Source: Komagataeibacter swingsii (GTDB lineage: Bacteria; Pseudomonadota; Alphaproteobacteria; Acetobacterales; Acetobacteraceae). Taken from it: DNA of 64,000 bases. The translations under genes and the position numbers were made by a program. This document shows positions 1 to 64,000 of this stretch, piece by piece. The stretch covers positions 186,001 to 250,000 of the forward strand of contig NZ_NKUB01000001.1 in assembly GCF_003207895.1 (NCBI RefSeq), read 5' to 3'. Below the pieces are notes generated by a model. That model was given only the letters and a program-made list of their open reading frames with translations, did not search any database and was not told the DNA's origin. How positions within the stretch are numbered: position 1 is the first letter of the stretch; every line of letters starts with the position of its first letter.

Positions 1-2264
<2,264 letters not shown>

Positions 2265-2274
2265 GGGTCGGCTT

Positions 2275-3672
2275 TCACGCGGTCTTGGTTGTGGTGTCGA
2301 TCAGGTCGACAAAACGGCGGAACAGGTAGTGGCTGTCGGACGGGCCGGGGCTGGCTTCGGGGTGGTACTGCACCGAAAATGCCGGGTACCGGCTGGTCGC
2401 GATGCCTTCGTTCGATCCGTCAAACAGGCTGGTATGGGTGGTGCGCACGTCCGCGGGCAGGGATGTGTCATCCACCGCGAAGCCATGGTTCTGGCTGGTG
2501 ATTTCCACCCTGCCCGTCGCCAGGTCCTTGACCGGCTGGTTGGCGCCACGATGGCCGCGCGCCAGCTTGTAGGTCTTTGCCCCCAGCGCCAGCGCCAGAA
2601 GCTGGTGCCCAAGGCAGATGCCGAAGACCGGCTTGCCCGCTTCCAGCACGCCCTTGATGGCCGGGACCGCGTATTTCGCCGTCGCCGCCGGGTCGCCCGG
2701 ACCGTTGGACAGGAACACGCCTGCGGGGTCGAGGGCGAGGATCTCCTCCGCCGTGGCCGTAGCCGGCACCACGGTCACGTCACAGCCTGCCGTGGCAAGG
2801 CAGCGCAGGATGTTGCGCTTGGCCCCGTAATCGACCGCGACCACCTTGCGGCGCTTTGCAGGCAGGGGGGCGGTGCCGTGCGGCCACTGCCATACGCCTT
2901 CAGCCCATGTATAGGGGCTGGGGCAGGTGACCTCGCCCGCAAGGTCCATGCCCTCCAGCCCCGGCCAGGCGCGGGTCTGTGCCAGCAGGGCGGGAATGTC
3001 GAATTTTCCATCGGCGGGATAGGCCACGATGGCCGTCTGCGGGCCGCCTTCACGGATGCGGCGCGTAATGGCGCGGGTATCGATGCCGCAGATGCCCGGA
3101 ATGCCCTGCGCCTTCAGCCATGCGTCCAGCGATTCGGTCGAACGCCAGTTGGCCGGCGCCGTCAGGTCTTCCTTGACCACCAGCGCGCGGGCCTGCACGC
3201 GGGCGGCCTCATCATCCTCCGGCGTAGTGCCGGTATTGCCGATATGGGGGAAGGTGAAGGTGATGATCTGCCCGGCGAAGGACGGGTCGGTCAGCGTTTC
3301 CTGGTAGCCGGTCATGCCGGTCGAAAAACAGATTTCGCCCAGCGCGCGCGCCGTGCTGTACGCGCCGAATCCGCGGCCCCACATAATGGTGCCATCCGCC
3401 AGGATCAGGGCGGCGGTCGCGGCTTTGGGCCTGTCGGCCGGTGCGATCGGGTTTGACGTGCTCATCATGGGCTCCGGTCGGTCGGATTCTGTGTCGGGTT
3501 GCAGGTCGGACAGTGACAGGCCGGTGGCCCGCAGCACGGTGGTCCAGTGCTTGGGCGGAATGGCGCGGGCCTGCCGCCATTTGCGAATGGCCTCGGTGCT
3601 GACGCCTGTCAGGCGGGCGGCCTGTTCGGCGCCGCCAAGGCGTTCGATAATGTTTTCTATCGTCATCGGCAT
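2275..3672 (-). CDS. carA: Carbamoyl-phosphate synthase small subunit with N-terminal HTH-like domain
   Basis: This is the glutamine-hydrolysing subunit that feeds ammonia to CarB. From the ATG at 3672 the protein is 465 residues, about 70-80 longer than usual. Residues 1-68 form a helix-turn-helix-like module (around [18 protein letters not shown]) ending in an acidic linker. The CarA core follows from M69/M70. The class I amidotransferase nucleophile is C353 in FGICLGHQ, and the His/Glu pair lies in QYHPEAS. An internal ATG at 3465 sits 6 bases after a GGAG (3472-3475), so a conventional-length CarA could also be translated. I recall, unverified, that NCBI names such a domain 'carph-isopro'. 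The enzyme assignment is firm. The role of the extra domain is unknown. Confidence 0.95.
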
Positions 3673-3825
3673 TGGATGATGTCCCTTCCGGGAGTATTGC
3701 CTAACAGCGTCTCTGGTAATTGGGAAGAAAATTCCCACGTACCTGCGAAATGAGATGATGGGAAAATTATTCCCGGCACGAACGGGGCATCCCGCCCCGC
3801 CCGCCGGGCAGAGGAGTTGACAGTC

Positions 3826-4284
3826 ATGTCCTTGCGCGCACGTTTCATGGATGACCTGAAAGCAGCCATGAAGGCAGGCCAGAGTGAAAAGGTCGGCACC
3901 ATCCGCATGATCACCGCAAAGCTGAAGGATGTCGATATCGCCGGTCGCGCCAAGGGGGAGGACCAGGTGAGCGATGAAGCCGTGATTTCCATGCTGCGCG
4001 GCATGATCAAGTCCCGCGCGGAATCGGCTTCCATGTACGAAAAGGGTGGCCGCCCCGAACTGGCGGAAAAGGAAAACGCCGAAATCGCGATCATCCGCGG
4101 CTACCTGCCGCCCGACCTTGATGACGCCACCATCGAGGCCGCCGTGCGCGAGGCCATCGAACGCACCGACGCCACATCCATGAAGGACATGGGCAAGGTC
4201 ATGGCGGCGCTGAAGGACCAGTTTGGCGCGGCCCTTGACCCCGCGCGCGCCTCCGCCGTGGTGCGCGCACGCCTTGCCGCCTGA
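3826..4284 (+). CDS. GatB/YqeY domain protein
   Basis: This 152-residue protein belongs to the GatB/YqeY family, small helical proteins resembling the tRNA-binding tail of the amidotransferase subunit GatB. Visible family hallmarks are the opening LRARFMDDLKAAMKAG, the central SAEMYEKGGRPELAEKE-like block, and the IRGYLPPDL segment. The start is ATG at 3826, because GAGGAG at 3811-3816 lies 9 bases upstream. A TTG at 3817 has no room for a ribosome site. It precedes dnaG by 20 bases, and this yqeY-dnaG-rpoD order is common in bacteria. The biochemical role is unsettled in the family. Confidence 0.9.
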   Translation: MSLRARFMDDLKAAMKAGQSEKVGTIRMITAKLKDVDIAGRAKGEDQVSDEAVISMLRGMIKSRAESASMYEKGGRPELAEKENAEIAIIRGYLPPDLDDATIEAAVREAIERTDATSMKDMGKVMAALKDQFGAALDPARASAVVRARLAA

Positions 4285-4304
4285 GGCAGGGGATACACGA
4301 CACG

Positions 4305-6104
4305 ATGGCGCTTGACCCCGCTTTCCTTGATGAACTGCGTGCCCGCACGCCCATCGCCCCCGTTATCGGGCGGCGGACGAAGCTGGTGCGTTCGGGAAGG
4401 AACTGGAAGGCATGCTGCCCCTTCCACGGGGAAAAGACGCCATCATTCTATGTCTATGACGACCATTACCACTGCTTCGGCTGCCAGGCGCATGGCGATG
4501 TCATCACGTTTGTGATGCAGAGCGAGGGGCGTTCCTTTCCCGAAGCGGTGGAGGAACTGGCCACCGCCGCCGGCATGGAAATGCCAAAGCCCGACCGCAA
4601 CCAGCGCGAGCAGGCCGAACGCGCCCGCACGCTGGGCGAGGTGCTGGACGCGGTGCAGGCATCGTGGCAGCGCAGGCTGTACCAGCCGGAGGGGCGCGAG
4701 GGGCTGGCCTACCTGCGCGGCCGCGGCCTGACGGATGAAACCATCGCGTCCTTCGGCCTTGGCTGGTCGGGGGAAGGGCGCGGCGGGCTGGTGGCCGAGA
4801 TGGCGGCGCTGGACATCACCCCCGCCATGCTGCGCGATGCAGGCGTGATGCGCGCGGATGAGGACGGCACGCCATCGCGCGAACTGTTCTTCAACCGCGT
4901 GACCTTCCCCATCCGGGACCGGCGCGGGCGGCTGGTGTCCTTTGGCGGGCGCATACTGGGCGATGGGCAGCCCAAATACCTCAACGGGCCGGAAACCGCC
5001 ATTTTTTCCAAGCGCCGGGTGCTGTTCGGCCTTGACCGCGCGCGTGAGGGCGTGCGCGGCACGGGGCCGGAGGCCGACCTGCTGGTGGTGGAAGGCTACA
5101 TGGACGTGATCGCCCTGCATCAGGCGGGCTTTCGCGGCGCGGTCGCCCCCCTTGGCACGGCGCTGACATCCGAGCAGCTTGAAGCCCTGTGGCAGGTCGC
5201 CCCGGTGCCGGTGCTGTGTTTCGATGGCGACGCGGCGGGGCAGCGCGCGGCGGTGAAGGCGGCGGAAACCGCGCTGCCGCTGCTGAATATGGACCATAGC
5301 CTGCGGTTCTGCGTCCTGCCCGAAAATGATGACCCCGACAGCCTGGTGCGGCGCGATGGCCCTGCCGGCATGGCCGCCCTGGTCGCGGGCGCCCGGCCGA
5401 TGGGCGAAGTCCTGTTCGGCCTGCTGAGCGAGGGCGTGCGCGACCCCGGCCCCGAACAGCGCGCCGCCCTGCGCCGCAGGCTGGTGGCGGTCGCGGGCCT
5501 GATCCCCGACAAGGCGCTGGCGTCCGAATACCGCTCCACCCTGCTGGACAGTTTTTTCCAGACCTTCCGCCGCAATGGCGCGCGCGGCGGCGTGAAAAAG
5601 GCCGCCATTGCCACATCCCCCGTGGCCACGATGGATGCGGACCTGCAGCGCCAGTGCATCCTCAGCGCCATCATCCTCGAACAGCCCGGCGTGCTGGATG
5701 AGGTGCAGGACGCCTATTGCCGCCTTGAACTGCCCGCCGACCTTGCCACCCTGCGCGAGGACCTGCTGGACCTGCATGCCGCCCGTGGCGAACTGCCCCC
5801 GCCCGATGAGCTGGCGGCCTGCCTGTCCGCCGCGGGGCTGGATGAGGTATGCCAGCGCGTGCGGGCCGTGCGCGGGCGGCGCGCGGGCGGGCAGGGGGAT
5901 GACGACCTGTTCGGCACCGACCCCCGGCATGAGTGGTGGCATTTTTACGCTTTGTTGAATGTTGAACGTTTTGCCGCCGAAATTCGGGCCGATACTGAAC
6001 GGATGTGCACCGGCGATCTGGACGAGGCCGCATGGGCCAGCCTGCGCACCCGCCTGCTGGCGCTGGATACCCTGCGCCGGGGCGGGACCGACCTTGATGA
6101 ATAA
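4305..6104 (+). CDS. dnaG: DNA primase
   Basis: DnaG makes the RNA primers for chromosome replication at the DnaB helicase. The 599-residue protein has the N-terminal CHC2 zinc ribbon, with ligands C38, H41 (CPFH), C57 and C60 (CFGC). The Toprim catalytic core has VEGYMD near residue 263 and FDGDAAGQ near 306. A less conserved C-terminal helicase-interaction region makes up the remainder. Length is normal for the family. The gene lies between a yqeY-family gene and rpoD, the classical macromolecular-synthesis arrangement with rpsU replaced by yqeY. Confidence 0.97.
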   Translation: MALDPAFLDELRARTPIAPVIGRRTKLVRSGRNWKACCPFHGEKTPSFYVYDDHYHCFGCQAHGDVITFVMQSEGRSFPEAVEELATAAGMEMPKPDRNQREQAERARTLGEVLDAVQASWQRRLYQPEGREGLAYLRGRGLTDETIASFGLGWSGEGRGGLVAEMAALDITPAMLRDAGVMRADEDGTPSRELFFNRVTFPIRDRRGRLVSFGGRILGDGQPKYLNGPETAIFSKRRVLFGLDRAREGVRGTGPEADLLVVEGYMDVIALHQAGFRGAVAPLGTALTSEQLEALWQVAPVPVLCFDGDAAGQRAAVKAAETALPLLNMDHSLRFCVLPENDDPDSLVRRDGPAGMAALVAGARPMGEVLFGLLSEGVRDPGPEQRAALRRRLVAVAGLIPDKALASEYRSTLLDSFFQTFRRNGARGGVKKAAIATSPVATMDADLQRQCILSAIILEQPGVLDEVQDAYCRLELPADLATLREDLLDLHAARGELPPPDELAACLSAAGLDEVCQRVRAVRGRRAGGQGDDDLFGTDPRHEWWHFYALLNVERFAAEIRADTERMCTGDLDEAAWASLRTRLLALDTLRRGGTDLDE

Positions 6105-6322
6105 GGCGGAAAATTGACCGAATGCATGAAATGAACCGCGCCAACCCTTGACTTCGGCCATGTTATCGACCACCTGCACCAGACAAAAGCAGATGAAAAC
6201 GGTATGATTGGCCGTATCCTGCCCCGCTACATACCGGCGGGCGGAAAGGGGAACGGCCACTATGCGCGGGCAGGGTGTGCGCGCTTGCGTAAACGGATTT
6301 GCTGGGTAGGGATTGATCGGGC

Positions 6323-8291
<1,969 letters not shown>

Positions 8292-8302
<11 letters not shown>

Positions 8303-8894
8303 GGTTCCATGCCCGGCCGACCGTGACGGACCGGGCGATGATGGAACACGGGTCGGGGTGGATGTGACGTTCCTGTGCATGGACCGCGCGCCCCCCGGCA
8401 TCCCGCCAGCCCTGCCACATGGCTACAGTATCCGGCAGACCTTCCGCCCCGGTGTTGCGTGGTATCGTGGCCTGTATGACGCCGTGGGGGCTGATTACTG
8501 CTGGTGGCTGCGCCGGGTCATGCCCGACAGCGAGCTTGCGGGCCTGCTGTCCAGTCCCGGCATTGGCGTGCACGTGCTGTATGAGGGCGACGTGCCCGCG
8601 GGGTTCTGTGAACTCGACAGCCGGTATGCCCCCGATATCAACATCGCCTATTTCGGGCTGTTGCCCGCATGGATCGGCCGTGGGGTCGGGCAGGTTTTCC
8701 TGCACCAGATGGTGGCGCGGGCATGGGCGATGAATCCGGCGGTGCTGCGGGTCAACACATGTTCGGCCGACCATCCGCGCGCGCTGCCCAATTACCAGCG
8801 GGCCGGTTTCCGCAAGGTGCGGACCATTCATGAAATCTGGACCATTCCCGACACGCTGGGGCTGAAGGTGCCAGAACGCCTGCGTCTGGACTGA
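8292..8894 (+). CDS. GNAT-family N-acetyltransferase
   Basis: This 200-residue protein looks like a GNAT acetyltransferase that moves an acetyl group from acetyl-CoA to an unknown amine. The acetyl-CoA-binding region reads [17 protein letters not shown], matching the family's R/Q-x-x-G-x-G/A loop. It is followed by [20 protein letters not shown], the usual late strand-helix. The ATG at 8292 overlaps the rpoD stop by 11 bases, implying translational coupling. The first ~30 residues match no family feature, so a later GTG near 8358 is possible. The substrate cannot be told from sequence. Confidence 0.8.
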
Positions 8895-9123
8895 AGGAAG
8901 GACGGCAGTGGAGCGGGGGCTGGCGGCTCCCCCCCGCGTGGGCCGGGCCGCATGCCTGATGTGCCGCGGGAACCGGTCAGGGTCGGGACCGGCTTCCGCC
9001 ATGACCGCGCGCAGGATGTCCGGCCATGCCAGTCTTTACGGGGCTGGAGCCGGTTAAAAGGTCCGTTGCCTGACTTTTTCCTTGTCTGTCGGCCTGGTTT
9101 GTGTTTCAAACCGCCTCTTCCCT

Positions 9124-9195
9124 GCCGGGTGCGTGGCATCGCGCCCGGCTATACCCGTGCCCTGGTGGCAACATGGCGGACCGTGTCCGTCCATG
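9124..9195 (+). promoter_or_regulatory. Two consecutive hairpins in the rpsF leader
   Basis: The 332-base gap before rpsF (8895-9226) contains two strong stem-loops. The first pairs 9124-9133 with 9140-9149 (10 pairs including one G-U, 6-base loop). The second pairs 9172-9181 with 9185-9195 (10 pairs, 3-base loop, one bulged T at 9190). Neither is followed by a T-run, so they do not look like plain terminators. Ribosomal protein S6 or S6:S18 leaders are known to self-regulate in several phyla. Assigning that role here is inference. Confidence 0.5.
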
Positions 9196-9226
9196 CGGGG
9201 GTTGAAGTGATCCGAAGGGAGTCCCA

Positions 9227-9712
9227 ATGCCGTTGTATGAAACCGTGCTGATTGCACGTAATGACGTGTCGCAGCAGCAGGTCGAAGCCATTGCTGATGG
9301 CATCGCCACCTATCTGGAAGCCGAATCCGGTTCCGTCAAGAAGCGTGAATACTGGGGCCTGCGCACGCTGGCCTACCGTATCAAGAAGAACCGCAAGGGG
9401 CATTACATGCTTCTGGGCCTGGATGGTTCTTCCGCCGCGATCAAGGAAATCGAGCGCCAGCTCAGCCTGAACGAAGACGTTCTGCGCGTGCTGACCCTGC
9501 GTGTGGACGAGATTGACGACGCACCGTCGGTCATCCTGTCGCGCAAGGGCGACGAGCGCGAGCGTGGCTTCCGTGGTCCCAAGCCCGCTGGCCGTTTTGA
9601 AAGCGGTCGCGGCACGCGCCGTAATTTCGATGACCGCGAGGAGTTCCGCGCCCGTAACGAGCGTGAAGAACAGCAGCGCGCCAACGCCACTGCCAGCGCC
9701 GAAGCGGAGTAA
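9227..9712 (+). CDS. rpsF: 30S ribosomal protein S6
   Basis: S6 is a small-subunit ribosomal protein that pairs with S18 on the platform. The 161-residue protein begins MPLYETVLIARNDVS and contains the typical YWGLRTLAYRIKKNRKGHY segment. Its C-terminal extension (about residue 100 onward) is rich in Arg and Glu, as in other alphaproteobacteria. GAAGGGAG lies just upstream of the ATG. The gene leads the rpsF-rpsR-rplI operon, preceded by a structured leader. Confidence 0.97.
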   Translation: MPLYETVLIARNDVSQQQVEAIADGIATYLEAESGSVKKREYWGLRTLAYRIKKNRKGHYMLLGLDGSSAAIKEIERQLSLNEDVLRVLTLRVDEIDDAPSVILSRKGDERERGFRGPKPAGRFESGRGTRRNFDDREEFRARNEREEQQRANATASAEAE

Positions 9713-9718
9713 GAGCTG

Positions 9719-9994
9719 ATGTCCGAATCAACCGAGATCAATCCCGCCGCCCGCCGCGTTGCGGTTGGCGCGCGCCGTCCGTTCTACCGTCGTCGCAAGT
9801 CCTGCCCGTTCTCCGGCCCCAACGCGCCGAAGATCGACTACAAGGACGTGCGCCTGCTGAGCCGCTTCCTGTCCGAGCGTGGCAAGATCGTCCCCAGCCG
9901 CATCACGGCAGTGTCCGCCAAGAAGCAGCGTGAACTGGCCCAGGCCATCAAGCGCGCGCGTTTCCTGGCCCTGCTGCCCTACATTGTAAGCTGA
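9719..9994 (+). CDS. rpsR: 30S ribosomal protein S18
   Basis: S18 binds with S6 to the central domain of 16S rRNA. The 91-residue protein has the diagnostic [13 protein letters not shown] start and the core [19 protein letters not shown]. It ends with [14 protein letters not shown]. Six bases separate it from rpsF and 13 from rplI, so the three genes are one transcription unit. Confidence 0.97.
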
Positions 9995-10007
9995 GGGAGG
10001 CTTAACC

Positions 10008-10598
10008 ATGTCCGCAGTAGAACTCATCCTGCTCCAGCGCGTCGAGAAGCTGGGCCAGATGGGCGAGATCGTGAGCGTGAAGCCGGGCTATGCCCGCAAC
10101 TTCCTGCTGCCCCAGGGCAAGGCGATCCGCGCAAACGCACATAACCGCGAACGTTTCGAACGTGAACGTGCACAGCTTGAGGCCCAGAACCTCAAGAACC
10201 GTGAGGAGGCCGAGCGCCTGTCCGAGCGGATGCACGGCCTGTCCGTCATCCTGATCCGTCAGGCTGGCGACAGCGGCAGCCTGTATGGCTCCGTCACGAC
10301 CCGTGACATCGCGGAAGCCGCGACCAAGGCCGGCCTGACCATCGACCGCAACCAGGTCATCCTGCCCGAGCCGATCAAGCAGCTTGGCCTGTATGAAGTC
10401 AGCGTCGCCCTGCACCCGGAAGTGACCATGCAGGTCACCGTCAACGTTGCCCGTTCGGAAGAAGAAGCGGAACGTCAGGCACGTGGCGAGGAAATCGGCG
10501 TCGATCAGGAAGATGAACAGGTCCTGGCCGAAGAAGGCGCGGTAACCGAAGGCGAGGTTTCGGAAGAAACCGCCGTCGAGGAAACCCCGGCCGTCTGA
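10008..10598 (+). CDS. rplI: 50S ribosomal protein L9
   Basis: L9 is a large-subunit protein at the base of the L1 stalk. The N-terminal RNA-binding domain is clear ([21 protein letters not shown]), followed by the long connecting helix and the C-terminal domain ([14 protein letters not shown]). At 196 residues it is longer than the ~150 typical of E. coli. The excess is an acidic tail of about 40 residues rich in Glu. A strong terminator follows. Confidence 0.97.
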
Positions 10599-10643
10599 TT
10601 GACCTGACCTGTCGCCCCGTCCGGGGCGTCTGGCCGGTTACGA

Positions 10644-10675
10644 AAGCCCGGAAGAGGAAACTCTTCCGGGCTTTT
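10644..10675 (+). terminator. Rho-independent terminator of the rpsF-rpsR-rplI operon
   Basis: A 13-base-pair perfect stem (10644-10656 with 10661-10673) closes a GAAA tetraloop and runs into TTTT. It sits 46 bases after the rplI stop. The two flanks, A-rich before and T-rich after, could let it work in both directions. Confidence 0.92.
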
Positions 10676-10739
10676 GCCGTTTGCGGGGCAGGCGCATGGG
10701 GCTTGTTGCCGGGCGCATATGCATGAAGGGGGCAGGCCA

Positions 10740-11990
10740 ATGGCACCTGTATTGCTGGACCGGGCCTTTATGCATTTCATTACCCTGGGGCGGCTGGATG
10801 TCCATTACCCCGGTGGCGACCGGCGCGTCTATGTGGGCGGTCCCGGGCCACAGGCGGGCATGTGGATCGCGGATGGGGAAACGGTGCGTGCCCTGCTGCT
10901 TGATCCCGCGCTGAAGGTGGGGGAAGCCTATATGGCGGGCACGCTGCGGCCGGTGGGCTGCACGCTGTATGACCTGCTGCATGTGCTCATGCTGAACGTC
11001 ATGCGGCGCAGCCCCGCGGGGGAGCGAATATTTGGCTCCCTGCGCTATGTCGCGCGGAGATGGCTGCAACATAACACCCTGCGGCGCGCGCGGCGTAACG
11101 TGGCGCATCATTATGATCTGGACAGCAGGCTGTACCGTCACTTCCTTGACGGGGACATGCAGTATTCGTGCGGTTATTTCCCCACGGGCCATGAAACGCT
11201 GGCACAGGCGCAGGCGGCCAAGAAACACCATCTGGCGGCCAAGCTGCACCTGTCGCATCCCGGCATGAGCGTTCTGGACGTGGGCTGTGGCTGGGGCGGC
11301 ATGGCCCTGACGCTGGCGCGCGATTACGGCGCGCAGGTCACGGGCATTACCCTGTCGGTGGAACAGTTGCATATTGCCTGCCAGCGCGCACGGGCGGCGG
11401 GTCTGGACGGACGCGTGCGCTTTGAACTGCTGGATTACCGCGCCGTGAGCCGGCAGTACGACCGGATCATTTCCATCGGCATGTTCGAACATGTGGGCGT
11501 GGCCCATTACCCGGCGTTTTTCGCCACCATGCGCGCGGCGCTGAACCCCCATGGCGTGATGGTGCTGCATTCCATCGGCCGCAGGGAGGGGCCGGGCGTG
11601 ACCAACCCGTGGATCGACCGCTACATCTTTCCCGGCGGCTATTCCCCGGCGGTCAGTGAAGCCGTCAGCGCCGTGGAACGCGCCGGGCTATGGCTGACGG
11701 ATTGCGAGATCTGGCGCCTGCACTACGCGCGCACCATCGCCCACTGGCGCAGCCGTTTCGCGGCACGGCGCCAGCAGGTCGCGCGGCTGTATGATGAACG
11801 CTTCTGCCGCATGTTCGAATTCTACCTTGTGGTGTCCGAACTGGCCTTCCGCGTGCAGGGACACCTGAATTTCCAGTTGCAGCTGGTGCGTGAAATCGAT
11901 GCCGTGCCGCTGTCGCGCGATTACATGTATGCCGCGCAGCCGGGGACCATGCAGAATGGTCAGGACAGTATCGCGGCCCTGCGGGCATGA
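10740..11990 (+). CDS. cfa: Cyclopropane-fatty-acyl-phospholipid synthase family methyltransferase
   Basis: This 416-residue enzyme is predicted to transfer a methylene from S-adenosylmethionine onto unsaturated acyl chains of membrane phospholipids. Acetic acid bacteria make such lipids, notably lactobacillic-type acids from vaccenate. The SAM-binding motif VLDVGCGWGG starts near residue 179. The typical HYDLDSRLYRHFLD and YSCGYF segments precede it, and ISIGMFEHVG follows. I chose the ATG at 10740, after AAGGGGG; an upstream in-frame ATG would lie at 10719. The 3' end overlaps the convergent rsmA by 31 bases. Confidence 0.88.
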   Translation: MAPVLLDRAFMHFITLGRLDVHYPGGDRRVYVGGPGPQAGMWIADGETVRALLLDPALKVGEAYMAGTLRPVGCTLYDLLHVLMLNVMRRSPAGERIFGSLRYVARRWLQHNTLRRARRNVAHHYDLDSRLYRHFLDGDMQYSCGYFPTGHETLAQAQAAKKHHLAAKLHLSHPGMSVLDVGCGWGGMALTLARDYGAQVTGITLSVEQLHIACQRARAAGLDGRVRFELLDYRAVSRQYDRIISIGMFEHVGVAHYPAFFATMRAALNPHGVMVLHSIGRREGPGVTNPWIDRYIFPGGYSPAVSEAVSAVERAGLWLTDCEIWRLHYARTIAHWRSRFAARRQQVARLYDERFCRMFEFYLVVSELAFRVQGHLNFQLQLVREIDAVPLSRDYMYAAQPGTMQNGQDSIAALRA

Positions 11991-12811
11991 AGGCGGGCCA
12001 GGCGGTCGAATTCGGCAATGTCCAGCGTTTCGGCCCGGCGGCTGCCATCGATGCCCGCTTCAGCCAGCAGGGCTTCGCCGCCAATGGATTTCAGCGCCCC
12101 GCGCAGCATCTTGCGCCGCTGGCCGAAGGCGGCGGCCGTCACCTGTTCCATGGCGCGGAAAACGGCCGCATCGGGCTGTCGCGCATGCGGGATCAGCCCG
12201 ACCACGGCGGAATGGACCTTGGGTGGCGGGGAAAACGCGCCGGGGGGGATATGCATCTGCACGCCGCAGCGGCATGTCCACTGCGCCAGCACGCCCAGCC
12301 TGCCGTAATGCGCCGAACCGGGGCCAGCGCAGATGCGTTCGGCCACTTCAAGCTGGAACATCAATGTCAGCCGCGACCATGCCGCCGCCTGCCGCAGCCA
12401 GCCCACCAGCAGCGGCGTGCCGACATTATAGGGCAGGTTGGCGATGATCTGCCGCGGGGCGGGGCATAGCGTGGCCAGGTCGCACCGCATGGCGTCGGCT
12501 TCGATGATGCGCAGGCGACCGGGCGCCAGGGCGGCCAGTTCCGTAATGACGGCAACCGCCCGCGTGTCCACCTCCACCGCGACAATGCTGGCGGCATCAG
12601 TGTCCAGCAGCGCGCGGGTCAGGCCGCCGGGGCCAGGGCCGACTTCCACCACGTGCTGGCCCGCAAGGTCCCCCGCCAGTGCTGCGATACGCGCCGTAAT
12701 CGCCGGGTCCAGCAGGAAGTGCTGCCCCAGCGCCTTGCGTGCGTCCAGCCCGTGCCGCGCGATGGTCTCGCGCAGCGGCTCCAGCCCCGCCGGGCGTCCG
12801 GTCATGGTCAT
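11960..12811 (-). CDS. rsmA: 16S rRNA A1518/A1519 dimethyltransferase
   Basis: RsmA (KsgA) dimethylates two adjacent adenosines near the 3' end of 16S rRNA late in 30S assembly. The 283-residue translation has the entry motif LGQHFLLD, the SAM loop VVEVGPGPGGLTRALL, and the catalytic NLPYNV. It also carries the FSPPPKVHSAVV segment typical of the C-terminal domain. The chosen ATG at 12811 lies 7 bases after the surA stop, and another ATG two codons on is possible. pdxA, which separates surA and ksgA in E. coli, is absent. The 3' end overlaps the convergent cfa gene. Confidence 0.95.
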   Translation of the reverse strand: MTMTGRPAGLEPLRETIARHGLDARKALGQHFLLDPAITARIAALAGDLAGQHVVEVGPGPGGLTRALLDTDAASIVAVEVDTRAVAVITELAALAPGRLRIIEADAMRCDLATLCPAPRQIIANLPYNVGTPLLVGWLRQAAAWSRLTLMFQLEVAERICAGPGSAHYGRLGVLAQWTCRCGVQMHIPPGAFSPPPKVHSAVVGLIPHARQPDAAVFRAMEQVTAAAFGQRRKMLRGALKSIGGEALLAEAGIDGSRRAETLDIAEFDRLARLHARRAAILS

Positions 12812-12818
12812 GGCCCGG

Positions 12819-14228
12819 TCAGGTCTTGGAGCGCATGTCGATGATCGCGCGGCGCTGCAGGTCACGGTTCAGTTGCCGCGATGTCTGTTCCACGCGTTCG
12901 TTCATCAGGTGGTCGGCAATCTGGCTGGGGGTCTGGATGGCGATGTTGCGCTCTTCACGGGTGCAGACCATCAGCACCAGGATGCCTTCGCTCGAAACCA
13001 GGGGCTTGCTGGTCTTGCCCGGGCCAAGCGGCTCAAGGATTTCGCGCATCTGGGGATTGAGGCGATTCAGCATGAGTTCACCGGGATCGCTGGGGTGCTT
13101 TTCCCCCAGTTTCTTGTTCTCGGCTTCCATCTGGTCACAGCTCTTGGCTTCGTTGGTAAAGGCCGTGGCGGTGTCCAGGGTCGCTTTCTGCTGGTCGGTC
13201 GGGTTTTCCGGGTCCAGGGGCGTGTCGAAGGGGAAGAAGACCTGCCGTATGGTCAGGATGGTGGTCATCTGGTGGCCGACCGTCCGCCGTTCGGCGATGG
13301 TGGCGATGACATAGCCACCCGCGACGCGGATGGGGTTGGAAATGGCGCCGTCAGGCATCTTGCGCGCCACGTCCACCACCTGCGGGTCCAGCCCGTCTTC
13401 CTGCATCCAGCCCATCATGCCGCCATCCAGCGCGCTCTGCCCCTGCGAGAACTGGGCGGCGACAATGGGGAAGGGCGCGCCCTCACGCAGTTCCTGGATG
13501 ATGGTTTCGGTGAATTTCAGTTCGTTTTCCGTGTGGCGGGGGTCTTCCACCGGCACGAAAATCTCGCTGATCATGTATTCGGGCTTGCCATCCTCGCGCT
13601 TCAGCGCGGCCATGCGCTGCTCGATCTCGGATGCGGTGATGCGGCCATGTTCGGCCGTTTCCTGACGCAGCACCTGCGACCAGCCGATCTGCACGCGGAT
13701 CTGGTCGATCAGCGTGGTCAGCGATACGCCGTCTTCCGCCAGCTTGTTGCGTAGGGCGTTCTGGGGCATGCCGTTACGCTGCTCGATGCCGGCTATGGCG
13801 TCCCCGATCTGCTGGATCGGCACGTTGATGTGGCGGTCGAGCATTTCCTGCATGCGCAGTTTTTCATCTATCAGCTGCCGCACGATCTGCGGGCGCAGCC
13901 GCTGCATCACGTCGTCGCTGACATCCAGCCCCGATGACAGGGCGAACAGCCGCCCGCGCGTATCGACATCGCGCTTGGTCAGCACCGCGCCATTCACGGT
14001 GGCGATGATGGCGTCCTGGTCTTCCGCCGCCTGCGCCTGCTGGGCAATGGCGCGGGCCGTGCGGGCGCTGGCCGCCTGTTCATGGCCCGCCAGCGCCACG
14101 CATGCCAGCAGGGTCGCCGCGAGGGTGCGGCCCATACGGCCCCGCCGTGATGCGGGGAGGGAAACAGCGCCACGGGCGGTGGGGAAGAAGGACATCCAGC
14201 TCGGTCTTTCGCGCATCAGGTCAGCCAT
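12819..14228 (-). CDS. surA: Periplasmic chaperone / peptidyl-prolyl isomerase SurA
   Basis: SurA escorts outer-membrane proteins across the periplasm to the Bam complex. The 469-residue protein has a basic N terminus and a hydrophobic export segment near residues 35-50 (TLAATLLACVALAGHEQAASA). The SurA N-terminal chaperone domain follows (IIATVNGAVLTKRDVDTR). A parvulin-type domain covers about residues 190-300 (ISEIFVP, ALDGGMMGWM). The start overlaps the lptD stop by 8 bases (ATGGCTGA), and a second ATG four codons on is possible. The order lptD-surA-rsmA is the usual outer-membrane biogenesis cluster. Confidence 0.93.
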   Translation of the reverse strand: MADLMRERPSWMSFFPTARGAVSLPASRRGRMGRTLAATLLACVALAGHEQAASARTARAIAQQAQAAEDQDAIIATVNGAVLTKRDVDTRGRLFALSSGLDVSDDVMQRLRPQIVRQLIDEKLRMQEMLDRHINVPIQQIGDAIAGIEQRNGMPQNALRNKLAEDGVSLTTLIDQIRVQIGWSQVLRQETAEHGRITASEIEQRMAALKREDGKPEYMISEIFVPVEDPRHTENELKFTETIIQELREGAPFPIVAAQFSQGQSALDGGMMGWMQEDGLDPQVVDVARKMPDGAISNPIRVAGGYVIATIAERRTVGHQMTTILTIRQVFFPFDTPLDPENPTDQQKATLDTATAFTNEAKSCDQMEAENKKLGEKHPSDPGELMLNRLNPQMREILEPLGPGKTSKPLVSSEGILVLMVCTREERNIAIQTPSQIADHLMNERVEQTSRQLNRDLQRRAIIDMRSKT

Positions 14229-16620
14229 TGATACCAAATGTACCGATGGTTTTGAACGTAAGGGAGAACATTACGGTTGAATTGCTCTGTTGGCCACCAA
14301 TCGTAGTGTATTGCTTGAGATACATCACATCCAGCCCGAAACAGTCATTCTGGTACCCGGCGTCGCCGCCCACCGCGACACTTTCCTTGCGCGACAGGCT
14401 GCGGCGCAGGTAGGCGGCGATGTGCCAGTTGTCCCAGTTGGAGGCAGCGCCCACCGTCAGTTCGCTGACGGGCTTGTAATAGATGTCGGGCGCCGCCTGG
14501 GCGTAGGGACGCTGGGCGTAATAATAATAGGGCGTGACCGGCTCGAACAGGTAGCCGCCCGTGACGCGGAAATGGCTGAAGCCCGCGCTGCCCAGCGCGT
14601 CGGCGAAGTCAACCTTGCCGCCATAGGGGTCAAGCCGCATCTTGCCGTCAAAATCAAAGAACTGGTTGGGTATGATGTGCGTGCCCATCACCACGTCCGA
14701 CAGGTGGTGGCCCAGCCCGGAATAGGGGATGCGGTTGTGGTCGATATGTTCCTGGAAGCTTTCACCGATCAGCACGTCAACCTGGTGGCCGTTCCATGTC
14801 CAGTTGTTATGCAGCCCGACATTGGCGCGCAGGCCGCCATCCAGCCGGTCCGTGCCGGCATAGCGGTTGAGCGAGAACAGCGTGGAATCCGTGAATTCAT
14901 AGGACAGGCTGTCTTCGTTGGGAATGTTGCGCGACGTGCTGTTGCCCGTGTTGGGGGCGGCCAGGAACTGCACGATGGGTTCAAGGATCTGGGTGCCGGT
15001 GTTGTGGTTGAAGCTGCGCAGGAAGGGCCAGTTCATCTTCAGGCCCACGGTGGGCAGGACCTGCCCCTCCACCTGCGCGCGGGTGGTGTGGGCGTAGTTG
15101 GGCTGCTGGTTGAGTTCGGTCGCGCGGTGGATGGCCGATTCAACATGCAGTGTGAGGTTCCAGATCTGTCCCAGCGAGTTGTGGAACGGCCGGTCCCAGT
15201 TGAGCGAAAGCTGGCCGCGCTGGTCCGAAGTCCCGTTTTCACGATAGACGTAGAAATCCGTCGTATCGAGGCTGAACCGCCCCCCCAGTGAATCCGGCTG
15301 GCCAAAATAGCTGTAGGTGTAGCGTGGCAGCACCCATGGCAGGTCCTGGTTGTGGATGATGCCCTGGTTCATGCCCTGGTAGCCTTCGGCATCAAGGCGC
15401 GAATACGATCCCGTACCGAACCCTTCCAGGTAGACGTTGGAATTGAGCGTATCCTGCCCATATCCGCTGACGCGGTAGTCACGCATGAAGTTGGGCGAAC
15501 TGGCCCAGCGTATGTTCGCGCCCGCCCGCCACGTCCTGTTGATCGAGATCTGGCCGTTGGCGAAGATATAGCCCTGCATGCCGTGGTTGTTCGAACTGTC
15601 CACCTCCTGCCCGAAGGTGTTGACGTAATCGGTATCACGATGGGTATCGTACGCGATGCCGCCGGTCAGGTTCAGGCGTGCATTGCTGAAATAACGGCGG
15701 TAGTTCGCCGTAAGCTCGGGTCCCGTGCGGGTGGAGAACAGGCCCTGCAGCGTAACATCCGACTGCCGGTCTATGACCCAGTAATAGGGAATGGTGACAT
15801 AGGTGCCCAGGTAACGGTCATGCGGGGTGAAGCCGGGGGTCAGGAAGCCGCTCTGCCGCCGGACCGACGGGTCGGTCATGGAGAACGCGGGCAGGTAGAA
15901 AATCGGCACCCCGAAAAAGTCCACGAACGCATCGCGGAATTCCAGCCGCTTGTGCTGCATGTCATGCGTGGCGTCATAGGCGCGCAACTGCCAGAACGGC
16001 GCGCGTTCGGGGTGGCGGGCGCATATCTCGCACGCCGTATAGACCACGCGCGTCAGGTCGTTGACCTTCGCACCCGTGCGGCGCATGCCGTTCGCCGCCA
16101 TGCGCGCATTGTCCTGCATGCGGACATACAGGCGGGTCATGATGCCGTCGCGCATGCCGTTGCTCAGCTCGGCATATTCGGTAAACAGCACCGTGCCGTC
16201 GGGTTCCACCATGGCCACGTTGCCCCGGGCCGAGGCGATGCCGGTATTGCGGTCATACACCACCTTGTCGGCGCGCATGATCTGGTCATTCTGCCATAGC
16301 TGGACATTCCCGGTCCATGTCGCGATACCGTTGCGGCTGTCATAGGCGACATGGTCGGCTTGGAATGTCATCGGGTCGGTATTGGAAACCGTGCCGGAAA
16401 AGGTGACGGGCGCCTGTGGCTGGCTCTTGGGGGCATGGATGGGCGTGCTGCGCCTGGGGCCGTCGGGTGGCGTATCCGCATGCGCGCCGCCGGGTGCCGG
16501 CGCGCATATCATTCCCCCCAGCATGGTGGCCGAAAGCAGCAACCCGCGCGGGAACCGCCGCAGGACGGCAGAAAGCCGTGGCGGTGACGGCGCGCGCGTG
16601 AAGGGGGTGGGACGGTCCAT
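14221..16620 (-). CDS. lptD: LPS-assembly protein LptD
   Basis: LptD is the outer-membrane beta-barrel that, with LptE, inserts lipopolysaccharide into the outer leaflet. The 799-residue protein carries an export signal around residues 25-50. The LptA-like OstA domain follows (MTFQADHVAYDSRNGIATWTGNVQL), then the long barrel. Two CxxC-like cysteines appear in the mid-part (CEIC), and one cysteine lies near the C terminus (NDCFGLDVMY). The ATG at 16620 shares one base with the lptG stop (TAATG), so translation is coupled. Confidence 0.95.
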   Translation of the reverse strand: MDRPTPFTRAPSPPRLSAVLRRFPRGLLLSATMLGGMICAPAPGGAHADTPPDGPRRSTPIHAPKSQPQAPVTFSGTVSNTDPMTFQADHVAYDSRNGIATWTGNVQLWQNDQIMRADKVVYDRNTGIASARGNVAMVEPDGTVLFTEYAELSNGMRDGIMTRLYVRMQDNARMAANGMRRTGAKVNDLTRVVYTACEICARHPERAPFWQLRAYDATHDMQHKRLEFRDAFVDFFGVPIFYLPAFSMTDPSVRRQSGFLTPGFTPHDRYLGTYVTIPYYWVIDRQSDVTLQGLFSTRTGPELTANYRRYFSNARLNLTGGIAYDTHRDTDYVNTFGQEVDSSNNHGMQGYIFANGQISINRTWRAGANIRWASSPNFMRDYRVSGYGQDTLNSNVYLEGFGTGSYSRLDAEGYQGMNQGIIHNQDLPWVLPRYTYSYFGQPDSLGGRFSLDTTDFYVYRENGTSDQRGQLSLNWDRPFHNSLGQIWNLTLHVESAIHRATELNQQPNYAHTTRAQVEGQVLPTVGLKMNWPFLRSFNHNTGTQILEPIVQFLAAPNTGNSTSRNIPNEDSLSYEFTDSTLFSLNRYAGTDRLDGGLRANVGLHNNWTWNGHQVDVLIGESFQEHIDHNRIPYSGLGHHLSDVVMGTHIIPNQFFDFDGKMRLDPYGGKVDFADALGSAGFSHFRVTGGYLFEPVTPYYYYAQRPYAQAAPDIYYKPVSELTVGAASNWDNWHIAAYLRRSLSRKESVAVGGDAGYQNDCFGLDVMYLKQYTTIGGQQSNSTVMFSLTFKTIGTFGING

Positions 16621-17735
16621 TAACCGTCCTCTAGATGAAGAAGCAGCGTGACTGCAAGACAAAGCCCCGCCCCGGTGGGGGCCCATGCGGCAAGAAGGGG
16701 CGGCAATGTGCCCGTTTCGCCAAACTGGGCGGCGATTTTCGACAGTGCGAACAGCGCGAAACCGGCCGCGACCCCGAAGCTGATCATGCGTATGACCCCG
16801 CCCCGCCGCGCGGGCCGCATGGAAAACCCCGCCGCCACCAGCGCCATGGTGCCCGACAGCACCGGCAGCGTCAGCAGGGTCTGGAAATGCAGCCGGTGGC
16901 GGATGGTGGAAAAGCCCGAGCGTTTCAGTTGCCGGATGAAGCCCGGCAGCGCCCAGACCGACAATGTATCGGGGGAGGCGAAGCTTTCCTCCACCCCCGC
17001 CAGCGTCAGGTCGGCATGAAGCGTCATTTCGCCCATGTCGACGGGCAGTTCATCGGGGCGTAGCTGGCGCGCGCCAGCCAGCACCCAGCGCTCCTTGCCC
17101 AGGTAGCCGCTGTCGGCTTCGATGCGGGTCAGCAGGCTGTCATCCGGGCCAAGCCGGAAAATGGTGATGCCGCGGATGTGCAGCACGCTGCCCGTCAGCC
17201 TGACATGGCGCGCATGGATGATGTCCACCCCATGGTCCACCAGCCCGTTATCCCCCTGCCGCAGCCATAGCGTGCCCCCGCTCAGGTTGAGCGACTTGCC
17301 ATTGCTGTCGCGCAGGTACTGGCGGTCCAGCATTTCCGCCCGCCGGTACATGACCGACGAAAGGGGGGAGATGCAGGTGGTGGCCACCGTCCCGATCAGC
17401 ATGGCGCAGATGACCGGCCCCGCCAGGAACTGCCATGCCGAAATGCCCGCCGCCCGGGCCACCACCAGTTCCGATGACCGCGCCAGCCGCCAGAAACATA
17501 TGATCCCGCCCAGCAGGATGCCGAAGGGCAGGATTTCAAGGCAGGCGAAGGGGATGTGCAGGACCGCGATCCCGCTGACCAGTGAGGTCGGGACATTGGG
17601 CCGCGTGGACACCCGGCGCAGCAGGTCGATGAAGTCGAACATGGTGATCAGCCCGGTCAGGAAGGCGATCACCGACAGCGTGGCGTAGGTGAACTGCCGG
17701 GCGATGTACAGCGACAGCGTGAAGGCAGGCTTCAT
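16620..17735 (-). CDS. lptG: LPS export ABC transporter permease LptG
   Basis: LptG is one of the two inner-membrane permeases of the LptB2FG extractor, which moves LPS from the inner membrane onto LptC/LptA. At 371 residues it is family-sized. The N-terminal block IARQFTYATLSVIAFLTGL gives TM1, and TM2-3 lie near residues 55-120. A periplasmic beta-jellyroll occupies the middle, and three C-terminal TMs follow. The ATG overlaps the lptF stop by 4 bases. LptF and LptG are assigned by position and similarity. Confidence 0.93.
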   Translation of the reverse strand: MKPAFTLSLYIARQFTYATLSVIAFLTGLITMFDFIDLLRRVSTRPNVPTSLVSGIAVLHIPFACLEILPFGILLGGIICFWRLARSSELVVARAAGISAWQFLAGPVICAMLIGTVATTCISPLSSVMYRRAEMLDRQYLRDSNGKSLNLSGGTLWLRQGDNGLVDHGVDIIHARHVRLTGSVLHIRGITIFRLGPDDSLLTRIEADSGYLGKERWVLAGARQLRPDELPVDMGEMTLHADLTLAGVEESFASPDTLSVWALPGFIRQLKRSGFSTIRHRLHFQTLLTLPVLSGTMALVAAGFSMRPARRGGVIRMISFGVAAGFALFALSKIAAQFGETGTLPPLLAAWAPTGAGLCLAVTLLLHLEDG

Positions 17736-18898
17736 GGGCGCGTGCCGCCCGCGACCGCCCGGGCTTCACGGTCGGCCCGCAGTTCCGGCCAGAACAGGAT
17801 GGCCGCGCAGATCACGCCCGGCCCGATCGTGCACACCCACATGAGCGGCATGAGCTGCAGGTTGCGCGATGCAAGGTTCTGCACCAGCAGCGTCAGCGCC
17901 TGCGCCGCGACCACGGCCAGTATGGCCAGCACCGGACGCAGGATTCCGGCCTGCCGGGAATGGCTGCCGCCCATCGCCCCCACCAGCCCGATCATGGCAA
18001 AGGAAAAGGCGCAGAAGGGGGTGCTGAGCCGGCGCCACGCCTCGATGAACATCTTGCTTTCATCCCGGCGCGAATACAGCCGCATGTCCGGGTGCAGCAG
18101 TTGCGAGATCGGCAGTTCGTTGGCGTCGGGCAGGCGTGTATGCGCGGTGTGCGGGCTGGACAGGTCGATCGTGTTGCGGGTGAAGGTCAGCACGTTCAGC
18201 CGTCCGGTATGGCTGTCGATTTCCTGCCGCGACCCGTTGAACAGCACCACGCGCGGCTGGTCATTGACGATGACCAGGTTGCCTTCCTCCGCCAGTATGG
18301 TGGCTTCCGCGCCGGGGGTGCGGTCGTCTTCCACCATGATGCCGTGCAGCGTGCCGTCCTTGTCGCGCGCGCGGATGTACACGGTCATGCTGTCCGATAC
18401 CTGCGTGAATACCCCGTCCTGCACCAGGAAGGCGGCCATGCGGTTGCGGATCTGGAATTCGAACTGGCGGAAGGCATGGTACGAAACCGGCACGATCCAG
18501 ACATTCAGCACCAGGCACGCCGCCGTCGCGATGGCGGCGCAGGCCAGCCCCGGCCGCGCCATCATGGCCGGCGACAGCCCGGCCGCCTGCATGACCGTCA
18601 GTTCCCGGTCGGCGCCAAGGCGCTGGTAGATGAACTGCACCACCACGAAGGTGGTGATGGGCAGGATGACCGCGATGAAGGAGGGGATCAGCAGGCTGGT
18701 CAGTTCCAGGAATACGCGCAGCGACAGCCCGCGCCCCACCACCAGCGATACGAAGTGCAGGGACTGGGTCAGCCAGATCAGCGTCACCAGCGCGCCCGTC
18801 GTCGCCACCAGCGCCAGCAGGAGCTGGCGCAGCATGTAGCTGTCCAGAATCGACAGGCGCGGCGCAAGGCGGTCAGGGACGGGGCGGACGGCGGGCAT
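17732..18898 (-). CDS. lptF: LPS export ABC transporter permease LptF
   Basis: LptF is the partner permease of LptG. It shows the characteristic LSILDSYMLRQLLLALVATTG start, then LTSLLIPSFIAVILPITTF and the PxSxxMARPG-type loop near residue 140. The periplasmic domain and C-terminal TMs follow, giving 388 residues from the ATG at 18898. An upstream ATG at 18952 would add 18 residues. Neither has a good ribosome site, so the start is uncertain. It heads the lptFGD-surA-rsmA run. Confidence 0.92.
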   Translation of the reverse strand: MPAVRPVPDRLAPRLSILDSYMLRQLLLALVATTGALVTLIWLTQSLHFVSLVVGRGLSLRVFLELTSLLIPSFIAVILPITTFVVVQFIYQRLGADRELTVMQAAGLSPAMMARPGLACAAIATAACLVLNVWIVPVSYHAFRQFEFQIRNRMAAFLVQDGVFTQVSDSMTVYIRARDKDGTLHGIMVEDDRTPGAEATILAEEGNLVIVNDQPRVVLFNGSRQEIDSHTGRLNVLTFTRNTIDLSSPHTAHTRLPDANELPISQLLHPDMRLYSRRDESKMFIEAWRRLSTPFCAFSFAMIGLVGAMGGSHSRQAGILRPVLAILAVVAAQALTLLVQNLASRNLQLMPLMWVCTIGPGVICAAILFWPELRADREARAVAGGTRP

Positions 18899-18998
18899 GT
18901 CCCTGTCTACCCCTGTTCCCGCCGGTGCAAAAGGGGTGATGCCTTCATGCATTGGGGTTGGCCCCGGCCTTCAGCCGGCCGTGCGGATGGCGGCGGCC

Positions 18999-20456
18999 TC
19001 ATGTCCCCGGTGTTACGGGCGGCAGGACCTTGCCGGGGTTCATGAGGTTTTTCGGGTCAAGGGCGGCCTTGATGTGGCGCATGGCCGCCAGTTCCGCGCC
19101 CCCGCGCCATGACGGCATCATGTAGGGCTTGAGCTGCCCCACCCCGTGCTCGGCCGAGAACGACCCGTCCAGGTCCTTCACGATCGCCGCCACCGTATCC
19201 ATGATGTCATGGCTGCGGGCCAGGAAGGCGTCCGGCGCCATGCCTTCGGGCTGGACCAGGTTGAAGTGGATGTTGCCATCGCCCATGTGGCCGAACGGCG
19301 CGGGGCGGATGCCCGGGATCAGCTTTTCGCACGCGGCGGTCGCGCGCGCGATCAGTTCGGGCACGTGGGTCACGGGCACCGACACGTCGTTCTTGACGCT
19401 CGCCCCCGCGCGGCGCTGGGCTTCGGCATGTTCCTCGCGCAGTTTCCACAGGCCCGCGCGCTGGCCCTCGCTTTCGGCAATGACGGCGTCGGTGATGATG
19501 CCTTCCTCCAGCGCGTCCCCCAGCACGTCCTCGGCGTATTCGCGCAGGTCGGCATCGGGGCGCGGGGTGGCCAGTTCCAGCAGCACGTAGGCCGGCGCGC
19601 GTTCGCCCAGCGGCAGGCTCACGCCGGGGATCAGGTCGATCACCATGTCCATGCCGGTGCCGGACATGAACTCGAACGCCTGCAGCAGCGCCGGGTCGCG
19701 CGCGCGCAGAAGGCCCAGCAGCTTCAGCGCGGCCTGCGCGTCGTCCACGGCGCACAGCGCGGCCTCGATCGCGCGCGGCTGCGGATGAAGCTGCACGATG
19801 GCCGTGGTGATGAACCCCAGCGTGCCCTCGGACCCGATCAGGAGCTGGCGCAGCGCGTAGCCCGTATTGTCCTTGCGCAGGCGGCGCAGGCCATGGAACA
19901 CCCCGCCATCGGGCATGACCGCTTCCAGCCCCAGCACCAGTTCGCGCGCATTGCCGTAACGCAGGGTGTTGTTGCCGCCCGCGTTGGTCGCCAGCACGCC
20001 GCCAATCTGCGCCGAGCCTTCGGACGAGATGGACAGCGGCAGCATGAACCCGGCATCCCTGGCCGCGTCCTGCGCCGCCTTCAGCGTGACGCCCGCCTCG
20101 ATTTCCATGGTCAGGTCATGGGGGTCGATGTTGCGGATACGGTTCATGCGCGACAGGCAGATGACGACCTCACGCCCGCTGCCATCGGGTGTCGCGCCCC
20201 CCACCATGCTGGTGTTGCCGCCCTGCGGCACCATGGGCACGTCATGTTCGTTACAGAACCGCACAAGTCGTGACAGTTCTTCCGTGCTGGCGGGACGCAG
20301 CACCGCCAGCGCGCGGCCATGGTACAGGTTGCGCCAGTCGGTGCAGTAGGATGCGGTATCGGTTTCACCCGTAATCACGCCCACCGGCCCCAGCATGTCG
20401 GTAAAACCGGCAATCAGGTCCTGCCGTGCCGGCGCGGTGGGGGGGGAGACGGTCAT
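18999..20456 (-). CDS. FAD-binding oxidoreductase, D-2-hydroxyglutarate/D-lactate dehydrogenase type
   Basis: A 485-residue flavoprotein of the VAO/GlcD family that oxidises D-2-hydroxyacids. The FAD-binding part has PMVPQGGNTSMVGGATPDGSG (about residues 75-95) and NAGGNNTLRYGN. The C-terminal substrate domain has HMGDGNIHFN and the diagnostic EHGVGQLK. These patterns are closest to D-2-hydroxyglutarate dehydrogenases, but lactate or another D-2-hydroxyacid cannot be excluded. The ATG at 20456 overlaps the stop of the upstream gene by 4 bases, so the two are co-translated. Confidence 0.85.
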   Translation of the reverse strand: MTVSPPTAPARQDLIAGFTDMLGPVGVITGETDTASYCTDWRNLYHGRALAVLRPASTEELSRLVRFCNEHDVPMVPQGGNTSMVGGATPDGSGREVVICLSRMNRIRNIDPHDLTMEIEAGVTLKAAQDAARDAGFMLPLSISSEGSAQIGGVLATNAGGNNTLRYGNARELVLGLEAVMPDGGVFHGLRRLRKDNTGYALRQLLIGSEGTLGFITTAIVQLHPQPRAIEAALCAVDDAQAALKLLGLLRARDPALLQAFEFMSGTGMDMVIDLIPGVSLPLGERAPAYVLLELATPRPDADLREYAEDVLGDALEEGIITDAVIAESEGQRAGLWKLREEHAEAQRRAGASVKNDVSVPVTHVPELIARATAACEKLIPGIRPAPFGHMGDGNIHFNLVQPEGMAPDAFLARSHDIMDTVAAIVKDLDGSFSAEHGVGQLKPYMMPSWRGGAELAAMRHIKAALDPKNLMNPGKVLPPVTPGT

Positions 20457-21082
20457 GACGGCGTGTTTCCTGCAAGAAGGGGATGGGGGGGCGGCATGAG
20501 CCAGGCCTGCCCCTGATGATGGACCGGCGGATAGGTGGCGCTGGCCTGCGCGGGGCTGCCGGACATGAACAGGTGCCACGTTTCGGCCAGGGCGAAGCCG
20601 GTGAGCGCACCCACCGCCGCCGCCACCAGCAGGCCGCCCGAACGGCGTGGCGGGGAGGGGCGGTACGACTGCACGGCCGATGACAGGGCGGCCTGCGTTT
20701 CGGCACGGGCCTGCCGCGTCTGGTTCAGTTCCGCCATCAGCGCCTCGTTATTCACCTTCAGGTCGCGTATTTCCGTGTCCAGCCGGCGGATGCTTTCCGT
20801 CAGTTGGGAAATGCGCTGGTGCGACTCCTGAATCTCTTTCGCGGCCGCCGCGCTCGCCTTCGTGGCGCGGGGCGCGCGGGGCTTTGGCGCCGCCTTTGGC
20901 GGCGGATTGGGGGCGATGGCGGCGAACAGGTTTTTCAGCGCGCCGCCGGTCACCTGGTTCTTTTTCGCCCGCGTGCGGATGGCGGCCAGCGCGTTTTCCG
21001 ACTGGCCTGCATGGTCTTCCAGTACGAGTGCAAGGATATCCGAAAGGATTTTCAGTTCCTTGGGGTCGATTGTGTCGCTCAT
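20453..21082 (-). CDS. Hypothetical coiled-coil protein with one C-terminal membrane segment
   Basis: I do not recognise this 209-residue protein. The first ~55 residues form a helical module (KELKILSDILALVLEDHAGQ through GGALKNLF) resembling small domains on other alphaproteobacterial hypothetical proteins. A Pro/Ala/Lys-rich linker (60-80) leads to a coiled coil (about 83-140, with SQLTESIRRLDTEIRDLK). One hydrophobic segment follows at about 150-167 (GLLVAAAVGALTGFALAE). It overlaps the downstream dehydrogenase start, suggesting co-expression. A DNA- or protein-binding head with a membrane anchor is only a guess. Confidence 0.7.
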   Translation of the reverse strand: MSDTIDPKELKILSDILALVLEDHAGQSENALAAIRTRAKKNQVTGGALKNLFAAIAPNPPPKAAPKPRAPRATKASAAAAKEIQESHQRISQLTESIRRLDTEIRDLKVNNEALMAELNQTRQARAETQAALSSAVQSYRPSPPRRSGGLLVAAAVGALTGFALAETWHLFMSGSPAQASATYPPVHHQGQAWLMPPPHPLLAGNTPS

Positions 21083-21120
21083 TTCAGGGGCACCGGGGTC
21101 GGATCATGCAGTTGAAACTA

Positions 21121-22095
21121 TTAGGCTCGCGGGCTGGCCGCACGGATCAGGCGGTCACGGATCGCGCGCCCCAGCCCATGACCGGGCACAGGCTGCACCG
21201 CAATCCTGACCAGTCCCCGGCGGTGACCCTCCATATCAAGAAACCGCAGCCCCGCGAAGAGGCGCGCTGCCGCTTCGTGCAAATCACCCGTGTCACTCAG
21301 GTTCCACACCAGCCCGGCACCGGGCAGGGGCGGGCCGAATGCCAGCAGGGCCTCGTCGGGTTCGACCGTCCTTGCCCCCAGCCGTACGGGCAGGCCGGGC
21401 GCGTAATGCGATGAAAGCTGGCCGGGGGCGCTGGGGCGCGCGTCATTGCTGCGGGCGGGCAGGGCCAGCGTCATGCCACAGGCCGCCTCCAGCGCTTCCA
21501 GCGTGATGCCGCCGGGGCGCAGCAGGACGGGCGTGCCGCTGCTGAGGTCGATGATCGTGCTTTCCACGCCAATGCGGCACGGCCCGCAGTCAAGGACGGC
21601 GTCAATACGGCCATCCAGTCCCGCCAGCACATGCCGCGCGTCGGACGGGCTGACCCGGCCCGACGGGTTGGCCGAGGGGGCCACGACCGGAAACCCGCAC
21701 GCCGCCAGCAGCGCCTGCGTGGCAGCCCCCGCCGGGACCCGCACGGCGGCGGTGGGCAGGCCCGCGGTCGCGATGGGGGAAAGGCCGCACCGCGCGGCGC
21801 GCGGCAGCACCATGGTCAGCGGGCCGGGCCAGAACCGCCCGGCCAGCCTGCGGGCCAGCGGCGTGGCCTCCACCTGCGCGAAAGCGGCCGCCGCACTGGC
21901 GAAATGGCTGATCAGCGGGTTGATGCCCGGCCGTCCCTTGGCGGTGTAGATGGCGGCGACGGCGGCGTCATTGCCCGCATCCGCCCCAAGGCCGTAAACC
22001 GTTTCCGTCCCGAAGGCGACCAGCCCGCCCGCGCGCAGTATCGCGGCGGCGGTGGCGATCCCCTGCGGGTCATTGTGCAACAGGCGCGTGTGCAT
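21121..22095 (-). CDS. L-threonylcarbamoyladenylate synthase (Sua5 type)
   Basis: This enzyme makes threonylcarbamoyl-AMP from threonine, bicarbonate and ATP, the first step of the t6A37 tRNA modification. The 324 residues include the YrdC domain (GGLVAFGTETVYGLGADAG, then KGRPGINPLI and VVAPSANPSGRVSPS). The C-terminal Sua5 domain marks the long form rather than TsaC (GQLSSHYAPGLPVRL onward). The ATG lies 9 bases after the cysQ stop, so the two form a pair. Confidence 0.93.
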   Translation of the reverse strand: MHTRLLHNDPQGIATAAAILRAGGLVAFGTETVYGLGADAGNDAAVAAIYTAKGRPGINPLISHFASAAAAFAQVEATPLARRLAGRFWPGPLTMVLPRAARCGLSPIATAGLPTAAVRVPAGAATQALLAACGFPVVAPSANPSGRVSPSDARHVLAGLDGRIDAVLDCGPCRIGVESTIIDLSSGTPVLLRPGGITLEALEAACGMTLALPARSNDARPSAPGQLSSHYAPGLPVRLGARTVEPDEALLAFGPPLPGAGLVWNLSDTGDLHEAAARLFAGLRFLDMEGHRRGLVRIAVQPVPGHGLGRAIRDRLIRAASPRA

Positions 22096-22104
22096 GGCCC
22101 CGGG

Positions 22105-22890
22105 TCAGGCCGCGCCGCGACACAGGAAATGCGGGTTGCGAAAGCCCGGCTTGCCATAGCCCAGCACCCTGCCATCGGGCGTGGTGATGGAGCCGCCAGC
22201 GGCCTCGACAACGGCCTGCGGGGCGGCGGTGTCCCATTCCATGGTGGTGCCGAGGCGGGGATAGAGGTCGGCCAGCCCCTCGGCCACGCGGATGAACTTG
22301 GCAGCCGAGCCGATATTGCCCAGATGGGCGATGGTATGCCCGCCCAGGAATTCCTTCAGGCGCGGGTCATCGGCGTAATGGCGCGACGCCAGCACGGTCA
22401 GCCCTTGCGCCGGTGGCGTGCGGACATGGATGGCCTGCGTGCCATTGGCGTCGATGCGGAACGCCCCGCGCCCGGCACCCGCGCCATAAAGCTGGTGGTA
22501 GGCGGGCAGCGCCACCGCCCCCAGCACCGGGCGGCCATCGCGCACAAGGCCGATATTGACGGTGAAGTCATCGCGCCCGGCGGCGAATTCCCGCGTGCCA
22601 TCCAGCGGGTCCACCAGCCAGAACGCGCGCCCGGTATCGGTCATGATGCCGGCGGCGACTTCCTCCTCCGCCACGACGGGAATGGCGGGGGCATGGGCGC
22701 GCAGCCCCGCAAGGATGTGTTTTTCCGCCGCGTGGTCGGCTTCGGTCACGGGGGAACTGTCGGTCTTGACCTTGGTCGCGAACCCGCGCGCGCGGATGGC
22801 GCGGATCAGTTCGGCGGCCTCATCGGCAAGGCGCAGGGCCAGATCCAGAAGGAATCCGTCCTCATATGCTGGCATGGATGGCGTATTCAT
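22105..22890 (-). CDS. cysQ: 3'(2'),5'-bisphosphate nucleotidase CysQ
   Basis: CysQ hydrolyses 3'-phosphoadenosine 5'-phosphate, a toxic by-product of sulfate assimilation. The 261-residue protein belongs to the inositol-monophosphatase superfamily. It has DSSPVTEADHAAE, the metal-binding VAEEE, VDPLDGTREF with the catalytic Asp pair, and WDTAAPQAVVEAAGG near the C terminus. The divergent pepA starts 143 bases away. Confidence 0.92.
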   Translation of the reverse strand: MNTPSMPAYEDGFLLDLALRLADEAAELIRAIRARGFATKVKTDSSPVTEADHAAEKHILAGLRAHAPAIPVVAEEEVAAGIMTDTGRAFWLVDPLDGTREFAAGRDDFTVNIGLVRDGRPVLGAVALPAYHQLYGAGAGRGAFRIDANGTQAIHVRTPPAQGLTVLASRHYADDPRLKEFLGGHTIAHLGNIGSAAKFIRVAEGLADLYPRLGTTMEWDTAAPQAVVEAAGGSITTPDGRVLGYGKPGFRNPHFLCRGAA

Positions 22891-23033
22891 GCTGTTCGCA
22901 TTAGCTTACTCGCGGCGCGCCGTCATGCCCTTATCGGTGCCGATGCCCCCGGACGGGGCTGCACCGGCCCGGGGCGCGGCGTGCTGGCACGGGAATTTAT
23001 CCTGCCTGCCCAACACATTCGTAGCGGAGCACC

Positions 23034-24509
23034 GTGACCCCTATGCTCGATATCGCCTTTTCCGATGCAAGCCTGCCCACCAGCGGCGCCATTGCCGTCC
23101 TTGCCGCCCCCGGCACGCCCGCGGGGGCTTTCGCCGCGGTGGACGCGGCGGTGGGCGGCGCGCTGACCCGCGCGGCAAAGGCCGCGAAATTCGGCTTCGA
23201 CGCCGCCAGGACCTGCGTTGTGCTTGCCCCCGGCGGGGGCTATGACCGCGTGATCCTGGTGGGGCTGGGCAAGGCGGACGCGCTGGATGCCACCGTGGCC
23301 GAGCAGGCTGGTGTCGCGGCGGCCCGCGCCCTGTCCGATGCGGGCACGGCCGGCGTGGTCGTGGCGGATACGGTCGCCCCCGACCTTGCGGCCCATGTGG
23401 CGCTGGGCGTCGTGCTGGGCAGCTACCGTTTCGATCTGTACCGCACCCAGCCACGCAAGGGCGATGCGGGACCGCTGGCGAACGTGACCGTGGCCTGTGC
23501 CGACCCGGCGCATGCCGCCACCGCATGGCAGCCGCTTGCGGCGGTGGCGCGCGGCGTGTGCCTGTGCCGTGACCTTGTCTCCGAACCCGCGAACATGCTG
23601 CGCCCGCCTGAATTCGAGCAGCGCATCCTTGCCCTGCGCGACCTTGGGATCGAGGTCGAGGTACTGGACCGCGACGCCATGCACCGGCTGGGTTTTGGCG
23701 CGCTGCTGGGTGTGGCGCAGGGCAGCGACGCGCCGCCGCGCACGGTCATCATGCGCTGGAATGGCGGTGCGCAGGGTGAGGCCCCGGTGGCCTTCGTCGG
23801 CAAGGGCGTGACCTTTGATTCGGGCGGCATCTCGATCAAGCCCGCCGCCGGCATGGACGAAATGAAGACCGACATGGCCGGCGCCGCCGCCGTGGTCGGC
23901 ACCATGGCCGCGCTGGCGGGGCGCAAGGCGAAGGTGAACGCCATAGGCGTCGTGGGGCTGGTGGAAAACATGCTGTCGGGCAATGCGCAGCGTCCGGGCG
24001 ACGTGGTGCGCACGGCGGCGGGCCAGACGGTCGAGGTGCTGAACACCGATGCCGAAGGCCGCCTGGTACTGGCGGACGTGCTGTGGTACACGCAGGACCG
24101 TTTCAAGCCGCGCTTCATGGTCAACCTCGCCACCCTGACCGGGGCGATCGTGGTCAGCCTGGGCATCGAGCGCGCGGGCCTGTTCTCCAACAGCGACGAA
24201 CTGGCGGGCCACCTGTCGGCCACGGGGGAAAAGACGGGCGAGAAGCTGTGGCGCATGCCCATGGACGCCGCCTACCTTGAACTGCTGCGTTCGGACGTCG
24301 CCGACCTCAAGAACATCGGCGGACGCCCCGGCGGGTCGATCACGGCGGCCAAGTTCCTTGAATGCTTCGTGAACGATGTGCCGTGGGCGCATCTGGACAT
24401 CGCGGGCACGGCGTTCACGTCCAAGCCGACATCGCACGCGCCCAAGGGGGCGACCGGCTTTGGCGTCCGCCTGCTCGATCGCATGGTCGGCACGTATTAC
24501 GAAGGGTAA
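23034..24509 (+). CDS. pepA: Leucyl aminopeptidase, M17 family
   Basis: PepA is a cytosolic two-metal aminopeptidase that removes N-terminal residues from peptides. The 491-residue protein shows the metal-binding core FVGKGVTFDSGGISIKPA, then MKTDMAGAA. The family signature NTDAEGRL covers residues 337-344. I took the GTG at 23034, 4 bases after GGAG. The ATG three codons later (23043) is a fair alternative. PepA homologues in some bacteria also bind DNA; nothing here shows that. Confidence 0.95.
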   Translation: MTPMLDIAFSDASLPTSGAIAVLAAPGTPAGAFAAVDAAVGGALTRAAKAAKFGFDAARTCVVLAPGGGYDRVILVGLGKADALDATVAEQAGVAAARALSDAGTAGVVVADTVAPDLAAHVALGVVLGSYRFDLYRTQPRKGDAGPLANVTVACADPAHAATAWQPLAAVARGVCLCRDLVSEPANMLRPPEFEQRILALRDLGIEVEVLDRDAMHRLGFGALLGVAQGSDAPPRTVIMRWNGGAQGEAPVAFVGKGVTFDSGGISIKPAAGMDEMKTDMAGAAAVVGTMAALAGRKAKVNAIGVVGLVENMLSGNAQRPGDVVRTAAGQTVEVLNTDAEGRLVLADVLWYTQDRFKPRFMVNLATLTGAIVVSLGIERAGLFSNSDELAGHLSATGEKTGEKLWRMPMDAAYLELLRSDVADLKNIGGRPGGSITAAKFLECFVNDVPWAHLDIAGTAFTSKPTSHAPKGATGFGVRLLDRMVGTYYEG

Positions 24510-24551
24510 TGCCTGCCCCGCGCGGCAGGCCGGATCGGAATGGGGAACTCC

Positions 24552-24998
24552 ATGGCGCAGATCGGCTTCTATCACCTGACGCGCTCACCGGCGCTGGCGG
24601 TCCTGCCCGCGCTGCTGGGCCGTACGCTTGCGGCGGGAAAGCGGGCGGTGGTCCGCTGCGCCACAGCGGAACGGGTGCGGGAGCTTGATGAAGGGCTGTG
24701 GCGGGCGACCGACCCGCTCTGGCTTCCCCATGGCACGCAGGCCATGGGGCATGGGCCGTGGCAGCCGATCTGGCTGACGGAGGGCGGGGACGTGCCCAAT
24801 GGCGCGACTTTCGCCTTCCTGCTTGACGGGGTGGAAGCGCCCGACCTTTCCCCTTTCGAACGGGTGTTCGACCTGTTTGACGGCCATGATGAAGCCGCCG
24901 TCGCGGCCGCCCGCAGGCGCTGGGTGGCATGGCGCGGGGGCGGGCATGAGCTGAGCTACTGGCAACAGCAGCCCAAGGGCTGGGCGCGTCGCAAATAG
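24552..24998 (+). CDS. holC: DNA polymerase III chi subunit
   Basis: HolC links the clamp loader to single-stranded DNA-binding protein. The 148-residue protein begins MAQIGFYHLTRSP, the usual chi start. It contains VVRCATAERVRELDEGLW, LWLPHG, PIWLT and RVFDLFDGHDEAAVAAAR, all at family-typical positions. The chosen ATG follows GGGGA by 5 bases; a start four codons upstream is possible. pepA-holC linkage is widespread in proteobacteria. Confidence 0.92.
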   Translation: MAQIGFYHLTRSPALAVLPALLGRTLAAGKRAVVRCATAERVRELDEGLWRATDPLWLPHGTQAMGHGPWQPIWLTEGGDVPNGATFAFLLDGVEAPDLSPFERVFDLFDGHDEAAVAAARRRWVAWRGGGHELSYWQQQPKGWARRK

Positions 24999-25020
24999 TC
25001 ACCACCGCGTACGGTGGTGA
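24999..25020 (+). terminator. Perfect hairpin after holC
   Basis: A 9-base-pair perfect stem (24999-25007 with 25012-25020) with a 4-base loop begins on the base after the holC stop codon. There is no T-run after it, so termination would be weak or Rho-assisted. Confidence 0.45.
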
Positions 25021-25047
25021 CGGGATGGACGAAAGGCAGGTTGCGTA

Positions 25048-25899
25048 ATGAAGACGGTTACTTTCCCCAATGGCGCCACGGTGCCCGCGCTGGGCATGGG
25101 CACGTGGAACATGGGGGACAGCGACAGCCGCCGCGCGGATGAAATCAAAAGCATCCATGCGGGTCTCGACGCGGGTATCCGCGTGGTGGACACGGCGGAA
25201 ATGTATGGCTCCGGCCGTTCCGAAAAACTGGTGGGCGAGGCGATCAGGGGACGACGTGATGACGTGTTCCTTGTCAGCAAGGTCGTGCCTTCCAACGCAT
25301 CGCGCGATGGGGTGCGCAAGGCCTGTGCCGCGTCACTGAAGCGGCTGGGCACCGATCATCTGGACCTCTACCTGCTGCACTGGCCCGGCAGCGTGCCGCT
25401 GGAGGAAACGCTGGCCGGATTCGATGACCTGATTGATGCGGGCATGATCCGGAGCTGGGGTGTGTCCAACTTCGACGCCGATGGCATGCGTGAGGTCGAA
25501 AGCATACCCGCCAGCACGCCCTGCGCGGCCAACCAGGTGCTGTACAGCCTTGATTACCGCGGGGTGGAATTCGACCTGCTGCGGCGTGACCGCGATGCGG
25601 GCGTCGTGACCATGGCCTATTCCCCGCTGGGGCAGGGGGGCGACCTGCTGCGCGCGCCGGTGCTGGAACGTATCGCGCGGCGGCATGCGACATCCCTCGG
25701 GCCTGCCACGCCAGCGCAGGTCGCGCTGGCGTGGGTGCTGCGGCAGGAAAACGTGCTGGCCATTCCCAAGGCGGGCAGCCCGCGCCACCAGCATGAAAAC
25801 TTCGCCGCGACCCAGATCACCTTGACGCGCGATGATCTGGCGCAGATTGATGAAGCCATAGCGCCGCCGCGCCGCAGGGAGCCGCTGGCCATGATCTGA
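25048..25899 (+). CDS. Aldo/keto reductase
   Basis: A 283-residue NAD(P)H-dependent oxidoreductase of the AKR superfamily. The catalytic tetrad is visible: Asp and Tyr in RVVDTAEMYGSG, Lys in FLVSKVV, and His in YLLHWPG. C-terminal cofactor contacts are in LAIPKAGSPRHQHEN. The layout resembles the E. coli YeaE-like 2,5-diketogluconate or methylglyoxal reductases. The substrate is not deducible. It stands alone, with hairpins on both sides. Confidence 0.9.
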   Translation: MKTVTFPNGATVPALGMGTWNMGDSDSRRADEIKSIHAGLDAGIRVVDTAEMYGSGRSEKLVGEAIRGRRDDVFLVSKVVPSNASRDGVRKACAASLKRLGTDHLDLYLLHWPGSVPLEETLAGFDDLIDAGMIRSWGVSNFDADGMREVESIPASTPCAANQVLYSLDYRGVEFDLLRRDRDAGVVTMAYSPLGQGGDLLRAPVLERIARRHATSLGPATPAQVALAWVLRQENVLAIPKAGSPRHQHENFAATQITLTRDDLAQIDEAIAPPRRREPLAMI

Positions 25900-25900
25900 C

Positions 25901-25925
25901 CCGCCCGGCCTTACTTCCCGGGCGG
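25901..25925 (+). terminator. GC hairpin between the aldo/keto reductase gene and the hydrogenase-like operon
   Basis: CCGCCCGG (25901-25908) pairs perfectly with CCGGGCGG (25918-25925) across a 9-base loop. It starts two bases after the reductase stop. No T-run follows, so it is a weak terminator candidate. Confidence 0.4.
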
Positions 25926-25945
25926 CATGCGGGAGGGCTGTCATC

Positions 25946-27724
25946 ATTCCTGTCATCCTTGTCGTAACCGTACTGCTGGTGGGGGGGGCGGGCGCCCTGC
26001 CGGCCTGCTGGCCACGGCCGGCTGCGGGCATGGTGCCGGCCTTGCGCTGCGGGTGGCTGGCCGTGGGCGTCATGGCCGTTCTGTCCTGCCTTGGGGTCGT
26101 GCTGCCGGGCGGGGTCGTGGCGGGGGCCGGTTTTTCGGGTGACGCGCGTGATGTCGCCCTGCTGGCGCCGCTGGGCATCGTGGGGTTTGCAGCATCCGGC
26201 GGGCGTGACCTCGCGGCCTGCGCCGGGGCGGCGCTTGCGGTAACCGGCGGGCCGGTCCTGTCCTGCATGGGGGCGGGCTGGGTGCTGGTCGCATGCGCGC
26301 ATGCCCCGCATGGCGATATCCCGCGCATGGCCGCGCGACAGGTGCCCGACCTGATCGCCCTGCTGCTTATGGCGGCGGTGCTGGTGTTCCCGGCCCATGC
26401 GGGCTGGCTCCTGCCCGGCCTGTGCTGGCTGGGCACGCGCGGGTTGCTGGGGCTTTCCTTTTCCCTGCGCGTGTCGCCGCGTGGGGGGCAGTCCTTCCAG
26501 ATGGCCGATATCGCCGCGATGGTCGCCGCCATGGCGCTGTGGGGCCACCTGCCCACGGGCGGCATGATGGCGGACATGCGCTGGGGTGGCGTGCTGATCG
26601 TGGCGGGCTGCCTGCTCTACATGACGGCGTCGTGGCGGGCGCTGTGCGCGGGTGACGGGCGCAGGGTCATGTCGGGACTGCTGGGGGGCACGGGCGCGCT
26701 GGTGATCGTGCTGGCGGGGCTGGGCCTGCTGGCCCGTGCCGATGACCTGCCCGCCATGGCCATATGCGCCAGCCGGACGTTCATGCTGGTCGTGGGCACG
26801 CTGCTGACATGGATGTTCATGGCGCGCGCCATGGATGCGATGGAGCGCGAGGCCGGTGCCCTTGTACTGTGTCGCCTGGGGGGGCTGGGTGTGTTGATGC
26901 CGCGCCTGTCGGCCCTGTTTTCCATCGGGCTTCTGGCGGAAAGCGGGCTGCCGCCCCTGCTGGGTTTTTCCATTATCTGGATGCTGCTGCACCTGCTGGC
27001 GGCCATGCCGCGTGGTGGCGGGCCGGGGGCGGACCTGCCGCTGCTGCTGGCCCTCCTGGCGCTGGGGGTGGGGTGGGCGGTGCGCATGCTTGCGCTCGTG
27101 CGCATTGTCGCGGTCATGCTGTGTGGCAGGCCACGCACGCCGCGCGGGGCCGGGGCGTCTGATCCGTCGGGGTGGGAAATGGCGACGTTGCTGCTGGCGG
27201 CGCTGCCGGTGCTGTGCGCCTCCATCTGGCCGGGATACTGGCTGGGTCTGGTGGGGGGGCATGGTCCGGGTGGCGTGATGTGGCCGCTGGTGGAGAATAT
27301 CGCGCTGGCGTCGCCCGACGGGGGGGCGGTGCTGTATCCCGCGCGGTTGTGCCTGCTGGTGGCGGTGGTGGGGGGCGTGGTCGTGGTGCTGCGCCGCATG
27401 GCCTGCCCCATGCCCGCCCGCCAGGTCGCGGGCTGGCAGAACGGCGCGCCCCCCGTGCCGCCGTGGATGGTGTTTGGCGATCCGCTGACGCAGGTGGGGC
27501 TGGGCAATCCCGCGCGCATGCTGCTGGATATGGTGGTGACGCCCGCGATGCGCAGGCGGTGCCTGCGTGGCTACGTGCGCCTGCGGCGGCGGACGGGGCG
27601 GTCATGGCGGCTGCTGGCGCGATACGTGGGAAGCCTGCGGCCGGATGGCGCCATGGCATCCGCGCCGGTGGTGATGGCCATGGCGGGCATGGCGGCACTG
27701 ATATTCATTGCGTGGCATGGATAA
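25946..27724 (+). CDS. HyfB/NuoL-like proton-translocating membrane subunit, start uncertain
   Basis: This large hydrophobic protein resembles the antiporter-type subunits of hydrogenase-4 and complex I (HyfB, NuoL/M/N). More than ten hydrophobic segments are apparent, and SGLPPLLGFSIIW matches the family's GLPP-x-x-GF turn. The first conventional start in frame is GTG at 25979 (581 residues), but it has no ribosome site. The reading frame stays strongly hydrophobic upstream (IPVILVVTVLLVGGAGALPA). GGGAGGG at 25931-25937 points to an ATT at 25946 or ATC at 25943. I used 25946. It is first of six tightly packed genes. Function rests on homology and context. Confidence 0.75.
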   Translation: MPVILVVTVLLVGGAGALPACWPRPAAGMVPALRCGWLAVGVMAVLSCLGVVLPGGVVAGAGFSGDARDVALLAPLGIVGFAASGGRDLAACAGAALAVTGGPVLSCMGAGWVLVACAHAPHGDIPRMAARQVPDLIALLLMAAVLVFPAHAGWLLPGLCWLGTRGLLGLSFSLRVSPRGGQSFQMADIAAMVAAMALWGHLPTGGMMADMRWGGVLIVAGCLLYMTASWRALCAGDGRRVMSGLLGGTGALVIVLAGLGLLARADDLPAMAICASRTFMLVVGTLLTWMFMARAMDAMEREAGALVLCRLGGLGVLMPRLSALFSIGLLAESGLPPLLGFSIIWMLLHLLAAMPRGGGPGADLPLLLALLALGVGWAVRMLALVRIVAVMLCGRPRTPRGAGASDPSGWEMATLLLAALPVLCASIWPGYWLGLVGGHGPGGVMWPLVENIALASPDGGAVLYPARLCLLVAVVGGVVVVLRRMACPMPARQVAGWQNGAPPVPPWMVFGDPLTQVGLGNPARMLLDMVVTPAMRRRCLRGYVRLRRRTGRSWRLLARYVGSLRPDGAMASAPVVMAMAGMAALIFIAWHG

Positions 27725-27730
27725 GGCTGC

Positions 27731-28699
27731 ATGATGACGTCGTTTTCCCTTGCCGCGTGGATGCAGGCTCTGCTGCTTGCGGGCTGCCACATGGCGCTGG
27801 TCATGGTGACGGTGCCAATATGGATCGGCCTGCTGCGCTGGATGGCCGCCATGATGGAAGGCGAACGCCGCCTGCCGGACCCCACCGCGCACTGGCGCGC
27901 CCTGCTGCAGGCGTGGCGGCAGGTGGGCGTGCGTTCGGCGGCGGGCGCGCAGGTCACGGCGGTGGCACCGTGGCTGGCGCTGGCGGCGGGCATGGTGGCG
28001 GCGTTGCTGGTGCCGTCCTTTTCCATTGGCATGCCCGGTAGTGACCTGTCGGATGTGCTGGTTGTCGGCGGGTTGCTGGAAATGGCCTTCCTCGCACTGG
28101 TGGTGGCCGCCCTTGCGCCGGGCCTGGCGCGGCCGGGCCATGCGGGGCTGCGGGTCGTGGCGGGCGGGATCATGATCCAGCCGGTCATGCTGCTGGCATG
28201 CGCCGTGCTGGGCATGTGCCTGCCCGATGGCACGCTGGCGGGACTGGTGCGGCAGGCGCATGTGGCGGACATGAACCTTGTGCGCGTGCCGCTGGCGCTG
28301 GTTGCCGGCGCGCTGGTCGTGGCGGGGGTGGGGGAAGGCCATGTCACGGCATTACGGCTGTCGGCGGCCATGCTGGAGGACCTTGCCGGTCCCGACCGCG
28401 CCGTGGCCCGGTACGCGCACGACCTGCTGGCGGTGGTGTGGATGATGCTGGCGCGTGACCTGATCTGGCCCGAGGGGATTGTGGAACCCGACATCCTGCC
28501 GCGTGGCCGGGTGCTGGTGCCCATGCTGGTGGCGGTCATGTTGTGGGTGGCGCATATGCTGCTGGCCTGCGGGGGTGTCGCGGCGATACGGGTATTCGTG
28601 GTGTCGGGGCCGCTTCATGCGGGCTGGCGGGCGGGACTGGCGCTGTTATGCGCCATCATGGCCGGGGTGCTGCTGTTTGCCGGGCGGGGGATGGGCTGA
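27731..28699 (+). CDS. HyfC/NuoH-like membrane subunit
   Basis: A 322-residue polytopic protein resembling HyfC/HycD and NuoH, the membrane subunit that contacts the iron-sulfur arm. About eight hydrophobic segments are seen. The stretch MNLVRVPLALVAGALVVAGVGEGHVTALRLS corresponds to the family's charged loop around the RxPL motif. Further on, AVARYAHDLLAVVWMML aligns with the late helix. It starts 6 bases after the HyfB-like stop. Divergence is high, so individual proton-path residues were not assigned. Confidence 0.75.
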   Translation: MMTSFSLAAWMQALLLAGCHMALVMVTVPIWIGLLRWMAAMMEGERRLPDPTAHWRALLQAWRQVGVRSAAGAQVTAVAPWLALAAGMVAALLVPSFSIGMPGSDLSDVLVVGGLLEMAFLALVVAALAPGLARPGHAGLRVVAGGIMIQPVMLLACAVLGMCLPDGTLAGLVRQAHVADMNLVRVPLALVAGALVVAGVGEGHVTALRLSAAMLEDLAGPDRAVARYAHDLLAVVWMMLARDLIWPEGIVEPDILPRGRVLVPMLVAVMLWVAHMLLACGGVAAIRVFVVSGPLHAGWRAGLALLCAIMAGVLLFAGRGMG

Positions 28700-28701
28700 C
28701 C

Positions 28702-29247
28702 ATGCTGGTGCTGCTGTTTGGTGTTCTGGTCATCCTCTCGCTTTCAACGTCGGGGGCGCGCGGTGGCGGCCCGGTCTGGCATGGGGCGTGCATGGCTGCG
28801 TGCGTGTGCCTGTCGCGCTGGGGGCTGGGGCGGGTCGGGCCGGCCTGCATCATGGCGGTGGGGCTGGCGGGACTGTTCGGGCTGCTGGGCGTGCAGATGC
28901 TGCATGTCCCGGCGGGCGCGCGTGAACGCAGCGGCCTGCGCCTTGCCGGCGGGCTGGCCTGTATCGCGGTGCTGGCGCAGGTCATCATGCAGGGACCACA
29001 GGTGGACATGACGGCGCGCCTTATGGGCATGACGGGGCTGGCCGCCATCCTGTGCGGGGTGTGGGGGGCATGCATCGCCCGCGGGCCGGTCGCGTTATGC
29101 GCGGGTCTGGCCTGCGGGCTGGATGGCGTCATGCTGCTGGCGGCGCGGGCGGACAGCCTGCTGGTCATGGGGGAGGTCATCATTGCCGCGATCGGCCTGA
29201 ATATCCTGCTGGCCACGCATCCCCGGTCGCATGGCGGGGCGGCATGA
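28702..29247 (+). CDS. HyfE-like membrane subunit
   Basis: A 181-residue protein with five or six hydrophobic segments, matching HyfE in size and position. The C-terminal part (RADSLLVMGEVIIAAIGLNIL) resembles NuoK-type helices carrying a membrane glutamate. The ATG lies 2 bases after the upstream stop and the stop overlaps the next start (ATGA). The call relies mainly on operon position. Confidence 0.65.
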   Translation: MLVLLFGVLVILSLSTSGARGGGPVWHGACMAACVCLSRWGLGRVGPACIMAVGLAGLFGLLGVQMLHVPAGARERSGLRLAGGLACIAVLAQVIMQGPQVDMTARLMGMTGLAAILCGVWGACIARGPVALCAGLACGLDGVMLLAARADSLLVMGEVIIAAIGLNILLATHPRSHGGAA

Positions 29248-30320
29248 TGGCGCCGCCGCTTTACGCCAGCCTGCTGGGTGGCTGGCTGGTGCTGGCGCAG
29301 ACCGCCCTGCTGGTGACGGGCGGGACGCTGGCGCTGCGTGGCCTGCTGGCGGTGGTGCTGCTGGTCCTGTGTGGTGTGGGGAGCGCGCATTTCCCCGACA
29401 TGGCGCGGATCATGACGGGATGCGGCCCCGCGCTGGCATTGTGCGTGTGGGTTTTCGGGCCATCCCGCGCCGGGGAAAACGCTTCGCGTGGGGGGGACAT
29501 GCTGCCCTTTTTCCTGTCGGGCATCGCGGCCCTTGCCATGGCGTTGGGACGGTGCGACCTGCTGGTGGCCCTGCTGGGCTGCGGGCTGGTGGCGCGGCTT
29601 GGGCTGGCGATCGGGCCGCGCGGGCTGGACCGGGACGGGTGGCAGGTGTTGCGCATGGGACTGGGTGGCCTGCTTGTGGCGCAGGGCGGGCTGTTCGTGC
29701 TGCAGGCGGACTGGGGGCATATGCAGGACCAAGCCGGGGCGATCCTGCTGGTGGGCGGGCTGCTGCTGGCCTGTGGCGTTCCGGGCCGTCCGGGGATGGT
29801 TGCGCCGGGCTGGAACATGGAAGCACTGGCCGTGCTGCCGGTCGTGGCGCAGGCGGCCCGTATCTGGCCGGTGCTGCTGCCTGCGCTGACCTTCATGGGG
29901 TGTGTGTGCCTGTCATGGGCGGTCCTGTCGCGGCGGGGGCGGTCGTTTTTGGGGGATTACTGGGCTGGCTGGGCCGTGCTGGCTGCGGGGCTGCCGGGTG
30001 GTGGCATGGGGGGGCTGCCGCTTGCCGCCAGCCTGCTGGCCATGGCCTGCGTGACGCCGTCGGACGGGCGGCTGCCGTGGGCCATGCTGTGGCCGCCGGC
30101 CCTGCCCGGCATGGCGATCGTGCTGGTACTGGTGGGGGAAATGGGTAATATGCCCCCTGTGGCGCTGCTGGCTGGCGCCAGCCTGTGGCCGGTCATGGCG
30201 GCATGCCCGGGGGCGGGGCCTGGCAGGCCATCATGGGCGCGGGCGGCGCTGTTGCTGGCCATCGGGTGCGTGGTGCTTGCCTGTGCCGGGTATGACCAGA
30301 TGGGGGGCGGGTCGTGGTGA
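29244..30320 (+). CDS. HyfF-like short antiporter-type membrane subunit
   Basis: This 358-residue hydrophobic protein occupies the HyfF position, but it is shorter than the ~480-526 residues of HyfF or NuoN. It has roughly eight to ten hydrophobic segments, and the antiporter signature is weak (LPGGGMGGLPLAASLL near the end of the core). It starts with a 4-base overlap and ends overlapping the next gene by 7 bases. A shortened proton-channel subunit is the best reading. Confidence 0.6.
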   Translation: MMAPPLYASLLGGWLVLAQTALLVTGGTLALRGLLAVVLLVLCGVGSAHFPDMARIMTGCGPALALCVWVFGPSRAGENASRGGDMLPFFLSGIAALAMALGRCDLLVALLGCGLVARLGLAIGPRGLDRDGWQVLRMGLGGLLVAQGGLFVLQADWGHMQDQAGAILLVGGLLLACGVPGRPGMVAPGWNMEALAVLPVVAQAARIWPVLLPALTFMGCVCLSWAVLSRRGRSFLGDYWAGWAVLAAGLPGGGMGGLPLAASLLAMACVTPSDGRLPWAMLWPPALPGMAIVLVLVGEMGNMPPVALLAGASLWPVMAACPGAGPGRPSWARAALLLAIGCVVLACAGYDQMGGGSW

Positions 30321-31798
30321 CGCAGGTGGCGGACCTGATCCGCAGGGGCGTGCCCACGGAGTGTGCGGGGCGATTCGTGCTTGATGCGGAGGAATGGCAT
30401 GCCATGGTGGCAGCCCTGTCCCGTTCCGACCTGCCGCTTCTTGGCCTGTGGTCGGACGGCATGCAGGCGCATGCCCTGTTCATGGAGGGCACGCGCCCCC
30501 TGATGGCCAGCATCGCGGTAACGGACGGGCGCTACCTTGCCCTGTCCCCCGTGCGGGCCGGTGCCAGCGCGCCTGAACGCATCATGCACGACCTGTGGGG
30601 CATCGAGGCCATGGGGGCGACAGGCAGCGCCCCGTGGCTGGACCAGGGGCGATGGCCGGTGACATGGCCCCTGCGCGACCGGCCCCCGCCAGCCCCCGCG
30701 CCGCCCGATGGGGTGGAATTCACCGATGATGCAACCATGGTGCGCGCCGGGGGCACCGTGCTGGGCCACGGCCCGGCGGAGGGGGATTTCAACGCCCCTT
30801 TCCACCTGCGCCTGGGCCTGCCGGGGGAACGGATCATGCAGGTGCAGCCGCGCATGGGCTATGCCCATCGTGGCCTGTGCGCGCGCATGCGGGGCGCGAC
30901 CGTGGCGCAGGCCGCGCGCCTGGTGGCGCGGATTGACGCCACCGCCACGGTGGCCCACCAGCAGGCCTTTGCGGGCGCGCTGGCCGCGGCGGGGGGAAAA
31001 CAGGCGGGGGAAATGCGCGATGCGGACCTGTTCGTGGGCGAACTTGGACGGATCGCGACCCATCTGGATACGCTGGCCGTCGCAGCCGAACTGCTGGCGG
31101 ACGGGCGTTGCGCCATGCTTGCCGCAACCCTGCTGGAACGGGTGCGGCAGGCCTGCGGGGATATGTGCGGCAGTCGCCTGCTGTTTGACGTGCTGCCGCC
31201 TGCGGGCGCTGGAGAACGGGCACTGTCCATTCCCCCTGAACTGCTGGCGGAACTGCGCAATGGTTGCAGGGTCCTGCAACGCCTGTTCTGGCGGCCGCGT
31301 GGCATGGCCATGCAGGCGCGGGGGCGGGGCATCCTGTCGGCCGATATCGCCCGTTACTGGGGCATCGCCGGATGCGTGGGGCGTGCGGGCGGTGCTGAAT
31401 CCGATCTCAGGCCCTATGTATCGCGCCCGCCCCGGGGCTGGCCGGAGGGATACCCCACGATGGCGGGCGATGTGGCGGTCCGCCTTGCCTTGCGCCTGCA
31501 TGAAGTCGAAACGGCGGTGGAAATGCTGTCCACGTTGGACCCGATGCCGCGCCTGACAGTACCCATGCCGGGCGATGACCATGGATCGGGCGAAGGGATT
31601 GGCTGCGTGGAAGGGCCGGCAGGGCCGGTCTGGCACTGGCTGCGGGTTGAAAATGGCCGGGTGGCCGCGTGGTGTTGCGGTGACCCGTCCCTGTCGCTGT
31701 TCCAGGCGTTGCCGCAGGTGTTATCCGGCGCGGTGTATGAGGACGTGCCGCTGATCCTTGCCTCCCTCGGCCTGTCGGCGGCATCAGCGGACCTGTAG
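30314..31798 (+). CDS. HyfG/HycE-like (NuoC-NuoD fusion) subunit lacking nickel ligands
   Basis: This 494-residue protein has a NuoC-like N-terminal domain (ERIMHDLWGIEAMG near residues 90-105). The NuoD/hydrogenase-large-subunit domain follows (YAHRGLCARMRG near residue 180). True [NiFe] enzymes carry CGxC after the DRI motif and DPCxxC at the C terminus. Here the first site reads RIDATA (D208, A211) and the second reads DPSLSL (S459, L462), so all four nickel ligands are missing. It is therefore not a hydrogenase. It matches the idea of an energy-converting hydrogenase-related complex, whose substrate is unknown. Its start overlaps the upstream gene by 7 bases. Confidence 0.82.
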   Translation: MVTQVADLIRRGVPTECAGRFVLDAEEWHAMVAALSRSDLPLLGLWSDGMQAHALFMEGTRPLMASIAVTDGRYLALSPVRAGASAPERIMHDLWGIEAMGATGSAPWLDQGRWPVTWPLRDRPPPAPAPPDGVEFTDDATMVRAGGTVLGHGPAEGDFNAPFHLRLGLPGERIMQVQPRMGYAHRGLCARMRGATVAQAARLVARIDATATVAHQQAFAGALAAAGGKQAGEMRDADLFVGELGRIATHLDTLAVAAELLADGRCAMLAATLLERVRQACGDMCGSRLLFDVLPPAGAGERALSIPPELLAELRNGCRVLQRLFWRPRGMAMQARGRGILSADIARYWGIAGCVGRAGGAESDLRPYVSRPPRGWPEGYPTMAGDVAVRLALRLHEVETAVEMLSTLDPMPRLTVPMPGDDHGSGEGIGCVEGPAGPVWHWLRVENGRVAAWCCGDPSLSLFQALPQVLSGAVYEDVPLILASLGLSAASADL

Positions 31799-31804
31799 GA
31801 AGGG

Positions 31805-32260
31805 ATGATGGCGTATCTTAACCTGTTCTGGCCCGAAGGCGCGGTCCTGCCCCGCATGCTGCCGCTGGACATCTTCCATATCGAAACCGGGGGCTGCACT
31901 GGCTGCGCGCTTGAACTGCGCAGCCTGTCGCGCGCCCTGGTGGAAGGGCGTTCCGATATCCGTTTCGTTTCCACGCCGCGACAGGCCAGCCTGCTGCTGC
32001 TGACCGGCAGCCTGACGGTGGAAATGGCCCCGGTCGTGGAACTGGCATGGCAGGCCATGCCCGGTACGCGGCTGCTGGCCGCAATGGGGGACTGCGCGCT
32101 GGATGGCGGCGTGTTCACACCCAATTATGCGGTGATGGGCGGGATAGGGGGCCGTGCGCGCGCCAGCGTGGTGCTGCCGGGATGCCCGCCTTCGCCTGCG
32201 GAAATGCTCGACGCCCTGATCCGCTGGCGCATGCAGGGCGAAGACGGCCCACCCGCATGA
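31805..32260 (+). CDS. HyfI/NuoB-like iron-sulfur subunit
   Basis: This 151-residue subunit resembles HyfI, HycG and NuoB. All four expected [4Fe-4S] (N2-type) cysteines are present: C31 and C34 in TGGCTGCALE, C97 in AMGDCALDGG, and C127 in LPGCPPSP. The cluster is therefore probably intact even though the partner large subunit lacks nickel ligands. The operon ends here. No ferredoxin (HyfH/NuoI or HyfA) and no Hyp maturation genes lie nearby. A second ATG is the next codon. Confidence 0.85.
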   Translation: MMAYLNLFWPEGAVLPRMLPLDIFHIETGGCTGCALELRSLSRALVEGRSDIRFVSTPRQASLLLLTGSLTVEMAPVVELAWQAMPGTRLLAAMGDCALDGGVFTPNYAVMGGIGGRARASVVLPGCPPSPAEMLDALIRWRMQGEDGPPA

Positions 32261-32276
32261 TATAAATGAAGGATGG

Positions 32277-32322
32277 AAGTTTCCGGGCGCCGCCTTTTTG
32301 AAAAAAGCTTCACCAGAAACTT
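32277..32322. repeat. Imperfect palindromic intergenic repeat, copy 1
   Basis: A 46-base imperfect inverted repeat sits between the convergent ends of the hydrogenase-like operon and pssA. The outer arms AAGTTTC and GAAACTT pair perfectly. The inner part has a TTTTTG/GAAAAA core. Its right arm (AAAAAAGCTTCACCAGAAAC) reappears in variant form at 36610-36684. From memory, similar elements are frequent in acetic acid bacterial intergenic regions; this was not checked. Confidence 0.6.
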
Positions 32323-32347
32323 TTGTCGGTGGCAGGCTTCGGGAAAT

Positions 32348-33214
32348 TTAGGCCGAAGGGGCGGCCACGGACTGGTCATCGCTTTCCTGCAGGGCCTCGG
32401 CCTCGCGCCGCAGGCGGTGGAAGCTCCGCCTGCTTATGGGCAGCAGCAGGATGTAGATGACCCCGGCGGCCGCAAGCGCCCCCCATGGTTCGGCCACCAG
32501 AACGGCGGCATAGGCCCCCGTGCCCAGCATGGTGGGCAGGATCATGGGGGCGGGAACCTTGAAATTCTTGAATGACCATACCGGCAGGGTGGAGACCAGC
32601 AGGAACGCCGTGCCGCTGAGTGTCAGCGCGGGCAGCAGCGGGTCGCGCGTCAGTTCATACAGCCAGTCACAATGCAGGTGCTGTGCCTCCAGCCCGAGGA
32701 AGAGCGGAAACAGCGCCAGCCCCGCGCCAGCCGGGGCCGGGACGCCGGTAAAGAAGTTGCTGGCGTATTTGGGCTGGTTGGCGTCGTCATCCAGGCTGGC
32801 GTTGAAGCGCGCCAGGCGCAGCGCCATGCAGACGGTGAACATGATGCACGGGATGTAGCCAAAACGGCCCCCTTCATGCAGCGCCCACAGGTACAGCACG
32901 AAAGCCGGGGCCACGCCAAAGCACAGGAAATCCGACAGGCTGTCGAATTCCGCCCCGAAACGGCTGGTGCCGCGCAGCAGCCGCGCGATTCGCCCGTCCA
33001 GCCCGTCAATGCAGGCGGCGATCAGCAGCGCGGTTGCAGCGCTGCCAAATCGCCCCTCCAGCCCGAATCGCATGCCCGTCAGGCCCGCGCACAGGCCCAG
33101 CATGGTCATGAGGTTGGGGATCATCCGGTTGAATGACAGGCCCCGCACGCGGGGACGCTGGCGTTTTTTCAGCCGTCGTACACGGCGTGCCGGCGTAAGG
33201 GGTGGGGTGGCCAT
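32348..33214 (-). CDS. pssA: CDP-diacylglycerol--serine O-phosphatidyltransferase
   Basis: PssA joins CDP-diacylglycerol and serine to make phosphatidylserine, precursor of phosphatidylethanolamine. The 288-residue membrane protein has the CDP-alcohol phosphotransferase motif, with D-G-x-D-G-R-x-A-R and later F-G-x-E-x-D-S-x-x-D (about residues 69-94). Six to eight hydrophobic segments are visible. The N terminus is strongly basic. It starts 6 bases after psd, and the two act in succession. Confidence 0.94.
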   Translation of the reverse strand: MATPPLTPARRVRRLKKRQRPRVRGLSFNRMIPNLMTMLGLCAGLTGMRFGLEGRFGSAATALLIAACIDGLDGRIARLLRGTSRFGAEFDSLSDFLCFGVAPAFVLYLWALHEGGRFGYIPCIMFTVCMALRLARFNASLDDDANQPKYASNFFTGVPAPAGAGLALFPLFLGLEAQHLHCDWLYELTRDPLLPALTLSGTAFLLVSTLPVWSFKNFKVPAPMILPTMLGTGAYAAVLVAEPWGALAAAGVIYILLLPISRRSFHRLRREAEALQESDDQSVAAPSA

Positions 33215-33220
33215 GCCGGG

Positions 33221-33898
33221 TTAAAGCCGCGCCATCACGGTTTCGCCACCAATCATGGTCTGCCCGACCTCGACCACCGGCGTGACATCGGGCGGCAGGT
33301 ACAGGTCGGTGCGCGAGCCGAAGCGGATCAGGCCGAACCGCTCGCCGGTTTCGTACTGCATGCCTTCCTCGGCATCGCACAGGATGCGGCGCGCGATCAG
33401 GCCCGCGATCTGGACCACGGCGACCTGCCGCCCGTCCTTCATCGTCACGCGCAGTGCGTTGCGTTCGTTCAGTTCGGATGCCTTGTCCAGGCTGGCGTTC
33501 AGGAACTGCCCGGCATGGTACGCGATCCGCGTCACGGTGCCCGCGACCGGCATGCGGTTCACATGCACGTCCAGCACCGACAGGAAGGTCGCAACCCGCC
33601 ATACCGGGGCGTCGCCCATGTCCAGTTCCGGCGGGGGGGCCACTTTCTCGATCGACACGATGTGGCCGTCGGCGGGGGCGACCGCCAGGTTCGGTTCGGC
33701 CGGGGTGACGCGCTCGGGGTCACGGAAGAAATACAGGCAGAAGCCAAAGAACAGGCCACTGGCCGTGCCAAGCCACCTGGTCGCCCGGAACGGCAGCAGC
33801 CGACCGATGACGGCCCCGGCCCCCGACGCGAGGAGAAAGGGGCGCGCGGCCGGGTGCGGCGGGGCGATGACAAGCTTGAGGGATTGAATCAGCGACAT
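33221..33898 (-). CDS. psd: Phosphatidylserine decarboxylase proenzyme
   Basis: Psd converts phosphatidylserine to phosphatidylethanolamine. The 225 residues fit the short (archaeal/alphaproteobacterial) type. Core signatures are [23 protein letters not shown] and the C-terminal [10 protein letters not shown]. Self-cleavage before the Ser of that Gly-Ser pair would create the pyruvoyl cofactor. N-terminal hydrophobic segments anchor it to the inner membrane. pssA follows directly, so the pair is an operon. Confidence 0.95.
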
Positions 33899-33931
33899 GG
33901 ATAACGTTCATGAAGATTTCGGTAAAATTGG

Positions 33932-34696
33932 TCAAGTATCCTGCATGTCACGCGGTTGCCGCCGTGGCGTGGTATTTCGTGAAAAAACCCGCGCCCGCCG
34001 CAGGCGCAGCCTGGCCGGCACCAGTGTCGCGGGGCGCGCGGGTATGGTTGCGTACATGTCCTTGACCGCTTCTATCATGCACACGCCGCCCAGCCGGGGG
34101 AACAGGGTGCGCCCCGTCCATTCCAGCATGCGCACCGGGCCTGCGGGGCAGGGACCGGCAGGGGGCACGTACAGCGCGTCTTCATGGCGCTGCGCCTGGA
34201 AACAGGCATCGGCCAGCCAGCGCGTGATCTGCCGGCGTGAAAATGGCGTGCCCTGCCCGAAGGGGGAATTGTCGGTATGCGCCCACAGCCCCGCCCGGTT
34301 GGGTACGACCAGCAGCAGCCGCCCCTCATCCTTCAGGATTTTCCAGACCTGCCGCAGCAGGCTGTTCTTGTCCTCGCTGACCTCCAGCGCGTGGATCATT
34401 ACGATGCGGTCGAATTTCAGGTCGTCAAATGGCAGGTGCGTGCCGTTTACGATACAGTCCCGGCCGTGCCATGGCGGCGCATCGCGCGTGACATGCGTGT
34501 CCAGCCGCGCCGACAGGCACGGCCTGTCGGGCCGGTCCCACAGCGGCAGGAAGGGCAGCGCGTAACCAAGGCCGAGCGTGTGCCCCTGCGCGCCTTCGGG
34601 CCAGAAGGCGGCCATGCGCTGGCACAGCAGGCGGGCGGCCGCCTGCCCCCGGCGGGTGGCATAGAAACTTGCGGCGGTGTGCATGTTCGCTGGCAT
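33932..34696 (-). CDS. SAM-dependent methyltransferase, type 11
   Basis: A 254-residue protein with a class I methyltransferase fold. The SAM-binding loop is degenerate (GHTLGLGYALPFL). The post-motif acidic strand FDRIVMIHALEVSEDKNSLLRQVWKIL and the motif DEGRLLLVVPNRAGLWAH are typical of type 11 enzymes. The substrate is unknown. It diverges from gloB across 86 bases, an association I believe is seen in other Rhodospirillales. Neither candidate ATG (34696 or 34684) has a clear ribosome site. Confidence 0.8.
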   Translation of the reverse strand: MPANMHTAASFYATRRGQAAARLLCQRMAAFWPEGAQGHTLGLGYALPFLPLWDRPDRPCLSARLDTHVTRDAPPWHGRDCIVNGTHLPFDDLKFDRIVMIHALEVSEDKNSLLRQVWKILKDEGRLLLVVPNRAGLWAHTDNSPFGQGTPFSRRQITRWLADACFQAQRHEDALYVPPAGPCPAGPVRMLEWTGRTLFPRLGGVCMIEAVKDMYATIPARPATLVPARLRLRRARVFSRNTTPRRQPRDMQDT

Positions 34697-34782
34697 TGGT
34701 GCACACTAGCACACCCCGCCGCCCGGGCCATCACGTCATGCCGGGCATTCAGGCCACGCAACGAAAGTGCACGAGGACAGTC

Positions 34783-35514
34783 ATGACACAGAAGCTTGCC
34801 ATAGAGGCGATTCCCATCCTGTCGGACAATTACGCCTGGTTCGTGCATGATGGCGCGACAGGGGCGGCCGGCATGGTCGACCCGGCGCAGGAAGCGCCCC
34901 TGATCGCCGCCATCGATGCGGCAGGCGGCCGGCTGGACCTGATTTTCCTGACCCACCACCATGCCGACCATATTGCCGCCGCCGACGCCCTGCGCCAGCG
35001 TTATGGCGCGAGGATCGTGGGGCCGGCGGGGGAGGCCGCCCGCCTGCCCCGCCTTGACATCGCGGTGCGCGACGGGGATGTCGTGGAACTGGGGCGGTCC
35101 CGGGCGCAGGTGATCGCAACGCCGGGCCACACGGCGGGCGAGGTATCGTATTATTTCCCTGACGGCCCGGCGCTGTTCTGCGGCGATACGCTGTTCAGCA
35201 TGGGGTGCGGGCGCCTGTTCGAGGGCACGCCCGCCGATATGTTCGCCAGCCTGCAGCGCATCAAGGCCCTGCCGGATGACACGCTGATCTGCTGCGGGCA
35301 TGAATATACCCAGTCCAACGCGCGTTTTGCCCTGCATGTCGACCCGGACAACGCCGCGCTGAAGGCACGCGCGGCACAGGTGGCGGACCTGCGGGGCAGG
35401 GGGCTGCCCACGCTGCCGGTTTCCCTGTCGGTGGAACGCCGGACCAATCCCTTCCTGCGCGCGGGCGATGTCGCCACCCTTGCACGGTTGCGCAGCGAAA
35501 AGGACAGTTTCTGA
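34783..35514 (+). CDS. gloB: Hydroxyacylglutathione hydrolase (glyoxalase II)
   Basis: GloB hydrolyses S-D-lactoylglutathione to D-lactate and glutathione, the second step of methylglyoxal detoxification. The 243-residue metallo-beta-lactamase-fold enzyme has the binuclear motif T57-HHHADH. It also has TPGHTAGEVSYYF, FCGDTLFSMGCGRLFEG and the CGHEYTQSNARFA segment that marks glyoxalase II. Length is normal. The ATG at 34783 is preceded by GAGGA. Confidence 0.95.
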   Translation: MTQKLAIEAIPILSDNYAWFVHDGATGAAGMVDPAQEAPLIAAIDAAGGRLDLIFLTHHHADHIAAADALRQRYGARIVGPAGEAARLPRLDIAVRDGDVVELGRSRAQVIATPGHTAGEVSYYFPDGPALFCGDTLFSMGCGRLFEGTPADMFASLQRIKALPDDTLICCGHEYTQSNARFALHVDPDNAALKARAAQVADLRGRGLPTLPVSLSVERRTNPFLRAGDVATLARLRSEKDSF

Positions 35515-35970
35515 CATATTACGTCACGTTTGACGCGGACAGGGAAACGCGGCGGGTGGTTCCCGCGTTCTACAGGCATGAAAACCGGGGTTCATGGCGG
35601 AATGGGGGCGGCAATGGCCGCGATCCCGCCGTGCCCGTAACATGCTGGCGGGGCGTGGAAACTCGATGACGGTATTGTTTTCCCATCCGGAATCACACTT
35701 AATGCTCCGGCTCATGGCCGGACCCTGATATCATGACATGATGCGGGCTGTCTGGCGGCATGGAAGCCTGGGACGGGCGCATCCGGCGGGTGCCTCCATC
35801 CCGGGGGCCACGCCGTAAGGCCCGACGCGGCCGAAGGGTGGGCCGCCCCGGTCGGGAAACCGCCGCATCCGGCCCATGGGTGCAATGCCTGGCCGGGATG
35901 GCCGCCATGTGGGGGCGGTGTTATGGCCTGTCCGGGTGCTTCGTGCCCGATCCATGCGAAAGGAAGGCAT
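35515..35970. other. Intergenic region between gloB and phaR
   Basis: No gene is supported in these 456 bases. A hairpin at 35546-35569 (7-base-pair stem, 10-base loop) may terminate gloB. A 13-base palindrome ATCATGACATGAT lies at 35730-35742. Short open frames here have no family features and no good ribosome sites. The phaR promoter is presumably in the second half. Confidence 0.5.
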
Positions 35971-36513
35971 TTGTCGGTATCTTCTGTTCCGGTGATCATC
36001 AAGAAATACGCCAATCGACGGCTGTACGATACCGAGCTTTCGGCCTATATCACCCTTGAAAACCTGATGGACATGGTCAAGCAGGACCGTGCCTTCGTCA
36101 TTCTGGATGCCCGCACGGGCGATGACATAACCCGTGGCGTGCTGGCGCAGGTCATGCTGGAAGAGGAAACCCGTGGCCGCGCCATGCTGCCGGTCGCCTT
36201 CCTGCGCCAGCTCATCCGCTGTTATGGCGACAGCAGGCAGGGCGAGGTATCCGATTACCTGGAACGCATGATGGCCGAATTCATGGACCGGCAGCCCCCG
36301 GCCGTGACACCGGACGGGCTGGAGGAACTGGGGCGGGAAAACGCCGCCGTGGTGCGGCAGGCCATGTCCCTGTTCACCTCCCTTTACGCCGTGGAACGGG
36401 TGGGCAACCGGACGGTGGAAAACCTGCTGCAGGAAATCATGGACCTGCGCCAGCAGGTGGCGGCGCTACAGGGCAGCCATGGGGATGCGCCGGATGAAAA
36501 GGGCAGCCGCTGA
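35971..36513 (+). CDS. phaR: Polyhydroxyalkanoate synthesis repressor PhaR
   Basis: PhaR is a DNA-binding repressor that, in PHA-producing bacteria, controls phasin and related genes; in others it affects carbon flow. The N-terminal PHB/PHA accumulation regulator domain is clear (VIIKKYANRRLYDTELSAYITLENLMDMVKQ, then DARTGDDITRGVLAQVMLEE). A central helical domain and a C-terminal coiled-coil-like tail follow. I chose TTG at 35971 because AAAGGAAGG lies just before it and translation then begins close to the conserved domain (180 residues). Upstream in-frame starts lack this. No PHA synthase gene is in the window. Confidence 0.88.
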   Translation: MSVSSVPVIIKKYANRRLYDTELSAYITLENLMDMVKQDRAFVILDARTGDDITRGVLAQVMLEEETRGRAMLPVAFLRQLIRCYGDSRQGEVSDYLERMMAEFMDRQPPAVTPDGLEELGRENAAVVRQAMSLFTSLYAVERVGNRTVENLLQEIMDLRQQVAALQGSHGDAPDEKGSR

Positions 36514-36522
36514 AGGCACTTT

Positions 36523-36550
36523 GCCGGAGGGGATGCGCATCCCCTCCGGC
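36523..36550. repeat. Perfect 28-base palindrome after phaR
   Basis: Bases 36523-36536 are the exact reverse complement of 36537-36550, with no spacer. It lies 10 bases after the phaR stop. No T-run follows on the plus strand; a short TTT flanks it in the other direction. It could act as a terminator or as a protein-binding palindrome. Confidence 0.75.
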
Positions 36551-36609
36551 ATGTGGTTCCGTATCTGGCAGATGGCGGGGTATCAGGACGTCCTGCAGAT
36601 CATGAAGAC

Positions 36610-36684
36610 GTTTCTGGTAACGCTTTTTCCGGCGACTTCAGGAAATGCCGCCTTTGTGGAAAAGGCAGCCCCCGGAAACTTTCG
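36610..36684. repeat. Palindromic intergenic repeat, copy 2 (extended, degenerate)
   Basis: This stretch contains versions of both arms of the element at 32277-32322: GTTTCTGGTAACGCTTTTTCC on the left, and GCCGCCTTTGTGGAAAAGGC followed by CCCCGGAAACTTT on the right. About 30 bases lie between the arms. It sits between the convergent ends of phaR and a ureohydrolase-family gene. Confidence 0.5.
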
Positions 36685-36732
36685 TTATTTTTCCATCAAC
36701 CTGGTATTTTGCAACAGTCCTTCAGCATGGGA

Positions 36733-38097
36733 TCATGTGTGCGGATGCCTGTTGAGGGCAATGCCCGTCAGGCATGCATGCATGATTGCATTGGCATTCT
36801 GGCCGGTCTGGTAGGTGGTATCGAGCACCGGGGCGGGATCAAGGAGTTCAAAGCCAACCACCGTGTTGCTGGCGCATATGCCCCGGACAAGGGGAATGGC
36901 CTCACGCATGGTCATGCCACCTGGTAGCGGGCGACCCGTGCCCGTGGCGTATGCGGGGTCAAGAACACTCAGGTCGAATGATACAATGACCTTATGCGCT
37001 TTTGTCTTCAGTTCATCATTCACGGTCTGCAACAGGGCCATCGTGCCGTGCTGCTCCAGTTCGGTGACCGGGTGCGTGACAACGCTGCCGGGACGCGATG
37101 TCGTGGGCTGGATGGATGGGGCGCCATCCCTTACGCCAACCTGAATGATATTCTGGGGCAGGACGCTGCCGTTTTCCACCAGCCGGCGTACGGACTGGTT
37201 ATCCGCGCGCAGGTGTCCGTCATCTTCCCAGTCCGTTTCGCCATGTGCATCAAACTGCACGACGGATATGGCGTCATGCCCGTAGACGGATGACAGCCCG
37301 GATACATCGGGAAACATGACGGAATGATCGCCACCGATGACAAACGGGACAACATGCAGACGGGCCATCTGTGCGATCATGTCACGGATATGCGCTTCCG
37401 ATCGTTCCACGCTCATGTAATCCACCGCGAGATCCCCGTAATCGGCCAGACGGAGCGCCGCGCCGGGATTGATGCCGGTATCGGGATCGGGGTCGCTGGC
37501 GCTGCCCGTCAGGTAATCCGCAGTCCGCAGCATCATGGGACCATGAAGGGCGTCACGCCAGCCGGTGCTGAAATCCTGTGGCACGCCGACGAAGGCAACC
37601 TCCACATGTCCTGCTTCCAGATCTTCGGGGTGGAGGGCGAACGGGGCGTGCGCGAAGGTGGGAATGCCGGTTTTCTGGTGGATGTAGCGGTCCAGGATGA
37701 TGGGGCCGGGGTCACGGTGCAGGTCATCAAGAATGGCGGGCCGGACAACGGTTTCCCCATTGAAGGCCAGGGCGGATGTGGTGTTTAGCGGAATATCGGG
37801 CTGATCGCCGGGCTGGAAGGCTTCTTTCGCCACGGCATTCATCATGGCGTCAATATAATCCTTCGCCTCCACCGTGCTGCGTCCGGTCAGGACCATGCGC
37901 ACCTTTTCCGGTGTCAGGCGGAATTCCGCCAGTTTGTGTGGATCGGTGGCGAAGGCGCGTTCCGCTGGTGTCAGGCCGGCCAGGGCATCGGGTTGCGCCG
38001 GGGCCTGTGCATGCGCCGGGGGGAATAACGGACCGGCCAGCACGGCTGCCAGGGTCGAAAGAAAGAGCATTTTGCGCATTGGATTACCCGTTCTCAC
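36733..38097 (-). CDS. Exported ureohydrolase-family protein with altered metal ligands
   Basis: This 454-residue protein belongs to the arginase/agmatinase family and has an N-terminal export signal (MLFLSTLAAVLAGPLFPPAHAQA). The first metal ligand is kept (H258 in IGGDHS), as are D283 and H285. The fifth ligand Asp is Glu (E287 in DAHGETD) and the sixth is Ser (S377 in FDLSVLDP). The enzyme is therefore likely inactive, or it binds a single or different metal. The GTG at 38097 overlaps the stop of the intact paralogue by 4 bases and has GGGGGGAA at ideal distance; ATG 38079 is possible. Co-expression suggests a hetero-oligomer or a regulatory partner. Confidence 0.85.
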   Translation of the reverse strand: MRTGNPMRKMLFLSTLAAVLAGPLFPPAHAQAPAQPDALAGLTPAERAFATDPHKLAEFRLTPEKVRMVLTGRSTVEAKDYIDAMMNAVAKEAFQPGDQPDIPLNTTSALAFNGETVVRPAILDDLHRDPGPIILDRYIHQKTGIPTFAHAPFALHPEDLEAGHVEVAFVGVPQDFSTGWRDALHGPMMLRTADYLTGSASDPDPDTGINPGAALRLADYGDLAVDYMSVERSEAHIRDMIAQMARLHVVPFVIGGDHSVMFPDVSGLSSVYGHDAISVVQFDAHGETDWEDDGHLRADNQSVRRLVENGSVLPQNIIQVGVRDGAPSIQPTTSRPGSVVTHPVTELEQHGTMALLQTVNDELKTKAHKVIVSFDLSVLDPAYATGTGRPLPGGMTMREAIPLVRGICASNTVVGFELLDPAPVLDTTYQTGQNANAIMHACLTGIALNRHPHT

Positions 38098-39581
38098 TTT
38101 GATGTTCCCCCCAGGTGATCACGCTGATGATCGACGGTAAGCGGGCTGAGATAGTTTTTCTGCGTGATGCCTTTCTTGCGCATGGCAATGCCGGTCAGGC
38201 AGGCGTTGAGAAGGAAATTGGCGTTCAGCGCGGTCTTGTAGCTGGTGTCGAGATAGGGCGCGTACTCCACGATATCGAAACCGACAACATTCTTCTCGGC
38301 ACACAGGCGGCGCAGGATCGGCTGTGCTTCCCGCAGGGTCAGGCCGCCGGGAACGGGCGTGCCCGTACCGGGGGTGAAGGCCGGGTCCAGCGCATCGATA
38401 TCAAAGGAAATCCACAGCTTGTCCGTATTCTGGCTGGCTTCCGCCAGTGCGCGTTCCATGACGGCGTTCCAGCCGCGTTTTTCCACTTCCACCATGGTGT
38501 GGTAGCGCATGTTGTTATCGCGCATCCATTTGAAGCCCGCTTCCTCCGGCCCACGTGAACGCAGGCCGACCTGAATATAGTTTTTCCCCTGCACGTGACC
38601 TTCATGGATGACCCGGTATACCGGCTGCCCATGATCGATCAGGTGGGGTTCGTTGTGCCAGGCGTCGTAGTGGGAATCGAAGTGCACGACACCCACTTTC
38701 CCCTTGCCATAGACATCGGTAATGCCCGCCACGTCGGGATATTCCAGTGAGTGGTCACCGCCGACGACCACGGGGATGGAACCTGCACGGGCGATTTCCG
38801 CCACAGTGCGCCGCACTTCGTCAATGCTGCGTTCGGTGCTGAGATTGTCTATCGCCACGTCACCGTAATCGACAATCTTCAGTTCCTCGATGGGGTCGAC
38901 CATGGTGTACATGTCCGGCCCCCACGGTCCCTGTGCGCCGCGTGAGGTGCGCATGTCCATCGGGCCGTGCTGTGCATCACGGAAGCCGGATCCCATGTTC
39001 AGTGGCGCCCCCACGATCGCGACATCCACCTTGCCCGCCTTTAGATCCTCGGGTGTCAGGGCAATGGGGGCATAGGCAAAGGTGGGAATGCCGCTGAATG
39101 ACCCGTATTCGCCACCAATGTAACGTGTAATCTGGATCGGCCCCGGTTCACGTTTCGGATTGAGCTGCTGGGGAATGCGGGCATTCCATGCATTGAAACT
39201 GGGTGATTTCGTATCAAGGGGAATGCTGGCGGGATCTCGGCCCGGCTTGAAATCGACCTGTTCGGCAACCGATACCATGGCCGAGACATAGGCACTGATT
39301 TCTTCAGGTGTTTCTTTTTCCAGCTTGGCGAACAGTTGCGCAGGTCCCCCCGGTGGCCGGGCGAACATGTACAGCGCCGGGCTGGTCAGAAAGGCCTTCT
39401 GTTCATCGCTCAGGGCCGTCAGTCGGGGCTTCAGCACATCCGGTATGACAATTTTCGGCAGGGGTGGTGGCTTGTCCACGTCTGTCGCACCGTCCGCAGC
39501 AGATACAGGGGCTGCCTGCACCATGCCCAGACTGGAAAAGGACAGCATGGACGCGGCAAGAAGACACAGGTGCCGTGACAT
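38094..39581 (-). CDS. Exported ureohydrolase (agmatinase/arginase family)
   Basis: A 495-residue member of the Mn-dependent ureohydrolase family, which splits guanidino groups to urea. All six metal ligands are visible: H277 (VGGDHS), D302, H304 and D306 (FDSHYD), and D394 and D396 (SFDIDALDP). The family's PGTGTPVPGG follows. An export signal (CLLAASMLSFSSLGMVQAAP) and a ~120-residue N-terminal extension are unusual for this normally cytoplasmic family. I chose the ATG at 39581. An upstream start would add an arginine-rich stretch. Agmatine, guanidinobutyrate, guanidine or another guanidino compound are all possible substrates. Confidence 0.88.
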   Translation of the reverse strand: MSRHLCLLAASMLSFSSLGMVQAAPVSAADGATDVDKPPPLPKIVIPDVLKPRLTALSDEQKAFLTSPALYMFARPPGGPAQLFAKLEKETPEEISAYVSAMVSVAEQVDFKPGRDPASIPLDTKSPSFNAWNARIPQQLNPKREPGPIQITRYIGGEYGSFSGIPTFAYAPIALTPEDLKAGKVDVAIVGAPLNMGSGFRDAQHGPMDMRTSRGAQGPWGPDMYTMVDPIEELKIVDYGDVAIDNLSTERSIDEVRRTVAEIARAGSIPVVVGGDHSLEYPDVAGITDVYGKGKVGVVHFDSHYDAWHNEPHLIDHGQPVYRVIHEGHVQGKNYIQVGLRSRGPEEAGFKWMRDNNMRYHTMVEVEKRGWNAVMERALAEASQNTDKLWISFDIDALDPAFTPGTGTPVPGGLTLREAQPILRRLCAEKNVVGFDIVEYAPYLDTSYKTALNANFLLNACLTGIAMRKKGITQKNYLSPLTVDHQRDHLGGTSK

Positions 39582-40180
39582 GGGCCTGCGTCTGCGTGGT
39601 CGTGCGGCCTCATGGTTGCAGACAGATGGAAGGTAATGATCCCGGTTGGGGGACCGCACATGCTGTGTAACCATGAATATTTCCCGCCGTATGAAAATGC
39701 ATCGGAATTATGCCCGGATACTTTCGAACCGCCTTGTGGTGTCATGGAATACGCATTTCCGCGTATTGATCGCGGAGACGGAGAATTTCAAAATAACAGG
39801 TAAATTTTTATAGATTATGAAGTAAACGATTAATAAATAACGATTTTAATACAAAACACATTACCTGCTAATAACAATTATAATAAAAAGCACATTTCCG
39901 TGAGTTGCGCTCATCCCCGCATGGTTGCCGTGGATGCCCTGCATGGGCGCAGCGCCTGTCTATACAACCTTCATGCCGGCAGGGGCGGTAGGATCATCCA
40001 GCCGGAGCCATCACTGTATCGGTGCCCGCTGTCTGGCATGATGGCACGGGACAGTGGTTATGGTGACCGCAGGGAATGATGTTGACGGGCTAATTCATAT
40101 CGCTATCATAACAATATGACATCGGTGATTTACTGGTTTCCACCGTTATTTCCGGTCTGTCGGATGGCAGGGACTTTTCC
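39582..40180. promoter_or_regulatory. AT-rich divergent control region
   Basis: No gene is supported in these 599 bases between divergent operons. Bases about 39780-39900 are strikingly AT-rich against the GC-rich surroundings, with many A/T runs. An operator-like inverted repeat AATACGC-N6-GCGTATT lies at 39748-39767. A predicted plus-strand promoter is listed separately. The AT-rich block probably holds the minus-strand promoter for the ureohydrolase pair, but I could not fix its boxes. Confidence 0.65.
40082..40109 (+). promoter_or_regulatory. Predicted sigma-70 promoter of the hydantoinase-like operon
   Basis: TTGACG (40082-40087) and TATCAT (40104-40109) are 16 bases apart, each matching the consensus at five of six positions. 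Transcription would begin about 65 bases before the ATG at 40181. Confidence 0.6.
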
Positions 40181-41728
40181 ATGATCAGAATTGGCATTGA
40201 TGTCGGCGGCACCAATACGGATGCTGCCATGATCACCCCGGACGGGGTGCTGGCATCGTGCAAGATATATACAACCGGCGATATCATGAGCGGCGTGCGC
40301 ACAGCCCTGTCCCGCCTGCTTGAAATATCGGGGCGGCCCGCATCTGCTGTCAGTGCGGTAATGATCGGCACGACTCATTTCACCAATGCGGTGGTGCAGC
40401 GCCGTGACCTTGCTCCTACCGCCGCCATCCGGCTTGGTCTGCCTGCATCCGCCTGTCTGCCGCCCATGACCGACTGGCCCACCGACCTGCGCGACGCCAT
40501 TGCCGGGCGGGGCTACATGATCGCGGGTGGCAATGAGTTCGATGGCCGCGAAATCGCACCGCTGGATGAGACGGCCCTGCGCGGCATCGCGGCACAGTTG
40601 CGCGCGCAGGGTGTGGGATCGGTTGCGGTTTCGTCCATCTTTTCCCCCGTCAATGCGGAAATGGAACATCGGGCCGAAGCGATCCTGAACGCGGAAATGC
40701 CCGGTGTTCATGTCACGAAATCACACGAGATCGGTCGTATCGGCCTGCTGGAGCGTGAAAATGCCAGCATCCTGAATGCCTGTCTGCGTGATCTGTCGCG
40801 CACGGTCATCACCGCCTTTCGTGACGCGCTGGCGCAAAGTGGCATTCAGGGGGCGATGTACCTGACCCAGAATGACGGCACCCTGATGGATGCCGGTTTT
40901 GCCGAGCGTTTTCCCGTCATGACCTTTGCATCGGGACCAACCAATTCCATGCGTGGCGCGGCTTTCCTGTCGGGTGTCGCGGATGCGATCGTGGTTGATG
41001 TCGGCGGCACGACAAGTGACGCGGGGCTGTTGCGGGGCGGTCTGCCACGACAGGCCGGAATTGCGGTGGAAGTCGGTGGCGTACGGACCAATTTCCGTAT
41101 GCCCGACGTGTTTTCCGTAGGGCTGGGGGGTGGTTCCATCATCCGGCAGGCGGAAGGCGGGATTACGGTGGGGCCGGACTCGGTCGGTTACCGTCTTGCG
41201 GATGAAGGTATGGTCTTCGGCGGTGCGACCCTGACCACGACGGACATCATGGTGGCAGCGGGCGACGCGTCGCTGGGGGACCGGTCGCGTGTGGCCGATC
41301 TGCCGCCCGCGCTGGTGCGTGACGCCCGGCGTGCCATCACCGCCCTGCTGGAACAGTGCGTGGAACGGGCACGTATTTCCGCCGACATGCTGCCGGTGCT
41401 GGTGGTGGGTGGTGGTTCAATCCTGGTCGATCATGAAACCCTTGCGGGCCTGCCGGTCATGAAACCCGCGCATTTCGCGGTCGCGAACGCGGTCGGCGCC
41501 GCGATTGCGCAGGTTTCGGGCGAAACCGACCGCGTCTACAGCCTTGCGACCGTGTCGCGTGACGCGGCGATGGCGGATGCGCGCAAGGGGGCGATGGACA
41601 TGGCGATTGCCGCTGGCGCGGCCCCCGACGGGCTGGAGGTCATCGATATCGAGGAAATTCCACTTGCGTACCTGCCGGGTAACGCCACGCGCATCCGTAT
41701 CAAGGTAATCGGGGATCTGCATGTCTGA
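40181..41728 (+). CDS. Hydantoinase/oxoprolinase family protein (HyuA-like)
   Basis: A 515-residue ASKHA-fold ATPase of the hydantoinase A / N-methylhydantoinase / acetone carboxylase beta family. The phosphate-binding motifs are IGIDVGGTNTDAAMI at the N terminus and IVVDVGGTTSDAGLL near residue 275. An adenosine-type motif VLVVGGGSIL lies near residue 408. The length fits the HyuA forms paired with DUF917 proteins; full N-methylhydantoinase A is longer. It shares 8 bases with the next gene. An ATP-dependent ring opening of a hydantoin-like substrate is inferred. Confidence 0.85.
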   Translation: MIRIGIDVGGTNTDAAMITPDGVLASCKIYTTGDIMSGVRTALSRLLEISGRPASAVSAVMIGTTHFTNAVVQRRDLAPTAAIRLGLPASACLPPMTDWPTDLRDAIAGRGYMIAGGNEFDGREIAPLDETALRGIAAQLRAQGVGSVAVSSIFSPVNAEMEHRAEAILNAEMPGVHVTKSHEIGRIGLLERENASILNACLRDLSRTVITAFRDALAQSGIQGAMYLTQNDGTLMDAGFAERFPVMTFASGPTNSMRGAAFLSGVADAIVVDVGGTTSDAGLLRGGLPRQAGIAVEVGGVRTNFRMPDVFSVGLGGGSIIRQAEGGITVGPDSVGYRLADEGMVFGGATLTTTDIMVAAGDASLGDRSRVADLPPALVRDARRAITALLEQCVERARISADMLPVLVVGGGSILVDHETLAGLPVMKPAHFAVANAVGAAIAQVSGETDRVYSLATVSRDAAMADARKGAMDMAIAAGAAPDGLEVIDIEEIPLAYLPGNATRIRIKVIGDLHV

Positions 41729-42809
41729 ATGGGGTTACGTGATCGGGGAGGAAGACCTCCTGCCCCTGTCACTGGGCTGTGCCGTGCTGGGCACCGGTGG
41801 TGGGGGCAATCCCTATCTGGGCATGCTGCGCACGCGCGAACTGATCCGCGCAGGCGCGCAGGTGCGTATCATTCCCTTTGACGCGCTTGATGATACGGCA
41901 ACGGTCTATGCCCTGGGCAGTATTGGCGCGCCGGTGGTGGGGGTGGAAAAGATAAAGCGTGGTGACGAATGCTTGCATGCCCTGCGCGCACTGGAACGGA
42001 CGACCGGACGTCGGGCAGATGCCCTGATTTCGGAAGAAATCGGGGGATCAAACGGTATCGAACCGATCGCGATTGCAGCACAGGCGGGGCTGCCAGTACT
42101 GGATGGGGATGGCATGGGCCGCGCCTTTCCCGAAGTGCAGATGACGACGTTCTTCATTTACGGGCAGGCCTGCTCACCCGCCGCCGTGGCGGATGACAAG
42201 GGTAATGTCGTCACCTTCGACCCGGTGGATACCATGTACCGGCTGGAGGCACTGGCGCGCGCGGTCACGGTGCAGATGGGTGGCAGCGCCGGCATGTGCA
42301 CCGCCCCCATGGGTATGGATTTCATCCGGCGCGCGGCATTGCCCGGCACGGTAACACAGGCCCTGCGTATCGGGCGGGCCATAGTCGATGCGCGGGCGAC
42401 GCGGGCGGATGTGCTGGAACGCCTGTTGGTCGTGGCCGACGCGACATTGCTGTTTACCGGCAGGGTCACGGCGGTCGTGCGGGAAATGAAGGGCGGTTTT
42501 TCCGTCGGCATGGTCATGATCGCGGGCAATGGCGCGTATGCGGGATGCACGGCACGCATCGCCATCCAGAATGAAAACCTGGTGCTGTGGGTGGATGACG
42601 CGGTGACGGCTTGCGTGCCCGACCTGATCATGATGGTCGAACACGAAACGGGGGAACCCATTACGACGGAACTGGTCAAGTACGGCCTGCCCGTCGCGGT
42701 GATCGGCCTGCCCGCGCACGATCTGCTGCGGACAGCGCAGGCGCTGGATGTCGTCGGGCCGCAGGCGTTTGGTTATGCGGAGATTGATTACGATACGCAC
42801 CGGCTCTGA
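41721..42809 (+). CDS. DUF917 / S-methylthiohydantoin desulfurase-domain protein
   Basis: This 362-residue protein matches the DUF917 family that normally accompanies HyuA-like ATPases. The N-terminal glycine-rich AVLGTGGGGNPYLG and IGAPVVGVEKI, then ALISEEIGGSNGIEPIAIAAQAGLPVLDGDGMGRAFPE, are family hallmarks. The family has been linked to S-methylthiohydantoin processing; whether that applies here is unknown. It starts inside the end of the HyuA-like gene, so the two are probably subunits or sequential partners. Confidence 0.85.
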   Translation: MSEWGYVIGEEDLLPLSLGCAVLGTGGGGNPYLGMLRTRELIRAGAQVRIIPFDALDDTATVYALGSIGAPVVGVEKIKRGDECLHALRALERTTGRRADALISEEIGGSNGIEPIAIAAQAGLPVLDGDGMGRAFPEVQMTTFFIYGQACSPAAVADDKGNVVTFDPVDTMYRLEALARAVTVQMGGSAGMCTAPMGMDFIRRAALPGTVTQALRIGRAIVDARATRADVLERLLVVADATLLFTGRVTAVVREMKGGFSVGMVMIAGNGAYAGCTARIAIQNENLVLWVDDAVTACVPDLIMMVEHETGEPITTELVKYGLPVAVIGLPAHDLLRTAQALDVVGPQAFGYAEIDYDTHRL

Positions 42810-42826
42810 CGGGCGGGGGAGGTACG

Positions 42827-44125
42827 ATGTCCCCGGATGGCGATTATCTGACCGAAACCGTGCCGCAGGGTGTCGCCCTGCCATGGTGGCGTGTCGCGCT
42901 GATGATGTCGGCTTTCAGCGTGTCCTTGCCAACACTGGTGACAGGGGTCGATCTGGCGCGTGTGACCACCATGCCTGGTTTCGTGACTGGCATGCTGGCG
43001 GGTGGCCTTATCCTGACCATTATCGGCTCCCTTATGGGGATTGTGGGCGCGCGCACGCGGCTGAGTTCATACATGCTGGCCCGGCTGGTCTTCGGGGAAC
43101 GGGGGGCGATGGCGCTCAATGCCGCCTTTGCCGTGTCCCTGCTGGGGTGGTTCGGGGTTAATATCGACCTGTTTGCCGATGCCATGCGCGTTCTTCTGGC
43201 AACGCTATGGGGGTGGCATGGACCCATCTGGCCGGTGGAACTGGGCAGTGGGCTGCTCATGACCCTGACCACCACGGTGGGGCTGCGTGCGATTGACCGG
43301 CTGTCGCTGGTGCTGACGCCGCTACTGTTTCTTGCGACCGTCTGGCTGCTGCTGTGCGCTCTTGATGTGCCGCATGCGGGCATCATGGATCATATGCCCC
43401 ATGGTCATGCGTTGCGGATGGGCGATGTCATTTCCGCCGTAGTAGGCGGGGTGGCGGTTGGTGCGGTCATCATGCCAGATCTGTGCCGTTTTCTGCATCG
43501 CGACAGGGATGTCGTGCTGGTGTCCGTGTGTGCGTATCTGCTGTCCGCCTCGTTTGTCATGTTTGCGGGCGGTGTCGCGGGCCTTCTGGTCCCGCAGGGC
43601 GGAATGCTGCAGATCATGTTGCATATGGGGCTGGGACTACTGGCCTTCGGGCTGGTATTCGGTGGCACATGGACGGTCAACGCACTGAACCTGTACAGCG
43701 TGATATTGAGTGCCGCCACAGTGCTTCCCGCCCGATCGCACCAGACCAGTCGCCCGGTCCTTACGCTGGCATGCGGCCTGCTTGGGACCGTGCTGGCGTT
43801 TGGGGGGCTGCTGGATCACTTTATCGCTTTCCTGTTCTATCTCTCCATCGCCTTTGTCCCGGTGGCAGGCATCGTCACTGTCGACTTCTTTGTCCTGCAT
43901 GCACTGGATCACGACAGCATGGTCCATGCGGCCCGCAGGCCGGTGGTCTGGCGTGCCTTCGTTTCATGGGCGGCGGGAACGGGGATCAGCCTGCTGGCGT
44001 CAGCCGGGGTGGTGACATTAACGGGAATTGCTGCCTGTGATGCGATTCTTGGGGCAGGTATGACCCATGCCCTTGCCGGTTTTGTGGGCAGGCGCGTGGC
44101 AGGGCGCGCCGTGCGCCGTCCCTAG
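42827..44125 (+). CDS. NCS1-family purine/cytosine/hydantoin permease
   Basis: A 432-residue inner-membrane transporter with about twelve hydrophobic segments, resembling CodB-type NCS1 symporters. TM1 contains PTLVTGVDLARVTTMPGF. A later loop has GAVIMPDLCRFLHRDRD, similar to the family's D-x-x-R-x-x-R loop. NCS1 substrates are nucleobases, allantoin and hydantoins. Together with the two upstream genes this supports uptake and breakdown of a small nitrogen ring compound. It starts 17 bases after the DUF917 gene, and its stop overlaps convergent plsC by 4 bases. Confidence 0.85.
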   Translation: MSPDGDYLTETVPQGVALPWWRVALMMSAFSVSLPTLVTGVDLARVTTMPGFVTGMLAGGLILTIIGSLMGIVGARTRLSSYMLARLVFGERGAMALNAAFAVSLLGWFGVNIDLFADAMRVLLATLWGWHGPIWPVELGSGLLMTLTTTVGLRAIDRLSLVLTPLLFLATVWLLLCALDVPHAGIMDHMPHGHALRMGDVISAVVGGVAVGAVIMPDLCRFLHRDRDVVLVSVCAYLLSASFVMFAGGVAGLLVPQGGMLQIMLHMGLGLLAFGLVFGGTWTVNALNLYSVILSAATVLPARSHQTSRPVLTLACGLLGTVLAFGGLLDHFIAFLFYLSIAFVPVAGIVTVDFFVLHALDHDSMVHAARRPVVWRAFVSWAAGTGISLLASAGVVTLTGIAACDAILGAGMTHALAGFVGRRVAGRAVRRP

Positions 44126-44877
44126 GCCGGATCAGCTGGGGATGCCTGCGCGGGCACCGGCAGTCCGTGATCGGTGCAGAGTTGCCGCCACGCCTGGGCG
44201 ATGGCGGGCAGCAGTTGCGCCCGGCGCAACCCTGCGGGCAGGGGCGCGCCCACAACGATATGGATCGTGCCGGGGCGTTTGAACAGCCCGCCGGGTTTCC
44301 AGAACAGCCCCGCATCGGTCGCCACGGGAATGACTGGCAGGCCGGTATGGGTGGCAAGGGCGGCAATGCCCGGCTGCAGGCTGACGGGCGCGCCGGGGGG
44401 CATGCGGGTGCCTTCGGGAAAGATGATGACCTGCCGCCCGTCGGCCACCGCCGCGTCGGTCGCGGCCAGCAGGGCGCGCAGGGCCTTCGCCTTGCCATCG
44501 CGGTCCACGGGGATCATGCCGCTCAGCCGCAGCATGGGGCCGACCAGCGGTATGCGCTCCAGTTCGCGTTTCATGACATAGGTCGGGCGCGGCACAAGGT
44601 TCATCCAGACCAGCGTGTCGAATTCGGACTGGTGCTGGCATGCCAGCAGGCACGGCCCGGCAGGCAGGTGCTCCATGCCGCTGACCTTTATGTCGATCCG
44701 GCAGATGTGTTGCAGCCCTCGCAGGGTCAGTCCCGTCCATGCCTTGGCATAGGCCAGCGCCCGGCCGGGTGCGAACAGCCGGATGGGAAAGGCCAGGATG
44801 CCCATCACGATGGTCAGCAGCAGGAAATACAGGTTGAAGGCAAGCGCGCGCAGTACTGTCATCACGAACGGGTCCAT
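44122..44877 (-). CDS. plsC: 1-acyl-sn-glycerol-3-phosphate acyltransferase
   Basis: PlsC adds the second acyl chain to make phosphatidic acid, the phospholipid precursor. The 251-residue protein has a hydrophobic N-terminal segment (about 10-35), the catalytic HX4D (H82-D87 in QHQSEFD), and the FPEGTRMPPG acceptor-binding motif. It is last in the minus-strand run from the small membrane protein gene through ftsE, ftsX and the ydcF-like gene. The 62-base gap upstream of it may carry a separate promoter. Confidence 0.93.
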   Translation of the reverse strand: MDPFVMTVLRALAFNLYFLLLTIVMGILAFPIRLFAPGRALAYAKAWTGLTLRGLQHICRIDIKVSGMEHLPAGPCLLACQHQSEFDTLVWMNLVPRPTYVMKRELERIPLVGPMLRLSGMIPVDRDGKAKALRALLAATDAAVADGRQVIIFPEGTRMPPGAPVSLQPGIAALATHTGLPVIPVATDAGLFWKPGGLFKRPGTIHIVVGAPLPAGLRRAQLLPAIAQAWRQLCTDHGLPVPAQASPADPA

Positions 44878-44939
44878 CAGTATGAATGGGTTTCCCTAAC
44901 ACCAGAAAAGTGGCGCCAGGACAAGTTTGGCCCCGGTCT

Positions 44940-45611
44940 TCAGCCCATGACCGGGGGGGCGCCGGGCCGGGTATCGGTATGGTTGATCAGGCCGTGCAGG
45001 GGCCGCGTCAGGCGGGCGATATCCAGGCAGGCCAGCAGCCATTTGTCGTATTCCGTCACCATGAGCCGGATGGTGGCGGGATGCAGCAGGTGCCGCAGCG
45101 CAGGCGAGCGGATCGGATAGCCATACAGCCGCACATCGGGCACCGTGCGCGAGATTTCCAGCATGGCGCGGCGGATGTGGTAACCCGCCGTCACCACCAT
45201 CAGGCTGTGGATATGGTAGGCCTGGACCCATGCCGCCGTCTCATCCGCATTGCCCAGCGTGGACGTGGCGCTGTGGCCCAGTGTCGTGCGTGTCCATAAT
45301 GCCAGGGGAACGGGCTGGGGCAGGTGGTGCAGGAAGTCACCCAGCGTCGCATGCGGGTCCACACCCGAAATCAGCAGCCGGTCCGCATCGCCCTGCGCCA
45401 GCAGGCGCAGGGATTCGTCAATCCGGCCCTGCCCGCCCGTCAGCGCCACGATCCCGTCCGCATGCGGCGGCCGCATGGGGGGGCGCATGGCGTCACGGGT
45501 AAACCATGCCAGTCCCGCCATCCATGCCAGTATGGTGGCCAGCACGCCCGTGGCCAGCAGCCTGCGGCGGAAGGGGGATGGTCGTCCATTGCCGTGTGGC
45601 GACCGTGTCAT
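44940..45611 (-). CDS. YdcF-like DUF218 protein
   Basis: A 223-residue protein with an N-terminal membrane anchor (RLLATGVLATILAWMAGLAWF) and a DUF218 domain. IVALTGGQGRIDESLRLLAQG, LLISGVDP and SLMVVTAGYHIRRAMLE are the typical strand-loop motifs. Relatives (ElyC, SanA, YdcF) are implicated in envelope carbohydrate or peptidoglycan homeostasis. The start overlaps the ftsX stop by 4 bases, fitting an envelope-division operon. Confidence 0.88.
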   Translation of the reverse strand: MTRSPHGNGRPSPFRRRLLATGVLATILAWMAGLAWFTRDAMRPPMRPPHADGIVALTGGQGRIDESLRLLAQGDADRLLISGVDPHATLGDFLHHLPQPVPLALWTRTTLGHSATSTLGNADETAAWVQAYHIHSLMVVTAGYHIRRAMLEISRTVPDVRLYGYPIRSPALRHLLHPATIRLMVTEYDKWLLACLDIARLTRPLHGLINHTDTRPGAPPVMG

Positions 45612-46534
45612 GGCAGGCGGCGCAGCCATGCCCGCACGGTCAACTGGGTTGTGACCCATCCCGTGATCCCTGCCGCGGGCGGCAGCGCCAGCAGCATCCA
45701 TAACAGCGCGTGCGGCACGATGTCCGCCCACGCGCGGGGATCGCGCCAGTCCATGGGGGCCGTGGCCTGCGCATCGGTCATGGCGGAAAAGGGGGCGGCC
45801 AGATGCGACATGGCCAGCAGCATGGGCAGTGCCGCAAGGCTGCCCCCCAGCCCCCCCACCAGCGCCAGCAGCCCCACGCGGGATGCGAACCGCCCGGAAA
45901 TATAGCTGTCCATGGCGCCCAGTGAATGGATCAGCGCAATGGCCTGCCGTCGGGTCTGCAACCCCGCGCGTGTCGCGGCCATGACCACGCAGACCGCCAC
46001 CGTCATCACGATCAGCACGGCCAGCAGCGCGCAGGCCTGCAGGCTGGCGGCAAGGGCGGCCAGCCGGTCGCTCCACACGCTGTCATGTTCCACCAGCACG
46101 CCGGGGGCAATGGCCTCCAGCCGGGGCAGCAGGGGGGGCATCGGGTCCTGCCCGGCTGCCGTATGTACCTCGATCACGGCGGGCAGGGGCAGGGACGCAT
46201 CCCCGGTCTGTTCGATCCATGGGGCCAGCAGGCCGCGCAGTTCCGCATCGCTCAGCCGGTGCGCGGCAACGATGCCGGGGGCGTGGGCTAGAATGTCCTG
46301 CACGGCGGCAACGCGCGTGCCCGAACCGGCCGCCGGGTCATCGGGGCCGGGCACCTGCACGGTCGTGACCGCCCCCGCGCCATGGGTCCAGCGCTGTGAC
46401 AGGCCATGCGCCGCAATCCCCCCCGCCAGCGCCAGCGCGGCAAGAAAGGACATGGCCGCGACAAGGAAGGGCAGGAACTGCCCCGGCAAGGCCTGGTGCA
46501 GGGCCAGCCCGTCATGGTACCGCCTGCGTGCCAT
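45608..46534 (-). CDS. ftsX: Cell-division ABC transporter permease FtsX
   Basis: FtsX with FtsE forms the divisome ABC complex that activates peptidoglycan hydrolases. The 308-residue protein has four hydrophobic segments: near 20-45, 165-195, 220-245 and 275-300. A periplasmic loop lies between the first two. IALIHSLGAMDSYISGRFASR is the conserved cytoplasmic loop before TM3. The ATG shares one base with the ftsE stop. Confidence 0.92.
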   Translation of the reverse strand: MARRRYHDGLALHQALPGQFLPFLVAAMSFLAALALAGGIAAHGLSQRWTHGAGAVTTVQVPGPDDPAAGSGTRVAAVQDILAHAPGIVAAHRLSDAELRGLLAPWIEQTGDASLPLPAVIEVHTAAGQDPMPPLLPRLEAIAPGVLVEHDSVWSDRLAALAASLQACALLAVLIVMTVAVCVVMAATRAGLQTRRQAIALIHSLGAMDSYISGRFASRVGLLALVGGLGGSLAALPMLLAMSHLAAPFSAMTDAQATAPMDWRDPRAWADIVPHALLWMLLALPPAAGITGWVTTQLTVRAWLRRLP

Positions 46535-47205
46535 CAGCGGTAATCCCGCACCATGTGGCCATGCGCCAGTTCAATGGCGGGGGCGGGATATTTTTCCACG
46601 ATCGCGTCGTTATGCGTGGCCACCACGATGGTTGTGCCCAGTTCCGCCAGCCGGTGGAACATGGCCATGAGACGCCCGGCCTGCCGTTCATCCAGCGCGT
46701 TGGTCGGCTCATCCGCCAGAAGCAGGGCGGGGCGGTAGATCACCGCGCGCGCGATCGCGACCCGCTGCTGCTCGCCCCCCGAAAGCTGGAGCGGCCGCGC
46801 GTCCAGCCGGCTTTCCAGCCCGACCCATTTCATGATGGCGTGGACCTCATGGGCGATCTCGTCCTCCGCGCGGTGCTGCAGGCGCAGCGGCAGGGCGACG
46901 TTGTCAAACACGCTCAGGTCGGGCAGCAGCCGGAAATCCTGCCATACCGTCCCGATGCGGCGGCGCAGGCGCGCAAGGCTGCTGCGCCGCGCCTGCATGA
47001 CCGGCACGCCCAGTATTTCCACCATGCCCGCACTGGCCTGCACTTCCAGCGACAGGATGGACAGCAGCGATGACTTGCCAGCGCCCGACGGGCCAAGCAG
47101 CCAGCGGAATTCGCCCTGCGCCACGTCAAGGCTGATATGGGACAGCGCGGCCACCCCGGCGCGGTTGCCGCCATGGGCGTAGCTGACATCATGCAGGCGG
47201 AACAT
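46534..47205 (-). CDS. ftsE: Cell-division ABC transporter ATPase FtsE
   Basis: FtsE is the ATPase of the FtsEX complex. The 223-residue protein starts MFRLHDVSYAHGG. It carries the Walker A motif GPSGAGKS (38-45), Q-loop VWQDFRLLPDLSVFDN, signature LSGGEQQRVAIARA, Walker B LLLADEPTNALD, and the switch His in VATHN. The start lies 20 bases after the upstream stop. Confidence 0.95.
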   Translation of the reverse strand: MFRLHDVSYAHGGNRAGVAALSHISLDVAQGEFRWLLGPSGAGKSSLLSILSLEVQASAGMVEILGVPVMQARRSSLARLRRRIGTVWQDFRLLPDLSVFDNVALPLRLQHRAEDEIAHEVHAIMKWVGLESRLDARPLQLSGGEQQRVAIARAVIYRPALLLADEPTNALDERQAGRLMAMFHRLAELGTTIVVATHNDAIVEKYPAPAIELAHGHMVRDYR

Positions 47206-47225
47206 GCGGGCGGGCCTGCCGGTCT

Positions 47226-47633
47226 TTACATGGTGCGCGCGGCAATGGTGGACAGTGTCGCGCACAACGCCGCCGCCGCCATGAGCAGCAGTCCGTCAAA
47301 CACCAGCGAGGACGGGGTCAGCAGGTGCGTCCCCACCTCCAGGTGGTCGGGGATGGAATGCGTGACATGCGCGATCATCTCGCGCGTCTGGGGGTCGTTG
47401 CCCGCGGCGCCGTTCACGATTCCGATGATATGGGGCAGCGCGCTCCACCCGATCCCAAGGATCAGCACCAGCGGGGCCACCAGTTCCGATACCTGCTGTA
47501 CCAGGTAGAACAGGAAATAGAAAACCGACCATACCGCCACCCGCACGATGCGCGGCACATTCACCCCGCCCGTGGCGTGGGTGGCGGGGGGCAGCGTGCG
47601 GTCCTGCCGCTGGTTGGAAAAGGGACTGTCCAT
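47226..47633 (-). CDS. Small two-segment membrane protein upstream of ftsE
   Basis: I do not recognise this 135-residue protein. It has a polar N terminus, a hydrophobic segment at about 30-65 (VRVAVWSVFYFLFYLVQQVSELVAPLVLIL in two parts), a middle region with THSIPDHLEVG, and a C-terminal segment (LVFDGLLLMAAAALCATL). In many alphaproteobacteria a zinc-ribbon (MJ0042-type) gene precedes ftsE; no CxxC ribbon is present here. Position suggests a division or envelope role. The ATG at 47633 is the likely start. Confidence 0.65.
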   Translation of the reverse strand: MDSPFSNQRQDRTLPPATHATGGVNVPRIVRVAVWSVFYFLFYLVQQVSELVAPLVLILGIGWSALPHIIGIVNGAAGNDPQTREMIAHVTHSIPDHLEVGTHLLTPSSLVFDGLLLMAAAALCATLSTIAARTM

Positions 47634-47769
47634 TAAAACAAGACTCCGGTCATGGGTACCGCTTCCCGGGATTGTTGGAAACGCATTCCAGACCGAGGTA
47701 GCGATCGCTTGTATTAAATGCAAACTTCTGCCTTGTGCATATGGGAAACAGCAGGTTGCGCCGTTGCCA

Positions 47770-48378
47770 ATGGATCACGCCATGCCTCAGCAGGATAACG
47801 GATACGGATCGGGATGGCTGCCATTGTCGCCGGTCATGATCTTTCGCGTGGGGTCGCGGCGGTATGGCCTGCCCGCGGGGCTTGTGGTCAGGGAATGCAT
47901 GCCCGTGCCCGAACTCATGCCGGTGGCGGTGGCGCTGCCGCACGTATCGGGCTGGTTCCGGCTGGGGGCGGCCATGGTGGTGGTGATCGACCTTGGCGTG
48001 CTGCTGGGTGTACGCACGCAGGCGGTGCGCCGGCCGGTGGACCTGCTGTACTGCCCGCTGCTGCTGTGCAACCTGCCTGGCGGCGGCAGCGTGGCCCTGC
48101 TGGTGGATGCGGTGTGCGAGGTCACGCGCGGGCAGCCCGCGCCCGTTGCGCCCGACACGGGCGACGGCGACATGGCGGGGGACGTGGGCCGGGAACTGGA
48201 ACTTGGGGATGGCGGGATTGCATTCATGCTGCGCATGACCGACATCATCAATGATGATGAACGCATGCGGCTGGATACCCTGATGGAACGTACCCGTGCG
48301 CGCGCCACCCTGTGGGCCGCGATCGATGCCCCGCAACCCGACCTGCCCGCCGACGGGCAGGGGGGCGGCCATTCATGA
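47770..48378 (+). CDS. CheW-like scaffold protein (WspB position)
   Basis: A 202-residue CheW-domain protein, first of an eight-gene chemosensory operon. VMIFRVGSRRYGLPAGLVVRECMPVPELMPV matches the opening strands of CheW. VVIDLGVLLGV and VALLVDAVCEVTRGQ match the middle. The C-terminal ~60 residues are extra and end in a charged helix. CheW couples receptor arrays to CheA. The ATG at 47770 has a poor ribosome site, and ATG 47782 is an alternative. The stop overlaps cheR by 4 bases. Confidence 0.82.
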   Translation: MDHAMPQQDNGYGSGWLPLSPVMIFRVGSRRYGLPAGLVVRECMPVPELMPVAVALPHVSGWFRLGAAMVVVIDLGVLLGVRTQAVRRPVDLLYCPLLLCNLPGGGSVALLVDAVCEVTRGQPAPVAPDTGDGDMAGDVGRELELGDGGIAFMLRMTDIINDDERMRLDTLMERTRARATLWAAIDAPQPDLPADGQGGGHS

Positions 48379-49742
48379 CGGCATCCGCCGCCTTTCCCCC
48401 CGCTGGCCTGCGGCGCCTGCTCAATGCGGTGACCCGCCGCACGGGGCTGCACTACTATATGGACAAGGCCGACCTGCTGGAACAGGTGGTGGGCGCGCGC
48501 ATGGCGCTGCATGGCTGCCGCACCTGCCATGACTACCTTGCCCTGCTTGATGACGGGGCGCGGGGCGACCGGGAATGGCGGGAACTTGAATCCGCCATTA
48601 CCATAGGCGAGACGTTTTTCTTCCGGTACGCCGAACAGTTCGCGGCCCTTGAACGCACCATCCTGCCACAATTGATCCGCCGTGCGCAGGCCACGCGCCA
48701 CCTGCGGATATGGAGCGTCGGCTGCTCCAACGGGGCCGAACCCTATTCCATCGCCATCCTGCTGACGCGCCTGCTGGATGAGGCGGGGATGGACCCCGCT
48801 GGCTGGCATATCGAAATCCTGGGCACCGACATCAGCACCCGCGCCCTGGAACAGGCGCGCCAGGCCGAATTCAGCGCATGGACCCTGCGTGACATAGCCC
48901 CCGCGCAATGCGCCGCGTGGTTTACGCCCACCAGTCCCCGGACATGGCGGCTGCATGAAGGCTATCGCCGCATGGTCCGGTTCCGTTACAGCAATGTCCT
49001 TGACCTGCTGCGCCCCGATGGCGGGCCGCCGGGGCCATTCGACCTGATCCTGTGCCGCAACGTGCTGATCTATTTCGCGCAGGCGCAGGCGCTGGCGCTG
49101 GTCCGCGCCATGGCGGCCCGGCTTGTGCCCGAAGGCTGGATCCTGCTGGGGCATTCCGAACCCGTATCCTGTTTCGCGCCCTGCCTTGAAACCGTGCGCC
49201 TGCCGGGCACGCTGGCGTTTCGCCCGCCATCGCGGGGCCGGGGCGGGCAGGACGTATCCGCCACGGCCCATGCGCCCCGGCGCAGGCCCGCGCACGCGCT
49301 GGTGGCCATGCCCGAGATGGACAGCGCGCCCGTCGCCGCCCGCATCCGGCAGGTGGCGGATACGGGGCAGGTCCCGCTGGCCATGCGGATGTGCCGCGAC
49401 CACCTGCTGCGCCACCCCGTGGATACCCGCATCCATTTCCTGTTCGCCGTGCTGGCATGGGGGGAAGGCAGCCTGCTGCAGGCCGAGGAATCGTTCCGCC
49501 GGGTCATCTACCTGTGCCGCGACCATGTCATGGCGCGCTGCTACCTTGCGCGCCTGCTGGAAGACGCGGGCGGGTGGGCGGAAGCAGGCCGCATCCGCCA
49601 GCAGATGATGGAACTGGTGCGCCGCTGCCCGCCTGATACCGTGCTGCCGGATGGGGATGGCATGACGGCGGGCGGCCTGCTGCGCCTGGCCCGGCAGGCC
49701 AGTGAGGCGCCAGCCACCCGCCATGCGCAGGTGACGCCGTGA
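48375..49742 (+). CDS. CheR-type methyltransferase with C-terminal TPR-like region (WspC-like)
   Basis: This 455-residue enzyme should methylate glutamates of the operon's receptor using SAM. The CheR core is clear: TIGETFFFRYAEQFAALE, then IWSVGCSNGAEPYSIAILL (SAM motif near residue 118). ILGTDISTRALEQAR and FDLILCRNVLIYF follow. After residue ~330 comes a helical TPR-like part (HFLFAVLAWGEGSLLQAEESFRRV), as in WspC and FrzF, which act on atypical receptors. Confidence 0.9.
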   Translation: MTASAAFPPAGLRRLLNAVTRRTGLHYYMDKADLLEQVVGARMALHGCRTCHDYLALLDDGARGDREWRELESAITIGETFFFRYAEQFAALERTILPQLIRRAQATRHLRIWSVGCSNGAEPYSIAILLTRLLDEAGMDPAGWHIEILGTDISTRALEQARQAEFSAWTLRDIAPAQCAAWFTPTSPRTWRLHEGYRRMVRFRYSNVLDLLRPDGGPPGPFDLILCRNVLIYFAQAQALALVRAMAARLVPEGWILLGHSEPVSCFAPCLETVRLPGTLAFRPPSRGRGGQDVSATAHAPRRRPAHALVAMPEMDSAPVAARIRQVADTGQVPLAMRMCRDHLLRHPVDTRIHFLFAVLAWGEGSLLQAEESFRRVIYLCRDHVMARCYLARLLEDAGGWAEAGRIRQQMMELVRRCPPDTVLPDGDGMTAGGLLRLARQASEAPATRHAQVTP

Positions 49743-50278
49743 TGGTGGAAGGGGCGGTCACGCCGCCTTCGGGCCGCGACGCCTTCGCCCGGCGGGTGCT
49801 GCGTGAACGCGCGCGGATCATGGCCACGCGCGGGCAGGAGCGCATGGCGGGCAGCGCGGGGCGGCTGCTGGTCATGCTGGACCTTGCGGGGCAGGCCTGC
49901 GGGGTGGACCTGCATGCCGTGCTGCGTGTGACCGACCCGGTATGGAGTGACATGCCCCGCAGGCCCGACTGCCCGCCCGGCGTGCGCGGGGTGCATGGCT
50001 ATCAGGCCGACCTGTACACCGTATTCGACCTTTCGGTGCTGCTGGGCGGCGCACCGCTGGAGGCGCCCGGCGTGATGCTGCTGCTGCGTTCGGTCTCCAG
50101 CATTCCGCTGGGGCGCATCGCCCTGCTGGCCAGCGGGGCCGCGGACACCGTGGAAATCACGGGCACGCCCACGCCGCTTACGCCTTCCGGTTTTCCGCAG
50201 GCCAGCCTGCCCGACGGGCGCAGCCTGACCGTCATTGATCCCGCCCGCCTGTTTTCTTCCCGTTATGTCGGAGAGTGA
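49742..50278 (+). CDS. CheW-like scaffold protein (WspD position)
   Basis: The second CheW of the operon, 178 residues. After an Arg-rich N-terminal helix (about 1-40), the CheW domain reads LLVMLDLAGQACGVDLHAVLRVT. It continues with VHGYQADLYTVFDLSVLLGG and IALLASGAADTVEI. Two CheW proteins flanking cheR reproduce the wspB-C-D order of Pseudomonas. The start shares a base with the cheR stop (TGATG). Confidence 0.85.
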   Translation: MVEGAVTPPSGRDAFARRVLRERARIMATRGQERMAGSAGRLLVMLDLAGQACGVDLHAVLRVTDPVWSDMPRRPDCPPGVRGVHGYQADLYTVFDLSVLLGGAPLEAPGVMLLLRSVSSIPLGRIALLASGAADTVEITGTPTPLTPSGFPQASLPDGRSLTVIDPARLFSSRYVGE

Positions 50279-50284
50279 AGTACC

Positions 50285-51967
50285 GTGACAATCGCCAATC
50301 GCCTGCTGTTCGGCTTCATGGTCGGTGTCCTGCTGATGGTATCGCTGGGTATCTACGCGCTGGGGCAGATCCGGGAGGTACGGGACGAGATGACGATCAT
50401 CGTCACCCGTGACCTGTCGGTCTATCGTGAACTGACGCATATCCGCGCCAATGAAAACGACCTGGTCGCCCGCAGACTTGCCATCCTTGCGCATTATTAC
50501 GCGCATGATTTTGAAACGGCCCCCACCATGCTGGAAGACGCGATTGCCGGATGGGATGAAAAGGCGCGTGACGCGGACCGGCTGCTGGCGGGCGTGCTGT
50601 CGCGCGCGGAAGAAGCCGGCAGGCTGGCCCGCAGCGATGACCAGCGCGAGATGTTCAATACCGTCGCCAGCCAGTTGCGCGACATTTCCGCGCAGTTCCA
50701 GATGGATACGCGGGGCGCCGCCATGCTGTTCCAGGCCATGCGCACGGGCAATGACGCGGGCGTGCGCGAACAGGCATCGCGTATCGACAGCCGCGAACAG
50801 TCGATCGACCTGCTGGTGGGGCGGGCGGCGTCCCTGCTGGACCACGGGGTGCAGGTGGCCGAAACGCAGGGGGCGGCATCGTATGACTACAGCCGCCGCT
50901 CGCTGGCCATCGGTATGGCGGGCGCGGTTGTCGTCGCCCTGATCGTGACCTTCTGGACGCGGCGGTCGATCATGGAACCGATTTCGTCCATCATGCATGT
51001 GATGGAACGCGTGGGGCAGGGCGACCTTGCCACCCGCGCCAAGGTGGGCGGCATGGGCGAGGAGCGTGACGAGGTCGCCCGCCTGGCCGCGGGGCTGAAC
51101 CGCATGATCGACGGCCTGCGGGAAATCGCGCGCCAGAGCGGGGAGGTGACGCAGAACCTCGATGCCGCCGTGGCCGAGATCCGCGCCTCCACCCAGCAGC
51201 AGGCCGCAAGCGTGGAAGAACAGTTTGCCGCCGTGCAGGAAACGGCGGCCACCGTGGACGAAATCACCCATTCGGGCGCCCAGATCAGCAAGCGCGCGCG
51301 TGAGGTCATCTCGTCCGCCGAGGTGATCGTCCACAGTTCCGCAAGCGGGCTGGAAGCGGTGGAGGAAACCGCCCGCGCCATGGCCCACACCCATGACGGG
51401 GCGGAAGCCGTGGCGTCGAACATCGTGGCCCTGTCCGAACGGACCGAGGCGATCAGCGAAATCATCGCCTCGGTCAACGATCTGTCCGAACGCTCCCACC
51501 TGCTGGCGCTGAACGCCGCGATCGAGGCGGCGGCGGCGGGCGAGCACGGGCGGTCATTCGCCGTGGTGGCCGCCGAGATGAAGATCCTGGCCGACCAGTC
51601 GCGCGACGCGACGCAGAACGTGCGCGCCATCCTGGGTGACATCCAGCGCGGCATCAACACGTCGGTCATGCTGACGGAAGAGGCGGTCAAGCGTGTCTCG
51701 GCGGGCAAGGAACGCACCGACATCGCCTACCGCACCATCGAACGCATGACCGGCGGGATCGAGGAAGGCGTGCACGCCTTCCAGCAGATCGTGGCATCGA
51801 CTAACCAGCAGCAGATCGGCATCGAACAGGTCATGACCGCGCTGCAGAGCATCCGCCAGGCCAGCCAGCAGACATCGGCGGGCACCCGCAACCTGGAGGT
51901 CTCGGCCAGCAACCTTGGCAAGCTGTCAAAACAGTTGCTGACCATCTCCGCGCGCTACCAGACCTGA
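50285..51967 (+). CDS. Methyl-accepting chemotaxis protein (WspA-like)
   Basis: A 560-residue transmembrane receptor. TM1 is at about 8-28, a periplasmic helical bundle spans ~30-205, and TM2 is near 215-235 (SLAIGMAGAVVVALIVTFW). HAMP follows (MEPISSIMHVMERVGQGDL), then the long cytoplasmic coiled coil. The signalling tip is SERSHLLALNAAIEAAAAGEHGRSFAVVAAEMKI. There is no C-terminal CheR-docking pentapeptide, consistent with the TPR-bearing CheR. The ligand is unknown; in Wsp the analogous receptor responds to surface contact. Confidence 0.93.
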   Translation: MTIANRLLFGFMVGVLLMVSLGIYALGQIREVRDEMTIIVTRDLSVYRELTHIRANENDLVARRLAILAHYYAHDFETAPTMLEDAIAGWDEKARDADRLLAGVLSRAEEAGRLARSDDQREMFNTVASQLRDISAQFQMDTRGAAMLFQAMRTGNDAGVREQASRIDSREQSIDLLVGRAASLLDHGVQVAETQGAASYDYSRRSLAIGMAGAVVVALIVTFWTRRSIMEPISSIMHVMERVGQGDLATRAKVGGMGEERDEVARLAAGLNRMIDGLREIARQSGEVTQNLDAAVAEIRASTQQQAASVEEQFAAVQETAATVDEITHSGAQISKRAREVISSAEVIVHSSASGLEAVEETARAMAHTHDGAEAVASNIVALSERTEAISEIIASVNDLSERSHLLALNAAIEAAAAGEHGRSFAVVAAEMKILADQSRDATQNVRAILGDIQRGINTSVMLTEEAVKRVSAGKERTDIAYRTIERMTGGIEEGVHAFQQIVASTNQQQIGIEQVMTALQSIRQASQQTSAGTRNLEVSASNLGKLSKQLLTISARYQT

Positions 51968-51977
51968 CGACCGGGCC

Positions 51978-54098
51978 GTGGACACCCTGCGCGACGAACT
52001 TCTGGCGGTATTCGATGCGGAATACCGCGACCACCTGCGTGCGATCCGGGGCATCGTGGCCGCGGGCTGCGCGGATGCGCGGGGGCTGGCGGAAATCTTC
52101 CGGCGCGTCCACTCGCTCAAGGGGGCAGCGCGCGCGGTGGAGCTGCCGGTGGTCGAAGGGGTGGCCCACGCGCTGGAAAACCGCCTGTCGGCCCTGCTGG
52201 CGGCCCGCGCCCTGCCTGATGAAGCCGACCTGAAGGCGATTACCGATACACTTGATGAGGTGGACCTGCTCATGGCCGCCGCCCCCGGGGCGGTGGCCCA
52301 TGCGCCGGATGAGGGGACGCCCGCCGCCACGGTTGTGGAAAACCCGGCCTATGTGCAGGTGCCCGTGGCCCGGCTCGATGCGCTGGCCGCGGCGGTGCAT
52401 GACCTCATGTCCGTGGCGGAACGGCACGAGCGGCTGTGGGCGCAGGTGATGGACCTGCTGGATGACTCGCGCGCGGTCATGCACGCGCCCGAACGCATGC
52501 GCGCCGACCCCGTGGCCGAATTCGCGCGCATGACGCGCAGGCTCATGACGGTGGGGCGCGAGCGCGAACTCATGTCCGGCCAGATCGACCGCGCGCTGCT
52601 GCGGCTGGGGGAGGAAGTCCATGCCGTGACCCTCGTGCCCGCCGAAAGCGTGTTCGGTTCCCTCGCCGCCATGGCGCGGCGCATCGCACGCGAACATGGC
52701 GGGCCGGATGCGGGCGTGGACGTGCACATGCATGGCATGGAGGTCCAGACCGAACGCCGCGTGATGCAGGCCCTGCGCGACCCGGTGGTCCACCTTGTGC
52801 GCAACGCCATCGTGCACGGGTATGAAAGCCGCGCCCGGCGGTTGAAGGAAGGCAAGTCCGAACGCCTGAACATCACCATTGCCGTCACCCTGACCGGCGT
52901 GCGGCTGCAGGTCGTGGTCAGTGATGACGGGCGTGGCCCCGACCTGCAGGCCATTGCCGCGCGGGCGGCGGGGCAGGGGCTGGTGCATGCCGATGCGCCG
53001 CTGGATGCGCGGCAGTTGCTGGCGCGCGTGTTCGAGCCGGGTTTTTCCACGCGCGGGCAGGCCGATACGCTGGCCGGGCGCGGGGTTGGCCTGTCGGTGG
53101 TGGCCGAGGCCGCGCGCGCCCTGCACGGCACCGTGCGCATGGAGCAGCGCCAGCCCGCGGGCACGACCGTTACCCTGACCGTGCCGGTGTCGCAGCGCCA
53201 GCGCACCGTGCTGCTGGTGGAAAACGCCGGGCAGTCGCTCGGCCTGCCCGGTCGCGTCATCCGCCACCTGCTGCGGGTGCGGCGCGACGGGATCCGGCTG
53301 CTCAACGGCGCGCCCTTCGCCGTGGTGCCGCACCCCAACGATGGCGCGTCGCCCGCTGCCGCCCCGGCCGGCAAACCGGCCGAGGACCTGGTGCCACTGG
53401 TGCCGCTGCGGGCCTTCGTGGGGGATGAGGACGCGCCGCTGCCCGTGCGCGATGGCGCGGTCAGCGTGGTGGTGATGGAGGTGGATGGCGTGCGCTGCGG
53501 CTTCGCGGTGGAACGCATGGTGGACGTGCGCACGCTGCTGGTGTCGGATGCGACCGCCGTGGGGCTGGACAGCGAACTGGTGCCCGGCATCGCCTGGCAG
53601 CGCGAGGACCAGCCGGTCTTCATCCTCAGCCCCGACCGGCTGTTCGCGCGCTGGCGGCTGCGGGGCAATGGCGGCGGCGTGTGCTTCAGCGACGTGGATG
53701 AAGCCGCCCCCGTGGTGCCCGTGCGCCATGCGCCGCTGGTCATGGTGGTGGATGATTCGATCACGACCCGGACACTGCAGAAAACCATATTGCAGTCCCA
53801 TGGTTACGATGTCTGCCTGGCCGTGGATGGGGAGGAGGCGCTGGCGATGCTCCAGCAGTCCTCGCGGCATGTGGACGTGGTGGTGACGGATGTGGAAATG
53901 CCCCGCATGGACGGCTTCGCCCTGCTGGCGGCCATGCGCGCCGATCCCCACCTGTCGGGCATACCCGTTGTCCTGATGACATCGCGTGACGAGGGGGACG
54001 ACGTGCGCCGGGGCATGGAAGGGGGGGCGCGCGCCTACCTGACCAAGCAGAAATTCGATCAGGGTGAACTGATTGATACCATAAGGGGGCTGTTGTGA
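51978..54098 (+). CDS. Hybrid CheA histidine kinase with C-terminal receiver (WspE-like)
   Basis: A 706-residue kinase. The HPt domain carries the phospho-acceptor H45 in RVHSLKGAARA. A dimerisation region leads to the ATPase, with N-box DPVVHLVRNAIVHGYESR, G1 VSDDGRGPDLQ and G2 AGRGVGLSVV. A CheW-like domain follows at about 410-560. The C-terminal receiver begins VVDDSITTRTLQ and has phospho-acceptor D638 in VTDVEMPRMDG. CheA-REC fusions are typical of WspE and FrzE. The start is GTG at 51978. Confidence 0.93.
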   Translation: MDTLRDELLAVFDAEYRDHLRAIRGIVAAGCADARGLAEIFRRVHSLKGAARAVELPVVEGVAHALENRLSALLAARALPDEADLKAITDTLDEVDLLMAAAPGAVAHAPDEGTPAATVVENPAYVQVPVARLDALAAAVHDLMSVAERHERLWAQVMDLLDDSRAVMHAPERMRADPVAEFARMTRRLMTVGRERELMSGQIDRALLRLGEEVHAVTLVPAESVFGSLAAMARRIAREHGGPDAGVDVHMHGMEVQTERRVMQALRDPVVHLVRNAIVHGYESRARRLKEGKSERLNITIAVTLTGVRLQVVVSDDGRGPDLQAIAARAAGQGLVHADAPLDARQLLARVFEPGFSTRGQADTLAGRGVGLSVVAEAARALHGTVRMEQRQPAGTTVTLTVPVSQRQRTVLLVENAGQSLGLPGRVIRHLLRVRRDGIRLLNGAPFAVVPHPNDGASPAAAPAGKPAEDLVPLVPLRAFVGDEDAPLPVRDGAVSVVVMEVDGVRCGFAVERMVDVRTLLVSDATAVGLDSELVPGIAWQREDQPVFILSPDRLFARWRLRGNGGGVCFSDVDEAAPVVPVRHAPLVMVVDDSITTRTLQKTILQSHGYDVCLAVDGEEALAMLQQSSRHVDVVVTDVEMPRMDGFALLAAMRADPHLSGIPVVLMTSRDEGDDVRRGMEGGARAYLTKQKFDQGELIDTIRGLL

Positions 54099-55186
54099 GC
54101 GACATGACGCCTCATGCCCCGCGCCGGGTGCTGATCGTGGAGGATTCGGCGGTGCTGCGGCACCTGCTCATGCGCGTGGTGGCGGGGGACCCGCGCCTGG
54201 AACTGGCGGAAGCGGTGGAAACGGCGGAGGAGGCGCTGCGCCTTGTCCCGCGCCTGCGCCCCGATGTGATTTCCATGGATATCCGCCTGCCCGGCATGGA
54301 CGGGCTGGAAGCCACCCGGCAGATCATGGCGCATTTCCCCACCCCCATCGTGATCGTCAGCGACACGGCCGGCGCGCAGGCGACGCAGGTTTCCATGAAC
54401 GCGCTGCGGTCGGGGGCGCTGTCGGTGATCGAGAAGCCGCAGGGCTTGTCGGGTGCGGCCGGCGCCGCCGTGGCGCAGGGGATCGCGACACAACTGTATA
54501 TCATGAGCCAGGTGCCCGTGATCCGCCGCCGCCTGCTACAGGCCGAACCCTTCCGGCACAGGGGGGTGTGGGCGCGCCCGCTGGATATCCGCCCGCGCAT
54601 CCTTGCGCTGGCGGCCTCCACCGGGGGGCCTACGGCCTTTGCGCGGGTGCTGGGCGACCTGCCGGCCGATTTCGCGCTGCCGGTGGTGCTGGTGCAGCAT
54701 ATGGGCCAGTCCTTCATGGAAGGGTTTGCAAGCTGGCTGGACCAGCATGTGGCCCTGCCGGTCATGCTGGCGCAGCACGGCATGCTGCTGGAACGCGGCC
54801 GGGTGCTGGTCGCGCCGGGCAACCGGCACATGACGGTTGGCCCGCGTGGCGAGGTGCTGCTGCATGATGACGCGCTGGTGCAGGGGCAGCGGCCATCGGC
54901 CGATGTGCTGTTTTCGTCCGTGGCCCGCGTGTTTGGCGCGGACAGCCTTGGCGTGCTGCTGACCGGCATGGGCGAGGACGGCGTGGAGGGGCTGGGCCGC
55001 ATCCGCAACGCCGGTGGCTACACCATTGCCGAGGACCGCAGCACCGCCGTCATCCACGGCATGCCCGGCGCCGCCGAACGCGCGGGGGCCGCGTGCATAA
55101 GCCTGCCGGTGCATGAAATCACCCCGCATATCCTCCGGATACTGGCTGGTGGCCAGATCCCCTCCGAAGACCCCTTGGCAGGATGA
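54095..55186 (+). CDS. CheB-type receptor methylesterase (WspF-like)
   Basis: A 363-residue response regulator/esterase that removes receptor methyl groups. The receiver has acidic residues in LIVEDSAVLRH and phospho-acceptor D62 in SMDIRLPGMDG. The C-terminal esterase shows the catalytic triad: Ser in ASTGGP, His in VLVQHMG and Asp in TGMGEDG. GTG at 54095 overlaps the CheA stop by 4 bases. In Wsp systems, loss of this enzyme locks the pathway on. Confidence 0.93.
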   Translation: MSDMTPHAPRRVLIVEDSAVLRHLLMRVVAGDPRLELAEAVETAEEALRLVPRLRPDVISMDIRLPGMDGLEATRQIMAHFPTPIVIVSDTAGAQATQVSMNALRSGALSVIEKPQGLSGAAGAAVAQGIATQLYIMSQVPVIRRRLLQAEPFRHRGVWARPLDIRPRILALAASTGGPTAFARVLGDLPADFALPVVLVQHMGQSFMEGFASWLDQHVALPVMLAQHGMLLERGRVLVAPGNRHMTVGPRGEVLLHDDALVQGQRPSADVLFSSVARVFGADSLGVLLTGMGEDGVEGLGRIRNAGGYTIAEDRSTAVIHGMPGAAERAGAACISLPVHEITPHILRILAGGQIPSEDPLAG

Positions 55187-55196
55187 TGACGCCGCG

Positions 55197-57062
55197 ATGC
55201 CGCTGACCGACCAACAGGACCATGCCGATACCCTGCTGCTGGTGGAGGATTCGGACACGCAGGCCCTGCGTATCCGCCGCATGCTGGAAGGCCATGGCTT
55301 TCACGTCCACCGCGTGGCCAGCGGGGAGGACGCGCTCGACACCCTTGATGAACGCCTGCCGGGGCTGGTGATCGCCGATTACCACCTGCCGGGCATGAAT
55401 GGTGGCCAGCTTGCCCGCCAGTTGCGCATGAACGCGGTCACGCGCACCATTCCCGTCCTGATCCTGACGGAGGGGATCGAACCGGGGCTGGAGCGCGAGG
55501 GGCTGGAAAGCGGGGCGGACGCCTATATCCCCAAATCATCCGATCCCGCGCTGATCGTCTTCCGCATCCGCGCGCTGCTGCGCGAACATGCGGCGCATGC
55601 GCCATCCCTGCTGCCGCAGCGCGTGTTCCGTCGCGCGCGCATCATGGTCATCGCCCCCGAACCCGCCCACCGGCGCGCGGTGCCCGAACTGATCGACCAG
55701 TTGCGGCGCGACGGGCATATCGTCACCCTGTGCCCGGACCCGTCCCGGCTCAGGCCATCGCTGCTGCATGATCCCGACCATGTGCCCGACTGCGTGGTGA
55801 TCGATCTTGCGTGCCGGGAATTCGACGGGCTGGAAGTCTGCCGCAAACTTGATGAATGGCGGCAGGAGGACCTGCTGTCGGGCAACGTGCCGCCACGCAT
55901 CCTTGGGGTGGATGACGCGTCGCGGCCCGATGCGAAGGAGTTCTCGGCCCGCGTGTTCGAGGCGGGGACGGACGACCTTGTCTCACGCGATGTGGGGCCT
56001 GCGGCGCTGGCGCTGCGCATCCGCGTGCTGGTGCGGCGCAAGCTGTTGCAGGATGACGTGCGCCGGATCGAGGTGGAACGCCAGGCGCGTGAGATCGCGG
56101 TCAAGAGCGCGCGCGCGGAGGCCGCCGCCATCGCATCCAAGGCGTCGCTGGCCGAGGCGCTGGAACAGGCCAACCGCGAACTGGCCGACGCCAACCGCAA
56201 GCTGATCGAGACACAGGGCAAGCTGGTGCAGACGGCCAAGATGGCGTCGCTGGGCGAACTTGTGGCGGGCATCGCGCATGAAATCAACAACCCGCTGGCC
56301 TTCATCCTTGCGCACAAGGATACCGTGGCGCGCGGGCTGGACCGCGTGATCGGCATGGAAGCCGCCTGCGCCGATCCCGACCATGACGGGCGGGCCGCGA
56401 TCCTGAACAAATGCCGCGACCGGGTGGGGTCCATGAACATGGGGCTGCGGCGCATCCAGAACCTTGTGCTGAACCTGCGCAAATTCTCACGACTGGATGA
56501 AGGGCTGTTCCAGCTGATCGACGTGCCCGAAGCGCTGGAAACCGTCATGGCGCTGCTGACGCAGAAGCTGGGCAGCGGCATCGTGGTCAGGCGCCGGTAC
56601 GAAGCCCCGGACCGGCTGTACTGCCAGGCGGCGCTGCTCAATCAGGTCATCATGAATATTATCAGCAATGCGGCCGATGCAATTCTGGCCGCCCAGCCTG
56701 ATGATATGTCTGTGCGTGGCGGGATCGCGGAAGGGGAAATCGAGATCCATACGTTCCTTGCCCATAACGGGGATGGGCGGGATAGCTACGTCTTTGTCAT
56801 AACCGACAGCGGCCCCGGCATCGCGCCCGATGTGCAGGAACGCATTTTCGAGCCGTTTTTCACCACCAAGCCGGTGGGGGCGGGAACCGGGCTGGGCCTT
56901 GCGATCGCCTACAGCGTGGTGCAGGCCCACCAGGGCAGCCTGTCGGTCGGCAGCGCGCCGCAGGGGGGCGCGCGCTTCACCATTTCCGTGCCATGGAACC
57001 CCGGCCCCGTGGCCGGGGACGCGCCCGCCGCATCCCGGCCCTTATCCGATCACGCGCGCTGA
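55197..57062 (+). CDS. Hybrid histidine kinase with N-terminal receiver(s)
   Basis: A 621-residue soluble kinase. A receiver occupies ~12-130 ([16 protein letters not shown], phospho-acceptor D61 in [12 protein letters not shown]). A second receiver-like domain is at ~145-280 ([17 protein letters not shown]). A coiled coil (290-345) leads to the HisKA motif with H361 in [15 protein letters not shown], then HATPase ([34 protein letters not shown]). It replaces the expected WspR as the next gene after CheB. It could take phosphate from CheA and pass it on. The ATG lies 10 bases after the CheB stop. Confidence 0.9.
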
Positions 57063-57097
57063 GGTGCCCCGACCTTCGTGCAGGGAGTTGCAGACCA

Positions 57098-59065
57098 ATG
57101 AAGACCGACCCCGCGACGCCACCACGCCCTGTTGTCCTGCTGGTGGATGACGAAGCCGAGATCCTTGTGGCGCTGACGGACCTGCTGGAAGATACCTTTA
57201 CCGTCCTGTCCACCACATCCCCGACCGAGGCGCTGGACATCCTTGCCGCCCGCAACGATGTGGACGTGATCGTATCCGACCAGCGCATGCCCGAAATGGG
57301 CGGCGACGTGATGCTGGCGCGCGCGCGCGAATACAGCGACGCACAGGCCATCCTGCTGACGGGCTACGCCGATATCGGGGCGGTGGCGGCGGCGCTGAAC
57401 CAGGGGCGGATTTCGTTCTATTCGCACAAGCCATGGGACCCGGACGCCCTGCGCGCCATGATCGTGCAGGCGGCGGATTACCACCGTCTGGAACGCGAAC
57501 TGCGCACCGAGCGCATGCTGCTGCATGGTCTGCTGGACAACCTGCGTTCGGGGCTGGGGTTCATGGATGCGCAGGGCCGCTTCATCCGCATCAACCAGCA
57601 GGCCGCCGATTTCTATGGCCGCGACATTGCAGGCTGCCTAGGCCATACGGAGGAGGAGCTGTGCGATGCGGACCTGCTGCCCCTGATCCGGGCCGCGCAT
57701 GAACGCCTGCATAATGAAGGGCGCGACGAGGAAGTGGTCGAACTGCCCGCCCATATCCGTGGCGGCGTGCAGGGGCGGTGGCGCGAGATCACGCGCGTCG
57801 TGCTGGGGGCGCTGGGCGACGGGTCGGCATGTTCCGTCGTCATCAACCGTGACATCACCCGCCAGCAGGAAATGGCGGCCCGCCTGCGCCAGGCGGAAAA
57901 GATGCAGGCGCTGGGCACGCTGGCCGGTGGCATCGCGCATGATTTCAATAACCTTTTGACCGCCGTCCTCGGTTCGCTTGAACTGGTGCGCGACATGGGG
58001 CCGGAAACGGGGCCGATGGCGCGCCTGCTGGACAATGCATCCGCCGCCGCGCAGCGGGGCGCGTCACTGACGCGCAGGCTGCTCAATTTCAGCCGCCCGC
58101 GCGACCTCAGCCTTGAGCCGGTGGACGTGAACGCCCTTTTGCACGGCATGAACGACCTGCTGGCGCAGACGGTGGTGTCGCGGCAGGGGAAAAGCGGTGG
58201 CGCGCCGTGCGCCATCGTGGTGGATACGGCGGCGTCGGATGGCATGCTGCCGCCGGTCTGCACCGATGCGGGGCAACTGGAGCTTGCGGTGCTCAACCTG
58301 TGCATCAACGCTGTCGACGCCATGCCCGAAGGCGGCCTGATAAAGGTGTCCACGGCGCTGAAACGGGTAAGGGAAATCGTGGCGGGCACGAATCTCGTGC
58401 CCGGTGAATACGTCATGGTCTCGGTCACCGACCAGGGGGTCGGCATGTCGCCCGATACGCTGGCCCGCGTGTTCGAACCCTTTTTCACCACCAAGGATGT
58501 CGGGCGCGGCACCGGGCTGGGCCTGTCCATGATCTATGGCTTCATCCGCCATGTCGGCGGCGAGGTACAGGTGCGCAGCAGGCCGGGCGAGGGCACGCGC
58601 GTGGACCTGTGCCTGCCGGTACAGGGGGCTGGGAACGCCACGGGCGCCGTGCCTGCCACCGTGGCCGCCACCCCGGCGGCGGGCGCGGGCCAGCGCGCGC
58701 TGCATGTCATGGTGGTGGATGATGAACCGGGCGTGCGCGCGGTGACGGCGGGCTTCCTGCGCGCACGCGGGCATGAGGTGCTGGAATATGCCAGCGGCAC
58801 CGCCGCCGTGCAGGCCATGGAACAGGGGCTGGGACCGATCGACCTTGTCATCATGGACGTGATGATGCCGGGCATGGGCGGGCTGGAGACGGCCCACCAC
58901 CTGCAGGCGCTGCGCCCCGGCCTGCGGGTGCTGTACCTGACGGGATACGCCAATGCCGGCGCGCTGCCCGCGGGCAGCGCCGATGTCATGCACAAGCCCT
59001 TTACTCGCGCCGATCTGGCCGCCCATATCGACCGGATCATGAACCGCGCCCCGCAGGAGGCATAG
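57098..59065 (+). CDS. REC-PAS-HisKA-HATPase-REC hybrid histidine kinase
   Basis: A 655-residue hybrid kinase. The N-terminal receiver has D61 (VSDQRMPEMGG), followed by a PAS domain (LLDNLRSGLGFMDAQGRFIRIN). HisKA has H281 in LAGGIAHDFNNLL, and the HATPase core has LAVLNLCINAVDAMPEGG. The C-terminal receiver has D587 in LVIMDVMMPGMGG. The arrangement allows multi-step phosphorelay. No DNA-binding or GGDEF output is fused. A 35-base gap separates it from the previous kinase, so it probably ends the operon. Confidence 0.9.
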   Translation: MKTDPATPPRPVVLLVDDEAEILVALTDLLEDTFTVLSTTSPTEALDILAARNDVDVIVSDQRMPEMGGDVMLARAREYSDAQAILLTGYADIGAVAAALNQGRISFYSHKPWDPDALRAMIVQAADYHRLERELRTERMLLHGLLDNLRSGLGFMDAQGRFIRINQQAADFYGRDIAGCLGHTEEELCDADLLPLIRAAHERLHNEGRDEEVVELPAHIRGGVQGRWREITRVVLGALGDGSACSVVINRDITRQQEMAARLRQAEKMQALGTLAGGIAHDFNNLLTAVLGSLELVRDMGPETGPMARLLDNASAAAQRGASLTRRLLNFSRPRDLSLEPVDVNALLHGMNDLLAQTVVSRQGKSGGAPCAIVVDTAASDGMLPPVCTDAGQLELAVLNLCINAVDAMPEGGLIKVSTALKRVREIVAGTNLVPGEYVMVSVTDQGVGMSPDTLARVFEPFFTTKDVGRGTGLGLSMIYGFIRHVGGEVQVRSRPGEGTRVDLCLPVQGAGNATGAVPATVAATPAAGAGQRALHVMVVDDEPGVRAVTAGFLRARGHEVLEYASGTAAVQAMEQGLGPIDLVIMDVMMPGMGGLETAHHLQALRPGLRVLYLTGYANAGALPAGSADVMHKPFTRADLAAHIDRIMNRAPQEA

Positions 59066-59130
59066 GGGGCCGGATCATGTGTGCGGCCTTGCCCCTTGTG
59101 CTGGCGTGAGAACGTTTTATTTCTATTGAT

Positions 59131-59724
59131 ATGCAAGAATATCATTCATCTCCCCATGACCCTGTCGGGTGGCATGGAACAACCATCTTATGTGTCCGGC
59201 GTGATGGCCAGGTTGCCATGGCGGGCGATGGGCAGGTGACGCTGGGCGCCACCGTGATCAAGGGCAATGCCCGCAAGGTGCGCCGCATCGGCCCCACCGG
59301 GCAGATACTTGCCGGGTTCGCGGGGGCCACGGCGGATGCCTTCACCCTGCTGGAACGGCTGGAAAACAAGCTGGAACGCTATCCCAACCAGCTTGAGCGC
59401 GCCTGCGTGGAACTGGCGAAGGACTGGCGCACGGACCGCTACCTGCGCCGGCTGGAGGCGATGATGGCGGTGGCGGATGCCGAACGCTCCTTCACCCTGA
59501 CCGGCAATGGCGACGTGCTGGAACCCGAGGACGGCATCATCGCCATCGGCTCGGGCGGCAATTACGCGCTGTCGGCCGCGCGCGCGCTGCTGGGGATCGA
59601 AGGGCTGTCGGCGGTCGACATCGCGCGGCGGTCGATGAAGATCGCCGGTGACATCTGTGTCTACACCAATCATTCCGTCATTGTGGAAACACTGGGCGCG
59701 GATGCGCAGGACGGAGCGGCGTAA
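59131..59724 (+). CDS. hslV: ATP-dependent protease peptidase subunit HslV
   Basis: HslV is the proteolytic core of the bacterial HslUV proteasome-like protease. The 197-residue protein has a 16-residue propeptide ending WHG, followed by the catalytic threonine T17 ([23 protein letters not shown]). GNARKVRRI and [15 protein letters not shown] are family signatures. The upstream 65 bases are AT-richer just before the ATG and probably include a heat-shock-type promoter; the boxes are not certain. hslU follows with a one-base overlap. Confidence 0.96.
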
Positions 59725-61037
59725 TGGACATCCCGAATCATTCCCCGCGTGAAATCGTGGCCGAGCTGGATCGCTACATCATCGGCCAGGCCGATGCGAA
59801 GCGTGCCGTGGCCATAGCACTGCGCAACCGCTGGCGGCGCGCGCAGTTGACGGATGCGATGCGTGACGAGGTCGTACCCAAGAACATCCTGATGATCGGG
59901 CCGACGGGGTGCGGCAAGACCGAAATCGCACGCCGGCTGGCCCGGCTGGCGCAGGCGCCGTTCCTGAAGGTCGAGGCCACGAAGTTTACCGAGGTCGGCT
60001 ATGTCGGCCGCGATGTGGAAAGCATCGTGCGCGACCTGGTCGAGTCCTCGATCAACATGCTGCGCGACCTGCGGCGCAAGGATGTGGAAAAGAACGCCGA
60101 ACAGGCGGCCGAGGACATCCTGCTCGACGCGCTGGTGGGGGAAGGGGCCTCGTCCGAGACGCGCAACAAGTTCCGCCGGATGCTGCGCGCGGGGGAGCTG
60201 GAAAACAAGGAAGTCGAGATCTCGATCGCCGAAGGGGGCAGCCCGCAGCCCTCCGACATGCCGAACATGACGCCCGGCGCGGTCATCAACTTCTCCGACA
60301 TGATGAAGGGCTTCATGAACCGCATGCCGCAGCAGAAGCGCATGACGGTGGCCGCCGCGCGCGCCGCCCTGATCCGGCAGGAAGCGGACAAGATGCTGGA
60401 TACCGAAGCCCTGACGCGTGAGGCCGTGGCCCATGCGCAGGACCATGGCATCGTCTTCCTTGATGAAATCGACAAGGTCTGCGCCCGTTCGTCCGAAGGG
60501 GGATCGCGCGGCGGCGATGTCTCGCGCGAAGGGGTGCAGCGCGACCTGCTGCCCCTGATCGAGGGGACGACGGTTTCCACCAAATATGGCCCCGTACGCA
60601 CGGACCATATCCTGTTCATCGCATCCGGCGCGTTCCATATCGCCAAGCCGTCCGACCTGCTGCCCGAACTGCAGGGGCGGCTGCCCATCCGCGTGGAACT
60701 GGCGTCGCTGACGCGCGAGGACCTGCGCCGCATCCTGACCGAGCCGGAACATTCGCTGCTGCAGCAGTATGTGGCCCTGCTGGGCACGGAAAAGGTCACG
60801 CTGTCCTTTACCGACGGGGCGATTGACGCGCTGGCGGAACTGGCGGCCGACATCAATGAACGGGTCGAGAATATCGGCGCGCGGCGTCTGGCCACCGTGC
60901 TGGAACGCCTGCTGGAAGACGTGTCCTTCACCGCCGCCGACCGGAGCGGGGAGGATGTGGTGATTACGGCGGAAGATGTGCAGAACCGGGTGGCCCCGCT
61001 GGCCCGCAAGGGTGATCTGAGCCGCTTTATCCTGTAG
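59724..61037 (+). CDS. hslU: ATP-dependent protease ATPase subunit HslU
   Basis: HslU unfolds substrates and feeds them to HslV. The 437-residue AAA+ protein has the entry [18 protein letters not shown], Walker [11 protein letters not shown], and the pore-loop region [18 protein letters not shown]. It has an intermediate domain at about 110-230 and Walker [11 protein letters not shown]. The C terminus ends DLSRFIL, the tail that inserts into HslV. The start overlaps hslV (TAATG). Confidence 0.97.
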
Positions 61038-61139
61038 GGCAGTACCCGCCGGTGCACGGGGCCGCGCCACAGGGTGCGGCCCTTTGCGTTCCGTCCCGTT
61101 TTCCGGCCTGCCATGAGGCCCCGCGTAACAGGAAAGATG

Positions 61140-61583
61140 ATGACCGACCCCTTCGTAAAGCCCGAGGACGATACCGCCGCCGATGCCATCGCGGAAATTG
61201 GCGAGGAACTGGCCCTGTTTGATGACTGGATGCAGCGTTACCAGTACATCATCGAACTGGGGCGCAAGCTGCCGCCATTCCCCGCTGAATGGCGCGATGA
61301 CGCCCACCGCGTGCCGGGATGCCAGAGCCAGGTCTGGATGGAAGTGCAGCCGCGTGATGGCCTGCTGTACCTGGCTGGCGCGTCGGACGCGGCCATCGTG
61401 TCGGGGCTGGTGGCGCTGCTGCTGCGGGTTTATTCGGGGCGCAGCCGGGAAGAAATCCTGGATACGGACCCCCGGTTCCTGCGCGACCTTGGCCTGGTGC
61501 AGGCGCTGTCCACCAACCGGGGCAATGGGGTGGAAGCCATGGCGCAGGCCATACGCAAGGCCGCCGCCGCCATGCCGGCCTGA
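61140..61583 (+). CDS. sufE: SufE-family sulfur acceptor protein
   Basis: SufE takes sulfur from the cysteine desulfurase SufS for iron-sulfur cluster assembly. The 147-residue protein has MQRYQYIIELGRKLPPFP, and the active cysteine lies in RVPGCQSQVWME. SGLVALLLRVYSGRS and FLRDLGLVQALSTNRGNGVEAM complete the family pattern. I chose the ATG at 61140, six bases after AGGA, rather than the one directly before it. No other suf gene is nearby. Confidence 0.92.
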   Translation: MTDPFVKPEDDTAADAIAEIGEELALFDDWMQRYQYIIELGRKLPPFPAEWRDDAHRVPGCQSQVWMEVQPRDGLLYLAGASDAAIVSGLVALLLRVYSGRSREEILDTDPRFLRDLGLVQALSTNRGNGVEAMAQAIRKAAAAMPA

Positions 61584-61659
61584 ACCTGTTGGTAAGAAAG
61601 AATAAACGTTTTTTATCAATGATTTGTTTTCAAACAGCCTCTTAGGCCCTTAAGGGGCG

Positions 61660-61681
61660 GGGCAGGCGATCAGGCCTGCCC
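61660..61681. terminator. Hairpin between convergent sufE and copper-chaperone genes
   Basis: GGGCAGGC (61660-61667) pairs perfectly with GCCTGCCC (61674-61681) over a 6-base loop. It lies 8 bases beyond the end of the minus-strand copper-chaperone gene. No T-run follows on either strand, so it may serve both genes only weakly. Confidence 0.45.
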
Positions 61682-61688
61682 ATGCGGG

Positions 61689-61898
61689 TCAGTAGCCTGC
61701 GTCAAAGCCCGCGTCGTCAACGGCGGCGAACAGGTCCTCGGGGTTGGTGGTGCGTCCGTCATAGGTGACGAAGGCCTTGCCCTGTTCCAGCGAGACCTGC
61801 ACCAGCGATACGCCATCCACGGCTTCCAGTGCCTGCACGACCTTGGATACGCAGCCATCACAGGTCATGCCGCTTATGTTCAGTGTTATTGTTTCCAT
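61689..61898 (-). CDS. Heavy-metal-associated domain protein (CopZ-like copper chaperone)
   Basis: A 69-residue single-domain protein with the metal-binding loop GMTCDGC (Cys 13 and 16 region) at the end of the first strand. The ferredoxin-like babbab pattern follows, ending AAVDDAGFDAGY. It resembles CopZ/Atx1 chaperones that hand Cu(I) to P-type ATPases. No ATPase gene is in the window, so its partner is elsewhere. Confidence 0.88.
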   Translation of the reverse strand: METITLNISGMTCDGCVSKVVQALEAVDGVSLVQVSLEQGKAFVTYDGRTTNPEDLFAAVDDAGFDAGY

Positions 61899-62392
61899 GA
61901 TCTGATCGCCTTTAACACCTGCTGGCAGCCGGTATGGGTGCCTGTGGTTGAGAACCGGCGCAATTACACCAGATAAGGGCGTTTAACGCCATCATCTCCC
62001 TATTCCCTGAAGGCGGAAGCAGAGGCGCGTAACGGGCATGATCGGGGCCGCCGCACGGTCTTGCCGGGCAGGGGCGGCAACCGCGTCGGTCGGGCCGCAT
62101 GGTATCCATGCGGACATGCTCGATATTATCGTTCGCAACAAAATTATGGATGGGGGTTTGTGGCGCAGGCGGCGCATGACCAACAATGCGCAGTGGCTCA
62201 TCCCATGGCGTTCAGGGGCAGCGGCAAGGCCCATGCCGCGCCCTGTCTTTCCATCCCGCTCTGCCGTAGAGCCGCTGTCGCCTGCGTTGCGGCCCGGTAG
62301 AGCGGGAGGGCGCGTGGCGTCAGGACGCACAAAAGGCCGGTGCATGACGCAACCGGCCTTTCGGGTCGCAGGTAAGGGATGTGGCGAGCGGC
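61899..62392. other. Intergenic region upstream of the copper-chaperone gene, downstream of hpnR
   Basis: No protein gene is supported in these 494 bases. Short frames on both strands lack family features. A perfect hairpin (CCGCATGG 62095-62102 with CCATGCGG 62106-62113, loop TAT) and a neighbouring TGCCG/CGGCA stem give the stretch 62060-62115 some secondary structure. The hpnR terminator lies at its right end. The promoter of the copper-chaperone gene should be at the left end. Confidence 0.45.
62331..62361 (-). terminator. Rho-independent terminator of hpnR
   Basis: AAAGGCCGGT (62332-62341) pairs perfectly with ACCGGCCTTT (62352-62361) across a 10-base loop. Read on the minus strand, the stem is followed by TTTT. 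It lies about 30 bases after the hpnR stop. Confidence 0.85.
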
Positions 62393-63937
62393 TCAGTCAA
62401 CCGTGCTCATACGCGTTTCATCGACGAATTTTTCGGTATCATCGTCGATCTTGCGTGATTTGCGGCCGGCGGGGCCATGGACATACAGCGTCTTGCGATC
62501 GACCTTCTGGTCGGTGCCTTCCGGCTTCAGCGGCATTTCATATTCCGGCTTCTGCGCGTGGTCGGCCATCTGCAGGTCGGGATTGAAGACCGAGTTGAAC
62601 TTCCAGATCATGGTCAGGAAGTTGGTCTGCCCGCGCAGCGCAAGACGCAGGGCGATGCCCAGCGTATCCTTGATCGCGCTCCAGCCCAGATGCTTGTTGT
62701 TCAGGATCTGCTGGGTCTTGACCAGTTCCTCATAGAACTCACGCAGCGGCAGCGTGGTGGGCATGACCGCGTGCTGGATGTCAAACAGGCGGTAGTCGCG
62801 TGTGGTCAGCTTGCGGGACTCGCTTTCCCAGATTTCCGTGCCGGGATAGGGGGTGGTGACGGAAATGTTCACGATGTCCGGGATTTCCAGGCACCACTGG
62901 CGGATCACCTCGAAGCGCTCGCGGTCCCATGACGGGTCGGCGATCAGGTTGATGGCGACGATCAGGTCGAGCGAGCGGGCATATTCCAGCGCCTCGAAGT
63001 TGCGGTCCATCGATACGCGCTTGCGGAACCGCTTCAGCCCCTCCGCATCGACCGCTTCCAGCCCGAGGAAGATGTAGCTCAGGCCGATTTCCTTCCAGAC
63101 CGCGAATACTTCCTTGTTGCGCATCAGCACGTCGGCGCGGGTCTCGAGGTAGTATTCCTTCTTGATGTTGCGGCGCTTGATTTCATCAGCGATGGCAAGG
63201 CCGTGTTCGGCGTGGACGAAGGCCACGTCATCGACGATGAAAATGCCGGGTTCCTTGATTTCCTGCAGTTCCTCGCCAATCACCTTGGCGCTGGCGGTGC
63301 GGTAGGACCGGCCGTAGAAGGTCCATGCGCTGCAGAACGTGCAGTCCCACGGGCAGCCACGGGCGAATTCGATCGACGCCGCCGGGTCCAGCGTGCCGAT
63401 GAAGTATTTGCGGCGGTGGCGCAGCAGGTCACGCGCGGGGCGGACCTCATCAAGGGATTCGATGAAGATCGGCGGCGGCCCGTCGCCTTCCATGGTGACG
63501 ACGCCGGGTACGCCCAGCAGGTCCTTGCCCTGCTCCCATGCTTCTAGCAGCAGGCCGACGGTGGCGTCGCCTTCCCCCTTCAGCACGCAGTTGATGGCCC
63601 CGTCGGACAGCGCCAGCACGTCACGCGCGATGAACGAGATCGAATGCCCGCCAATGAACAGGAACACGTTGGGCAGGCGCCGGCGCGTTTCCTTGCACAG
63701 GTCAATGATCTCGGGGACATTGGCCAGGTAGTTGCCGGAAAAACAGATGGCGTGCGGGCGGAATCGCTCGATGCGTTCCCAGTAATCGGGATGCTTCTCG
63801 ACCTGCAGGTCGATGATTTCCACATCATGTCCCTTGTTGCGCGCGGCACCGGCAACCAGTTCAAGCCCCAGCGGTTCAAGACGCAGGAAGACCTTCGTGT
63901 ACATGAGCGAGCTTGGATGAACGGCCAGTAATCTCAT
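62393..63937 (-). CDS. hpnR: Probable hopanoid C-3 methylase HpnR (B12-binding radical SAM)
   Basis: This 514-residue enzyme is predicted to methylate the A-ring of hopanoids at C-3 using cobalamin and radical SAM chemistry. The N-terminal cobalamin-binding-type domain covers about 1-150 (AICFSGNYLANVPEIIDL, FLFIGGHS). The radical-SAM cluster site is C195, C199 and C202 in ARGCPWDCTFC. A SAM-barrel follows (FIVDDVAFVHAEHG, YYLETRADVLMRN) with a C-terminal extension. I recognise the opening MRLLAVHPSSLMYTKVFLRLEPLGLELVA as HpnR-like. HpnP (C-2) is the related alternative. 3-methylhopanoids are known from acetic acid bacteria. Confidence 0.85.
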   Translation of the reverse strand: MRLLAVHPSSLMYTKVFLRLEPLGLELVAGAARNKGHDVEIIDLQVEKHPDYWERIERFRPHAICFSGNYLANVPEIIDLCKETRRRLPNVFLFIGGHSISFIARDVLALSDGAINCVLKGEGDATVGLLLEAWEQGKDLLGVPGVVTMEGDGPPPIFIESLDEVRPARDLLRHRRKYFIGTLDPAASIEFARGCPWDCTFCSAWTFYGRSYRTASAKVIGEELQEIKEPGIFIVDDVAFVHAEHGLAIADEIKRRNIKKEYYLETRADVLMRNKEVFAVWKEIGLSYIFLGLEAVDAEGLKRFRKRVSMDRNFEALEYARSLDLIVAINLIADPSWDRERFEVIRQWCLEIPDIVNISVTTPYPGTEIWESESRKLTTRDYRLFDIQHAVMPTTLPLREFYEELVKTQQILNNKHLGWSAIKDTLGIALRLALRGQTNFLTMIWKFNSVFNPDLQMADHAQKPEYEMPLKPEGTDQKVDRKTLYVHGPAGRKSRKIDDDTEKFVDETRMSTVD

Positions 63938-64000
63938 TCTTTTACCTCAGGGCATCGATGGGGACGGTGTCACAGCACGGCAGTCCATACGCAATCCGGT

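What the first reader, a model, noticed from the sequence alone, without database searches (positions are those of the whole stretch)
25946..32260. Six-gene complex I / hydrogenase-4-like operon with no ferredoxin subunit and no maturation genes
Order is HyfB-HyfC-HyfE-HyfF-HyfG-HyfI type, with overlaps or gaps of at most 6 bases. HyfI-type cysteines (C31, C34, C97, C127) are all present, so one iron-sulfur cluster should exist. However, no HyfH/NuoI-type or HyfA-type ferredoxin, no second long antiporter (HyfD) and no hyp genes are seen. An electron-transfer module reduced to a single cluster, joined to a multi-subunit membrane arm, would be a minimal ion-pumping or redox-sensing machine in an obligate aerobe.
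Basis: partly seen in the sequence, partly recalled or inferred. Interest (0 to 1): 0.85.

Follow-up and report, generated by a model that had tools for sequence, protein, structure and literature searches.

The report
Complex I cousin lacking pump residues
Vinegar bacteria carry a six-gene relative of respiratory complex I that has lost both the hydrogen-handling metal site and the residues its kin use to pump protons, yet it is still kept intact, so it probably does something other than make hydrogen or pump.

Summary
The six-gene operon is real, intact and under purifying selection. It is an Ehr ("energy-converting hydrogenase-related") operon, a published kind; six genes without ferredoxin or hyp is ordinary there (a Rhizobium plasmid has the same set). 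The large subunit lacks the Ni-Fe cysteine pairs, and the genome has no HypD and no PF00374 hydrogenase, so it is not a hydrogenase. The small subunit keeps its four cluster cysteines.

In acetic acid bacteria both antiporter-like subunits have lost the charged residues of proton conduction. At five aligned sites in each, loci outside this branch keep 26-27 of 27 (HyfB) and 31-34 of 34 (HyfF). Acetic acid bacteria keep 0 of 34 and 0 of 43 at eight of the ten sites, and 1 of 34 and 5 of 43 at the other two. The HyfC loop aspartate is also lost (2 of 44 left). The large-subunit tree puts them in one clade, and many share one chromosomal site. A "minimal ion pump" is therefore unlikely. I favour a non-pumping, single-cluster redox module at the HyfG/HyfI/HyfC junction, perhaps sensing the quinone pool. 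The loss is shown by alignment; the function is inferred.

The parts
25932..25937 (+). GGAGGG, Shine-Dalgarno-like, 8 bases before the ATT codon of hyfB
   Evidence: Sequence; similar purine-rich stretch upstream in the other genus loci
25946..27724 (+). hyfB-like antiporter subunit, 592 aa, probable ATT start; pump residues lost
   Evidence: NF005086, 1.3e-11, below that model's cut-off; hhalign 99.05%, residues 213-590; best PDB match an E. coli formate hydrogenlyase chain
25946..26581 (+). HyfB residues 1-212: no detectable match to canonical HyfB; the region that should hold the TM5 Glu
26975..26977 (+). HyfB I344, in place of the TM12 Glu (GFSIIW for GFxSEW)
27731..28699 (+). hyfC/nuoH-like subunit, 322 aa; the PVDNPxxHLEL loop is deleted
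   Evidence: (hhalign 99.3%)
28702..29247 (+). hyfE-like subunit, 181 aa
   Evidence: position; acetic acid bacterial profile against canonical HyfE 95.2%
29244..30320 (+). hyfF-like antiporter subunit, shortened to 358 aa (about 520 in canonical kin); pump residues lost
   Evidence: (94.3%)
30314..31798 (+). hyfG-like large subunit, 494 aa, no Ni-Fe ligands
   Evidence: (PF00346 6.4e-10)
30935..30946 (+). Site of the first Ni-Fe cysteine pair, here D208-A-T-A211
31775..31786 (+). Site of the second Ni-Fe cysteine pair, here S488-A-A-S491
31805..32260 (+). hyfI/nuoB-like small subunit, 151 aa
   Evidence: (PF01058 6.2e-21)
31895..32185 (+). C31, C34, C97, C127 of HyfI: ligands of one predicted [4Fe-4S] cluster
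   Evidence: 24 of 25 family rows keep all four; the cluster itself is not testable here

Best explanation
The operon encodes the acetic acid bacterial form of an Ehr complex, a six-subunit relative of group 4 [NiFe] hydrogenases and complex I. It is not a hydrogenase (no Ni-Fe ligands, no HypD in the genome). It is very probably not an antiporter-type ion pump: HyfB and HyfF have lost the Glu/Lys/His residues that carry protons in their kin, HyfF is shortened, and the HyfC loop that in kin links the redox site to the antiporters is deleted. What is kept is a HyfG/HyfI unit with one predicted [4Fe-4S] cluster on the membrane anchor HyfC. I infer that it works at that junction as a membrane-bound redox module: the cluster exchanges electrons with membrane quinone or an unidentified carrier, and the change of state is used for sensing or as a plain relay, without proton pumping. 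Shown by sequence: family, loss of the Ni-Fe site, loss of the pump residues, purifying selection, one clade. Inferred: quinone as partner, a sensing role, absence of pumping in vivo. My split: Ehr identity 0.95; no antiporter-type pumping 0.85; redox sensing or relay at the junction about 0.35.
For: Family: gene order, profile and fold matches to E. coli formate hydrogenlyase subunits, same six-gene set elsewhere. No Ni-Fe site: neither cysteine pair in 27 family rows; HypD and PF00374 absent. Pump loss, rows grouped by the large-subunit tree and duplicate genomes dropped: HyfB E142, K221, H228, K352, E407 (E. coli numbering) kept in 27, 27, 27, 26, 26 of 27 outside rows and in 0, 0, 1, 0, 0 of 34 acetic acid bacterial rows; HyfF E143, K232, H239, K351, E406 in 34, 33, 34, 31, 32 of 34 and in 5, 0, 0, 0, 0 of 43; HyfC D203 in 28 of 28 and 2 of 44. 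No D, E, K or H is 80% conserved in acetic acid bacterial HyfB (19 rows) or HyfF (27 rows). Kept function: dN/dS below 1 for all six genes, lowest on average in hyfC and hyfI, highest in hyfF in each of six comparisons; 24 of 25 family rows keep the four HyfI cysteines; operon retained at the same site in four genomes of 1.9-2.7 Mb.
Against: No electron donor or acceptor is linked, and no experiment is at hand. The complex I quinone tyrosine is absent (E. coli NuoCD Y273 aligns with A, S or G in 33 acetic acid bacterial rows), so a quinone site is not supported by that residue. AlphaFold models were poor (mean pLDDT 54 and 56), so a rebuilt proton path cannot be excluded. A proteomics paper on Geobacter suggests that Ehr there may help make hydrogen from formate (passages of PMC7894505). 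32 of 200 family genomes have no match.
Confidence: 0.5

Rival explanations
1. A slowly eroding relic: Ehr lost its purpose in an ancestor of the acetic acid bacteria and the residue losses are relaxed selection without a new function.
For: Fast divergence compared with neighbours (large subunit 85% where the flanking genes are 93-97% identical in K. diospyri); hyfF dN/dS up to 0.66; 32 of 200 family genomes lack it; a stop inside the Asaia prunellae HyfG match; L087 has lost three HyfI cysteines.
Against: All six genes open in 15 of 15 complete genus loci; dN/dS below 1 throughout; the losses are ancient (one clade) yet the operon survives in genera that diverged since, and in small genomes.
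Confidence: 0.25
2. It still pumps: ion transport was rebuilt on residues that alignment does not reveal (for example conserved arginines, or HyfC D231 and D243), driven by the HyfG/HyfI redox reaction.
For: HyfB and HyfF are retained and still look like multi-helix membrane proteins; some R are conserved in HyfB and HyfF and D231/D243 in HyfC; HyfB fold still matches antiporter subunits.
Against: No conserved D, E, K or H in HyfB or HyfF at the 80% level; all canonical sites gone in both subunits plus the HyfC loop.
Confidence: 0.12
3. An electron-transfer enzyme with an unlinked soluble partner, such as a formate dehydrogenase or ferredoxin, as proposed for FDH-Ehr of other lineages, feeding quinone.
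For: FDH-Ehr has been proposed for Riflemargulisbacteria and Saganbacteria (passages of PMC6349859); ferredoxin-type proteins exist elsewhere in this genome; an aldo/keto reductase gene lies 46 bases upstream.
Against: No such partner is linked in the loci scanned; aldo/keto reductases carry no cluster or flavin (recalled); the quinone tyrosine is absent.
Confidence: 0.12
4. A hydrogenase-4 or formate hydrogenlyase.
For: Gene order equals E. coli hyf without A, D, H, J; databases name relatives 'hydrogenase 4 subunit'.
Against: Neither Ni-Fe cysteine pair is present; HypD and PF00374 absent from the genome.
Confidence: 0.01

Closest known systems
Ehr (energy-converting hydrogenase-related) complexes, e.g. 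Sulfobacillus, comammox Nitrospira, Geobacter GSU0739-45, and unnamed six-gene operons such as Rhizobium ruizarguesonis pTA1_4
   Same: Group 4-like subunits, no Ni-Fe ligands, six genes in the Rhizobium case in the same order, no linked ferredoxin or hyp there
   Different: Rhizobium and Azospirillum keep antiporter pump motifs; the acetic acid bacterial form has lost them, has a short HyfF and no HyfC loop
Mycobacterium tuberculosis Rv0082-Rv0087 (hyc locus)
   Same: Six-gene locus listed as two oxidoreductases, HycD, HycP, HycQ, HycE (passages of PMC6901956)
   Different: Order differs as far as the names show; called a putative [NiFe]-hydrogenase in that paper; its sequences were not compared here
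E. coli hydrogenase 4 (hyf) and formate hydrogenlyase (hyc)
   Same: Homologous B, C, E, F, G, I subunits in the same order; best PDB matches are formate hydrogenlyase chains
   Different: E. coli has HyfA, D, H, J, the Ni-Fe ligands and the pump residues
Respiratory complex I (two nuo loci in this same genome)
   Same: NuoB, NuoD, NuoH and antiporter folds
   Different: No NADH module, no NuoI, no quinone tyrosine, no pump residues

Membership tests
Ehr complexes | Large subunit of the group 4 / NuoD kind lacking the Ni-Fe cysteine pairs | tested here: met
   Neither pair in 27 of 27 family rows; of 73 rows in the wider set no row has a pair, 4 have a single cysteine at one site (L147, L107, L112, L079)
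Ehr complexes | Group 4-like membrane subunits including antiporter-like ones | tested here: met
   HyfB and HyfC by profile comparison; HyfE and HyfF with the broad profile only
Ehr complexes | Large subunit groups with published Ehr large subunits in a tree | not tested
   Published EhrL references (Geobacter, Nitrospira, Sulfobacillus) were not fetched; the tree holds only E. coli HyfG as a named outgroup
Ehr complexes (as suspected ion pumps) | Functional antiporter-like subunits | tested here: not met
   Pump residues absent in HyfB and HyfF. Pumping is suspected, not demonstrated, for Ehr (passage of PMC6349859), so this does not exclude membership
Group 4 [NiFe] hydrogenase / formate hydrogenlyase | Ni-Fe ligands in two CxxC pairs | tested here: not met
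Group 4 [NiFe] hydrogenase / formate hydrogenlyase | Maturation machinery in the genome | tested here: not met
   HypD 0 of 1 genome while the control rang in 4 of 14 named genomes; other hyp genes not searched
Respiratory complex I | NuoI-type ferredoxin subunit and NADH module in the operon | tested here: not met
   Six genes only
Single-cluster NuoB/HyfI subunit | Four conserved cysteines | tested here: met
Single-cluster NuoB/HyfI subunit | A redox-active [4Fe-4S] cluster | not testable with these tools
   Needs EPR

The most novel reading that the evidence does not exclude
Acetic acid bacteria have kept, by vertical descent, a complex I relative stripped first of its hydrogenase centre, then of the proton-conducting residues of both antiporter subunits, then of the HyfC coupling loop: a double pseudo-enzyme that now serves as a membrane redox sensor or uncoupled relay, a natural experiment in what a complex I-like machine can do without pumping.
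Probability: 0.4. Interest if true: 0.75.

Novelty: new variant of a known kind. Interest (0 to 1): 0.55.

Why it matters
The papers read here leave the function of Ehr open (PMC4378227, PMC10284858) and the usual guess is ion pumping (PMC6349859). A whole lineage that keeps the complex after losing the pump residues separates the two ideas: whatever is still selected in acetic acid bacteria is unlikely to be antiporter-type pumping. That gives a simple comparative test of Ehr function in tractable, harmless bacteria, and a natural case of redox chemistry and pumping coming apart in the complex I family, with intermediate states preserved in relatives.

Tried and rejected
Hydrogenase reading: rejected on ligands and maturation. 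'Missing ferredoxin is special': rejected by the Rhizobium operon and by a CX2CX2-3CX3C scan of 35 stretches (20 family loci, 14 genus loci, the window). The only hit in a long frame was an 889-aa frame on the other strand in L084, about 4 kb past hyfI; the other hits were in frames of at most 194 aa, several with a stop inside the motif.

Compositional artefact: is the loss of lysine only high GC? Canonical relatives at GC 0.70-0.74 keep 4-5 lysines in HyfB, and Acetobacter loci at GC 0.57-0.61 have 2-9 lysines in HyfB but none in the K221 or K352 column. So GC may explain the general drain of lysine, not the loss at pump sites.

I repeated it with rows grouped by the large-subunit tree and known duplicates dropped; those are the counts reported. 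Rows dropped there: HyfB not found in 11 acetic acid bacterial loci (7 Asaia/Swaminathania/Acidomonas, L086, L089, L090, L091) and not separable from HyfF in 8 outside loci; HyfF not found in 5 loci; HyfC in 8. Five (HyfB), three (HyfF) and five (HyfC) basal rows counted apart: 0 of 5 and 0 of 3 at every antiporter site, but HyfC D203 kept in 4 of 5. Results against a clean split: one acetic acid bacterial row keeps a His (L035), five Acetobacter rows keep HyfF E143, two rows keep HyfC D203, and the outside row L152 lacks several sites. For the tree labels were given beforehand patterns, alignments and genus membership; L086 was labelled on HyfC alone; 23 of 74 rows had no label. Long branches are flagged in that output.

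Led nowhere: Pfam for HyfB, C, E, F; the HyfF model, whose best fold match was not significant; promoter scan, 0 found against 0.5 expected; hydropathy counts of charged residues (too coarse: E. coli HyfF itself scored no K). Class-wide search: 158 of 190 genomes match, but most are partial hits near E 1e-40 that I read as NuoD; 21 of 190 genomes match at E 1e-90 or better, 18 of them outside the family.

Literature: 'acetic acid bacteria' with 'hydrogenase-4' gave 0 papers; Ehr, group 4, NiFe, Acetobacteraceae together 0; listings showed no paper on this operon in acetic acid bacteria. I saw passages only of PMC6349859, PMC7894505, PMC3087520, PMC4378227, PMC10284858, PMC6901956; listings only for all others. 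Marreiros 2013, Coppi and Berney 2014 were not read. 'Not in print' is claimed only for these searches of this open-access library.
Full report
WHAT IS THERE. The six reading frames are as described, with junctions from a 7-base overlap to a 6-base gap. Pfam recognises only the large and small subunits; NCBIfam adds a sub-cut-off hydrogenase-4 subunit B match for the first gene. The nearest named loci are Komagataeibacter diospyri and K. europaeus, so the window is most likely a Komagataeibacter. All 19 of 19 genomes of the genus carry the large-subunit gene; of 18 neighbour loci fetched, 14 hold the whole operon and have all six genes in order, 4 are cut by contig ends. Against six relatives every gene has dN/dS below 1 (0.17-0.66), lowest on average in hyfC and hyfI, highest in hyfF each time. 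It is a maintained operon.

NOT A HYDROGENASE. E. coli HyfG has CGIC and CYSC. The window has no cysteine at the four sites, and none of 27 Acetobacteraceae rows has either pair; in a wider set of 73 rows no row has a pair and four have a single cysteine at one site. HypD and the classical [NiFe] large-subunit family are absent from the genome. This fits the published description of Ehr complexes: group 4-like, without the Ni-Fe ligands (passages of PMC4378227, PMC6349859, PMC10284858).

THE MISSING FERREDOXIN IS ORDINARY. The Rhizobium ruizarguesonis TA1 plasmid carries hyfB, nuoH, hyfE, hyfF, nuoC/D and nuoB in this order, preceded by a small helix-turn-helix regulator, with no ferredoxin or hyp gene listed within 8 kb and no cluster motif in the stretch. 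M. tuberculosis Rv0082-Rv0087 is a six-gene locus too (passage of PMC6901956). In 35 stretches scanned here one possible ferredoxin-type gene was seen, about 4 kb from the operon of L084.

WHAT IS UNUSUAL. I aligned the membrane subunits with relatives and with E. coli. Outside the acetic acid bacterial branch HyfB is about 675 aa and HyfF about 520 aa, and the proton-conduction residues are there. In one search, with rows grouped by the large-subunit tree and known duplicates dropped, E. coli HyfB positions E142, K221, H228, K352, E407 are kept in 27, 27, 27, 26, 26 of 27 outside rows and in 0, 0, 1, 0, 0 of 34 acetic acid bacterial rows. HyfF E143, K232, H239, K351, E406: 34, 33, 34, 31, 32 of 34 against 5, 0, 0, 0, 0 of 43. 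HyfC D203: 28 of 28 against 2 of 44. That these residues carry protons is recalled from work on complex I and its relatives. Five basal family rows lack all antiporter residues scored (0 of 5 HyfB, 0 of 3 HyfF) but 4 of 5 keep HyfC D203, which suggests that the antiporters were lost first and the HyfC loop later. Rhizobium and Azospirillum Ehr keep pump motifs, so the loss is derived. Profile comparison confirms HyfC (99.3%) and HyfB residues 213-590 (99.05%), with no match for HyfB residues 1-212. HyfE and HyfF are recognisable only with 46- and 45-row acetic acid bacterial profiles (95.2% and 94.3%; HyfF against canonical HyfB 0.09%). The HyfB model, poor as it is (pLDDT 54), best matches an E. 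coli formate hydrogenlyase membrane chain in the PDB (Foldseek E 6.8e-7); the HyfF model has no significant match.

EVOLUTION. In a 74-row tree of the large subunit the 33 rows labelled pump-dead need one change of label; the fork with exactly these rows has 98/96 support, the wider fork with five unlabelled basal rows 100/99. The operon lies between the same genes (IMPase, aminopeptidase, HolC, aldo/keto reductase on one side; PssA, Psd on the other) in Komagataeibacter, Gluconacetobacter (one, L101, partly) and the isolate KSS12, and in part in Acetobacter and four small genomes of 1.9-2.7 Mb (L085, L086, L089, L090): the mark of vertical descent. In the family sample 168 of 200 genomes have a large-subunit relative at E 1e-15 and 32 do not, so it is common but dispensable.

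LYSINE. The six proteins of the window hold 1 lysine in 2,098 residues. Over 15 genus loci it is 37 in 31,180 (0.12%), against 719 in 32,663 (2.2%) in flanking genes. High GC may explain part; canonical HyfB at GC 0.70-0.74 keeps 4-5 lysines.

HOW IT MIGHT WORK. Kept are the HyfG/HyfI unit with one predicted cluster and the HyfC anchor, where constraint is strongest. No D, E, K or H is conserved at 80% in HyfB (19 rows) or HyfF (27 rows); HyfC has conserved D231 and D243. I favour a redox module at the membrane surface that senses or relays electrons without pumping. The weak point is the partner: the complex I quinone tyrosine is absent, no donor is linked, and the models cannot show a cavity. 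A relic is the main rival, and a Geobacter proteomics paper leans to a formate-hydrogen role for Ehr there (passage of PMC7894505).

VERDICT. Observation confirmed; interpretation partly supported; family known; the pump-dead acetic acid bacterial branch looks like a new variant. I found no paper on it in the open-access library with the searches.

Noticed in passing
25932-25948: hyfB seems to start with ATT: ATTCCT is conserved in 15 of 15 genus loci behind a purine-rich stretch, in L036 a stop lies five codons upstream, and in L038 the next ATG/GTG/TTG is at codon 29. ATT starts are rare (recalled: infC). Gluconacetobacter loci also show no ATG at this place but ATC.
   Followed up: partly
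25946-32260: Lysine almost absent: 1 in 2,098 residues in the window, 37 in 31,180 over 15 genus loci against 2.2% in flanking genes.
   Followed up: partly
25048-25899: An aldo/keto reductase gene lies 46 bases upstream on the same strand. It is next to the operon in Komagataeibacter, Gluconacetobacter and KSS12, near it in Asaia and Acidomonas, and next to it in two Pseudoroseomonas loci where the other flanking genes are not found; absent in the four Acetobacter loci. Possibly co-transcribed.
   Followed up: partly
28388-28471: Acetic acid bacterial HyfC has a conserved G220, R223, D231, W237, D243, W246, P247 pattern (23-28 of 28 rows), a candidate functional site.
   Followed up: no
L046 and L047 (own genome C25 near 325 kb, C36 near 328 kb): Two separate nuo (complex I) loci in the same genome; L047 is closer to E. 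coli (NuoCD 60%) than L046 (37%).
   Followed up: no
L087 (12610-13002), L155 (HyfG): L087 HyfI has lost three of the four cluster cysteines; the Asaia prunellae HyfG match contains a stop. Possible local decay.
   Followed up: no
L114, L133, L080, L081, L087: Basal family loci lack the antiporter pump residues but 4 of 5 keep HyfC D203: possible intermediate stage of the loss.
   Followed up: partly
L177 2583-2897: On the Rhizobium plasmid a helix-turn-helix regulator gene overlaps the start of hyfB by 4 bases, hinting at regulation specific to Ehr there.
   Followed up: no
G382:C21:12988-14445: A genome of about 0.9 Mb, 100% complete, outside the family has a full-length large-subunit relative (E 3.5e-144): Ehr kept in a very small genome.
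   Followed up: no
36733-39674: Two adjacent minus-strand ORFs (454 and 526 aa) that look like arginase/agmatinase-family proteins with N-terminal signal peptides (read by eye).
   Followed up: no
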